From contig JAFQGG010000024.1 in the NCBI GenBank assembly GCA_017415505.1, positions 1 to 43,602 of the forward strand: a stretch of 43,602 nt of DNA, given 5' to 3'. The translations under genes and the position numbers were made by a program. Shown here piece by piece: positions 1-43,602 of the stretch. Within the stretch, counting starts at the first letter, position 1. Every line of letters begins with the position of its first letter. Source of the stretch: Clostridia bacterium (GTDB lineage Bacteria > Bacillota > Clostridia > Christensenellales > Borkfalkiaceae). The notes under the pieces are model-generated. The model made no database searches and had not been told where the DNA came from. It saw only the letters and a program-made list of their open reading frames with translations.

Positions 1-654
1 AGACATTTGATAATCAACTTGATTTGCTTTTCCAGTAGACAAATTAACGTATTGTTCTTTCTCGTAAGCATTTAATTTGGAACTTGTCTCAAGCTCACTA
101 TGACGTAAAAACTCTAAAGCAATTAGTTTAGAAATTTTATCGTAAGTATCTTCCCAAGTTGCACACTTAACATCCTTAAACGTTAAGAAGACAACTGGAT
201 ATTGACCTTGATATGCAGTGTAATAATCACCACAAGCCCATATGGCTTTATCTTTGAAATATTTAGACGTGTCTTCATCCGTTTTCTCAAAGAAAACTCT
301 AAGCATATCCATGGTTAAAGTTTTACCGAAACGACGTGGTCTTGTAAACAAAGATACTTGAGGTTTGCTATCTATGAAATCACGAATCAACAAAGTTTTG
401 TCTACGTAATAATAATCAGACGTTGCCTTCTTAAAATCGGAAATACCAATAGGCAACGGCTTTTTCTTTTTACCTTTTTGGGTATTCACGACTTTATCGG
501 TAACATTGGTTGGACATTCGGTATTTTCTGGGATCATCCAAAATTTACCTTCTTTTTTTGCCCCTGCAATCTCGCCGTTCTTACACATTTGCTGAATTCT
601 TCTCGTAGTAATTCCCCATCTTATTGAAGCTTCTTGACTGGTAATAAAGTTCAT
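1..654 (-). CDS. AAA-ATPase-like family protein with N-terminal HTH, 3' end cut by window edge
   Basis: The frame is open from an ATG at 654 to the first base of the window (218 codons, no stop). An AGGGGG ribosome binding site lies 5 bases before the ATG. Residues 1-43 look like a short MerR/excisionase-type helix-turn-helix (WGITTRRIQQMCKNGEI). From about residue 66 the protein matches the start of the AAA-ATPase-like family (often with a C-terminal PD-(D/E)XK nuclease domain): LPIGISDFKKA, then YYYVDKTLLI, then a P-loop TRPRRFGKT. These ATPases are common accessory genes in gut Firmicutes and Bacteroidetes, and their cellular role is not established. The start is supported by a consensus promoter at 684-712. 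The HTH fused to the ATPase could let the protein act on its own promoter, which carries a phased repeat array; that is inference. Confidence 0.75.
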   Translation of the reverse strand, partial: MNFITSQEASIRWGITTRRIQQMCKNGEIAGAKKEGKFWMIPENTECPTNVTDKVVNTQKGKKKKPLPIGISDFKKATSDYYYVDKTLLIRDFIDSKPQVSLFTRPRRFGKTLTMDMLRVFFEKTDEDTSKYFKDKAIWACGDYYTAYQGQYPVVFLTFKDVKCATWEDTYDKISKLIALEFLRHSELETSSKLNAYEKEQYVNLSTGKANQVDYQMS

Positions 655-683
655 ATTAACCCCCTAAGGACTTTTGTGATTTA

Positions 684-712
684 AGTATACCATGTCTAAC
701 GAAATATGTCAA
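684..712 (-). promoter_or_regulatory. Sigma-A promoter of the HTH/AAA-ATPase-like gene
   Basis: On the minus strand a perfect -35 TTGACA (707-712) is separated by 17 bases from a -10 TATACT (684-689), with the gene start at 654. The spacer contains an inverted copy of the CGAAAT unit that is repeated upstream. Confidence 0.85.
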
Positions 713-820
713 GGGCATTTCGTTATCATTTCGCCAAAATTTCGTTATCGGTTAAAAATTTCGTTTTGATTTCGTTATTATTTCGCTAAAAAGCGATAAA
801 TTTCGCCAAAACACATTTCG
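700..820. repeat. Array of ATTTCG units, partly in 11-bp phase, upstream of a promoter
   Basis: ATTTCG occurs on the plus strand at 717, 728, 739, 758, 769, 780, 800 and 815, and once inverted (CGAAAT) at 700-705 inside the promoter spacer. The first two sets of three are each spaced exactly 11 bases, about one DNA helical turn, so sites would lie on one face of the DNA. Several units extend to ATTTCGTTAT or ATTTCGCCAA. The array fills the gap between the AAA-ATPase-like promoter and the end of the signal peptidase gene. It looks like a cooperative operator or an iteron set. The binding protein is unknown. Confidence 0.8.
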
Positions 821-831
821 TTATGCTGTTT

Positions 832-1251
832 TTAAGATAAAACCTTAGCAATTATATCTTTTCCATAAACATAAGGCTCCTCCCAAAATCTGGAATCATA
901 TGAATTTTCCTTATTATCTCCCATAACAAAATATGCGCCATCAGGGACAGTAAATACCTGGTCGTTTTCCTCTATTATTTCCCCTCCAACAGCAGCAACT
1001 CTTTTCACCATTATAGTTCCATCATGTTCGAAAATAATTATATCCCCCACATTGATATCTTTATAAATTCGAACCCCGAAAATATAACTATCCGTTTTTA
1101 GCGTAGGCTCCATTGATTCGCTTGGCACATAACCTATTATAAACACAAAACGAAAAAGCAAAAACACCATAAACGCAAAAAAGACCGGTATCAAAAGCAA
1201 GCTAATCCTTTTAATACCGGTCCTACTATTTCTTTTATTATTATTCTTCAT
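832..1251 (-). CDS. Signal peptidase I, short form
   Basis: This 139-residue protein is a membrane-anchored serine/lysine protease that removes signal peptides from exported proteins. A positively charged N-terminus is followed by one membrane segment at about residues 17-40. The catalytic serine is S46 in PSESMEPTL, the general-base lysine is K83 in [10 protein letters not shown], and the conserved [11 protein letters not shown] box is at 111-121. At 139 residues it is shorter than housekeeping Gram-positive LepB (about 180) because the segment between the lysine box and the GDN box is minimal. It sits in the accessory island, so it may be a dedicated peptidase for island-encoded exports rather than the main cellular enzyme. 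The ATG at 1251 has a GAGAGGA ribosome binding site. Family call is firm, substrate unknown. Confidence 0.9.
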
Positions 1252-1284
1252 CTTATATCCTCTCCATGTAATTCACTCCATTCG

Positions 1285-1309
1285 AACTGTAAATTAATTC
1301 TTTACAGTT
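1285..1309. repeat. Perfect 9-bp inverted repeat upstream of the signal peptidase gene
   Basis: AACTGTAAA (1285-1293) and TTTACAGTT (1301-1309) are exact inverted copies around a 7-base loop, 34 bases upstream of the signal peptidase start. No T-run follows on the minus strand, so a terminator is unlikely; an operator or a leader hairpin fits better. Confidence 0.6.
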
Positions 1310-1371
1310 GCTTATTTAAACCTTCGTATGTTTAAGAAACTATAAAGAACTTATCATAATGCCTTGTAAAT

Positions 1372-1407
1372 AAAAAAGGGTTATTTGTTTTAACAACAAT
1401 CAACCCT
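1372..1407 (-). terminator. Rho-independent terminator of the RhuM gene
   Basis: Read on the minus strand, AGGGTT(GA)TTGTT pairs with AACAA(A)TAACCCT around a GTTA loop and is followed by six T. It lies 15 bases after the RhuM-family stop codon. Confidence 0.8.
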
Positions 1408-1421
1408 ACAGTTCTTATTCA

Positions 1422-2468
1422 TTATTTTTTTGTATCTTTTAATTTTAATTGATTTTCCAGCTCCAACATATACTTATCGTAATCAGACATAAACAACCTA
1501 TCTTGCACTATACGATATTTTTCAAACTCAGTTTCAGCATGAATTTTTGCAATTTCGGCAGACACTTTGCCAGCATCTTTTAACAATCCGTATTCAAACA
1601 TCTCAATAAATGCATTTAATCGAGTTTCCCAATCTGCCATGGTCAATGGTATTTTTCGAATAGCCATACTCTCAGCAAAATCAATATACGCCGACACCAT
1701 ACGATTCAACTGCTTTAACTCTGTTTCTAAAAGATAATTCTTGGCAATAGTTACATCTGATTTTTTGATTTTTCCATTTGGTGCATCCTGCCAAGATGTT
1801 AACCCCATATGCTCTTTTGTACTATCAGCTCTTTCAACTATTAATTCGGCAGCCGTGTGTCCATGTATTGCATAATGCATTTTATTTTGTACTGTAGCGT
1901 AAAAACGCTTTGTCGCAAGCGATGAAACGTCATAATCCACCGCAGTAGCATACAAATCAGTGATTTTTTGATAAAATTTTCGTTCGCTTGCACGAATTTC
2001 TCGAACACGTTCTAATTGTTCATCAAAATATTTATCTGTCAAATATGCGCCTTCTTTTAAGCGAACATCATCCATAACCCATCCCTTTATGGTATATTGA
2101 CTCGCTATTTGATTAACCCATTTGCGGAATTGAACCGCCCTTTCGGAATTCACCTTAAAACCTACAGCAATAATCATTTGCAAACTATAATGGTTTGCAT
2201 TGTACGTTTTACCATCTTCCGCAGTTATTCGAAATTTTCGAACAACTGAACTTTCCTCCAATTCATTATCCCTGAAAATCTTCTTTATATGATAATTAAT
2301 AGTATTTTTTTCAACATCATAGAGGACAGCCAACATTTTTTGTGTAAGCCATATATTTTCATCCTCATAACGAACCTCAACACTATCTTTATCGTCACCT
2401 ATAGAGGCAATATACGTAAGATATTCTGCCGTTGAGTTTCTAATAAAAATTCCCTCGTTTTGTTCCAT
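1422..2468 (-). CDS. rhuM: RhuM family protein
   Basis: The 348-residue protein matches the RhuM family along its whole length: an N-terminal block VEVRYEDENIWLTQKMLA (about 31-48), then YDVEKNTINYHIKKIF, then NHYSLQMIIAVGFKVNSERAVQFRKW, and a helical C-terminal half containing GHTAAELIVERAD. The N-terminal half resembles phage Bro/KilA-type DNA-binding regions, as judged from the TQKMLAVLYDVEKNTINYHI helix-turn-helix-like stretch. RhuM was first named from a Salmonella pathogenicity island, but its biochemical role is unknown and the family is widespread on mobile islands, often beside restriction or toxin genes. It has its own promoter (2520-2548) and terminator (1372-1407), so it is a single-gene unit. 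Confidence 0.88.
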   Translation of the reverse strand: MEQNEGIFIRNSTAEYLTYIASIGDDKDSVEVRYEDENIWLTQKMLAVLYDVEKNTINYHIKKIFRDNELEESSVVRKFRITAEDGKTYNANHYSLQMIIAVGFKVNSERAVQFRKWVNQIASQYTIKGWVMDDVRLKEGAYLTDKYFDEQLERVREIRASERKFYQKITDLYATAVDYDVSSLATKRFYATVQNKMHYAIHGHTAAELIVERADSTKEHMGLTSWQDAPNGKIKKSDVTIAKNYLLETELKQLNRMVSAYIDFAESMAIRKIPLTMADWETRLNAFIEMFEYGLLKDAGKVSAEIAKIHAETEFEKYRIVQDRLFMSDYDKYMLELENQLKLKDTKK

Positions 2469-2519
2469 TTGTTTTATCCTTTTTATTTTCTCAATAGAAT
2501 AAGACCTGTTTCTTATTTA

Positions 2520-2548
2520 ATTATATCATTCTAAATATCAAAAGTCAA
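2520..2548 (-). promoter_or_regulatory. Promoter of the RhuM gene
   Basis: On the minus strand TTGACT (2543-2548), a 17-base spacer and TATAAT (2520-2525) precede the start at 2468. Confidence 0.8.
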
Positions 2549-2584
2549 CCTAGAATTATAGACATCAGAAGACTATTATTGAGT

Positions 2585-3043
2585 TTACACCACTTTGAGT
2601 TGATAAATTTTTTTACTCTTATAAAAGTTTCTCTTTCTATTAAGCAGTTTCTTGCATTCATCAATTACTATCTGACAATAATATTCGCCAAGATATCCAA
2701 TATGCGCTTGTGAAAGTGGCGCCATAATCGTATTCGCAATCCACTGATAACATTCGTTTTTAGTCATTATGCCTTTGTTCTGTATTTTATCCAATAGCTT
2801 ATGCGCCTCTAATCGCATTGCTCTAAGCTTTGAGTTCGCTAGCGTTCCAACAGGTTTATTCGTCCCTTCATGAACTCTAACATATGCATCGCATTCAGGA
2901 TAATTTGTACAAACGTAAAGCATCACGTTTTTGTGGTTGTCTTTATAAATCCCCTCTGCACTTCTATATTCAACCGTGCTACCACAATACGGACACTTCA
3001 TAGAAGTATAATTCATTCCCTTTTTCTTCTTTTTATTTTTCAT
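2585..3043 (-). CDS. DUF3268 zinc-finger protein
   Basis: This 152-residue protein begins with a lysine-rich stretch, then a zinc-ribbon made of C17 and C20 (CPYCGS) and C45 and C51 (CTNYPECDAYV). The block VRVHEGTNKPVGTLANSKLRAMR that follows is the signature of the DUF3268 family. Members are mostly found in phages and integrated elements, where they are short DNA- or RNA-binding proteins of unknown function. The C-terminal half (about 85-152) is helical and carries no recognised motif; it is longer than the minimal family core. The gene lies behind a 250-base structured leader driven by a consensus promoter at 3307-3335. Family identity is firm; the cellular job is unknown. Confidence 0.8.
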   Translation of the reverse strand: MKNKKKKKGMNYTSMKCPYCGSTVEYRSAEGIYKDNHKNVMLYVCTNYPECDAYVRVHEGTNKPVGTLANSKLRAMRLEAHKLLDKIQNKGIMTKNECYQWIANTIMAPLSQAHIGYLGEYYCQIVIDECKKLLNRKRNFYKSKKIYQLKVV

Positions 3044-3300
3044 TATATTTATTCTCCGTTAAAATTAATAAAACCAGAGGGCAGATAATATAAAGTTTAA
3101 CCGGAATTGGCGTCCCAATATGGTTATCCTCTATATTACTCTTTTATCCCTCCGGTTCTAAATTTTTGTGCGTCATTGTGGACTCGCTCACTACGCTTGT
3201 CCGTAACGATTCCCCTTCCACTCTCTGGGAAGAGTCTTACTCTGCGAATTCTTCAAAGTATCGAAAGCCTGGACGCTAAGGGTGCTACCCTTTATTTCAT
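3044..3300 (-). other. Long structured 5' leader or small RNA before the DUF3268 gene
   Basis: Transcription from the promoter at 3307-3335 gives about 250 bases before the ATG at 3043. The RNA can form several hairpins: a 6-bp stem with a 3-base loop (3278-3292), CGTTA/TGACG plus GGAC/GTCC around 3171-3208, ATTGG/CCAAT near 3110, and two competing longer pairings in which CCGGAGGG pairs either with TTCCGG or with CCCTCTGG, the latter just before the start region. Mutually exclusive stems are typical of regulatory leaders. I do not recognise a known riboswitch or group II intron domain V here. An independent small RNA or the end of a mobile element are alternatives. Confidence 0.45.
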
Positions 3301-3306
3301 GGCATC

Positions 3307-3335
3307 ATTATAACAAAGAAAATTTTGCTTGTCAA
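3307..3335 (-). promoter_or_regulatory. Consensus sigma-A promoter of the structured leader
   Basis: On the minus strand a perfect TTGACA (3330-3335), 17-base spacer, and perfect TATAAT (3307-3312). Confidence 0.9.
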
Positions 3336-3408
3336 CTATTTTAGTGTAATTTTTTAAAATTTATTAAACCATTTTAGTTTTTACCCTTGCATCCATTTTA
3401 TTTCGGTA

Positions 3409-4575
3409 TTAGAATTTCTTCTTCTTTTTAAGAATGAAGAACACAACAGCACCAATAACACCTATGCCTGCAACCGTTGCAAGCGCAATATACTTGAAGC
3501 TATCGTTCGCTTTAATTTCAAACGTATATTCCGTTGTATTACCGCATTCATCCATAGCAACTACTCTATATTTACCGTCTTCAGTTAATTCATTGCCGAG
3601 TTCGTACAATAATTTTTCATTGTTAAGGTATACGGTTACTTCACCTTTTTCAGAAAGGTCCGTAATAGTTACTGGATTTTCAGTTTTGCCACCGTTTTCA
3701 ACGCCGTTAAGTTTAATCGTAGGTTTCGTTCCATCTACTGTAATGTTAAACGTGTAAGTTACACCCTTTGCCACTACACCGACTTCATATTCACCATCTG
3801 CAAACAACTCGAGCGTTCCATAGTTCAAACGTTTATCCTCACCATTTACAAGAACTTTTTCAAAGCCTTGCATATCGTCAAAGTTATGTTCGAATTTGCT
3901 TACAAGCGATTTAACAACCGTAAAACTCATTTCAGTTCTATTACCAATTGCATCTGTAACAACAAGCGAATATGTGCCTGGATTGGTAATGGTAGTACCC
4001 ATTTCGTAATCAATAGCAGCATCTCCCATGGTCAAGGTGTAATTTACATCTTCATTTGCAACTATAGTTACGTTGTTTGCAAGCCCCTTAGTCAAATCTT
4101 CTTGCGTCGCATAAGTCAAATAAATAACTTGATACATACTTTCACCCTTAGGCATTTTCTGCAAGACACTTATTGCCTCATTCACCAATTCTAAAACCAT
4201 TCTGGTCTTTTCAATGCTTGCTAATTTCCTGTCCAGTTTTTTATTTCCAAACGCTAATTCACCATCAACGCGAGCCAAGAGTCTATCAACATTCTCTAAC
4301 GGTTGAGCAAGTTCCGTTGCAATAAATTCAGGAAAACATTCAACTAACCAAACTATTTTTTTATAATTTCTAAGTAGTAATCCAGTGTTATGAAACGCCT
4401 TTGGCATCTTATTATTCTTAAAGTCTTGCAGAACTTCATCAACTTTCTTAGTATCGCCAGTAAGTGTACCATCCAAGAACAACCTTAAAAAATCCGAATA
4501 TTCTTGTTTCATTACATTAATTTCTTTGGACATTTCTGCCTTTCTCATTTCATTAGTTTCTTTTTTTTCTTTCAT
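3409..4575 (-). CDS. Chimeric protein: phage-regulator-like helical N-terminus joined to surface-protein C-terminus with membrane anchor
   Basis: The 388-residue product has two unlike halves. Residues 1-165 are charged and helical and end in MYQVIYLTYATQEDLT, which resembles the C-terminal part of RinA/ArpU-type phage late-transcription regulators (typically about 140 residues). From about 168 the sequence turns into beta-rich Ig-like repeats (for example TNPGTYSLVVTDAIGNRTEM and EDGKYRVVAMDECGNTTEY), then one membrane segment (about 361-382) and a KKKKKF tail, as in Gram-positive extracellular proteins. There is no signal peptide, so export of the Ig part is doubtful. The ATG at 4575 has a good AAGGAGA site and overlaps the stop of the upstream gene (ATGA), so translation is coupled. 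A recombination-made fusion is the simplest reading. Function is not known. Confidence 0.6.
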   Translation of the reverse strand: MKEKKETNEMRKAEMSKEINVMKQEYSDFLRLFLDGTLTGDTKKVDEVLQDFKNNKMPKAFHNTGLLLRNYKKIVWLVECFPEFIATELAQPLENVDRLLARVDGELAFGNKKLDRKLASIEKTRMVLELVNEAISVLQKMPKGESMYQVIYLTYATQEDLTKGLANNVTIVANEDVNYTLTMGDAAIDYEMGTTITNPGTYSLVVTDAIGNRTEMSFTVVKSLVSKFEHNFDDMQGFEKVLVNGEDKRLNYGTLELFADGEYEVGVVAKGVTYTFNITVDGTKPTIKLNGVENGGKTENPVTITDLSEKGEVTVYLNNEKLLYELGNELTEDGKYRVVAMDECGNTTEYTFEIKANDSFKYIALATVAGIGVIGAVVFFILKKKKKF

Positions 4576-5612
4576 TGCTGATTCTCCTTATCGTGTAAAT
4601 CCGGAGACACGCAAGGACCACGTATTTTATTTAGTTCAATAATCTCTCCTCTAAGTAATATATAATATTCTTTGCAGTCATAACTAATTTTAACGTCTTT
4701 CCAACACGGAGAAATATACGCGCGTATTATATAATGAAAAAGTGCAACGCTATTTTTTTCTCTCTCATTAATAACTAGACTCGCAAATTCCTCTTCCATT
4801 GTTTCGATAAGATTCCCCAGATTCCCGTGAGCACAATCTACGTTCCTATCTTCCAATGTTTGTCTTATTTTCAAAATCGCTTCAATTACTTCTAACTGGT
4901 TTGGTAATACTATACTTTTACTAATCGGATACAACTTATTGAATAATAAACAACCGTAAGTTCCGGGAAGACGGTATAATTCAAACACCTCCTTATTCTT
5001 TTGGAAAAATCTCCACGTTTTTGTCTTTTCCCAGCCCCAGCGTTTACTAAGTGTCTCCAATGATAAGAAGACATTCAATTCTTGAAACCTTACCATTGGA
5101 GCAAAAAAAGTTAAAAAATTTTTTTTATCTTCATAAATTGTATGAATCCAAAGGTCTAACCACGCATCTGATTCGCCAAATTTATACCCATTATTTACAA
5201 GACGTTCAGTGATATTTCTCGGTACGCAAAGAAAACCGTAATCGTTAGTAGCATAAGTATTGTCGTTTAGACATTCTTTTCCTGAACGTTCGACAACCCA
5301 GTCATTTATCTTATAGGTTAATTTTTTAGTTTGAACGTCAACGTTGTAGGTTATATACCCAAATCTATTAAGTTCATCCATAACTTGCATCGCCTTTTCT
5401 TTTGACTTAATTCCAAGAATACTCTTTAATCCCATAATGCCACCAACCCATTCACCAGGATTTACTTCATTGGTGTGACCACAATAAAAGGATTGCCCTT
5501 TTCTAAAGGCAACCCTTGCGGCAAGTTTCATCCAATACCCCATAATTCCTTTCTTTTGAGGTATAATTTTGCGTGGTAATTTCACCCACTTAAATTTCAT
5601 CAAACAACTCAT
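4572..5612 (-). CDS. Winged-helix replication/regulatory protein of mobile-element type
   Basis: A 346-residue protein with no catalytic motif. The N-terminal 110 residues (FKWVKLPRKII, later GGIMGLKSILGIKSKEKAMQVMDELNRFGYITY) have the pattern of the winged-helix domain in phage and plasmid replication initiators and similar element proteins: a helix pair plus a wing that senses or binds DNA. The middle has a second such unit (LSLETLSKRWGWEKTKTWRFF, about 188-210). Two winged helices in tandem are usual for Rep-type initiators. The ATG at 5612 has an AGGAGG site 4 bases away. It is translationally coupled by a 4-base overlap to the chimeric gene downstream. Replication initiator versus transcription regulator cannot be decided from sequence alone. 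Confidence 0.5.
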   Translation of the reverse strand: MSCLMKFKWVKLPRKIIPQKKGIMGYWMKLAARVAFRKGQSFYCGHTNEVNPGEWVGGIMGLKSILGIKSKEKAMQVMDELNRFGYITYNVDVQTKKLTYKINDWVVERSGKECLNDNTYATNDYGFLCVPRNITERLVNNGYKFGESDAWLDLWIHTIYEDKKNFLTFFAPMVRFQELNVFLSLETLSKRWGWEKTKTWRFFQKNKEVFELYRLPGTYGCLLFNKLYPISKSIVLPNQLEVIEAILKIRQTLEDRNVDCAHGNLGNLIETMEEEFASLVINEREKNSVALFHYIIRAYISPCWKDVKISYDCKEYYILLRGEIIELNKIRGPCVSPDLHDKENQQ

Positions 5613-5630
5613 AAAGCCTCCTTTTGAAAA

Positions 5631-5662
5631 TAAAAAAAGACAGAACTTTTTAATTCTGCCTT
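5631..5662 (-). terminator. Terminator after the DUF4143 ATPase gene
   Basis: On the minus strand AAGGCAGAA pairs with TTCTGTCTT (one G-T pair), followed by a run of seven T, 38 bases after the ATPase stop codon. Confidence 0.8.
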
Positions 5663-5700
5663 AATTTAATAATATATTTATTTATAATTTTGTTATTGCA

Positions 5701-6996
5701 TTATTTAATGCAAAACGCTGCGTAAAGTGGAACTGATTTTATACCGTTTTCAAATCCGAAATTCTTCATTGATAATCGGATTGAATAAGCTGGAGCGTAT
5801 TTACCATTATAAACGGACAAGCTTCTTGAACGAGTATTATCCGAAGATTTTACCTCAACAGGAACAATTTCTTCATTAACTCTTACAATAAAATCTATTT
5901 CCGCTTGATTTCCGCTAGTCCAATAATATAAATCAAAACCATTACTTGTAAATTGATTAAATACGTAATTTTCAGTTAACCCGCCCTTGAAATTATATAA
6001 CAAAGGATTGTCGCGCTGAATATCATCAAAATGTATGTCTTGACTTGCACCACAAAGCCCAACGTCGTTCATATAGAACTTAAAATCTGATAAAGATCTA
6101 TAAGCGTTTAACGGTAAAGCAATTTGTTCTATACGATATAACTGACTTGCAACACCTGCCAAACACAACCACTCTATTGCGCTTTCAAATTCAGAAGCGC
6201 GACCGCCTGATTTCACATACTTGTATTGGAACTTTTTATTCTCTTTAGCAAGTTGGGTACTAATATTTTTATAGACAATCTTAGTTTTAGGAATTTCAGA
6301 CTGTTTATTATATTTACCCATATCGTTTTGATACGATTCCAAAATAGTTTGTTGCGCTATTCTTACCATTTCAGCATTTTTATTCTTGATATAATTTTCA
6401 ACCACTTCTGGCATACCGCCAACGAATAAATACTCTTTATAATAATCAAGCGCTCGTTCGTGAAAAAGCGTATCTAATGGTGTGTCGCTTGTGTAACAAT
6501 CTTTAATCTGTCCTACCAAATACTCTTCCCCTTTTGCGAGCAAGTATTCTTCAAAATCCATAGGATACATTGTTAAAAATTGCACTTTCCCAACGGGGAA
6601 TGAAAAATTGCCACGATTTACTGAGACGCCTAATAATGAGCCAAGTGCAACGATATGGTATTCATTCGCTTCCTCATTAAAATACTTTAAAGAAGTAATT
6701 GCTTGTGGGCAAGACTGAATTTCATCAAAAATAATCAAAGTATCTTTCGGCAAAATTTCCTTGCGTTTATAATTCGCCAATTTACGAATTATATTTTCAG
6801 GATTCAAATCTGTAAAGAAATCCTCTAAACCCTTTTCTTTCTCAAAATTACAATAAATATAATTTTGATACTCATTACCGGCAAAATAATTGACTATATA
6901 CGTTTTGCCTACTTGTCTTGCTCCCTGTAAGATTAATGGTTTACGAGCCTCACTATTCTTCCAGTTCAATAAATCTTGATAAATTTTACGTTCCAT
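5701..6996 (-). CDS. AAA ATPase with DUF4143 C-terminal domain
   Basis: A 431-residue P-loop ATPase of the AAA_14/DUF4143 type. The Walker A motif GARQVGKT is at 25-32, Walker B LIIFDEIQ at 87-94, and the sensor region HIVALGSLLGVS follows. The C-terminal domain contains WTSGNQAEIDFIV and IVPVEVKSSDNTRSRSL, the E-D-ExK pattern of a PD-(D/E)XK nuclease-like fold. Such proteins are abundant stand-alone accessory genes in anaerobes; no defined function is established, though nuclease or defence roles have been proposed. Own promoter (7018-7046), ribosome binding site GGAGGG, and terminator (5631-5662) make it a one-gene unit. Length is normal for the family, so it looks intact. Confidence 0.88.
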   Translation of the reverse strand: MERKIYQDLLNWKNSEARKPLILQGARQVGKTYIVNYFAGNEYQNYIYCNFEKEKGLEDFFTDLNPENIIRKLANYKRKEILPKDTLIIFDEIQSCPQAITSLKYFNEEANEYHIVALGSLLGVSVNRGNFSFPVGKVQFLTMYPMDFEEYLLAKGEEYLVGQIKDCYTSDTPLDTLFHERALDYYKEYLFVGGMPEVVENYIKNKNAEMVRIAQQTILESYQNDMGKYNKQSEIPKTKIVYKNISTQLAKENKKFQYKYVKSGGRASEFESAIEWLCLAGVASQLYRIEQIALPLNAYRSLSDFKFYMNDVGLCGASQDIHFDDIQRDNPLLYNFKGGLTENYVFNQFTSNGFDLYYWTSGNQAEIDFIVRVNEEIVPVEVKSSDNTRSRSLSVYNGKYAPAYSIRLSMKNFGFENGIKSVPLYAAFCIK

Positions 6997-7017
6997 AATA
7001 ACCCTCCAGATGGCAAT

Positions 7018-7046
7018 AGTATATCATATTAGTGCATAAATGTCAA
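7018..7046 (-). promoter_or_regulatory. Promoter of the DUF4143 ATPase gene
   Basis: On the minus strand TTGACA (7041-7046), 17-base spacer, TATACT (7018-7023). Confidence 0.85.
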
Positions 7047-7107
7047 TAGAAATTGCATTTTTCAGTAGATAAATTTTGTCGTTTTTTACATTTTTTATAC
7101 TTAACTA

Positions 7108-8007
7108 TTAAAATTCGTAAAATCTCTTTGATTCTTCATCGTCATAAATTTCAAAGAAAGTCTTATCGTCAATTGAATTAAAATCGAAGAGCTTATTTTG
7201 AAAGTCTTCTACTCGTTTGGAATCTTTCCCATATTTGACCAAGGTATGACCTTCTTCAATTAATGCCTGTTCTTGTGTTTCCCTTGAACATTTTATAGTC
7301 TCTTGCAAAACACCACGCGTCGATATCTCTCTCCAATATGGAATAGTAAACATTATATCCGTACTAAACTCCCATTCTGAATCACCCTTAAATAATGCGA
7401 ATGAAACGTATTCAACGTTTAACTTTTTTGCAACGTACGTCTCAATATCTTCCCTTCTTGCAAGTTTACCATTTGGTACCAATTTTAATAATTTATAATA
7501 TACCTTAAAGGAAACTTTTTTAATTGGCTTCGGCGCAATATACTCATCGGGTTTCATTGCCCCATTCATTATTTCAGCCAATCTGTTATTAAAGACGTCA
7601 CCCAATTTGGTCAACTTCAAGAACGACGTCGAATGAATCGGGTTTCCTAAAAGAAAAGATTTTATCGTATTGACCGAAAGCGTGGTTTTCTGACTTACCC
7701 TTGAAACAGCCTCTCCTGTTTTTTCCATATAGTAAACCAATGCAGTTCTAACCTGTGCCATACCCTCTTCGTATTGAGCATCACTTACATACCCGATAGG
7801 ATCATCTTTTTTAAATCGCGTAATAATATCGCCATAATCACAATTAAAGAAATTACAAATTTTATCAATCGTTTCTATTGACACATATTCTCCTTGCATC
7901 ATACGTGAAATTGAATTTGGCGCAATGTCACAAGCTTCAGCAAGTGCTTTTTGCGTAATATTATTATCGTCCATAAGTTTGCGTAATCCATAGTAGAAAA
8001 TCGGCAT
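7108..8007 (-). CDS. XRE-family regulator with two HTH units and an alkyltransferase-like C-terminal domain
   Basis: The 299-residue protein starts with a clear XRE/Cro helix-turn-helix (residues 5-62: LRKLMDDNNITQKALAEACDI, NSISRMMQGE). A second, weaker HTH-like unit spans about 84-148 (VSRVSQKTTLSVNTIKSFLLG). Residues 165-275 fit the pattern of O6-alkylguanine transferase/ATL domains: FKVYYKLLKLVPNGKLARREDIE, then IPYWREISTRG where the transferases have the PCHRV active-site loop, then QEQALIEEGHTL. The reactive cysteine is absent, as in the non-enzymatic ATL proteins that recognise alkylated DNA. I infer a damage-responsive repressor of the island, but no known homologue confirms it. A consensus promoter (8037-8066) and AAGGAGAG site precede the ATG at 8007. 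Confidence 0.6.
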   Translation of the reverse strand: MPIFYYGLRKLMDDNNITQKALAEACDIAPNSISRMMQGEYVSIETIDKICNFFNCDYGDIITRFKKDDPIGYVSDAQYEEGMAQVRTALVYYMEKTGEAVSRVSQKTTLSVNTIKSFLLGNPIHSTSFLKLTKLGDVFNNRLAEIMNGAMKPDEYIAPKPIKKVSFKVYYKLLKLVPNGKLARREDIETYVAKKLNVEYVSFALFKGDSEWEFSTDIMFTIPYWREISTRGVLQETIKCSRETQEQALIEEGHTLVKYGKDSKRVEDFQNKLFDFNSIDDKTFFEIYDDEESKRFYEF

Positions 8008-8036
8008 AAAATCTCTCCTTACCCTAATTTTCCTAT

Positions 8037-8066
8037 ATTATAGCATAAAAAAAGCCCTATTGTCAA
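8037..8066 (-). promoter_or_regulatory. Promoter of the XRE regulator
   Basis: On the minus strand TTGACA (8061-8066), 18-base spacer, TATAAT (8037-8042). The -35 lies in one arm of the large dyad at 8047-8109, so hairpin, operator and promoter overlap. Confidence 0.8.
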
Positions 8067-8109
8067 CTATATACCGTAATTAGATTGTTGACATTTTAGG
8101 CTTTTTTTT
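8047..8109. terminator. Large dyad with A/T flanks: bidirectional terminator or operator at the island edge
   Basis: AAAAAAAGCC, then TGTCAAC (8061-8067), is mirrored by GTTGACA (8087-8093) and GGCTTTTTTT (8099-8108). Transcripts from either side would form a long stem followed by a T-run. It stands 23 bases after the stop codon of the interrupted PBP frame, so it would end PBP transcription before the island. Confidence 0.65.
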
Positions 8110-8132
8110 GTTAAAAATCGGCTATTTTTTTG

Positions 8133-9734
8133 TCAAGTATGTATTTTAATAAGATTTTTAACAAGATTTACACAAGTTGTCAGAATATCACCCGTTTTTC
8201 CACAAATACCGTATCCTTCCAAAAACGCCCGTTTTCCGCTCCCGTCGCGCACTACGCCTTCCAACATTTTCGCAAGCGTGCGCGAGGTTTCCACGCTGAC
8301 CGTCCTATTTTTCAAAACGGGCTTCGTTTCTTTTAACACGTAGCCGTCGTCTGCGTATATCCGTTTCACCAAACGGGGCGTGTAATAATATCCGCCGTTT
8401 ACGGCGGATGCCGTCGCGCAAGCAAGTTGTAAGCCCGAAACGGCTATCGTTTGCCCAAAGCCGATACGCGCCAAGTCGCAATCGCGTACGGCTTTTTGCG
8501 GTAGCAACAAGCCGTACGCCTCGCCCCCGTAATCAATCCCCGTTTTTCGCCCAAACCCAAACGCCGACAAGTACTCGTAGAACTTTTCGCTTCCGAGCGC
8601 CAACGCCATATCCGTGAAGCACGGGTTACAACTGTTATTTAATGCTTCCGCGAGCGTTTGATTGCTATGTTTGCCGTTTGCGTGATTACTCCAACACTTG
8701 ACCGTCGTCCCGTCCACCGCGCGCGTTCGGGAGCTTGAAAAGACGTAATTGGGCGAATACGCATTCGGATTCCCTCTTGCGTACTCCTCTAAATTCGCCG
8801 CGGAAGTAATTATTTTGAAAGTAGACCCCGGCTCGTAAATATCGCAAACGACCGTATTTCTCGACTGCTTATTCAGCGTTTCCGCATCGTTTCGCGGTAC
8901 GCTGTTCAAATCGTAACAGGGGTAATTGGCAAGCGCGAGAATTTCAAACGAATTTATATCGAGCACGATACATTCCGCCGAGGCGGGAGAAGAGGTGGCG
9001 ATCACCTTTTCCAACGCGCTCTCGACGATTTCCTGTATCCCGTAATCCACGGTTAATTCTATATTATATCCGTCCTCCGCCGGCAAATAGGTGGCAACGC
9101 TACCCTCTATTTCCACCCCCACGAGGTCCGTTTCGTACAACAGTTCGCCGTTCTTTCCAGCCAAATACTCCTCGTAATATTTCTCCACGCCCGTCGTACC
9201 CACGTTATCTACCGAAGTAAAGCCAAGTACTTGGCACAGCGCGTCGCCCTTGGGATAAACGCGCACGTTATCGCGGGAATAATATACGCCGTCCAAGGAA
9301 AGAACGGAAAGCGCTTCCACTTTTTCTTTCACGAGTCGTTTCGCCAAAGTAACCTCGGAGGCTTTCTTTTTCGTCAATTTCTCATAAACCCAATTCGCGT
9401 CCAAATCCAACGCGTCCGCAAGCAACGCGGACGCGCTTTCTTTGTCCTTTATCGCGTTACTGCGGGCAAACACCGTATACGCAGCCTCGTTATCCGCGAG
9501 TACGACGCCGTTTCTATCGGTAATCTTCCCCCGTTTCGCCACGATTGGAATTTCGCGCGTCCATTGATCCAAAGCGCGGTAATTCAATTCTTCTTGCCAA
9601 ATTACTTGCACGTAGAAAAAACGGGCGACGAGCGCGCAAAAAAGAAAGGTTATCGCCGCGCTTACGGCAAATAACCTCTTTCGTAAAATGGATATTGAAA
9701 ATTGACTTTTCTCTTTAATAGACCGTTTTATAAT
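8133..9734 (-). CDS. Class B penicillin-binding protein (SpoVD/FtsI type), 3' end lost at island junction
   Basis: This is a peptidoglycan transpeptidase for division or spore cortex. Upstream of a GTG at 9611 the same frame encodes a membrane segment (LFAVSAAITFLFCALVA), so translation must start earlier. The only position fitting the AAGAGGAG site is an ATT codon at 9734, 6 bases after it, giving 533 residues. The dimerisation domain opens with IPIVAKRGKITDRNGVVLADN. Active-site motifs are present: EPGSTFKII (SxxK), NNSCNP (SxN) and CGKTG. Directly after KTG the family sequence stops and 18 unrelated residues lead to a stop at 8133, so the last strands of the transpeptidase and any PASTA domain are missing. 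Order after ftsL fits ftsI or spoVD; the lost C-terminus prevents a choice. As it stands it is probably inactive. Confidence 0.85.
   Translation of the reverse strand: MIKRSIKEKSQFSISILRKRLFAVSAAITFLFCALVARFFYVQVIWQEELNYRALDQWTREIPIVAKRGKITDRNGVVLADNEAAYTVFARSNAIKDKESASALLADALDLDANWVYEKLTKKKASEVTLAKRLVKEKVEALSVLSLDGVYYSRDNVRVYPKGDALCQVLGFTSVDNVGTTGVEKYYEEYLAGKNGELLYETDLVGVEIEGSVATYLPAEDGYNIELTVDYGIQEIVESALEKVIATSSPASAECIVLDINSFEILALANYPCYDLNSVPRNDAETLNKQSRNTVVCDIYEPGSTFKIITSAANLEEYARGNPNAYSPNYVFSSSRTRAVDGTTVKCWSNHANGKHSNQTLAEALNNSCNPCFTDMALALGSEKFYEYLSAFGFGRKTGIDYGGEAYGLLLPQKAVRDCDLARIGFGQTIAVSGLQLACATASAVNGGYYYTPRLVKRIYADDGYVLKETKPVLKNRTVSVETSRTLAKMLEGVVRDGSGKRAFLEGYGICGKTGDILTTCVNLVKNLIKIHT
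8146..8169. repeat. Tandem 12-bp direct repeat beside the island junction
   Basis: TTAATAAGATTT (8146-8157) is followed directly by TTAACAAGATTT (8158-8169), 11 of 12 identical. Next to it is the 9-bp palindrome ACAAGTTGT (8172-8180) and then the junction at about 8189. Arm-type and core-type recombinase sites often look like this; that role is inference. Confidence 0.55.
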
Positions 9735-9768
9735 ACAATTCTCCTCTTAGGGGTTTTGTATTATTGTA

Positions 9769-10407
9769 TTAGTCTTGCGCTTGAATCATTCCTTTCGAAG
9801 TCGCATATTCGCGAATCGTTTCCTCCGATTGCGCCGCTTTTATCCGCTCTTGCAATTCCGCGTACTCTTCTTGCAATTCCTGTCTTTGGTTTTCAAGGTT
9901 ACGGATTTTCGCCGTTTTCCCGTTGATAATTTGCGTGTTTATACCGATCACGGTCAACATGATCGTAACCACCGACCCAAAGATCGCCAACGCTTTTTTC
10001 GCGGCGGAAGAAAGCGTGTAGCTCTCTTCAACCGTTTCCGTGGCAACGGGTTGATACACCCCTACCTGCATAGGCGCAACGGGCGAAGGCGCGTATACGG
10101 GCGCGGAAATAGTTGCCGTCGCGTTTTGAATTCCCTCGAATTTTTCCGTCGTGAAAACGGGCGTTTCAATGCGCGGGCGCACGTATTCCGTCACTTGGGG
10201 CGTTTGTTGCATCGTCCGCGTTTCTTTTACGGGCGCGGGCGCAACGGGCGCGCTTACAGACGCGCGAACTTGCGATTCGCCCGTAGCAAATTGATCGGCT
10301 TCCGCATCTTGCAATCTGCGAAACCTTTCGCTTATCATAGAATTATGTAATTGCGCCTCGTTTTCCACAACGGGCGTTTGCGTTCTTTCCATTTCCAAAG
10401 TAGCCAT
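9769..10407 (-). CDS. ftsL: FtsL-like cell division protein with long proline-rich cytoplasmic tail
   Basis: The 212-residue protein lies between rsmH and the PBP gene, the standard ftsL position in the dcw cluster. It is bitopic: residues 1-130 are cytoplasmic and rich in P, A, V and T, one membrane segment lies at about 138-158 (ALAIFGSVVTIMLTVIGI), and a coiled coil follows (NLENQRQELQEEYAELQERIKAA), ending in a short IREYATSKGM segment typical of FtsL/DivIC proteins. FtsL works with DivIC and DivIB in the divisome; a DivIC-like partner is encoded at 40314-40592. FtsL of Bacillus is about 117 residues, so the long N-terminal tail is unusual. Sequence identity in this family is low, so the call leans on topology and position. 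Confidence 0.75.
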   Translation of the reverse strand: MATLEMERTQTPVVENEAQLHNSMISERFRRLQDAEADQFATGESQVRASVSAPVAPAPVKETRTMQQTPQVTEYVRPRIETPVFTTEKFEGIQNATATISAPVYAPSPVAPMQVGVYQPVATETVEESYTLSSAAKKALAIFGSVVTIMLTVIGINTQIINGKTAKIRNLENQRQELQEEYAELQERIKAAQSEETIREYATSKGMIQAQD

Positions 10408-10475
10408 TCGTCTATCCTCCGTTCCCTATCGTTTTTCCTTCTTCCCTATCCTTATCTTCTGTGTTCGACTTTTCT

Positions 10476-11414
10476 TTATATCTTTTCCGCGATACGCAAT
10501 TTTGCGCACTTGCTTCTTGAATTTTCTTCCGTTTCCGCTACGCTTGCCGTAATCGGCTTTTTCGTTATGATTTTAATTTCCGGTTTCTTCCCGCATACGC
10601 ACACGGGGAAATTCCCGGGGCAACGGCAAGGATTTTCAAGATACCGAAACGCTTCTTTTACGATTCTATCCTCCAACGATTGAAAGGTGAGAATTACGAT
10701 TCTACCGCTTTTTTTCAATCTTCTCGTCAAAGAAAGCGTCAATTCGTACAACCCGTCCAGCTCGCCGTTTACCTCGATGCGCAAGGCTTGAAAGCTTTTT
10801 CTCTCGCAAGGCGCGCCGTAGCGGAACTTTGCGGGAATACTGTTTCTAATAATCTCGGCAAAATCCCCCGACGTTTTCAAAGGCTTGTACACGCGTTGTT
10901 TTACGACGTTTCTTGCAATTTGCTTAGCAAAGGTTTCTTCGCCGTACATTTTGAGGATTCGCGCAAGCTTGTCCTCGTCGTAGGTATTCAAAACGATCTC
11001 CGCCGTCAACGGTGCGCTTCTATCCATACGCATATCCAACGGCGCTTCCGCCATGCGATAGGAAAAACCGCGCTCCTCGTCGTCGATTTGATGCGAGGAA
11101 ATCCCAAAATCGAGGATCGCTCCGTCGATTTTATCAATTCCCGCCTTTTCAAATACCCGCTCGTAATCTTTATAATTGGATTTATAAATTTCAAATCTTC
11201 CGTTAAACGGCGAAAGGCGCTTGCTCGCGGCTTCTATCGCCTCGTCGTCGAGGTCTGTTGCAATCAACTTACCGCTCGGCGAAGTTCTTTTGAGTATCTC
11301 GTAAGAGTGCCCGCCACCGCCAACCGTGCCGTCGAACCAGACCCCGCCCTCTTTCAAGGCAAGTCCTTCCATACATTCTTCCAGCATAACGGGTTTGTGC
11401 GAAAACTCCAACAT
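10476..11414 (-). CDS. rsmH: 16S rRNA (cytosine-1402-N4)-methyltransferase RsmH
   Basis: RsmH (MraW) methylates N4 of C1402 in the ribosomal P site using S-adenosylmethionine. The 312-residue protein has family-typical length and motifs: HKPVMLEECMEGL at the start, the SAM-binding loop DGTVGGGGHSYEIL (about 29-42), LIATDLDDEAIEAA, and LDFGISSHQIDDEERGFSYR (about 103-122). The C-terminal part has AKFRYGAPCERKSFQALRIEVNGEL and the CRCPGNFPVCVCG cysteine cluster. It starts 6 bases after mraZ ends and is in the same operon. Confidence 0.97.
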   Translation of the reverse strand: MLEFSHKPVMLEECMEGLALKEGGVWFDGTVGGGGHSYEILKRTSPSGKLIATDLDDEAIEAASKRLSPFNGRFEIYKSNYKDYERVFEKAGIDKIDGAILDFGISSHQIDDEERGFSYRMAEAPLDMRMDRSAPLTAEIVLNTYDEDKLARILKMYGEETFAKQIARNVVKQRVYKPLKTSGDFAEIIRNSIPAKFRYGAPCERKSFQALRIEVNGELDGLYELTLSLTRRLKKSGRIVILTFQSLEDRIVKEAFRYLENPCRCPGNFPVCVCGKKPEIKIITKKPITASVAETEENSRSKCAKLRIAEKI

Positions 11415-11420
11415 CTCTTT

Positions 11421-11846
11421 TTATATCCCCAATTTTTTTAATTCCGAATCGTAATCAAGATTCTCTATATATTCGTAATATTTTTCAGCAGCCCAAATTT
11501 CTAAGCGCTTTCCCCTGCCGAGGGTTACGATATCCTTTTTGATTCCCGCCATTTTGCGTAGCGCCGTGGGCAATACCACCCGTCCTTGCGCGTCCTCTTC
11601 CGCTGAGAATATACTCCCGAAAAACATCAACGAGGCTTCGCTTGACTCGGATATGCTTTCCGAACTCAAATATTCCAGCTTCTCGTCCAAAATATCGTCG
11701 GACATAACGCAAATGCAATTTTTCATTCCTCGGAAAAAGCTATACGTTTTTTCCCCGTGCTCCCCCGTCAATTCCTTTTTGAACTTGGAGGGAATACGCA
11801 AGCGGTTCTTGTCGTCAAGTTGATGTTCGAATACGCCCTTGAACAT
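11421..11846 (-). CDS. mraZ: MraZ, transcriptional regulator of the dcw cluster
   Basis: MraZ is a ring-forming DNA-binding protein of the AbrB-like fold that regulates the division and cell-wall cluster it heads. The 141-residue length is normal. Two DXXXR-type motifs are visible: FEHQLDDKNRLRIPSKF (about 6-22) and EEDAQGRVVLPTALR (about 82-96). First gene of the operon mraZ-rsmH-ftsL-PBP, with a good AGGAGGGAG site and a consensus promoter at 11903-11932. In other bacteria MraZ binds repeats in its own promoter; the region here has no obvious repeat array. Confidence 0.95.
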   Translation of the reverse strand: MFKGVFEHQLDDKNRLRIPSKFKKELTGEHGEKTYSFFRGMKNCICVMSDDILDEKLEYLSSESISESSEASLMFFGSIFSAEEDAQGRVVLPTALRKMAGIKKDIVTLGRGKRLEIWAAEKYYEYIENLDYDSELKKLGI

Positions 11847-11902
11847 AGCCGTTTCTCCCTCCTCGTGTATTCTCGTGTTTATAGAAATTTTATTATACCA
11901 AT

Positions 11903-11932
11903 ATTATACAACCACTCGTGACCCTTTGTCAA
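11903..11932 (-). promoter_or_regulatory. Promoter of the mraZ operon
   Basis: On the minus strand TTGACA (11927-11932), 18-base spacer, TATAAT (11903-11908), 56 bases before the mraZ start. Confidence 0.85.
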
Positions 11933-11997
11933 GAATTTTGAGCCACTTTTTTAATTTTTTTTGAAAAATTTTGGGAGAAATAACCACCTGAATCCCT

Positions 11998-12792
11998 TTA
12001 TTTATAAGGTTTTGCGAACATTTGTTCGAATACGCGCAAGTTTACCGTTTTTTGCTCGCCGAGAAAATAAATTCGACTACCGCAAAAGGATAAAAACGCC
12101 CCGTTTTCAAGGCTCGGCGTCAAAAGTGGTCGAAAGGCGTCGGGAGTGGTAGCAAGACTCGTTTTCAAGCGTTTTGCCACCCCCGCGTTGCCGTCGTATA
12201 CCTCGCAACCGTAAAAACGACGCACCCGTTCTTTTATATAAATATAATGAGTACAGCCAAGCACGACCCCGTCGGGCGTTCCTTGGGGCAGAAACTTTGA
12301 ATAGTCGAAGTTAAAATCCAATAAACGGCTTTCAATCTCCCCTGCTAAACGAGGGCACGCAAAAGCGGAAATATTTGCGTGCGGATATCTTTCTCGCGCA
12401 CGCGCACACAGTTTTTGAAAGCGATCACTTTGACAAGTAGCGTTCGTGGCAAGCACGAAAATTTCCCCTCCGTTTTTTGCGGCGGGGAAAATCGCAGGCT
12501 CCGTTCCGATCACGGGAAAGGAATAGCGCGCGCGAAGACTTTCCACGCAAACCGCCGTCGCCGTATTGCACGCGAGTACCGCCTCGCGCACGTGCAAAGA
12601 TTCGAACAAAGAAAAAGCTTCTTCCAAATATTCTCGAATCGTTTGTGCGGGCAAATTTCCGTACGGCGCGCGTCCGTTGTCCCCGTAATAATAAAAAACC
12701 CCGCCCTTTATTTGGCGACAACATTCCGCCAGCACGGTCAATCCACCGATACCGCTATCAAAAAAAGCGATTCCACCTTCGGCAATTTGCAT
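11998..12792 (-). CDS. murI: Glutamate racemase
   Basis: MurI converts L-glutamate to D-glutamate for the peptidoglycan stem peptide in the cytoplasm. The 264-residue length is standard. Substrate-binding and catalytic motifs are all present: FFDSGIGGLTVL (10-21), YYGDNGRAPYG, ACNTATA with the first catalytic cysteine, GTEPA, and LGCTHY with the second catalytic cysteine. A GGAGGG site is 7 bases before the ATG at 12792. It sits just upstream of the dcw operon on the same strand and is divergent from rpsT. The 151-base gap to mraZ holds the separate mraZ promoter, so the two may be transcribed separately. Confidence 0.95.
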   Translation of the reverse strand: MQIAEGGIAFFDSGIGGLTVLAECCRQIKGGVFYYYGDNGRAPYGNLPAQTIREYLEEAFSLFESLHVREAVLACNTATAVCVESLRARYSFPVIGTEPAIFPAAKNGGEIFVLATNATCQSDRFQKLCARARERYPHANISAFACPRLAGEIESRLLDFNFDYSKFLPQGTPDGVVLGCTHYIYIKERVRRFYGCEVYDGNAGVAKRLKTSLATTPDAFRPLLTPSLENGAFLSFCGSRIYFLGEQKTVNLRVFEQMFAKPYK

Positions 12793-12871
12793 ATTTTGCC
12801 CTCCAAAAACGAGAAAAAAAAGAAAAAAATTAAAAATTTATTGTTTTTCGCATTTTTTCACCGAAAAACAG

Positions 12872-12900
12872 TTTACATTCAAAAAAAAATATGTTAAAAT
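12872..12900 (+). promoter_or_regulatory. Promoter of rpsT
   Basis: TTTACA (12872-12877), 17-base spacer, TAAAAT (12895-12900), 42 bases before the rpsT start. Confidence 0.75.
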
Positions 12901-12941
12901 AGTCTACGCAATTGAATTTAAGGAAAAACAAGGAGAACATT

Positions 12942-13205
12942 ATGCCTAATATTAAATCCGCAAAGAAAAGAGTTTTGGTTATCGAAAAGAAGACGTTGCA
13001 AAACAAAGCGATCAAGTCCGCTTTGAAAACGCAAGTCAAGAAGTTCCTCGCTGCCGTAGAAGCAGGAAACAAAGAAGAAGCTACGAAGCTTTTCCCTGAA
13101 ACCGTTTCCGCTATTGACAGCGCAGTAACGAAAGGCGTTATCCATAAGAACAACGCAAACAACAGAAAAGCAAAGCTTGCGAAGAAACTCGCCGCTATGA
13201 ACTAA
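12942..13205 (+). CDS. rpsT: 30S ribosomal protein S20
   Basis: S20 binds 16S rRNA at the bottom of the 30S body early in assembly. The 87-residue product begins [26 protein letters not shown] and ends in [18 protein letters not shown], both family hallmarks. An earlier in-frame ATG at 12912 is open, but the AAGGAGAA site placed 6 bases before 12942 and the MPNIKSA start of other S20 proteins fix the start here. Monocistronic, between its own promoter (12872-12900) and a terminator (13236-13266). Confidence 0.97.
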
Positions 13206-13235
13206 TTCGAAAAACCTTTATCATATTATAAATAT

Positions 13236-13266
13236 GAAGGTCTGCCCCTCGGTAGACCTCTTTTTT
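13236..13266 (+). terminator. Terminator of rpsT
   Basis: AGGTCT(G)CC pairs with GG(T)AGACCT around a CCTC loop and is followed by C and six T. Confidence 0.9.
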
Positions 13267-13352
13267 CGTATAAGAAATTTGCTTACTTCTCCCCTATGCG
13301 TAAAAAACTCGTATTTTTATAAAAAAATTATTCAAAAAGTGCTTTCAAACGA

Positions 13353-13381
13353 TTGACATATCTCTTCTATATATATATAAT
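13353..13381 (+). promoter_or_regulatory. Promoter of the potR-potABCD operon
   Basis: TTGACA (13353-13358), 17-base spacer, TATAAT (13376-13381), inside a TA-rich stretch. Confidence 0.85.
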
Positions 13382-13391
13382 AAATATCAAC

Positions 13392-13414
13392 AAAGTTTAT
13401 TTTAACTAAACTTT
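13392..13414 (+). promoter_or_regulatory. Candidate operator of the polyamine operon
   Basis: AAAGTTTA (13392-13399) and TAAACTTT (13407-13414) are a perfect inverted repeat with a 7-base spacer. They start about 10 bases after the -10 element, where a bound repressor would block transcription. The HTH-cupin regulator encoded next is the likely binder; this is inference. Confidence 0.5.
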
Positions 13415-13491
13415 TCGTTTATTATTAACAAACCGCCGTTTCGGATGTCTTGGGGGCGTTCGAAACGAAAATGCATTTTGGGAGGAACGGC

Positions 13492-14025
13492 ATGGATTTA
13501 GGCGGAAAAATAAAACAAATGCGAAACCAATTAGGTTTAACGCAAGAAGAACTTGCAGACAGGTGCGAACTTACGAAGGGATATATCTCCCAGCTCGAAA
13601 ACAACCTTAACAGCCCTTCGATTGCAACGCTCACGGATATACTTTCCGCGCTCGGTAGCAATCTCGCAGAATTTTTCCAAGAGGAAACGGAAGAAAAAGT
13701 CGTTTTTTCTAAGGAAGAATTTATCGAAAAGGACTCGGACGGCGTGCGTTGGAATTGGCTGATCCCCAACGCGCAAAAAAATATGATGGAACCCGTACTC
13801 GTCGAGCTTTCCGAAAACGCGTCCACCGCGAGTGACGTTGCGCACGACGGCGAAGAGTTCGGCTACGTCTTGGAGGGAAAAATCGCTATCGTGCTCGGCA
13901 ACAAGCGTCATATTTGCAAAAAGGGCGAAGCGTTTTACTATTCGGCAAGCAAACCGCACTCCATTCTAAACAGGAATCGAGGCAATTCAAAGTTCCTTTG
14001 GGTATCTACCCCACCCACCTTCTAA
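13492..14025 (+). CDS. XRE/cupin transcriptional regulator of polyamine uptake (PuuR-like)
   Basis: The 177-residue protein has an N-terminal XRE HTH (about 5-60: IKQMRNQLGLTQEELADRCELTKGYISQLENN) and a C-terminal cupin (about 95-175: EEFGYVLEGKIAIVLGNKRHICKKGEAFYYSASKPHS) that binds a small ligand. This HTH-cupin layout directly upstream of potABCD is common in Firmicutes and resembles PuuR of Escherichia coli, which responds to putrescine. The open frame extends upstream to 13450, but the GGAGG site at 13481-13485 is 6 bases from the ATG at 13492, so this start was chosen. It is first gene of the operon, so it probably autoregulates. Confidence 0.88.
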   Translation: MDLGGKIKQMRNQLGLTQEELADRCELTKGYISQLENNLNSPSIATLTDILSALGSNLAEFFQEETEEKVVFSKEEFIEKDSDGVRWNWLIPNAQKNMMEPVLVELSENASTASDVAHDGEEFGYVLEGKIAIVLGNKRHICKKGEAFYYSASKPHSILNRNRGNSKFLWVSTPPTF

Positions 14026-14066
14026 ACGATTACTAAAAACAAAAGATTTTTTTTCGGAGAACATTT

Positions 14067-15590
14067 ATGGCAATGGAAAAACAAGAAAGCGCAAAAATCA
14101 TCGAACTCGTTGACGTTTGTAAAACCTTTGACGGCGTATCCGTCGTCGAAAACATGAACCTTTACGTGCGTAAAGGCGAATTTATCACCTTTTTAGGTCC
14201 GTCGGGTTGCGGAAAAACCACGACCCTACGCATGATCGCGGGTTTCGATATGCCGACGAGCGGTAAAATTCTCCTCAACGGGGAAGATATTAGCCATCTC
14301 CCCCCCAACCGCCGTCCCGTAAATACCGTTTTTCAAAAATACGCCTTGTTCCCCCATCTCAACGTTTTTGAAAATATTGCGTTCGGGCTTAAACAAAAGC
14401 GTATTCCCACCACCTATATCGACAAAAAGGGAAGAGAAAAAGTAAAACAGGAAAAACTCCCCAAAGCCCTTATTGCGGAAAAGGTGAAAAAGGCTTTGGA
14501 AATCGTCGATCTTTCGGGTTTTGAAAAACGAAGCATTACGACCCTTTCGGGCGGTCAGCAACAGCGTATCGCGATAGCAAGAGCGATCGTCAACGAGCCG
14601 GAAATTTTGCTCCTTGACGAGCCTTTGGGTGCGCTCGATTTGAAAATGCGCAAAGAAATGCAGTTGGAACTCAAAGCCATGCACAAACGCTTGGGTATCA
14701 CCTTTATCTACGTCACGCACGACCAAGAAGAAGCGCTTACCATGTCGGATACGATCGTCGTTATGGCGGACGGGGCAATTCAACAAATCGGCACGCCCGA
14801 AATGATTTACAACGAACCGAAAAACACCTTCGTCGCAGACTTTATCGGAGAAAGCAATATCTTTACGGGCGTTATGCCAAAAGACAATTTGGTGCGTTTT
14901 TGCGGAAAAACTTTCGATTGCGTAGACGGCGGGTTTGAGAAAGACGAACCCGTAGATATCGTCGTTCGTCCCGAGGATATCGATATCAAGCCGTACGACG
15001 AAGCCCCGCTCAAAGGCAAAGTCACTTCCGTTATATTTAAGGGAATTCACTATCAAATCCTTATCCAATGCGGAAGATACGAAATTGAAGTGCAAAGCAC
15101 GGACGCGCCGAAAGTAGGCGATATGGTGAGCGTATTTATCGAGCCTAACGATATCCACGTCATGAGAAAAGTATTCCGCGTCAATAAGTTCACGGGCGTT
15201 ATCACCAAGCGCAACACGGTGGAATTCGGCGACGGGGAGTTTGAGTGCGACGTTACCCAGCTTTACCCCGGCAGTCATCTCGACGAAGAAGGTTATCTCA
15301 TCACCGCAAAAGGTGAAAAACTCGACCTCACCGACACGGAAGTGAACGTAGAAGTCGGTCTGCACGACATTACGATGAGCGATAACTTGAAAGAAGGCGG
15401 TGCGCAAGGGCATATCATTTCCTTGATTTATAAGAGCGAATATTACCGTTATATCGTTCGCACGGAAAACGAAGAAGATTACGTGCTTGCCTGCGAAGAC
15501 CTTTGGAACGAAAACGACCTCGTTAGTTTGATTATTCCCAAAGACAAGATTCGTTTGTCCTTAAAGGTTGCGGAAGGAGGAAAACAATGA
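14067..15590 (+). CDS. potA: Spermidine/putrescine ABC transporter ATP-binding protein, extended C-terminus
   Basis: PotA powers the PotABCD polyamine importer on the cytoplasmic face. Nucleotide-binding motifs are complete: GPSGCGKTT (Walker A, about 44-52), LSGGQQQRIAIA (signature), LLLDEPLGALD (Walker B), YVTHDQEEA (H-loop). A TOBE domain follows to about residue 370. The protein is 507 residues, against the usual 350-380; the extra about 135 residues (from TGVITKRNTVEFGDGEF) look like a second TOBE-like beta-rich unit. The same frame runs through without a stop, so it is a real extension rather than a fused gene. The ATG at 14067 has a GGAGAA site. The stop overlaps the potB start by 4 bases. 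Confidence 0.93.
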   Translation: MAMEKQESAKIIELVDVCKTFDGVSVVENMNLYVRKGEFITFLGPSGCGKTTTLRMIAGFDMPTSGKILLNGEDISHLPPNRRPVNTVFQKYALFPHLNVFENIAFGLKQKRIPTTYIDKKGREKVKQEKLPKALIAEKVKKALEIVDLSGFEKRSITTLSGGQQQRIAIARAIVNEPEILLLDEPLGALDLKMRKEMQLELKAMHKRLGITFIYVTHDQEEALTMSDTIVVMADGAIQQIGTPEMIYNEPKNTFVADFIGESNIFTGVMPKDNLVRFCGKTFDCVDGGFEKDEPVDIVVRPEDIDIKPYDEAPLKGKVTSVIFKGIHYQILIQCGRYEIEVQSTDAPKVGDMVSVFIEPNDIHVMRKVFRVNKFTGVITKRNTVEFGDGEFECDVTQLYPGSHLDEEGYLITAKGEKLDLTDTEVNVEVGLHDITMSDNLKEGGAQGHIISLIYKSEYYRYIVRTENEEDYVLACEDLWNENDLVSLIIPKDKIRLSLKVAEGGKQ

Positions 15591-16432
15591 CGAAAACGAA
15601 AAAAGCGCCTATTTTCTCAAGAAAACTGCTCGCTATCCCCTACGCGTTATTCCTCGGCATTTTCGTCGTTATGCCCCTACTTATTATCGTATATTACGCG
15701 TTTACGGATATGGACGGTGCGTTTACCTTAGAAAATTTCAAAATCTTTTTTAGCGGTAGCGGTGGGGATTCCTTTTTCGAAACGGCAAGATTCAAAACGA
15801 TCGTACAAAGCTTTTTAATCTCTATTACGAGCACTTTGGTTTGTCTGTTAATCGCTTATCCCGTAGCGTATATCATTGCAAATTGCAAGTTAAAAAACAA
15901 ATCGGGCTTACTCCTTTTGTTTATCGTGCCCATGTGGGTCAATTTCGTTTTGCGTATCAACGCGTTGAAAGAAGTGCTCGATTGGATTGGGATTTATAAT
16001 AAACCGCAATGGAATCTTTTCAACACCGTACTCGGTATGGTATACGATTTCCTTCCGTTTATGATTCTTCCTATCTATACGACGATTATCAAATTGGACA
16101 AAAGCCACCTCGAAGCGGCGTTAGATCTTGGCGCAACGCCCGTTACGGCGTTTTTGCGCGTTACGCTTCCCCTTTCTAAGGCAGGAATCATGAGCGGTAT
16201 TTCCATGGTCTTTCTCCCCTCGATGACGAACTACGTCGTTTCCAATTACATGACCTTCAACCACACGAAAATTATCGGTTCTTTCATTGACGAGTGTTTC
16301 AAAAACGACCTTTGGAATATGGGGTCGGTCACGGCGCTTCTTTTACTTACGCTCATGTTCCTCATGACTTGGGCAACGGGCGGATTTAACACGGAATCGG
16401 AAACGAACACGCGAGGTACTTCATTATGGTAA
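15587..16432 (+). CDS. potB: Spermidine/putrescine ABC transporter permease PotB
   Basis: A 281-residue integral membrane protein with about six membrane segments. The ATPase-docking EAA loop is HLEAALDLGATPVTAFLRVTLPLSKAGIMSG (reported in parts; about 180-210). With PotC it forms the membrane channel of the polyamine importer. It follows the classical potABCD order, its start overlaps the potA stop (ATGA), and its own stop overlaps the potC start by 7 bases. Confidence 0.93.
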   Translation: MTKTKKAPIFSRKLLAIPYALFLGIFVVMPLLIIVYYAFTDMDGAFTLENFKIFFSGSGGDSFFETARFKTIVQSFLISITSTLVCLLIAYPVAYIIANCKLKNKSGLLLLFIVPMWVNFVLRINALKEVLDWIGIYNKPQWNLFNTVLGMVYDFLPFMILPIYTTIIKLDKSHLEAALDLGATPVTAFLRVTLPLSKAGIMSGISMVFLPSMTNYVVSNYMTFNHTKIIGSFIDECFKNDLWNMGSVTALLLLTLMFLMTWATGGFNTESETNTRGTSLW

Positions 16433-17232
16433 AAGTAAAATCCTGCTTAAAATGGCTGTTTATAGGACTAGTCTTACTTTTTATCTACGCGCCCATTTTA
16501 CTGCTCACCGTTTACAGCTTCAACGAAGCGGAAACGATTAGCAGTTGGGAAGGATTTAGTCTTGACCATTATAAATACTTCTTTAATATGGACAACCAGC
16601 CGTTGCCCATCGTTTTACAAACGCTTGCGCTTGCCGTCGTCGTGGCGACCTTATCTACGGTTTTGGGAACGATCGGTTCTATCGGGATTTTTTATTCCAA
16701 AAAGAGAACCTCTTCGCTGTTAAACGGGATCAATCAAATTCCCGTTATTAACGCGGAAGTGGTAACGGCGATTTCGTTTGCGTTCCTCGTGGTAGCAATC
16801 AACGTGCCAAAATCCACCTATATCCCACTCGTCGTCGGACAAATGGTGCTTTGCACGCCTTTCGTCGTGCTCTCCGTTATTCCCAAACTTAAACAAATGG
16901 ATAACAACCTTTACGAGGCGGCGCTCGATCTCGGCGCGACGCCTACAAAAGCGTTGTTTTCCGTCATTCTCCCGCAAATTCTCCCGGGAATTATCGCAGG
17001 ATTTTTACTCTCGGTAACGCTTTCGTTGGACGATTACGTAATCGCCGCGTACACGAAACCGAACACCTTCCAAACGATCAGCACGCATATTTACAGTCTT
17101 GCAAAAGGCGGTACGGTAAACACGATCAAGTCTTCTTATTGGGCGTTTACCGCCGTTATTTTCCTTATTATCGTAGCGGTCGTTATTACCTTGAACGTTA
17201 TAGCAAACAAAAAGGCAGGTAAAAAACAATGA
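16426..17232 (+). CDS. potC: Spermidine/putrescine ABC transporter permease PotC
   Basis: A 268-residue membrane protein, partner of PotB. It shows the family opening LFIYAPILLLTVYSFNEAE and the EAA loop YEAALDLGATPTKALFSV (about 165-182). Six membrane segments are expected. Overlaps with potB (7 bases) and potD (4 bases, ATGA) indicate one coupled transcript and fixed subunit ratio. Confidence 0.93.
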   Translation: MVKVKSCLKWLFIGLVLLFIYAPILLLTVYSFNEAETISSWEGFSLDHYKYFFNMDNQPLPIVLQTLALAVVVATLSTVLGTIGSIGIFYSKKRTSSLLNGINQIPVINAEVVTAISFAFLVVAINVPKSTYIPLVVGQMVLCTPFVVLSVIPKLKQMDNNLYEAALDLGATPTKALFSVILPQILPGIIAGFLLSVTLSLDDYVIAAYTKPNTFQTISTHIYSLAKGGTVNTIKSSYWAFTAVIFLIIVAVVITLNVIANKKAGKKQ

Positions 17233-18593
17233 AGAAATATATTGCTATCGGACTTGCCGCCCTTCTCCTTGCCTCGGGGGCAACCGCAATCGTCGTAAAC
17301 CGCGATACTAGGCCCATTCTCAAAGTAGCGAATTGGGCGGAATATATCGACGGGGGCGACGAGGACAGCGAACTTATCCATGAATTCGAAGATTGGTACG
17401 CCGAGCAAACGGGAAAAGAAATCCGCGTAGAATATTGCATTGCAGACGACAACGAAACGCTGTATAACATGATTAAAATGGGCGACCATTTCGATTTGAT
17501 TTGCCCCTCCGAATACATGATCATGAAACTGCTTACGGAGGGATATTTACAAAAACTACCCCTTTCTTTCTTCGACGAAAACACGGAAACGAATTATTAC
17601 GCGAAACACGTTTCCCCCTACATTTCCCGCACTTTTGCAGAAAATCATATCGACGGAGAGTATTGGAAAGATTACGCCGCGGGGTATATGTGGGGAACGA
17701 CGGGATTCGTGTATAACCCCGAACTCGTAGACGAATCGGATACGAAAAGTTGGAGCATTTTCACAAACGAAAAATACGCGCAAAAAATAACGGCGAAAAA
17801 CAATATCCGCGATACCTATTTCGTGGGACTCGCCATGTATTACGAAGACGAACTTTTATCGTTAAAATCGCAGTATCAGCAAAACCAAATCTCTTTGACC
17901 GCCTATCAAGCCCGTTTGAGCGAGCTTATGAACGATACCAAAGAAGAAACCATGAACGCCGTAAAACAAATCCTTAAATCAATTACGGGAAACTTATACG
18001 GCTTTGAAACGGACGAAGGCAAAAACGATACGATTGCGGGCAAAGTAACCGTGAACTATCAATGGAGCGGGGACGGCGTATATATTATGGATTACTCGCA
18101 AGGCGACGACGAGGAAAATCCTGTCGCGAATCCCCTTTATCTCAATTATGCAATTCCCGATTCCGTTTCCAACCTTTGGTTCGACGGTTGGTGTGTTACC
18201 AAAAATGCAAACGATATAGAAGCGGCAACGATGTTCATAAACTTCCTCTCCCGCCCCGATAACGTCGTTCGGAACATGGAATATATCGGCTATACCAGCT
18301 GCATTTCAGGCACGACCGACGAAAACGATCCGTATTACGATTATATCTACGAAAACTACGTACGGGCGTATTACGAAGCGGAAGAAGACGACGAAACGGC
18401 AACCGCGTACGATATAAGCTACTTCTTCGGCGACGGGCATTTGCTTTACACACCCGCCGATCAGTTGAATCGTCAGCTCTTTGCACAATACCCCACCCAA
18501 GAAACGCTCGCGCATTGCGTAGCAATGCGTCCCTTCGACCGCGAATCCAATACGCGCGCCAATATGATGTGGAGTGATATAACCTTTATCTAA
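17229..18593 (+). CDS. potD: Spermidine/putrescine-binding protein PotD
   Basis: The 454-residue extracytoplasmic receptor captures polyamines for PotABC. An N-terminal hydrophobic stretch (about 4-22) acts as signal or anchor; there is no lipobox cysteine, unlike many Firmicute PotD lipoproteins, so a membrane-anchored form is likely. Family motifs include LKVANWAEYID, FDLICPSEYMI, AGYMWGTTGFVYNP and WSIFTNEKYAQKI. A charged helical insert of about 45 residues (near 200-245, containing SLKSQYQQNQISLTAYQ) makes it longer than the usual 340-360. Last gene of the operon, followed by a strong terminator. Confidence 0.92.
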   Translation: MKKYIAIGLAALLLASGATAIVVNRDTRPILKVANWAEYIDGGDEDSELIHEFEDWYAEQTGKEIRVEYCIADDNETLYNMIKMGDHFDLICPSEYMIMKLLTEGYLQKLPLSFFDENTETNYYAKHVSPYISRTFAENHIDGEYWKDYAAGYMWGTTGFVYNPELVDESDTKSWSIFTNEKYAQKITAKNNIRDTYFVGLAMYYEDELLSLKSQYQQNQISLTAYQARLSELMNDTKEETMNAVKQILKSITGNLYGFETDEGKNDTIAGKVTVNYQWSGDGVYIMDYSQGDDEENPVANPLYLNYAIPDSVSNLWFDGWCVTKNANDIEAATMFINFLSRPDNVVRNMEYIGYTSCISGTTDENDPYYDYIYENYVRAYYEAEEDDETATAYDISYFFGDGHLLYTPADQLNRQLFAQYPTQETLAHCVAMRPFDRESNTRANMMWSDITFI

Positions 18594-18610
18594 TTGCGGT
18601 TTCACAAACA

Positions 18611-18645
18611 AAAAACTCGTACTGCTTGGTACGAGTTTTTCTATT
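18611..18645. terminator. Bidirectional terminator after potD
   Basis: A-run, ACTCGTAC (18615-18622), six-base loop, GTACGAGT (18629-18636), T-run. The perfect 8-bp stem with A and T flanks can end transcription from either side. Confidence 0.9.
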
Positions 18646-18707
18646 TTTAATACTATGCCAGACAAAATATATATGTAAGACATAGTTTTTTTGTCTATTT
18701 TTAGGCA

Positions 18708-18742
18708 ATTATGTCACACATAATACCTATGTGTGACATAAT
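18708..18742. repeat. Perfect 15-bp inverted repeat with 5-base loop
   Basis: ATTATGTCACACATA (18708-18722) and TATGTGTGACATAAT (18728-18742) are exact inverted copies. No T-run follows on either side, so it is not a normal terminator. It lies 30 bases from the stop of the CPBP gene. It could be an operator, a cruciform-forming element or a repeat-family member. Confidence 0.75.
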
Positions 18743-18771
18743 TAACCGTTTTTCCTTCTTGTTTTCGCTTT

Positions 18772-19596
18772 TCAGTCATTAGGAATACCCAATCGCTCGT
18801 ACAGGCATATTCTTTCGCTTTCTTGCACTTTCCAAAGGGAATATAAGACGAATAAGCCCATAATCACGGCTATACCGCCCATCGTCAAGCCCGTGCCCAA
18901 ATCAAACACTACGCCCGACCCCATTCCTCCACGCGAAGGAATTTCCATGATAAGTCCGCAAAAGTTATACAACGCGTGCACGAACGCGCAACACAGGATA
19001 TTTTTACTCTTAATGAAGACGAACGCAAATAATCCCCCCGTAAGCGCCGTATAACACACTTGTAGTAGCGTTGCGCCAACCCCCGCGCCCATAAATAAAT
19101 TAAATAAATGCGCAAGGGCAAAGACAAGCGAAGAAACGAAGAAAGTTATAAGCAATCCCTTCTTATTCTTGGAAAAGCGTTCCGCAAGCAAAGAAAACAG
19201 CACGCCTCTAAATACCAATTCCTCAAACAATCCAACGGATAGACAGTACACCGCAAACAAAAGGAAATCAAGTACTTCGTGCTTAACGAGGCGCATATTG
19301 CCGTTAAAATACGACCAAAAGGGAAAGTTGTTGACGGCAATAATAACACAGGGAATTAAGAACAGCCAATTTTGAGGCTTACCAAACGCCTTTATTTTCA
19401 AGCGAGCAAGAAGCAAGATTACGGCAAGACAACCGCAGGTTTGTTGCAAAATGCGCCCAATCCAATGATTACGCGCCTCGTCTTCCGCGTATCGAATGTC
19501 CCATACGCTTAAAACGAGCATAGCAACACAAAGCGCAATGATAATTACCGTCGTGAAACGCCCGTTGTTTTCTTTCTTTTTATCCGTGTTTGCCAT
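18772..19596 (-). CDS. CPBP family intramembrane metalloprotease
   Basis: A 274-residue membrane protein of the CPBP (CAAX protease and bacteriocin-processing) family with about seven or eight membrane segments. Catalytic motifs are present: EELVFRGVLFSLLAE (EExxxR), FALAHLFNL (FxxxH) and CAFVHALYNF (HxxxN/B). Members process prenylated proteins or peptides or give bacteriocin immunity; the substrate here is unknown. The frame is open much further upstream, but that sequence belongs to a degraded polyvalent protein. The ATG at 19596 has an AGAGGA site 6 bases away and starts MANTDKKKENN, a typical soluble leader before the first membrane segment, so I place the gene start there. An in-frame fusion with the upstream remnant is possible. 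Confidence 0.8.
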   Translation of the reverse strand: MANTDKKKENNGRFTTVIIIALCVAMLVLSVWDIRYAEDEARNHWIGRILQQTCGCLAVILLLARLKIKAFGKPQNWLFLIPCVIIAVNNFPFWSYFNGNMRLVKHEVLDFLLFAVYCLSVGLFEELVFRGVLFSLLAERFSKNKKGLLITFFVSSLVFALAHLFNLFMGAGVGATLLQVCYTALTGGLFAFVFIKSKNILCCAFVHALYNFCGLIMEIPSRGGMGSGVVFDLGTGLTMGGIAVIMGLFVLYSLWKVQESERICLYERLGIPND

Positions 19597-22254
19597 AACC
19601 GTTCCTCTCGTTATTATACCTGCGTTTTTAATTGCTCTTTCCCCAATTGATTTTTTTGTATAATCGTACTCCGAAAGAATATAATCGCCGTTATTATCAC
19701 GATATTTACTGTCAAAAAATCTATAAATATCACTTTTATACGGAGAATAGCCTTTTACTTCGTCTTGCAATTCTCCAACTAACGAATGTACTTTTTTCGT
19801 TTCCAATTTTACATCAACTGTCGGCGTGGTAGGAGTCCACGCGTCCCTATCGTAAACAACGTTTCTATAATCGCTTTCGGGATTGATTGTTTCACTTCCA
19901 AAAACTACCGTAATATCCCCGTAATTTTCGTGCGAAAGTTCAGTCGTTGTAATAGCAATAGAAGGCATAGGAAATCCGCCCAATTCAATAACTCTTAATA
20001 AGTTATCTTCGGACAAATTATGTAAAGCTACAAGGTTTTTACCTTTCTCCATATCCACGGGCGCAGTTTCGCCGTCAATGCTTAATGCATAGCGAATATC
20101 GGCGTTTTCCGTCGGGTTGGTGTTGGTCGTCAGCTTGATTTGTTCGGGATAAAACGCTACATATTCGCCACCCAACGCTATTCCGTCGTAGCCGTGCTTT
20201 TTTTAGATTTCCGTTACAGTATGTGGCAATAAGCTTTTATCGTTTTGAGCCTCGCTAAATCTATTCTTAAAATCTTCTATAAAACTTGGTGCAAATTCTA
20301 CTTCTCCGCTGTCAAGAATTTTATCCGCAGTAGGTATGTATGGATTTTTTATATCCAAATACAAGCGCATCAACTTGCGTCCATACGTTTTTGCTACTTC
20401 TTGATTATCGGAAAAATAAAAGCCCTCTCTGTACCAGTTGTTTATATTAGACTTTTTAATGTCAAAAATCGTAAACTCGTTAGGAGTTCTGTGATAAACC
20501 ACAAGCAAATTTCCGTCCTCGTCGCGCATCTTGCTATCCTTAAAATAGTCCTGTTGCTCCTTGGAAAGTGCTTTGCCGTCGCTATCCACAGCGGAAAGCG
20601 CATACTGACGTTTTACGCCATTGTCGCTATCGCTGTCAGTATTTCCTTTTCCGATTGCGCCGATTCCACTATCTTGTTTACTTCCGACGCTTTGAGTTCC
20701 GCGCCCTCGTGCCCTTGCTCTCGCCTTACTCGTCCTATAATCGTCGAAATCTCGGCTATCGTACTGCTTGATAAGTTCTTCGCCATACAATTCTTCAAGA
20801 GTGTATCTCGTTTGTGCGTTTGTATCGTTTTCGTATTCATAAATAAACCCTCTTACAATGTCTAAATGAGTTTCGCTATTCGATTTTAAGCGAATAACGC
20901 GCGTTATTTTGTAGTTCTCATAGGAGCCTTTGGCAAACACAAGCACATTATTTATGCCAAATTTACCTTTTTCCATATCGTTGACCGCAACGATAATTTC
21001 GCCTTTGGACGTTTTATGCACGCCGCTTTGCTTTCCGCTTTTAATTTCGCCGTATTTAGTCCTAAAATTGCCGTTTTCGCGGTAGGAAAGCACGCCGTTT
21101 ACTCGCGCCCACCCGAAATCATTATACTGCTTTTCGGTGTAATTGTCAATCAAATCTACACCGTCGGCGTGCGTTGACGATAAAGCATAGCGCTTTTTAG
21201 GGGTATTTTCGCCCTCAAAAAACATTTTAGGAATATATTTATAAAAACTTTCGTCCAAAGGGTTGACATTTCTCAACAAATCGGATATACTAATATTAGA
21301 CGAACGAGGGTATTGGGTAACGCCATTATTGGTATTCCCTTGCGCGACGACTTCGTCTTTTTTTATGCTCTCTAACGCTATTGCGATATAGAGAGTATTT
21401 TGTTTGTCGGTAAATTCCTTTACCTCCAACTTAACGGGTACGATTTCGCCACCATCTTCAAACGCACTCGCCAAGACGTAAACCTCTTTGAGTGTCATAT
21501 CGGTTTTATAACCCTGCTCGTTTCTATTGTGCACCTCAATTCCTACGGCATTTTCTATAACCGCGTCAAAACAGGTAAGCATTTTTGCAAAACTGTTGAA
21601 ATTACGCTTTTGCTTGTACGCGCTTTCTTCCAGCGAGCCTTTGGAATATTCAAAGGAAAGGGATATATCTTTATTGCTATATTCCTTAAAAATGCCAAAT
21701 TCTTCGCCTATTTTTCTAAACAGTTTAATCTTATCGCGCACTTTTACGCTTTCATAGGAAACATTGTTTCCATCGCGTTCAAGTTTCGATAAAATGCTAT
21801 CCAGTTTCGCATTGTCCGCTTTTGCCGTCAATGCGATTTTTTTATCTTTCAGTATTTCGTAGCGTTCCTGCTCGGTCATACCTTGCGTAATAACGGATTT
21901 TTTACCCGAAAGCGCATATCTTGTTTTTTGCGTTCCGTTCCCTTTGTTCAAATTGAACGTAGAAACGAATTTACGCGCCAGTATATCCACCTCGTCCGCC
22001 GCTTGCGTATCAACACCGCGCAACTTATCAACGCGCGTTTTAAGCCAGTTTATACAGCGTTGCATAAAGGTAGGCTGTTCCGCCGTCATTTGCGCTAATA
22101 CGTTGCGTTTTTCGAGCATTTTTTCGATATAATGCGCCGTAAGTTCGTCGTTTAGAATTTCTTCCGTATATTCCAGGTTTTGGGATTCGTAAAACGAACG
22201 GTATCTTTTGTCAATTTCCGTTTTTTCGTTGGCGTGTTGTTTATAATAACCTAT
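19597..22254 (-). pseudogene. Remnant of a phage/ICE polyvalent protein with ART-PolyVal domain, interrupted by an in-frame stop
   Basis: The frame is open from 22254 to 20206, stops at a TAA (20203-20205), and continues in the same frame to the CPBP gene. The pieces together match the C-terminal part of the very large polyvalent proteins carried by phages and conjugative elements. Recurrent linker motifs RYALS occur (KTRYALSGKK, KKRYALSSTH, DIRYALSIDG). A nuclease-like region (KYGEIKSGKQSGVHK, FGINNVLVFAKG) precedes an ADP-ribosyltransferase-type domain: VVYHRTPNEFTIFD, GFYFSDNQEVAKTYG, then after the stop HGYDGIALGGEYVAFYPEQIKLT. Changing TAA to TTA would restore an intact ART domain. Upstream of 22254 lies another in-frame stop, and the N-terminal thousands of residues are missing. 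An ATG at 22119 could start a residual protein (639 codons). It is probably a leftover of an old element. Confidence 0.75.
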
Positions 22255-22422
22255 TCAATGTAAAAACAAGGATACAGCGCATATAATTACAATCGCCGTT
22301 TTTGCATAAATCACCCCTTTATTCGCCGTAACTCTAATGGTTTGATACATACTAAAACGTGAAAATGCACGCAATTTGGGGCATATTTACGCCTAAAACA
22401 ATGTCTTAATATCATAAACAAT

Positions 22423-22458
22423 AACAGCTTATTCCGAAGAATAAGCTGTTTTGTTTTA
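22423..22458 (-). terminator. UUCG-capped terminator after tuf
   Basis: AACAGCTTATTC and GAATAAGCTGTT form a perfect 12-bp stem. On the minus strand the loop is TTCG closed by C-G, a very stable tetraloop, 17 bases after the tuf stop. The following bases are only moderately T-rich on both strands. Confidence 0.85.
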
Positions 22459-22474
22459 GCTTGATTTTCTTAAA

Positions 22475-23695
22475 TTATTTAAGAATCTTGGAGATAACAC
22501 CGGAACCAACCGTTCTACCACCTTCACGGATAGCGAAACGAAGACCTTCTTCAAGCGCAACGGGCTTAATAAGAACAACCTTCATATCGATGTGGTCGCC
22601 AGGCATAACCATTTCAACGCCTTCGGGAAGTTCGATCATACCCGTAACGTCCGTCGTTCTAAGGAAGAACTGAGGTCTGTAGTGGTTGAAGAACGCCGTG
22701 TGACGGCCACCTTCGTCTTTCGTCAAAACGTATACTTGCGCGGTGAATTCCGTACCCGTAGCAACCGTACCGGGTTTCGCGATAACTTGACCCTTTTGGA
22801 TGTCCGTTCTGTTGATACCACGAAGAAGCGCACCAACGTTGTCACCAGCTTGTGCTTCGTCCAAGAGCTTGTGGAACATTTCAAGACCGGTAATCGTCGT
22901 CGTCATGGGCTTTTCGATAAGACCAACGATTTCAGCGGGTTCACCAACGTGAGCCACACCACGTTCGATACGACCGGTAGCAACCGTACCACGACCAGAA
23001 ATCGTGAATACGTCTTCTACGGGAAGAAGGAAGGGTTTGGAATCTTCACGAGCAGGCGTAGGGATATAGCTGTCAACAGCGTCCATAAGTTCAAGAATAG
23101 GAGCAACTGCGGGATCAGCCATGATTTCATTAGCAGGTTTACCAGAGCTTGCAACTTCCAAAGCTTTAAGCGCAGAACCGCGGATGATGGGCGTATCGTC
23201 GCCGGGGAAGTCATAGGACGAAAGAAGGTCTCTGATGTCCATATCAACGAGATCAAGAAGTTCTTCGTCGTCTACAAGGTCGGTCTTGTTCATGAACACA
23301 ACGATGTAGGGAACGCCTACCTGACGAGCGAGCAAGATGTGCTCACGAGTCTGGGGCATAGGACCGTCGGTAGCAGCACAAACAAGGATTGCACCGTCCA
23401 TTTGTGCAGCACCGGTGATCATGTTCTTAACGTAGTCCGCGTGACCCGGGCAGTCAACGTGCGCATAGTGACGCGAATCCGTTTGATATTCAACGTGCGC
23501 AGTATTGATTGTGATACCACGTGCTCTTTCTTCGGGTGCCTTATCGATTTCGTCATATCTCATCGCTTGCGCACCGCCGCGAGCTGCCATTACCATCGTG
23601 ATAGCTGCGGTCAAAGTCGTCTTACCGTGGTCAACGTGGCCGATCGTACCAATGTTAACGTGGGGTTTGCTTCTGTCAAATTTAGCTTTAGCCAT
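22475..23695 (-). CDS. tuf: Elongation factor Tu
   Basis: EF-Tu carries aminoacyl-tRNA to the ribosome as a GTP complex. The 406-residue product has GHVDHGKT (19-26), DCPGHADY, and NKTD in place of the more usual NKCD or NKVD, and ends [10 protein letters not shown]. Length is slightly above the common 394-400. It is last in the str operon but has its own strong promoter (23829-23857), a leader hairpin (23773-23790) and a GGAGGA site, which would raise its output above that of fusA. Codon use is strongly biased as expected for a highly expressed gene. Confidence 0.98.
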
Positions 23696-23828
23696 AATTA
23701 AAATCCTCCGATTTTTCTATAAATATTTTTTTTATTAAAATAATAACTTGTCCGTTTAGAACGCAGCTATCTATCATTTTCTCAAATGATGAACGATACA
23801 ATATCGACGCCCATATTCAGACAACACT

Positions 23829-23857
23829 ATTATATCGTAAATTTACAAATTTATCAA
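23829..23857 (-). promoter_or_regulatory. Internal promoter of tuf
   Basis: On the minus strand TTGATA (23852-23857), 17-base spacer, TATAAT (23829-23834). The -35 is embedded in AAACGTTTGATAAAT, nearly the same as at the rpsL promoter. A hairpin ATCATTT/AAATGAT (23773-23790) lies in the leader. Confidence 0.85.
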
Positions 23858-23899
23858 ACGTTTTGCGGGGGTTTTTGCAAAATTTTTAATAAATTTCCT

Positions 23900-23930
23900 G
23901 CATTTCCGCCATTTTTCAGGCGGAAAATGC
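23900..23930 (-). terminator. Hairpin after fusA, possible partial terminator
   Basis: GCATTT(T)CCGCC pairs with GGCGGAAATGC across an 8-base loop, with one bulge. It lies 13 bases after the fusA stop and lacks a clean T-run, so it may reduce read-through or stabilise the mRNA end rather than fully terminate. Confidence 0.55.
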
Positions 23931-23943
23931 AATTTGCTGTTTT

Positions 23944-26025
23944 TTATTCCTTTTTACCGCGTTTTTCCACGATTTCTTTCGAAATACTACCGGGAACTTC
24001 GCTGTAATGGTCGAACTGCATGGTGAATTGACCACGACCTTGCGTACGGGAACGAAGCTCGGTTGCATAACCGAACATTTCCGACAGAGGAATCTCCGCG
24101 TCAATGATCTTCGCGCCGTTTCTATCGTCCGTGCCGAGAATCGTGCCACGACGACCGGATACGTTACCCATAAGGTCGCCGAAGTAATCTTCGGGCGTGA
24201 TGATTTGCACTTTCATGATCGGTTCAAGCAATACGGGGCTTGCTTTTTCAAGACCGTTCTTGAAGCCCATCGAACCTGCAATTTTGAACGCCATTTCGGA
24301 CGAGTCAACTTCGTGATACGAACCGTCGTATACGACAACCTTGAAATCCACGATTTCATAGCCGGCAAGGTAACCGTTCTTCGCCGCTTCTTGGATACCC
24401 TTGTCGATTGCAGGGATATATTCCTTAGGAATCGAACCGCCGACCGTTGCGTCTTCGAACGCGTAGCCTGCACCCGGTTCTTGAGGAATAAGGCGAAGTT
24501 TACAGTGACCGTATTGACCTTTACCACCCGATTGACGCTTGTACATACCTTCCGCTTCCACTTCTTTTCTGAAAGTTTCGCGGTAAGCTACCTGCGGAGC
24601 ACCAACGTTAGCTTCTACCTTAAATTCACGAAGCAAGCGGTCTACGATAATGTCGAGGTGAAGCTCACCCATACCCGCAATAATCGTTTGACCCGTTTCT
24701 TGATCGGTATACGTCTTGAAAGTAGGATCTTCTTCCGCGAGCTTGATAAGCGCCATCGTCATTTTTTCTTGACCCGCTTTCGTCTTGGGTTCAAGGGAAA
24801 GCTGGATAACGGGTTCAGGGAATAACATCTTTTCAAGAATGATGGGATGTTTTTCGTCGCAAAGCGTATCGCCCGTCGTCGTAAATTTCAAACCAACGAT
24901 CGCACAAATATCACCCGAGCAAATTTCAGGGATATCCTTTCTTTCGTTCGCGTGCATTTGTACCAAACGACCGACTCTTTCCTTCTTTTCTTTCGTGGAG
25001 TTATACACGTAAGAACCTGCGGGGAGTACGCCCGAGTATGCACGGAAATATGCAAGCGAACCAACGAACGGGTCGGTTGCAATTTTGAACGCCAAACCTG
25101 CGAAAGGTTGATCGTCGCCCGTCTTTCTGATTTCTTCTTCGTCCGTATCGGGGTTTACACCCTTAACGCTATCTACGTCCAAAGGACTAGGAAGGAACGC
25201 GATAACCGCATCGAGTAAGAATTGAACGCCCTTATTCTTATACGAAGACCCGCAAAGCATAGGGATTGCTTCCATATTCAAGCAACGGGTACGAAGACCT
25301 GCAATAATATCTTCTTCGGAAAGATCCCCTTCCTCAAAGAATTTTTCCATAAGTTCGTCGCTTGCGGAAGCCGCTTCTTCAACGAGTTTCGCACGGTATT
25401 CGTTTGCAATATCCATCATATCCGCGGGAATGGGTTCTTTACGGAAATCTTTACCAAGATCGTCGTAATATACCTCCGCTTCCATTCTGATAAGGTCGAC
25501 AATACCTTTGAAAGTTTCTTCTTTACCGATGGGAAGTTCGATGGGAACAGGGTTTGCACCGAGTCTTTCACGAATCATTTTTTCTACGCGGAAATAGTCC
25601 GCGCCGTTGATATCCATCTTATTGACGTATGCGATACGGGGAACTTTATAATTATCCGCCTGTCTCCATACCGTTTCAGATTGGGGTTCAACACCACCCT
25701 TTGCACAAAACGTTGCAACGGCACCGTCAAGTACGCGAAGGGAACGCTCTACTTCAACCGTGAAGTCTACGTGACCCGGCGTATCGATAATGTTGAAACG
25801 GTGTCCTTTCCAAACGCAGGTCGTCGCAGCGGAAGTGATCGTAATACCACGTTCCTGTTCTTGCGCCATCCAGTCCATTACGGCAGTACCTTCGTGGGTA
25901 TCACCGATTTTGTGCGTTTTACCCGTATAGAAAAGGATACGTTCGGTCGTCGTCGTTTTTCCGGCGTCGATATGAGCCATAATACCAAAGTTTCTGGTAT
26001 GCAATAAATCGTATTCTCTTGCCAT
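23944..26025 (-). CDS. fusA: Elongation factor G
   Basis: EF-G catalyses GTP-driven translocation of tRNA and mRNA on the ribosome. The 693-residue length is standard. Motifs: [15 protein letters not shown] (G1, 17-31), DTPGHVDF (G3), NKMD (G4), the domain IV block [14 protein letters not shown], and [17 protein letters not shown] near the C-terminus. It follows rpsG by 12 bases in the str operon. Confidence 0.98.
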
Positions 26026-26037
26026 ATCTTACCTCTT

Positions 26038-26508
26038 TTAGAATCTGAAATGCGCGAACGCTTTGTTCGCCTCAGCCATTCTGTGCGTGTCTTCTTTCTT
26101 CTTCACGGAGCCGCCCGCGTTGTTATACGCGTCCACAAGCTCTGCCGCCAAACGCTTAGACATTTCTCTTTCGCTTCTCTTTCTCGTGTTGATAACGATC
26201 CAACGGATTGCGAGCGTTTGACGTCTTTCGGGTCTAATTTCAATGGGAACTTGATAGTTTGCACCACCTACACGGCGCGCTTTAACTTCTACGACAGGCA
26301 TAACGTTTTCCATAGCCTGCTTGAAGATTTCCATCGGGTCCATATTCAATTTTTCACCCATAATTTTGAATGCATCGTAAACGATTGTCTGCGCCGTACC
26401 TTTTTTACCGTCGAGCATAATTTGATTGATAAGCTTGGTTACGACTTTGCTGTTATACATAGGATCGGGCAGAACGTCTCTTTTAGGGACATTACCTCTT
26501 CTAGGCAT
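26038..26508 (-). CDS. rpsG: 30S ribosomal protein S7
   Basis: S7 nucleates assembly of the 30S head and contacts E-site tRNA. The 156-residue product begins [16 protein letters not shown] and contains [23 protein letters not shown] (in parts, about 79-101), all typical. AGGAGGA site. It is preceded by a 255-base structured spacer after rpsL. In Escherichia coli S7 represses its own operon by binding the rpsL-rpsG spacer; a similar control here is inferred from the structure at 26537-26741. Confidence 0.98.
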
Positions 26509-26536
26509 AGTTTTATCCTCCTTTTAATTTTTTGAT

Positions 26537-26741
26537 AAGGGCATTACCCTTCAGTACAGCTATCGCGCTTTCCCTAAAAATTTGAAAAGTGCGAACCTTC
26601 TGCAACTTTCGTTGCATACTGCCTACTTTTATTCGGGGCTTTTTCGAGCTATATTCCGATTGCAAGTAGGTCTTTTGCGTTTTGGTTTTAGTCTTAAAAC
26701 GCAACCGACTTTCGGGATTTTTTAAGAGCGCCCGCCGCTCT
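26537..26741 (-). promoter_or_regulatory. Structured rpsL-rpsG spacer RNA, candidate S7 autoregulatory site
   Basis: The 255-base spacer can form at least five stems on the minus strand: AGAGCG/CGCTCT (26725-26741, 5-base loop), TTGCGTTTT/AAAACGCAA (26675-26704), CCTACTT/AAGTAGG enclosing a smaller stem (26622-26670), TGCAAC/GTTGCA with a GAAA tetraloop (26601-26616), and AAGGG/CCCTT (26537-26551), the last just before the rpsG ribosome binding site. No clear sigma-A promoter is present. S7 binding and translational coupling are inferred by analogy with Escherichia coli. Confidence 0.55.
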
Positions 26742-26763
26742 CTCGTTTTGCATTACCCGTAAA

Positions 26764-27135
26764 TTACTTAGGGCGTTTTGCACCGTATTTGGAACGGGAT
26801 TGCTTACGCTTTGCAACGCCGGCGGTGTCAAGCGCGCCACGGATGATGTGATAACGTACACCGGGCAAGTCCTTAACACGTCCGCCTCTAATCAAAACGG
26901 AGCTGTGCTCTTGAAGGTTGTGACCTTCACCGGGAATGTAGACCGTACCTTCCTGCTTGTTCGTAAGACGCACACGGGCAATCTTACGCATAGCGGAGTT
27001 CGGCTTCTTAGGAGAAGTCGTGGTTACGGACAAACATACGCCGCGCTTTTGGGGGCAGTTGTCGAGAATCGGGCTCTTGGATTTGTAGGTGAGCTTTTCT
27101 CTGCCCTTTTTGATGAGCTGGTTGATAGTAGGCAT
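26764..27135 (-). CDS. rpsL: 30S ribosomal protein S12
   Basis: S12 sits at the decoding centre and affects accuracy. The 123-residue product begins [15 protein letters not shown] and contains [18 protein letters not shown] with the lysine at the position where streptomycin-resistance changes occur in other bacteria (wild type here), and [16 protein letters not shown]. First gene of the str operon, with an AAGGAGG site, its own promoter (27299-27327) and a structured 5' leader. rpoB/rpoC, which usually lie upstream, are replaced by valS. Confidence 0.98.
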
Positions 27136-27176
27136 AAATTTGACCTCCTTGTAAAATTTTGGAATATATTTTTCTC

Positions 27177-27296
27177 GAAATTGCCCTTATCGCAATTTCA
27201 AAGAAAGCGAAATAAAATCCGTTGCGCTTGTCCAAAAACCCTTTTTTCGTTGGTTTTTGCTCGTGAGGGCATAGTACGCCCAAAGTCGCAACGGAT
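27177..27296 (-). promoter_or_regulatory. Structured rpsL mRNA leader
   Basis: The transcript from 27292 or so carries two modules. The first is closed by a perfect 10-bp stem, ATCCGTTGCG with CGCAACGGAT (27287-27296 with 27217-27226), enclosing GGGC/GCCC and CAAAAACC/GGTTTTTG hairpins, a three-way junction. The second is a perfect 8-bp hairpin, GAAATTGC/GCAATTTC (27177-27199), about 40 bases before the ATG. Ribosomal protein or other translational feedback is the likely purpose. I do not recognise a named Rfam-type leader. Confidence 0.65.
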
Positions 27297-27298
27297 AT

Positions 27299-27327
27299 AT
27301 TTTACCATTAAAAACGGGATTTGTCAA
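27299..27327 (-). promoter_or_regulatory. Promoter of the str operon
   Basis: On the minus strand TTGACA (27322-27327), 17-base spacer, TAAAAT (27299-27304). The perfect palindrome TCAAACGTTTGA (27324-27335) overlaps the -35 element. Confidence 0.85.
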
Positions 27328-27407
27328 ACGTTTGAACGGACTTTTTTACAAACTTTTTAATATTTTTTCCGTTTTTGGCTATTTTATACTTTTTTTAATC
27401 GATTTCA

Positions 27408-27443
27408 CGCTTGAAGGGCGAGAATTCTCCCGCACTTCAAGCG
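27408..27443 (-). terminator. Strong hairpin after valS
   Basis: CGCTTGAAG pairs with CTTCAAGCG and the stem continues inside with GGGAG/CTC.CC around AATT. It starts 8 bases after the valS stop. The expected T-run on the minus strand is missing, so termination may depend on the stem alone. Confidence 0.7.
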
Positions 27444-27450
27444 CAAAATG

Positions 27451-30072
<2,622 letters not shown>

Positions 30073-30120
30073 AATACTGACCATTCCTCGTATATTTTTT
30101 CTTTACTGCTCAAACTCAAA

Positions 30121-30138
30121 CTGCCGAAAAAACGGCAG
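30121..30138 (-). other. Leader hairpin of valS
   Basis: CTGCCG and CGGCAG form a perfect 6-bp stem with a six-T loop in the valS transcript, just after the transcription start. Too short for a T-box. On the plus strand the loop is A-rich. Confidence 0.6.
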
Positions 30139-30148
30139 GGTAACTAAT

Positions 30149-30177
30149 ATTATAGTACTTTTACCGACGATTGTCAA
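30149..30177 (-). promoter_or_regulatory. Promoter of valS
   Basis: On the minus strand TTGACA (30172-30177), 17-base spacer, TATAAT (30149-30154). Its -35 overlaps the -35 of the divergent promoter. Confidence 0.85.
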
Positions 30178-30200
30178 TTATTAACGCCCACTCATATAAT
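30171..30200 (+). promoter_or_regulatory. Divergent promoter of the ABC importer
   Basis: TTGTCA (30171-30176), 18-base spacer, TATAAT (30195-30200). The -35 is the complement of the valS -35, so the two polymerases would compete for the same seven bases. Confidence 0.6.
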
Positions 30201-30241
30201 ATATTATTCTAAAATTTTTTTATTTGGAGAGTTATCCCATC

Positions 30242-31258
30242 ATGAAAAAGGCAACGAAAACTTTTTGCGCGGCACTCGCCGCCTGCTTCACATTCCTCCC
30301 CCTTTCCGCATGCAAAAAAGACGAAAGCGGAATGAAAACCTTACAAATCAACGAAGTAACCCATTCCGTATTTTACGCGCCCCTCTATCTTGCCGACGCG
30401 CTCGGATACTTCGAAGAGGAAAAAATCAAAATCGAACTCACCAACGGCGGTGGCGCTGACAACGTTATGTCCGCCGTTCTCTCCGGGGACGCAGATATCG
30501 GTTTTTGCGGTCCGGAAGCCGCGCTGTACGTACTCGTCGGCGGTTCGTCCGACGTGCCCACGGTATTCGGGCAACTTACCAAGCGGGACGGTTCTTTCCT
30601 CGTTTCGAGAAAAGCCGAGCCGAATTTCAAGTGGGAAGATTTGAAAGGCAAAGAGATTCTCGCAGGAAGAAAGGGTGGCGTACCCGCTATGACTTTCGAG
30701 TATATACTTACCGAGCACAATCTTAAAGACGGCGTGGATTTGACCTTGAACTACGACGTGGCGTTCAATTTAATGACGAGCGCGTTCGAAGCGGGCACGG
30801 GCGATTATTGTACTATGTTCGACCCCGTTGCCTACGAATACGAAGCCGCGGGAAAAGGATTCGTGGTTGCGTCCGTAGGCGAAGCCTCGGGCGAAGTGCC
30901 CTATACCTGTTTCATGGCGAAAAATTCTTGGCTCGAAGACAACGAAACCGTAGCGGAAGGCTTCCTTCGCGCAGTGACGAAAGCCGTGAAATATATCAAC
31001 GAAACACCCTCTGCGACCGTCGCCCCCTACCTCGTTTCTTATTTCGAGGGTACGAGCGAAGCCTCGCTCGCAGCGTCCGTGGAGCGTTATCGCAAAATCG
31101 ACGCTTGGAGAACGGAGCTTTCCATGACGGAAGCAAGTTTTAACCGCTTACAGGATATTATCGAAAACGCGGGTGAGCTTACCCGTCGTGCGCAAATCGA
31201 CGAACTCGTCGATAATTCGTACGCAGAAAAAGTATACGACGAGGTTTATAAAACCTAA
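30242..31258 (+). CDS. NMT1/SsuA-type ABC transporter substrate-binding lipoprotein
   Basis: The 338-residue protein has a lipoprotein signal peptide with lipobox LSAC (lipidated C24) and then the NMT1-like fold: LQINEVTHSVFYAPLYLADALGYF (in parts), TNGGGADNVMSAVLSGDADIGFCGPEAA and LKGKEILAGRKGGVPAMTFEYIL. This family binds nitrate, sulfonates, taurine or thiamine/pyrimidine precursors; nothing here selects a substrate. No TPP riboswitch or T-box lies in the short leader, which weakens a thiamine assignment. A TTG further upstream overlaps the ribosome binding site and was rejected; the ATG at 30242 follows GGAGAG. Operon with an ATPase and permease. Confidence 0.88.
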   Translation: MKKATKTFCAALAACFTFLPLSACKKDESGMKTLQINEVTHSVFYAPLYLADALGYFEEEKIKIELTNGGGADNVMSAVLSGDADIGFCGPEAALYVLVGGSSDVPTVFGQLTKRDGSFLVSRKAEPNFKWEDLKGKEILAGRKGGVPAMTFEYILTEHNLKDGVDLTLNYDVAFNLMTSAFEAGTGDYCTMFDPVAYEYEAAGKGFVVASVGEASGEVPYTCFMAKNSWLEDNETVAEGFLRAVTKAVKYINETPSATVAPYLVSYFEGTSEASLAASVERYRKIDAWRTELSMTEASFNRLQDIIENAGELTRRAQIDELVDNSYAEKVYDEVYKT

Positions 31259-31273
31259 AAGAAGGACACGCAA

Positions 31274-32008
31274 ATGAAAGAAGTTTTACGCTTTGATAAC
31301 GTTTCGATGCACTACCACAGTAAACAGGGCGAAACGGTGGCGGCGCAAGGATTGAATTTTTCCGTTACGGAGGGTGAATTCGTCGCGATTATCGGACCGT
31401 CAGGTTGCGGAAAAACCACCTTGCTATCTCTTGCCGCAGGGTTGTTACAGCCCACGGAGGGAAAAGTGATATCCAACGGTTGCTCGTTTGGGTATATGCT
31501 ACAAAAAGACGAACTGTTTCCTTGGCGAACGATTGAAAAAAATATTTTCTTACCCTTGGAAATTAAGAAAAAAAATACCCCCGCACAGCGGGAGCGCGCG
31601 CTAATGCTCGCGGAAAAATACGGTTTGGGGCAATTTTTGAAGAATTATCCAAGTTCGCTTTCGGGCGGTATGCGACAGCGCGCCGCGCTCATTCGCACCC
31701 TTGCCGTCGATCCGAGCGTTTTGCTTCTCGACGAACCGTTTTCCGCGCTCGATTACCAAACGCGACTTTCCGTATGCGACGACGTATATAAAATCATACG
31801 AAGCGAAAAAAAGACGGCACTTTTGATAACGCACGATATTAGCGAAGCAATTTCGGTGGCGGACAGAATCCTCGTTCTTTCCCGTCGCCCCGCGCGCGTC
31901 GTATCCTCGCATACGCTCTCGTTCCCCGAAAACGAACCGTTGAAGAGAAGAGAAAACAAAGAATTCTCAAAATGGTTCGAATTGCTTTGGAAGGAGTTAA
32001 ACGCATGA
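31274..32008 (+). CDS. ABC transporter ATP-binding protein, SsuB/TauB/NrtD family
   Basis: The 244-residue ATPase drives import for the binding protein encoded before it. Motifs: GPSGCGKTTLLSLAAGLL (Walker A), MLQKDELFPWRTIEKNI (Q-loop with the LFPW pattern of this subfamily), LSGGMRQRAALIR (signature), LLLDEPFSALDYQTR (Walker B and D-loop) and LLITHDISEA (H-loop). A gap of 15 bases separates it from the upstream gene, with a GAAGGA site. The stop overlaps the permease start by 4 bases. Confidence 0.92.
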   Translation: MKEVLRFDNVSMHYHSKQGETVAAQGLNFSVTEGEFVAIIGPSGCGKTTLLSLAAGLLQPTEGKVISNGCSFGYMLQKDELFPWRTIEKNIFLPLEIKKKNTPAQRERALMLAEKYGLGQFLKNYPSSLSGGMRQRAALIRTLAVDPSVLLLDEPFSALDYQTRLSVCDDVYKIIRSEKKTALLITHDISEAISVADRILVLSRRPARVVSSHTLSFPENEPLKRRENKEFSKWFELLWKELNA

Positions 32009-32814
32009 AAAACGAAAGACCGTACTCGAAAGAGCATCTGCTCTATCTTCGAAACACACGAAAGAAAAATATACTTATCAACGTTGCGAGAATCACGATT
32101 TTATTAGTATTTCTCCTTATTTGGGAATTGTCTGCAACTTTGGAATGGGTGAATCCGTTTATCACGAGTTCCCCTTCGAGAATCGTGACCGCAATCGTGG
32201 ATTTGTATAAAAACGGAACGCTTTTCTATCACGTCGGAACTACGCTTTGGGAAACGCTCGCAGGGTTTGCCCTCGCCGTTCTCCTCGGCTACGGGATCGC
32301 GCTTTTGCTTTGGTGGAGCGAAGCCGTACGAAGAATTACCGAACCGTATTTCGTGGTTTTGAACGCACTCCCTAAAATCGCCCTCGGACCGCTTATCATT
32401 ATTTGGTGCGGTACGGGCAGTAAAGCAATCGTCTTTATGACGATTCTTATCGGCTTGATCGTGGCGATATTGAATATGCTCAACGGGTTCATGGCAACCG
32501 ACCAAAGCAAATTGCTTCTCTTGCGCTCCATGGGCGCAAGCAAATTGCAAATCCTCACCAAACTCGTTATTCCCTCTTCTATGCCCAATTTTATCTCCAT
32601 GTTGAAAATCAACGTCGGCATGGCTTGGATAGGATCTATCATGGGAGAATATATCGTTTCCAAGGCGGGGATAGGATATTTGATCGTCTACGGCGGGCAG
32701 GTATTCAAACTCGACCTCGTCATGAGCGCGGTGTTTATCCTTTGCTTACTTGCCGCAGCCATGTACGCCTTGGTTGCGCTCGTGGAAAAACTCGTAATCA
32801 AAAACGACAAATAA
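32005..32814 (+). CDS. ABC transporter permease, SsuC/TauC family
   Basis: A 269-residue inner-membrane protein with about six membrane segments; the EAA-type docking loop is LLLLRSMGASKLQILTKLVIPSSMP (in parts, about 170-195). It begins MKNERPYSKEHLLYL. An in-frame upstream start at 31972 lies inside the ATPase gene and lacks a ribosome binding site, while the AAGGAG site is placed 8 bases before 32005. Last gene of the importer operon; terminator follows. Confidence 0.92.
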   Translation: MKNERPYSKEHLLYLRNTRKKNILINVARITILLVFLLIWELSATLEWVNPFITSSPSRIVTAIVDLYKNGTLFYHVGTTLWETLAGFALAVLLGYGIALLLWWSEAVRRITEPYFVVLNALPKIALGPLIIIWCGTGSKAIVFMTILIGLIVAILNMLNGFMATDQSKLLLLRSMGASKLQILTKLVIPSSMPNFISMLKINVGMAWIGSIMGEYIVSKAGIGYLIVYGGQVFKLDLVMSAVFILCLLAAAMYALVALVEKLVIKNDK

Positions 32815-32819
32815 ACGAC

Positions 32820-32852
32820 TCGCCCGCTCGTTTTAGAGCGGGCGAATTTCTT
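32820..32852 (+). terminator. Terminator of the ABC importer operon
   Basis: TCGCCCGCTC and GAGCGGGCGA form a perfect 10-bp stem with a GTTTTA loop, followed by ATTTCTTT. Confidence 0.85.
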
Positions 32853-32932
32853 TGCTATCGTTTTATAAATACGCGTGCAGATTCGTTTGCGTTCACTCGG
32901 ATAACCGGGATTCACTCAAATTCGCGTTACTC

Positions 32933-33131
32933 GCGTACTTGCCCGTACGCGACCAAGACGAAACACAAGCGCGACGAAGTTCCACGAACGAGGTTTCCGT
33001 TTATGCCCAAGGCGAGCGAAGTAAAAACAAGCAAGACGCGAGTCGAACGAGAAGCGCGCGGATTCGTCGCAGGGAGCGTACTTGCCCGTACGCGACCAAG
33101 ACGAAACGCAAGCGCGACGAAGTTCCACGAA
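32933..33131. repeat. Two copies of a 56-bp extragenic repeat
   Basis: The 56 bases at 32933-32988 recur at 33076-33131 with one difference (A or G in AAAC-CAAG). Each copy starts with a hairpin GCGTAC-TTGCCC-GTACGC. Between them lies GC-rich sequence, and an 11-bp inverted pair GTAAAAACAAG (33021-33031) with CTTGTTTTTAC (33139-33149) brackets the second copy. No gene is credible in this 331-base gap. It looks like a dispersed intergenic repeat of the genome; other copies are not visible in the window. Confidence 0.8.
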
Positions 33132-33145
33132 GCAGATTCTTGTTT

Positions 33146-34006
33146 TTACCCCTTTACTGCACCGGAAGTTACCCCTTCTACATAATACCGTTGCATACTC
33201 ATGAAAAGGGAAACGATAATACCGCCGACGACGAACGCACCGGCGCAAAAGACGGTGAAATTGTCGTTGAAGCTGTTCTTTTCGGCGTTGATCATTTTGT
33301 ACAAGCCGAGGGAAACGGTGTATTTATCCCGATCGCTAATGATGGTGTTGACGAAAATGAAATCGCACCAAGGCGAGATAAAGCTCGTCAAAACGGTGTA
33401 GACGATAATAGGTTTCGCCATGGGAAGAATGATTTTCCAAAAGACAACGGGTTGGCTCGCGCCGTCTAAAATCGCCGCTTCTTCCATGGCGCGGGGTACG
33501 GTGTCGAAAAAGCCTTTACAGATATAATACGACAACGCCGCGCTTCCCGAATATACGAGAATCAAAGCCAAAAGCGAGTTGGTAAGCCCCATGGCTTTCA
33601 AGATAAAATAGACGGCGATCATGCTCATAAACCCCGGGAACATTCCGAGTACGAGCAAGATATTCATAATCGGCTTTCGCAAGCGGAAACGCAAGCGGGA
33701 AAGCGCGTAGCTTACCATGAGAATGAACGCCGTGGAAAGTGCGCACGAGCAAACGGAAACGAGCAAGGTATTGGCAAGCCATTTTGAAAACATAGTATCG
33801 CCAAACAGCCGAGTAAAGTTCCCTATCCCTAACCGCAAACCGCTTGGAAAGAGCGTATTGATAATCCCCGTCGAGGGCGTTACGCGAAACGCCGTATACA
33901 CCAAATAGGCAATCGGGAGCACCCAAAGAATCCCCAACACGGATAAAACGGCGTATACCAAGATATTGGAAGCGTTTTTTCTTATTTTCGAAAGCGTTAC
34001 GGTCAT
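33146..34006 (-). CDS. malG: Maltodextrin ABC transporter permease MalG
   Basis: A 286-residue membrane protein with six expected membrane segments and the MalG-type EAA loop MEEAAILDGASQPVVFWKII (about 180-200). It partners with MalF for import of maltose or longer maltodextrins. Its start overlaps the malF stop by 4 bases. The last codons run into the extragenic repeat region without a clear terminator. Confidence 0.92.
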   Translation of the reverse strand: MTVTLSKIRKNASNILVYAVLSVLGILWVLPIAYLVYTAFRVTPSTGIINTLFPSGLRLGIGNFTRLFGDTMFSKWLANTLLVSVCSCALSTAFILMVSYALSRLRFRLRKPIMNILLVLGMFPGFMSMIAVYFILKAMGLTNSLLALILVYSGSAALSYYICKGFFDTVPRAMEEAAILDGASQPVVFWKIILPMAKPIIVYTVLTSFISPWCDFIFVNTIISDRDKYTVSLGLYKMINAEKNSFNDNFTVFCAGAFVVGGIIVSLFMSMQRYYVEGVTSGAVKG

Positions 34007-35400
34007 TGAAAAGCGTCCTCCCTTTTTGCCGACGATGTTTTGTTATAGGTGATCAAAGAAAGCGTTGCGCTAATCACGAAAATGACGATACCGATTACCG
34101 ACGCCACGTTGTATTGCGGGTTTCTATCCGTCGTAAGACGGTATAACCAAGTAACGAGAAGGTCGGTTGACTGAGCTTGCGAACCGCCCCCGTAGTGCAA
34201 ATTATCCACGGGTCCTCCGCCCGTAAGCAACCATATCACGTTGAAATTGTTGATATTTCCGACGAATTGCGTAATAAGATACGGCGTCGTGATATGCAAC
34301 ATATACGGAAGCGTTACGTTGAAAAAGATTCTCGCGGGCGACGCACCGTCAATCCTCGCCGCTTCGTAATAATCGGCGGGAATGTTCATCAATATTCCCG
34401 AACACATCAAAAGCGTGTACGGCACGCCAATCCAAATATTGACGAGAATAATCATAACTCTCGGCAACAAGGACAGATATCTTTGATCGGTAAGCCACAG
34501 TATATTCGTACCGAGTATTTTATTCAAAATCCCGTCGCCGTCGAGTATTTTTTGCATCAACAAAAGGGTAACGAATTGCGGTACGGCGATTGCTAAAACG
34601 AAAAGCGTACGCCACAGCATTTTGAGTTTTATCCCCTTTTTATTAATCATGAGCGCGATAACGAGTCCTAAAAAATAGTTGGTAAAAGTCGCGAAAAACG
34701 CCCAAATAAAAGTCCAAGCCAAAACCCGCAAAAACACGAAAGCAAAACCAGTCGTCCCGCCCGAAAGGGAAAAGAGCGTTTTGAAGTTGGCAAACCCCAC
34801 CCAATCAAACAGTTTTCCCGGCGGAGTATGCGCGTAATCGTAATTGGTAAAGGCTATGAGTACCATAAACACGAGTGGCATTACGGTGAACACGAGAAGT
34901 CCCAAAAAGGGGAGCGTCAACAGGGGAAAATGAAATTTTTCGTTGAGCAAAGTATTCCAATCCTCTCGAAAAGAAGTTACCTTTTCCCCCGCAGCAATCT
35001 TTTTATCGTTTTGATAACTGCCCTTGATATTCGAAACCCAAACGACGATAAACAAGGCAATCAAAAGAAGGCTCGCTACCCCGTAGAGCAAAATCAAAAA
35101 GCTGTTATCCCCTCTAATTTTCTCGAAAATCTGCAACTCCTCGTTCCAAATTTCCCCCGAAAGTTTCGTACCTAAATTCCCTGAAAACAAATGCCCGATA
35201 TAATACCCGCCGAAAAACACCATGAAGCCCACGAACGCGAGTTCGGCAAGCAAATACGCCACGCCTTTTACGATTTGACCGCGCGCAAGTTGCCCCGCGC
35301 CCATTACCAAAAAGGAAAGCTTTGTATACGCCGATCCTTTTCTAAACGCCGTAACGATCTCGCTAAAAAAACCGCACTTACTCCCCGTTCTTTTCTTCAT
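34003..35400 (-). CDS. malF: Maltodextrin ABC transporter permease MalF
   Basis: A membrane protein of about 465 residues. Two additional membrane segments in the first 150 residues precede the conserved six-segment core, the usual Gram-positive MalF layout. The docking loop is YYEAARIDGASPARIFFNVTL (in parts, about 355-375). A line of conserved residues WLLTGGGP lies near the C-terminus. Two ATGs (35406 and 35400) follow a GGGGGA site; the second, 6 bases away and starting MKKRTGSK, fits better. No ATPase (malK/msmX) is encoded nearby, so a shared ATPase elsewhere probably energises it. Confidence 0.9.
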   Translation of the reverse strand: MKKRTGSKCGFFSEIVTAFRKGSAYTKLSFLVMGAGQLARGQIVKGVAYLLAELAFVGFMVFFGGYYIGHLFSGNLGTKLSGEIWNEELQIFEKIRGDNSFLILLYGVASLLLIALFIVVWVSNIKGSYQNDKKIAAGEKVTSFREDWNTLLNEKFHFPLLTLPFLGLLVFTVMPLVFMVLIAFTNYDYAHTPPGKLFDWVGFANFKTLFSLSGGTTGFAFVFLRVLAWTFIWAFFATFTNYFLGLVIALMINKKGIKLKMLWRTLFVLAIAVPQFVTLLLMQKILDGDGILNKILGTNILWLTDQRYLSLLPRVMIILVNIWIGVPYTLLMCSGILMNIPADYYEAARIDGASPARIFFNVTLPYMLHITTPYLITQFVGNINNFNVIWLLTGGGPVDNLHYGGGSQAQSTDLLVTWLYRLTTDRNPQYNVASVIGIVIFVISATLSLITYNKTSSAKREDAFQ

Positions 35401-35417
35401 GCCCATTCCCCCGTCCT

Positions 35418-36677
35418 TTATTGGTTACTTTTCTTTTCGATTGCGTCTACGCAAGCCTTCAACTGCCCCGCAAGGTCAAAATTACCGCTTTGCGCGCCCG
35501 TGATCATGGCAGAGCCAAGTCCTTCCATAGGAACCCAAAGCGTAGAAGGTACTTCCTTTTGCGTTTTGGCGTGCGCAAGTTGCGCCGTAATCGCCTTTGC
35601 GCAAACGTCCGATTGCACCCGTTCGTCCGAACGCGCGGATTCGTCCGTAGGCACGAAACCGCGCGCCTCAAAATGCTTAATTTGGTTTTCTTTGTTCGTG
35701 TAGAACTCCGCGAAATCCATAGCGTCCGTCTTGTTTTTGGAGTAGTTATTCACACCCATAAGTTTATATCCCGCAAAGGAAACGAGTTGTACCTGCTCCT
35801 CTTCCGAAGTACCGCGTGCAAAGGTATAGGTCGGCAATTTTGCCGCGGCAAAATTTTCTTTGAGATACCCTTCTATCGTGGTTTTATTCCAAATTCCCGA
35901 AACGGCGGCAACGATTGAACCGTCGTTGAATCCCGCGGTAATTTTCGAGTCGTTGGCGTCTGCTTTCATGCGCGTATCGCGAACGAGCCCCCACATGGCT
36001 TGCGCCACTTTCGTACCCGTGGCGTTGCCAAAATCGCAAGTTATGCTCGTTTCCGCCAAGTTTTCGTCGTACTGCACTTCGTAGCCCAAACCTTTTCCGA
36101 AGAAAAAAGCGGAAGAATACCAACCGTCGTTCATGGGATACGCAAACTGCTTGCTTGCGCTACATTTGCTTAAAATCCCGTCGATACTCTGCACGTCCGT
36201 TTCCGAAAATACGGATTTGTCGTAATACAAAAAGAAAGTATTGTCAGTATACGGCATACCGTACACGCCCTCTTTTCCGTTTACCGTGATAGTCGCTGAC
36301 TCAATCGCCCCCGCCGAATTCGCCGTTTTTACGCGTTCTAATCTCTCCCCCGCAATTTGCGCCAAAGCGTCGCCGTTCAAAAGCTTGCTTAATTGGTCGT
36401 TTGCGCAAGAATACACGTCCGCTGCGTTTTCCACGTCGTTGAGTACCCGCGTCGCCACGTCGTTTTCCCCTTGGATATCGATAATGATATCGTAATTTTT
36501 ATCGGGGTGTTTCGTCTTGAAATCTTCCGCCACCGCTTGCGCGAACGCCTTATCCCCCTCGGACACCCAAACGGTGAGCTTGGTTTTTTTCATATCCTCC
36601 CCGCCTTTACAACCCGCGTAGCCAAGCGCGGTAATTAACGCGACCGCTCCGCAAACGATTTTTGTTTTCTTTTTCAT
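35418..36677 (-). CDS. malE: Maltodextrin-binding lipoprotein MalE
   Basis: A 419-residue extracytoplasmic solute receptor with signal peptide and lipobox YAGC (C23). The mature protein shows LTVWVSEGDKAFAQAVAEDFK, GVYGMPYTDNTFFLYYDKS and ITAGFNDGSIVAAVSGIW, all typical of the MalE/cluster-1 sugar-binding family. Starting at 36677 (MKKKTK) is supported by an AGGAGAGGAG site; an upstream in-frame ATG at 36719 adds a charged segment before the signal peptide and was rejected. It heads malEFG, downstream of malQ. Confidence 0.9.
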   Translation of the reverse strand: MKKKTKIVCGAVALITALGYAGCKGGEDMKKTKLTVWVSEGDKAFAQAVAEDFKTKHPDKNYDIIIDIQGENDVATRVLNDVENAADVYSCANDQLSKLLNGDALAQIAGERLERVKTANSAGAIESATITVNGKEGVYGMPYTDNTFFLYYDKSVFSETDVQSIDGILSKCSASKQFAYPMNDGWYSSAFFFGKGLGYEVQYDENLAETSITCDFGNATGTKVAQAMWGLVRDTRMKADANDSKITAGFNDGSIVAAVSGIWNKTTIEGYLKENFAAAKLPTYTFARGTSEEEQVQLVSFAGYKLMGVNNYSKNKTDAMDFAEFYTNKENQIKHFEARGFVPTDESARSDERVQSDVCAKAITAQLAHAKTQKEVPSTLWVPMEGLGSAMITGAQSGNFDLAGQLKACVDAIEKKSNQ

Positions 36678-36756
36678 ACTCCTCTCCTTCCGCCTCCGTT
36701 CGGGGGCGTTCTTTTCCATTAGTTTTGCGTTGTCGTTTCTTTTTTATGCGTTTTTG

Positions 36757-36790
36757 CAAAAGAAAAATCCCGCTTGTGACAAGCAAGATT
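36757..36790 (-). terminator. Terminator of malQ
   Basis: On the minus strand AATCTTGCTTG pairs with CAAGCGGGATT around TCA, followed by TTTTTC. It separates malQ from malE transcripts. Confidence 0.8.
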
Positions 36791-36796
36791 TTTTCC

Positions 36797-38326
36797 TTAT
36801 CTTTGATATTCGGTTATCATCTCTTTCAAACGCGCGGCTTTTCGTTTTTTGAAATCCTTTTCTGTGAAACGGAAAGTCCAATTTTTCCCCGAAACGGTGG
36901 AGGGCGCGTTGAGTCTTGCTTCCTCTCCCATACAAAGTATATCGTGCATGGGAACAATCACCGTATCCGCGTTCGAGGCAATCAACAAACGAATCACGCT
37001 TTCACACTCCTCTTCTATCGTTTCCGTAAGATACGCGACATCTAAAAGCAAACATTGTTTTTCCAATTCTTTTTCAAACGCTTTGCGTTCCTTTTTATTC
37101 ATATTTTCGAGGAACGCGCGAAGCGGTTCGTTGTCGTGCGTTCCCGTATACGCCACGCAATTCGTATTATAATACGCAGGCAAATACTCGTTTTCCTCGT
37201 TACCGTCGAAGGCAAACTCGAACACTTTCATGCCGGGATAACCCGTATCGGCAAGCAATTTCCGCACGCCGTCGTCGATAATCCCCAAATCCTCCGCAAC
37301 GATGGCGCAACTTTTCAAGTCGCGGAACAAATCGAATTTCGGTCCGTCCATCCACGCGCCCTCTTTCGCCGTTTCCGCGTCCGCGGGAATCGCGTAAAAA
37401 CGGTCGAACGCGCGGAAATGGTCGATTCTTACGATATCGTACAACGAGAAATTGTAGCGGATTCTTTCTTTCCACCAAGCGTAACCGTTCTTTTTGAGTT
37501 TTTTCCAATCGTAAACGGGATTTCCCCAAAGCTGTCCGTCGTCGGAAAACGCGTCGGGTGGCACGCCCGCGCGCATGGAAGCGTTTCCCTTTGCGTCTAA
37601 AATAAATAATTCTTTGCCAAGCTTCCAAGTTTCCACGCTATCGCGGGAAACGTATATGGGCATATCGCCCATAATTTCAATCCCCTTAGTATGCGCGTAA
37701 TTCTTTAACGCGTTCCATTGGCGGAGAAATAAAAATTGCGTAAACTGCCAAAACCCGACTTCCTCTTCATTTTCGAGTGCGTAAGCCTTAATCGTTTTTT
37801 CGTCGTAAACGCGGTATTTTTTCTCCCACTCTTCCCAAGAACGGTAGGAAAAACGCCGTTTTAAGGACATGAACACGGCAAAATCAAAATAATCGCCCTG
37901 CGATAAGAAGTTTTGCCAACGGCTATCCGTTTTATCAAACCTTGCGTACGCCTTTTCCAACACCTGCGTTTTATACGCAAACAAACGCCCGTAATCCACG
38001 CGACGGGGATCTTCGCCCCAAACGACCGTTTGGTAATCGTCGGGTTCTAATAACCCCTCTTCCTCCAACAGCGTAAAATCGATAAAATAATAATTGAGCG
38101 CGTTGGAAGCGCAGGATTGATACGGACTATCGCCGTAGCCCGTCGGCAAAAGTGGCAACACCTGCCAAATTTTCATACCCGCTAAATTAAGCCAATCCAC
38201 GAAAGCGTACGCGCCCGCGCCGAGCGTACCGATTCCAAAGGGCGAGGGCAGAGAAGAAACGGGCATCAATACGCCCGCTTTTCGCTCGCTTCCGTTTTGC
38301 CGTTTTGCGTTTTCACTTTTCTTCAT
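36797..38326 (-). CDS. malQ: 4-alpha-glucanotransferase (amylomaltase)
   Basis: MalQ transfers glucan segments between maltodextrins in the cytoplasm, releasing glucose and longer chains. The 509-residue GH77 enzyme has the catalytic nucleophile D302 in VRIDHFRAF, acid/base E345 in VAEDLG, and D398 in GTHDNEPLR. The opening GVLMPVSSLPSPFGIGTLG is family-typical. AGGTGA site before the ATG at 38326. It acts on sugars brought in by MalEFG encoded next to it. Confidence 0.95.
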   Translation of the reverse strand: MKKSENAKRQNGSERKAGVLMPVSSLPSPFGIGTLGAGAYAFVDWLNLAGMKIWQVLPLLPTGYGDSPYQSCASNALNYYFIDFTLLEEEGLLEPDDYQTVVWGEDPRRVDYGRLFAYKTQVLEKAYARFDKTDSRWQNFLSQGDYFDFAVFMSLKRRFSYRSWEEWEKKYRVYDEKTIKAYALENEEEVGFWQFTQFLFLRQWNALKNYAHTKGIEIMGDMPIYVSRDSVETWKLGKELFILDAKGNASMRAGVPPDAFSDDGQLWGNPVYDWKKLKKNGYAWWKERIRYNFSLYDIVRIDHFRAFDRFYAIPADAETAKEGAWMDGPKFDLFRDLKSCAIVAEDLGIIDDGVRKLLADTGYPGMKVFEFAFDGNEENEYLPAYYNTNCVAYTGTHDNEPLRAFLENMNKKERKAFEKELEKQCLLLDVAYLTETIEEECESVIRLLIASNADTVIVPMHDILCMGEEARLNAPSTVSGKNWTFRFTEKDFKKRKAARLKEMITEYQR

Positions 38327-38382
38327 ACTTTTGTCACCTACAAAGTAAACGATATTTTTACTATTTCCATTTCACGCGTCTT

Positions 38383-39453
38383 TTATGCCGTGGGAATACG
38401 CGAAAGTAGCGTGCGTTCGAATTCTCGAACGCCTTCCATTCGTTCGTAAGACAACGCCGACTCCGCAAGTTCTTTCAATACGGGTACGGCGTCCGTTTTT
38501 CCAAACGCGTACGAATACGCCGCGAGAATACGCTTTGCCTGCGCCGTATCGCCCGCAAGATACGCCTCGCAACTCTTCCCGCACGCGTCCGCGCGCTCCC
38601 GATCCCCGTGGAGCGCGTGCATATACACGAGCTCAGCGGCAACCTTTTCGAGCTCGGAATCGGGCAAGTATTCCTGCAACGAAGCCAAGCGGTTCAAATT
38701 GGAAGCGGCTTTTTCATACTCTTCCCGTTCCAAATGATAGCGATAGCGCAAGTCCAGCATTACGGCAAACAGCGGTTCGTCCTCCACAAGTTGCGGAACG
38801 CCGTAATACAACTCCTCTTCGATTTGCGCGAAACTTTCCCCCGCGTAAAGCCTGCCCTGTATTTCCATGGCAACGAGCATGGTTTTTTCCGCGTCGTAGC
38901 CTTTTTGGATTCCTCTATACACGAGCGCGTCCGTTTTCCCGCTCCCGTACTCCAACGGCAAAGCGTTGAGCACGAGCAAATACGACGAGTACGGAACGAG
39001 CCCCCAAAGAAAGAAATTGCTTTTCCCAAAACAAGAAAGAATAATCGCGCCCGCGAGAATTACCGCCGTTTCCACTCCGCTTACGATAAGTCCGCCGAGC
39101 GTGTACGCCTTCGCGCGTTTTTTCATATTCCCGCCCGTCTTTGGAATCGCCTGCGTTTCCTCCGCGCCAAACGGCGAAGCAAGCCCCAAACGCAGTTTGC
39201 CTTTTTTTCGCGTCAAGCGGAAACAAAAAAACTTCGCGTACACGATTTCCATATTCGTTCCACTCGCAAAAGCGATATGTCCAAGCTCGTGCAGGATTGG
39301 CACGAGCACGAGACTCACGGCGAGCGCGACGATTGCTTTAACCGTTTCCGCCGTACCCGCGTTCCACGCGAAGTAAAACACAGCTAAAAAGCCGACGGCA
39401 AGCGACACCGTACAAAGAATCGCGCATATATTGGACAGGACTCTTTTTCTCAT
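38383..39453 (-). CDS. M50-like membrane metalloprotease with helical-repeat C-terminus
   Basis: The 356-residue protein has several membrane segments in its first 190 residues, with the zinc-binding motif HELGH at 55-59 and a later LVLNALPLEYGSGKTDAL segment that supplies the third-ligand region of site-2 protease relatives. Residues about 225-356 are helical and TPR-like (pairs of helices with YEKAASNLNRLASLQ and YLAGDTAQAKRILAAYSYA). Site-2 proteases release membrane-bound regulators; some sporulation proteases belong here, but this protein is not SpoIVFB by sequence. Its start overlaps the Ppx/GppA stop by 4 bases, tying it to the divIC-yab operon. Confidence 0.75.
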   Translation of the reverse strand: MRKRVLSNICAILCTVSLAVGFLAVFYFAWNAGTAETVKAIVALAVSLVLVPILHELGHIAFASGTNMEIVYAKFFCFRLTRKKGKLRLGLASPFGAEETQAIPKTGGNMKKRAKAYTLGGLIVSGVETAVILAGAIILSCFGKSNFFLWGLVPYSSYLLVLNALPLEYGSGKTDALVYRGIQKGYDAEKTMLVAMEIQGRLYAGESFAQIEEELYYGVPQLVEDEPLFAVMLDLRYRYHLEREEYEKAASNLNRLASLQEYLPDSELEKVAAELVYMHALHGDRERADACGKSCEAYLAGDTAQAKRILAAYSYAFGKTDAVPVLKELAESALSYERMEGVREFERTLLSRIPTA

Positions 39454-40313
39454 AACAAACCTTTGCGGATCGCGTAACCTTCGAGATTATCCCGATCGCT
39501 CGCAATCAATTTTTTAATTCGTAATTTTTCAACGATCGTCGCAAGCAATATCGCGCCCCCTGCGATCACGTCCTCTCTCCCAGCGGAAACGCAAGGCATT
39601 TTCGCAATTTCCGACACGGGCGTTCGTACGAGCTTATCCGCCATAGCGCGAACGGCGTTCGCGGGAAGTTCCGCCCCCGTCACGCTTTCCGAGCGGTATT
39701 CCTGCAAGCCAAGCGACAGCGCGGCAACCGTCGTAGCCGTTCCCCCGATAGCGTAAACGATTTCTCCAACGGGCACGACCCCGAACTTTGCCACTTCTTC
39801 CTCGGCGACTTTTTGCAAAAGCTTTTCGTCCGTTCCGCACCGATCGTGCAAGCGAACAACGCCGATATTCACGCTTTTTTTATAGACGAGAGCACCGTTT
39901 TTACGCACGATAATTTCCGTGCTTGCTCCGCCGATATCGATAATCGCGCCGTCGGCATTGCCGAGCGCGCCCAAAATACCGATTTCCGCTTCCGTTTCCC
40001 CCGAAATCACCTCTACCGTCAATCCGCAAAGCGTTTTTACGCGCTCCACGAACGCTTGTCCGTTGGAAGCGGCGCGAACCGCGGCTGTGGCGAATACGAA
40101 CGCGGTTTCCGCGCCCTCGTTTTTCGCCGTTTCGTAAAACGACGCGACGGCTTTTGCCGTGCGTTCTATCGCCTCTTCTTTCAACACGGAAGAAGATGCC
40201 AAACCCTCGCTCAAACGCGTGGTGTTGAGTCTTTTATATAAAACTTTTCCGTCCGCCACGAACATGAGGCGAACGGAATTAGAGCCAACGTCGATTACGG
40301 CGTATCTATTCAT
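39450..40313 (-). CDS. Ppx/GppA family phosphatase
   Basis: A 287-residue member of the exopolyphosphatase/pppGpp phosphatase family with the actin-like ATPase fold. Phosphate loops YAVIDVGSNSVRLMF (4-18) and IIDIGGASTEIIV are present, and TAAVRAASNGQAF with E in SGETEAE fits the catalytic region. It is the short form, without the C-terminal HD-like domain of Escherichia coli Ppx. Substrate, polyphosphate or pppGpp, cannot be told from sequence. It begins one base after divIC ends and overlaps the protease gene downstream. Confidence 0.9.
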   Translation of the reverse strand: MNRYAVIDVGSNSVRLMFVADGKVLYKRLNTTRLSEGLASSSVLKEEAIERTAKAVASFYETAKNEGAETAFVFATAAVRAASNGQAFVERVKTLCGLTVEVISGETEAEIGILGALGNADGAIIDIGGASTEIIVRKNGALVYKKSVNIGVVRLHDRCGTDEKLLQKVAEEEVAKFGVVPVGEIVYAIGGTATTVAALSLGLQEYRSESVTGAELPANAVRAMADKLVRTPVSEIAKMPCVSAGREDVIAGGAILLATIVEKLRIKKLIASDRDNLEGYAIRKGLL

Positions 40314-40592
40314 TTACTCTCCCTCCGGAAGCACGAATCCGTTTTGAATCGCCAACCATTCTTTTCCAATGACTGATTCATAAAATTCCGCATCCATTTT
40401 TTTCTCGTCGATTATTTGTTGAAGCTGTGCGTTTTCCTCTTCTAACCTTTCTTCGCGGGCGTTTAACACCCCGATCGTAATCCATTGATAAATCAAAACG
40501 GCGAGCAAAAGGACGAAAAGGGTCGTTGCCGCTACGGCGATCGCCGTAATCAATTTTCTCATTTTTTCTTGTGTCATAGTCGTTTTTTCCAT
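40314..40592 (-). CDS. divIC: DivIC/FtsB-like septum formation initiator
   Basis: A 92-residue bitopic protein: short cytoplasmic N-terminus, one membrane segment (about 15-37) and a leucine-zipper-like coiled coil (REERLEEENAQLQQIIDEKKMD), ending with the GKEWLAIQNGFVLP segment typical of DivIC/FtsB. It would pair with the FtsL-like protein (9769-10407). Position after yabP-yabQ is the same as in Bacillus subtilis. The ribosome binding site is weak, and the start lies inside the 3' part of the yabQ frame, so translational coupling is likely. Confidence 0.85.
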   Translation of the reverse strand: MEKTTMTQEKMRKLITAIAVAATTLFVLLLAVLIYQWITIGVLNAREERLEEENAQLQQIIDEKKMDAEFYESVIGKEWLAIQNGFVLPEGE

Positions 40593-40980
40593 ATTCTTTG
40601 CGTTTTAATTTCTCTTTTTTATGAAGTTCCCTTTGATTTTTCGCCTTTTTTACTAGTTTTGCAACCTTATTATAGCATAGATTTTCAAAAAATGCAACTA
40701 TTCTTCGCAAAGTTTTCAAATATATTATTCCGCCGACGGCGTATCCGAGCCAAATATAAGCGCGAAAACTCGGAAATCGCAACGCAAAAGACGAAAAAAT
40801 ACTCAAAAGCGCAAACGCTAACCAAAACAAAACGTCAAATACGATTCCTATTTTTGCGTTTTTTCCGCGGTGACAACCAAACAGCAGTCTTAAAAACGCA
40901 AACGGCTCGTATACGATCCCCCCAACGAAGCCCACAACCACGGCAAGCGAGAATACGGCAAGTTGATTTTGCGTATCCAT
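40378..40980 (-). CDS. yabQ: Spore cortex protein YabQ
   Basis: YabQ is a membrane protein needed for spore cortex formation. The first about 125 residues hold four membrane segments (VFSLAVVVGFVGGIVYEPFAFLRLLFG in parts, FDVLFWLAFALLSIF, FRAYIWLGYAVGGIIYL) and the RELHKKEK tail, consistent with the family. The frame then stays open for 71 more residues that are highly basic (KRPRRKVRRGKRT) and lie out of phase over divIC for 215 bases. Either the natural stop was lost or a frameshift lies near 40600. The start shares one base with the yabP stop (TAATG). Confidence 0.85.
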   Translation of the reverse strand: MDTQNQLAVFSLAVVVGFVGGIVYEPFAFLRLLFGCHRGKNAKIGIVFDVLFWLAFALLSIFSSFALRFPSFRAYIWLGYAVGGIIYLKTLRRIVAFFENLCYNKVAKLVKKAKNQRELHKKEKLKRKEYGKNDYDTRKNEKIDYGDRRSGNDPFRPFARRFDLSMDYDRGVKRPRRKVRRGKRTASTNNRREKNGCGIL

Positions 40981-41234
40981 TATCGGAAGAGTTTTGCCGC
41001 GAAGCCTTTTCCCCCGTAGGAAACGCCGACCGCGTTCCCTTCCGCCGTAAAAGTTCCGTTCGTTTTGGAAAACGCCGTAATCTTCAAATCGCTACCCGAA
41101 ATATGCAATCGTTCCCCGCCGACGAGCACGAGCACGATTTTGATTTCGGAAAACGCAACTACGCTTTCCACAGCCGTTACCGCAATATTTTTCCGTTGTT
41201 CAATCGTTATCGAATGTTTACCGTTTTCTTGCAT
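40980..41234 (-). CDS. yabP: Spore coat/cortex protein YabP
   Basis: An 84-residue protein of the YabP/YqfC family, needed for spore cortex or coat assembly in Bacillus. Beta-rich sequence with motifs VESVVAFSEIKIVLVLVGGERLHISGSDLKI (in parts, about 22-52). The order yabP-yabQ-divIC matches Bacillus, and indicates a spore former. It starts 28 bases after the TtcA gene, with only a weak ribosome binding site. Confidence 0.88.
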   Translation of the reverse strand: MQENGKHSITIEQRKNIAVTAVESVVAFSEIKIVLVLVGGERLHISGSDLKITAFSKTNGTFTAEGNAVGVSYGGKGFAAKLFR

Positions 41235-41262
41235 ACTTTATCGTATGCCGTAAAACGCGCTT

Positions 41263-42114
41263 CTATTCCTCAACCGTATCGAATTTTTCCAAGAACGAGT
41301 GCTTTTTTCCCGCTTGCTTATATTCGGCAAGCGTGTCGAGCTGTACGTTGTGTATGCTTTGAAAAATATTGTTTTCTATATTGGGATTTTCTCTTTTTAG
41401 TTCCGCAATCAAAGATTTCACCCGTTTGCGAGCGGAAAAAGTATCGTCGTCGCCACCCGTTATTCGCCTCGTAAACTTACACGCACAAGCGATAAATTCC
41501 AAACCGTTATATTCTTTCCAGCGCAGTATATCGCTTTCCAATACGCAAAAAAGCGGACGAATGAGTTCCATTCCCTCAAAGTTCGTACTCTTAATACGGG
41601 GCAGCATACCTTGCAGTTGCCCGCCGTACAACATTCCCATGACCGTCGTTTCGATCACGTCGCTCTTATGATGTCCCAAAGCAATCTTATTGCAACCGAG
41701 CTCTTTTGCTTTTGCGTATAAGTGACCGCGACGCATACGCGCGCACAAATAGCAGGGCGATTCTGCGCTCACCGTTTCCGCCGCGACAAAGATATCGCTT
41801 TCAAAAACGGTAATCGGCACGCGCAACAACTCGGCGTTTTCCTCTATTTTTTTTCTGTTCTCGGTATTATAACCTGGGTCCATTACGAGAAAAACGAGTT
41901 CGAACGGCACTTCGCTATGCCGTTGCAATTCCTGCATGAGCTTAGCAAGAAGCATACTGTCTTTCCCGCCCGATATGCAAACCGCGATTTTATCCCCGCT
42001 TTCAATCAAGCGGTATTTTTTGACTGCGAGCACGAAGGGCGACCACAGCGTTTTTCGATAGGTCGTAATAATCGAGCGTTCTATTTGTTGAAATTTTTCC
42101 AATTCTTTGGGCAT
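41263..42114 (-). CDS. TtcA-type tRNA 2-thiolation enzyme
   Basis: A 283-residue PP-loop ATPase that adenylates a tRNA base before sulfur insertion. The loop SGGKDS is at 48-53. Iron-sulfur cysteines occur as CYLC (C121, C124) and CAC (C210, C212), the TtcA-type layout, with HHKSDVIETTVMGMLYGG between. In Escherichia coli TtcA makes 2-thiocytidine-32. Gram-positive relatives near yab genes may have other targets. Starts 4 bases after the helicase stop, with a GTGAGG site, so they are co-transcribed. Confidence 0.85.
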   Translation of the reverse strand: MPKELEKFQQIERSIITTYRKTLWSPFVLAVKKYRLIESGDKIAVCISGGKDSMLLAKLMQELQRHSEVPFELVFLVMDPGYNTENRKKIEENAELLRVPITVFESDIFVAAETVSAESPCYLCARMRRGHLYAKAKELGCNKIALGHHKSDVIETTVMGMLYGGQLQGMLPRIKSTNFEGMELIRPLFCVLESDILRWKEYNGLEFIACACKFTRRITGGDDDTFSARKRVKSLIAELKRENPNIENNIFQSIHNVQLDTLAEYKQAGKKHSFLEKFDTVEE

Positions 42115-42118
42115 AGCC

Positions 42119-43372
42119 TCACCGTATAATAAGCAATTTATCTTTTGCGCGGGTTATCGCCGTATACAACCAACGATTCCGTTCTTCTCCAAACACCCAA
42201 GACTCGTCGAACACGACGACGAAATCAAACTCCGAGCCTTGCGATTTATGACAGGTAATCGCGTAGGCAAACTCGAAACGGCAAATGGGTTCGTCGCTCA
42301 CCGTCCGCACCTTACGCAACAGTTGAAAATTCGCCTCGTGCACCACCGTTCCGTCCGATAGTTTGACCGCCCTATCCCCGTACAAATGCCGATAGTTCCC
42401 TTGCGTAAAAATCGCCGCATCGAAGGTCGTGGAAACGCTCGTATCCATAAAATCCGCTTGAAAATCCATGGTGGCAAGCTCGTCGAAATGCTCTTGGATA
42501 TTGCGCGCCGTTCCAATGATACCGTTGACGAGGAAAAACCGTTCCTCTTTATCCAACGGCTTTTCCCAATCGTTTAGCGTACAAATGAGCTTTTCCCCCT
42601 CCGTCGGAAGCAACGTGCCTTGGGGAATCCCCTTATAACCGCGGATCTCCGCGTTAAGCTCGTTGCGCGTCTTGTTCCTTCCGCAAATAATTTGATCGGC
42701 TTTTAGAAAAATTCTTTTCCGTTGCGCGGGCAATAAACCGTTTCGCCTTATAACGCATACCTTATCCCCGTAATTTCCGTAGGGAATCCTTTTCCCCTCT
42801 CTCGCCATCGTCGCTACGCGAATAATGGGATTATCGGCGGCTTGCCGTACGATTTCTTTCATGGTATAATGCGGATTCTCCATTAACGGACAAGTTCCGT
42901 TCACGGGCGGAAGCTGTGCGCCGTCCCCGCAAAATAAGCATTTTACGCCAAAGCTCAACAAATCGGTAAGCACCGTTTCGTTAATCATCGACGCTTCGTC
43001 GATAATAATTAAACGGATATTCGCGTCGATAGACGGTCGGCGGATAAAAGTAAGCTCCTGCTTTTCAATAATCTCCCCGTTCTCGTCCACGTCGAATTCT
43101 TCCTCGTCACGCATATAAATCAAGCTATGCACCGTTCCCGCAACCGTACCGCAACGGACGAGGTTCGCAGCCGCTTTTCCCGTGGGCGATACGAACACCG
43201 CCTCTTCGCCTACGCGCATTTTCAAAACCTCGCGCACGACGTAATCGATTAAAAAAGTCTTTCCCGTCCCCGCGTAACCCGATAATACGAATACGGAATC
43301 CTCCGTATGCAAATACCATTCGACGATTAAATTTTTCGCCTTTTCTTGATCGGCGGTAAGCGTGACTTTCAT
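42119..43372 (-). CDS. RecD-like superfamily 1 DNA helicase
   Basis: The 417-residue helicase has Walker A SGYAGTGKT (31-39), Walker B LIIIDEASM, and the C-terminal motif VI region WLYTAITRAKDKLLIIR; FAYAITCHKSQGSEFD is motif V. Size and motifs resemble phage Dda and the stand-alone RecD2-like helicases, without the N-terminal ClpX-like extension of RecD2. It likely unwinds DNA 5' to 3' in repair or recombination. An in-frame ATG at 43411 lies inside the -35 element of the gene's own promoter, so the start at 43372 (MKVTLTADQEKA) was chosen; the resulting leader is only a few bases. Confidence 0.88.
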   Translation of the reverse strand: MKVTLTADQEKAKNLIVEWYLHTEDSVFVLSGYAGTGKTFLIDYVVREVLKMRVGEEAVFVSPTGKAAANLVRCGTVAGTVHSLIYMRDEEEFDVDENGEIIEKQELTFIRRPSIDANIRLIIIDEASMINETVLTDLLSFGVKCLFCGDGAQLPPVNGTCPLMENPHYTMKEIVRQAADNPIIRVATMAREGKRIPYGNYGDKVCVIRRNGLLPAQRKRIFLKADQIICGRNKTRNELNAEIRGYKGIPQGTLLPTEGEKLICTLNDWEKPLDKEERFFLVNGIIGTARNIQEHFDELATMDFQADFMDTSVSTTFDAAIFTQGNYRHLYGDRAVKLSDGTVVHEANFQLLRKVRTVSDEPICRFEFAYAITCHKSQGSEFDFVVVFDESWVFGEERNRWLYTAITRAKDKLLIIR

Positions 43373-43382
43373 GGTACAACCT

Positions 43383-43411
43383 ATTGTATCACATTTTTTT
43401 CCAAATTGCAA
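43383..43411 (-). promoter_or_regulatory. Promoter of the helicase-yab operon
   Basis: On the minus strand TTGCAA (43406-43411), 17-base spacer, TACAAT (43383-43388), about 11 bases before the ATG, so the mRNA is nearly leaderless. Confidence 0.6.
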
Positions 43412-43546
43412 CTATTTTTTACAACTTTTGCAAACATTTGTTCGGGAAAATTAAAAAAATTAAAAACAGACCTGCAAATAAAAGTCAAGCAAAATAAACG
43501 AGAAATTTCAAAAAATTTTTAAGCGTAAAAAACTGCAAGCAAAAGC

Positions 43547-43570
43547 AAGTCAGCGCAATTGCGTTGACTT
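43547..43570. repeat. 24-bp imperfect palindrome in the terminal intergenic region
   Basis: AAGTCAGCGCAA and TTGCGTTGACTT form a dyad with a single G-T mismatch pair. The surrounding 43412-43602 is AT-rich and holds no credible gene; repeated AAGCAAAAGCAAG-type words are present. The dyad may be an operator for a gene beyond the window edge. Confidence 0.55.
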
Positions 43571-43602
43571 AGAAAAGGCTAAATAAAGGAAAGTTAAGCG
43601 AC

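Follow-up and report, generated by a model that had tools for sequence, protein, structure and literature searches.

Mobile elements with paired large serine recombinases very probably use the KTG codons of spoVD as their attachment site

The DNA analysed here, referred to as the window, is an entire contig of 43,602 bases (C8 of the genome G000), in which a spoVD-type class B PBP gene is cut at its KTG codons by an island. The island very probably belongs to a family of horizontally mobile elements, in which paired large serine recombinases use the spoVD DNA at KTG as attB.

The ORF at window positions 8133-9611 (minus strand) matched PF03717 and PF00905, and the PF00905 match ended at profile position 240 of 299, at KTG. 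Comparison of junctions placed the end of the PBP coding part in the KTG codons, with the GG of the glycine codon as the final host bases (Table 1). The sequence-only reading, which had described a PBP gene of the dcw cluster interrupted exactly after KTG and followed by AT-rich sequence, was thereby confirmed: GC content was 0.47-0.51 across the PBP and 0.32-0.36 in segments of the island, and mraZ, mraW and a weak FtsL/DivIC-like gene lie upstream, which identifies the cluster as dcw. The genes yabQ (40378-40980) and yabP (40980-41234), also named in that reading, are present. The 5' part was read from the GTG start of the ORF list, and the open frame reaches further upstream.

The best NCBIfam model for the 5' part was spoVD_pbp (TIGR02214) with 422 bits, against 263 for MrdA and 170 for FtsI; the query is a partial protein, and its score lies below the full-length cut-off of 688. 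The same model ranked first for all six split PBPs tested, including one cut at SxN, each below the full-length cut-off. Judged by its dcw location, best model and sporulation host, the interrupted gene is spoVD-like, one of the options named beforehand, with a sporulation role assigned by homology. A PF00905 search of the window's genome (93.9% complete) gave three matches, namely this gene, a class A protein on contig C28 (best model PBP_1a_fam) and a C-terminal piece at C4:5643-5828, and found no second class B PBP. Among the matches listed, most genomes of the genus have a pair of PF00905 proteins, one of class A and the other of class B as judged by profile range.

Since the window is the whole of contig C8, it does not include the island's other end. 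The missing PBP 3' part and a recombinase had been predicted to stand at that end if the interruption was real, and both were found on contig C4 of the same genome. The 3' part (PF00905 profile positions 236-298) is in frame at G000:C4:5643-5855 (plus strand). It is preceded by genes for two large serine recombinases, LSR1 and LSR2 (545 and 499 aa, each with PF00239 and PF07508), and then a 104-aa ORF with a resolvase domain. C4 is low in GC up to the PBP piece and also encodes a sigma-70 region 4 protein and an HTH protein. Past the PBP piece come a rhamnosidase-like, a lipase-like and a second rhamnosidase-like gene and a Mur ligase, taken for murE, with a SEDS gene further on. Joining the two host parts at GG gave a frame of 540 residues without internal stops, reading GKTGTAQKF; the cut is clean to the base pair, and spoVD would therefore be rebuilt if the element left. 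C8 and C4 are unjoined in the assembly, and the element is at least about 13.8 kb long. A C-terminal PASTA domain is a trait of many SpoVD proteins; the 3' part in G000 ends 71 residues past the match start, leaving no room for one. PASTA-like tails, judged by eye, were seen in other hosts. An Rfam scan of six sources returned nothing but the DUF3268 RNA.

Table 1. Features of the interrupted gene, its neighbours and the element; positions refer to the window unless a contig is given.
Feature	Position	Strand	Basis or remark
Left part of mobile element, runs off contig	1..8190	-	continues, possibly not directly, as G000:C4:1-5656
AAA-ATPase_like protein, cut by contig end	1..654	-	family match
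Signal-peptidase-like protein (Peptidase_S26)	832..1251	-	family match
RhuM-family protein	1422..2468	-	family match
DUF3268 zinc-finger protein	2585..3043	-	family match
DUF3268 RNA motif (RF02966), upstream of DUF3268 gene	3170..3276	-	Rfam
Element protein, weak BiPBP_C match below cut-off	3409..4575	-	
Element protein without Pfam match	4572..5612	-	
AAA_14/DUF4143 ATPase of element; same Pfam pair in G089 element	5701..6996	-	Pfam
XRE/Cro-type HTH protein of element	7108..8007	-	family match
Element-encoded tail of truncated PBP frame and left element end (half of attP)	8133..8190	-	junction comparison
Predicted crossover dinucleotide GG, core of attL, centre of palindromic attP	8191..8192	-	inferred
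5' part of spoVD-type class B PBP (dimerisation domain; transpeptidase with SxxK, SxN, KTG)	8191..9611	-	ends at GG
FtsL/DivIC-like dcw gene upstream of PBP	9769..10407	-	weak matches below cut-off
mraW (rsmH)	10476..11414	-	family match
mraZ	11421..11846	-	family match
Element continuation: sigma-70 region 4, HTH, small protein, LSR1, LSR2, resolvase-domain ORF, then PBP 3' part	G000:C4:1-5656		possibly not directly joined to C8 part

For comparison with relatives, 57 congeners including the window's own genome were used, 44 of which matched the 5' part. Four of these were not used: G069 and G076 gave a fragment or a weak match, G075 has a frameshift, and in G079 the contig ends within the gene. 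Among the 40 with a comparable gene, 11 were split at residue 474 and 29 carried the intact alleles for which a comparison with relatives had been proposed; GG is present in all 29. The cut falls on the identical base pair across many separate bins, and recombinases adjoin the 3' part, as expected from the earlier suggestion that the KTG codons are the target of a site-specific recombinase. A twelfth carrier, G072, was recognised by its right end alone, which is of the window's family. By left junction, six split congeners form family A (G000, G013, G019, G028, G061 and G068) and three form family B (G014, G035 and G073), with G063 and G064 standing apart. Mapped onto a 43-PBP tree, the split label requires nine changes (gains or losses), at least seven of them forced by well-supported branches; G075 was left out, and the outgroups G081 and G086 were unlabelled though split. 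The scatter of the label resembles that of shuffled ones, 125 of 500 of which scored as low.

All 20 KTG-cut 5' parts have SxxK, SxN and KTG, and their last 440 codons are free of stops, which recent insertion alone could explain. The 3' part was undetected in six of the 11 split congeners (G013, G019, G061, G063, G064 and G068). Congener completeness ranges from 58% to 96%, and absences are therefore not proof; among the 12 high-quality congeners just G013 and G063, both split, were without the 3' part. In G013, G061 and G064 the murE contig, followed upstream for 6.3, 10.2 and 1.9 kb, respectively, carries other genes and lacks a PBP tail, so that some carriers may have lost the 3' part permanently. 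A missing tail near murE is not decisive, because G000 and G014 also have unrelated genes between tail and murE.

Spo0A was found in 35 of the 57 congeners (34 above cut-off), in 11 of the 12 high-quality genomes and in eight of the 11 split ones, and SpoIVA in 53 (52 above cut-off), including ten of the split ones. A SEDS protein was detected in 44/57, one per genome in nearly all (G003 gave two partial matches on different contigs). MreB gave a strong match in 54/57 congeners; two further weak matches are probably to DnaK.

When right and left element ends were joined, the arms formed a palindrome centred on the glycine-codon GG. Of the 25 offsets compared per pairing, GG alone scored best in 12 of the 14 pairings of ends; it tied in G014 and failed in G090. 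G083 contributed two pairings, its right end with each of its two left ends, and in most pairings the ends come from different contigs. The 12 palindromic pairs fall in four lineages (our own grouping) and are therefore not 12 independent tests. Within lineages, 38 pairings scored at least 10 (mean 12.2); the 106 pairings across lineages, from which G014 and G090 were excluded, had a mean of 7.4 and a maximum of 13, the ranges of the two sets overlapping. The two ends of the G014 element do not match each other and come from different families, which suggests two elements in one site.

The base before GG was G in five and A in six of the 11 congener 5' junctions, a variation like that of the hosts (G in 18 and A in 11 of the 29 intact alleles), and A in all six right ends from the genus. 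The base after GG was T in ten of the 11 left junctions (G in G064) and varied at the right ends. From this pattern the crossover was placed at GG. Neither an excised circle nor an empty site in the same genome was found, and the family A attP pattern occurred in none of the 57 congeners.

An LSR2 profile built from two congeners gave 14 loci in the genome collection, three of which belong to congeners already described (L159, G035; L169, G014; L170, G063). The hosts are gut Clostridia and, by title, Bacilli for L165-L168, with L161 named no more closely than Firmicutes. In 11 of the 14 loci (L158, L159 and L161-L169) the recombinases are followed downstream by a PBP 3' tail that starts at KTG, in L167 and L168 after intervening genes. 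L160 stops at a contig edge, and L170 has a truncated LSR2 that continues into mraY, recognised by its MraY signature. Every one of the 11 genomes reached from 12 of the loci contains a class B PBP that is cut: two 5' parts are present in G083 and the 3' tail alone in G084, while G091 is the SxN case and has a separate 3' tail as well. The remaining PF00905 matches in these 11 genomes have a length and profile range typical of class A enzymes. Spo0A (frames of 258-289 residues) was found in nine of the ten other host genomes searched, G091 being the one without a match.

Both PBP halves and the element are on one contig in G090 (5.6 kb), G086 (9.5 kb), G089 (11.2 kb) and G087 (about 37 kb). 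At their left element ends G013 and G068 share 99.9% identity across 6,402 bases, compared with 70.6% for the host PBP DNA, and G000 and G013 share 93.4% across 4,101 bases, compared with 72.2%. The right ends of G087 and G088 are 97.7% identical over 6,249 bases, and their alignable host flank 66%. Near-identical elements thus occur in hosts with PBP genes about 70% identical, which means that the elements move. The G013 element encodes a TraG P-loop protein and has a PrgI-like match just below the cut-off, and on this basis looks conjugative. The smallest element, G090, consists of the small protein, the recombinase pair, an ATPase reading like the DUF4143 one of G089 and two more ORFs. The family as a whole has at least one conjugative-looking member, and others are small.

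A phage origin was rejected: viral contigs gave one weak match (30%) with the recombinase profile and none with two junction patterns. Phage and plasmid records were all below 60% identity, the best ten listed of each at 21.8-29.5%. At L171, in Acholeplasmatales by title, PBP halves cut beside the SxN codons flank a recombinase pair that is more distantly related (29% and 37% identical). The joined ends are symmetric about the AA of the asparagine codon (15 of 24 positions, next best 11), a core that was chosen after inspection. Spo0A was undetected in the L171 host.

From these data the following course is proposed. The paired recombinases would insert the element, in circular form, at the glycine-codon GG of KTG, by which SpoVD would be truncated directly after KTG, and excision with a directionality factor would restore spoVD exactly and in frame. 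The linked recombinases presumably perform the reaction, and the small protein encoded ahead of them may control its direction. Vegetative cells would be expected to tolerate the insertion, since SpoVD acts in sporulation, and a carrier would probably have to excise the element before making a spore. In C. difficile, mutants in spoVD and spoVE grow normally and have no cortex (PMC10693644).

The layout of the recombinase operon bears on when excision would take place. Directly before LSR1 lies the gene for a small protein (about 56-75 residues), which was recognisable in 13 of 14 elements inspected, in G083a and G089 by eye; the versions of G014 and G063 are 20-25% identical to the first, and G091 has an unlike small ORF at this position. 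Eleven of the proteins aligned with 39% mean column identity and one invariant column. No Pfam family fits the ten proteins searched, and a TnpW-like identity found no Pfam support in them. By its position the small protein is a candidate directionality factor. Palindromes of the type ACTAWAATAGT stand ahead of it in seven of 13 elements, in five of them in two or three copies (expected per region, at most 0.017). In four of these seven a TTGAC-TATAAT promoter overlaps one of the palindromes; the pattern called none in G000. A divergent HTH gene lies near the operon in G000, and a similar-looking ORF in G035.

Simple pattern scans for sporulation sigma sites were made in the 330 bases before the small ORF (13 regions). 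Sigma-E-like matches numbered five against 1.4 expected (G083b, G087, G088, G089 and G090), at inconsistent positions, with G087 and G088 near copies and the G090 match in host DNA; sigma-F/G-like matches numbered two against 1.8 expected, and sigma-H and sigma-K patterns were absent from these regions. In the 260 bases before LSR1, which are mostly small ORF, single matches occurred in three of 12 regions (sigma-H-like in G085, sigma-F/G-like in G089 and G090). No sporulation-sigma site was consistent across the element family in these scans. Outward promoters at the right element end showed no excess over shuffled sequences (5 against 4.6, both strands). The layout thus points mainly to vegetative, repressor-type control and so counts against a strict analogy with skin, while the slight sigma-E-like excess leaves room for developmental control. 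Regulation in SP-beta and in the skin element of C. difficile acts on the RDF, the recombinase being constitutive (PMC5595907).

With modest confidence we favour the reading that the elements are ordinary mobile parasites, which use a conserved and vegetatively dispensable target and excise on release of a repressor, for transfer and independently of sporulation, and the carriers of which sporulate poorly or never. The repressor-like promoter layout, the divergent HTH gene in the window's own element, the conjugation-type proteins in G013, the scattered and apparently recent insertions and a 3' part that some carriers may have lost are in line with it, and large serine recombinases commonly hit conserved coding sites (PMC10083194). 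Parasitism alone leaves unexplained, however, why the cuts fall in spoVD-type genes of mostly Spo0A-bearing hosts, although few of these hosts offer a further class B PBP as target.

The alternative is a developmental switch comparable to skin, SP-beta and gin: the element would leave in sporulating cells, probably in the mother cell and ahead of cortex synthesis, and spoVD would thereby be rebuilt. The spoVD-type target in hosts mostly with Spo0A and, in the genus, SpoIVA, the exact and in-frame excision predicted for G000, the open 5' halves with their active-site motifs and the sigma-E-like matches (two of them in the near-identical G087 and G088, and that of G090 in host DNA) are consistent with such a switch. 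Known intervening elements also use serine recombinases, and gin is non-viral with three of them (PMC5595907). In C. difficile, catalysis by SpoVD is essential for cortex and partly dispensable for asymmetric division (PMC12713402), so that late excision in the mother cell would be allowed. Against it stand the repressor-type palindromes, the vegetative-type promoter before the operon in four elements, the inconsistency of sporulation-sigma sites across the family and the undetected 3' part in six of 11 split congeners. In addition, C. difficile already expresses spoVD when sporulation begins, ahead of asymmetric division (PMC10693644), and an element excised that early would also be lost from the spore. 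On balance we consider a developmental switch doubtful, if quite conceivable.

A bolder variant, which we hold to be unlikely, is that in these gut bacteria the sole class B PBP gene would serve as docking site for rival elements and at the same time as a DNA switch: vegetative growth and division would depend on the single class A enzyme, in the absence of any working class B PBP, and excision in sporulating mother cells would rebuild SpoVD for the cortex. The catalytic codons (KTG, and SxN in one relative) would then themselves be the recombination sites.

It is very improbable that the truncated protein is functional, or that the halves complement each other, and that excision is unneeded. 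The 5' part does keep SxxK, SxN and KTG; the C-terminal part of the transpeptidase fold lies beyond the KTG cut and is lost, and the element-encoded tails differ between families. Catalytically inactive C. difficile SpoVD still helps asymmetric division, but catalysis is needed for cortex (PMC12713402). An assembly artefact or a dead paralogue, either of which the sequence-only reading had named as what would undo it, is hardly credible: the halves of G000 are on different contigs and several congeners have contig ends less than 140 bases from the junction, yet in four further genomes a single contig spans both halves plus the element, which speaks against an assembly break, the junction base pair is identical in many bins, and G000 yielded no second class B PBP of which this gene could be the dead copy.

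A mobile family with paired recombinases and attB in spoVD would make this gene one more of the few sporulation genes that removable elements are known to interrupt. Several attP lineages converge on one base pair in catalytic codons across two bacterial classes, and the elements supply new paired serine recombinases with defined predicted attachment sites. The dcw class B PBP, usually the sole one found, is interrupted in 11 of 40 congeners, a natural experiment on growth with class A PBPs only. This bears on the proposed absence of FtsW/FtsI from many Clostridia (PMC10693644).

Among known systems, SCC elements likewise have two adjacent large serine recombinase genes, ccrA and ccrB. The best NCBIfam match of LSR1 is CcrB, with 96 bits against a cut-off of 900, so that by score the recombinase lies outside the Ccr families, and the target gene is another. 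ICEs of the Tn4451/TndX type carry large serine recombinases and combine them with conjugation-type proteins, as in G013-like elements; in the spoVD elements, by contrast, several attP lineages share one coding base pair. The integrase of ICEBs1 represents a different recombinase class and system from those of the elements described here. A secondary site of ICEBs1 in B. subtilis spoVD likewise places a mobile element in this gene, but is a laboratory site at which excision is undetectable (PMC3715440). Except for this site, spoVD as target of an intervening element was not found in a literature search that covered few subscription journals. The elements skin (sigK), SP-beta (spsM), vfbin (spoVFB) and yin (yabG) likewise interrupt sporulation genes that are restored by recombinases; they differ in being described as prophage-like and in their target genes, and spoVD is absent from the main text of the source (PMC10747680). 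For gin, excision during sporulation by GirC with the RDF GirX was shown experimentally, girAB being dispensable (PMC5595907), whereas the elements described here have the recombinase pair near the element end in most cases and target spoVD. The two are alike in that gin, in gerE of Bacillus cereus ATCC10987, is also non-viral, interrupts a sporulation gene that is restored by precise excision, and encodes several serine recombinases including the two-gene operon girAB, comparable to the recombinase pair described here (PMC5595907).

At the PBP gene junctions of four congeners (G028, G019, G061 and G072), contigs stop 80-138 bases inside the element, as might be expected if one element end occurred in several contexts within a sample, whether as a circle or in other hosts. 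The insertion in the congener G014 (loci L077 and L078) has one end from one element family and the other end from another, which suggests that two elements accreted in one site. At locus L170 of the congener G063, a shortened LSR2, one of the paired large serine recombinases, runs into mraY, identified by its MraY signature, and neither a PBP 3' part nor murE was found at this locus; the junction is either a deletion or a misassembly. Unrelated genes separate the PBP 3' part from murE in G014, and likewise in the window's own genome (G000), where they are rhamnosidase-like and lipase-like.

The RNA motif of the window lies upstream of a DUF3268 gene, both within the element, and the G014 island holds a CRISPR-like array with a period of 66 bases.

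Coordinates of features within the elements, irregular loci and additional PBP parts
Feature	Location	Strand	Detail
DUF3268 RNA motif (RF02966)	window 3170-3276	(-)	78 bits
CRISPR-like array	L078 (G014) about 22-717	reverse	11 exact 36-base repeats
LSR2-mraY junction	L170 (G063) about 10897
Genes between PBP 3' part and murE	L004 (G000) 6065-10737
SxN interruption of spoVD-like gene	L171 (G091) 2500-2700 and 13700-13760
Additional PBP 3' tail	G091 C41:2575-2772

Among the other hosts, G083 carries two class B PBP 5' parts (contigs C113 and C75), each KTG-cut by one and the same element lineage, representing either two genes or a mixed bin. A full-length Spo0A is accompanied in G084, G085 and G086 by several short open frames (130-166 aa) with a Spo0A_C match.

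G091 has an additional PBP 3' tail with KTG at its start, and no recombinase ORF was recognised within the 2.5 kb preceding it. In locus L171 of the same genome, a spoVD-like gene is split at the codons adjoining SxN by a related recombinase pair, and the attP formed by joining the element ends has its symmetry centred on AA.
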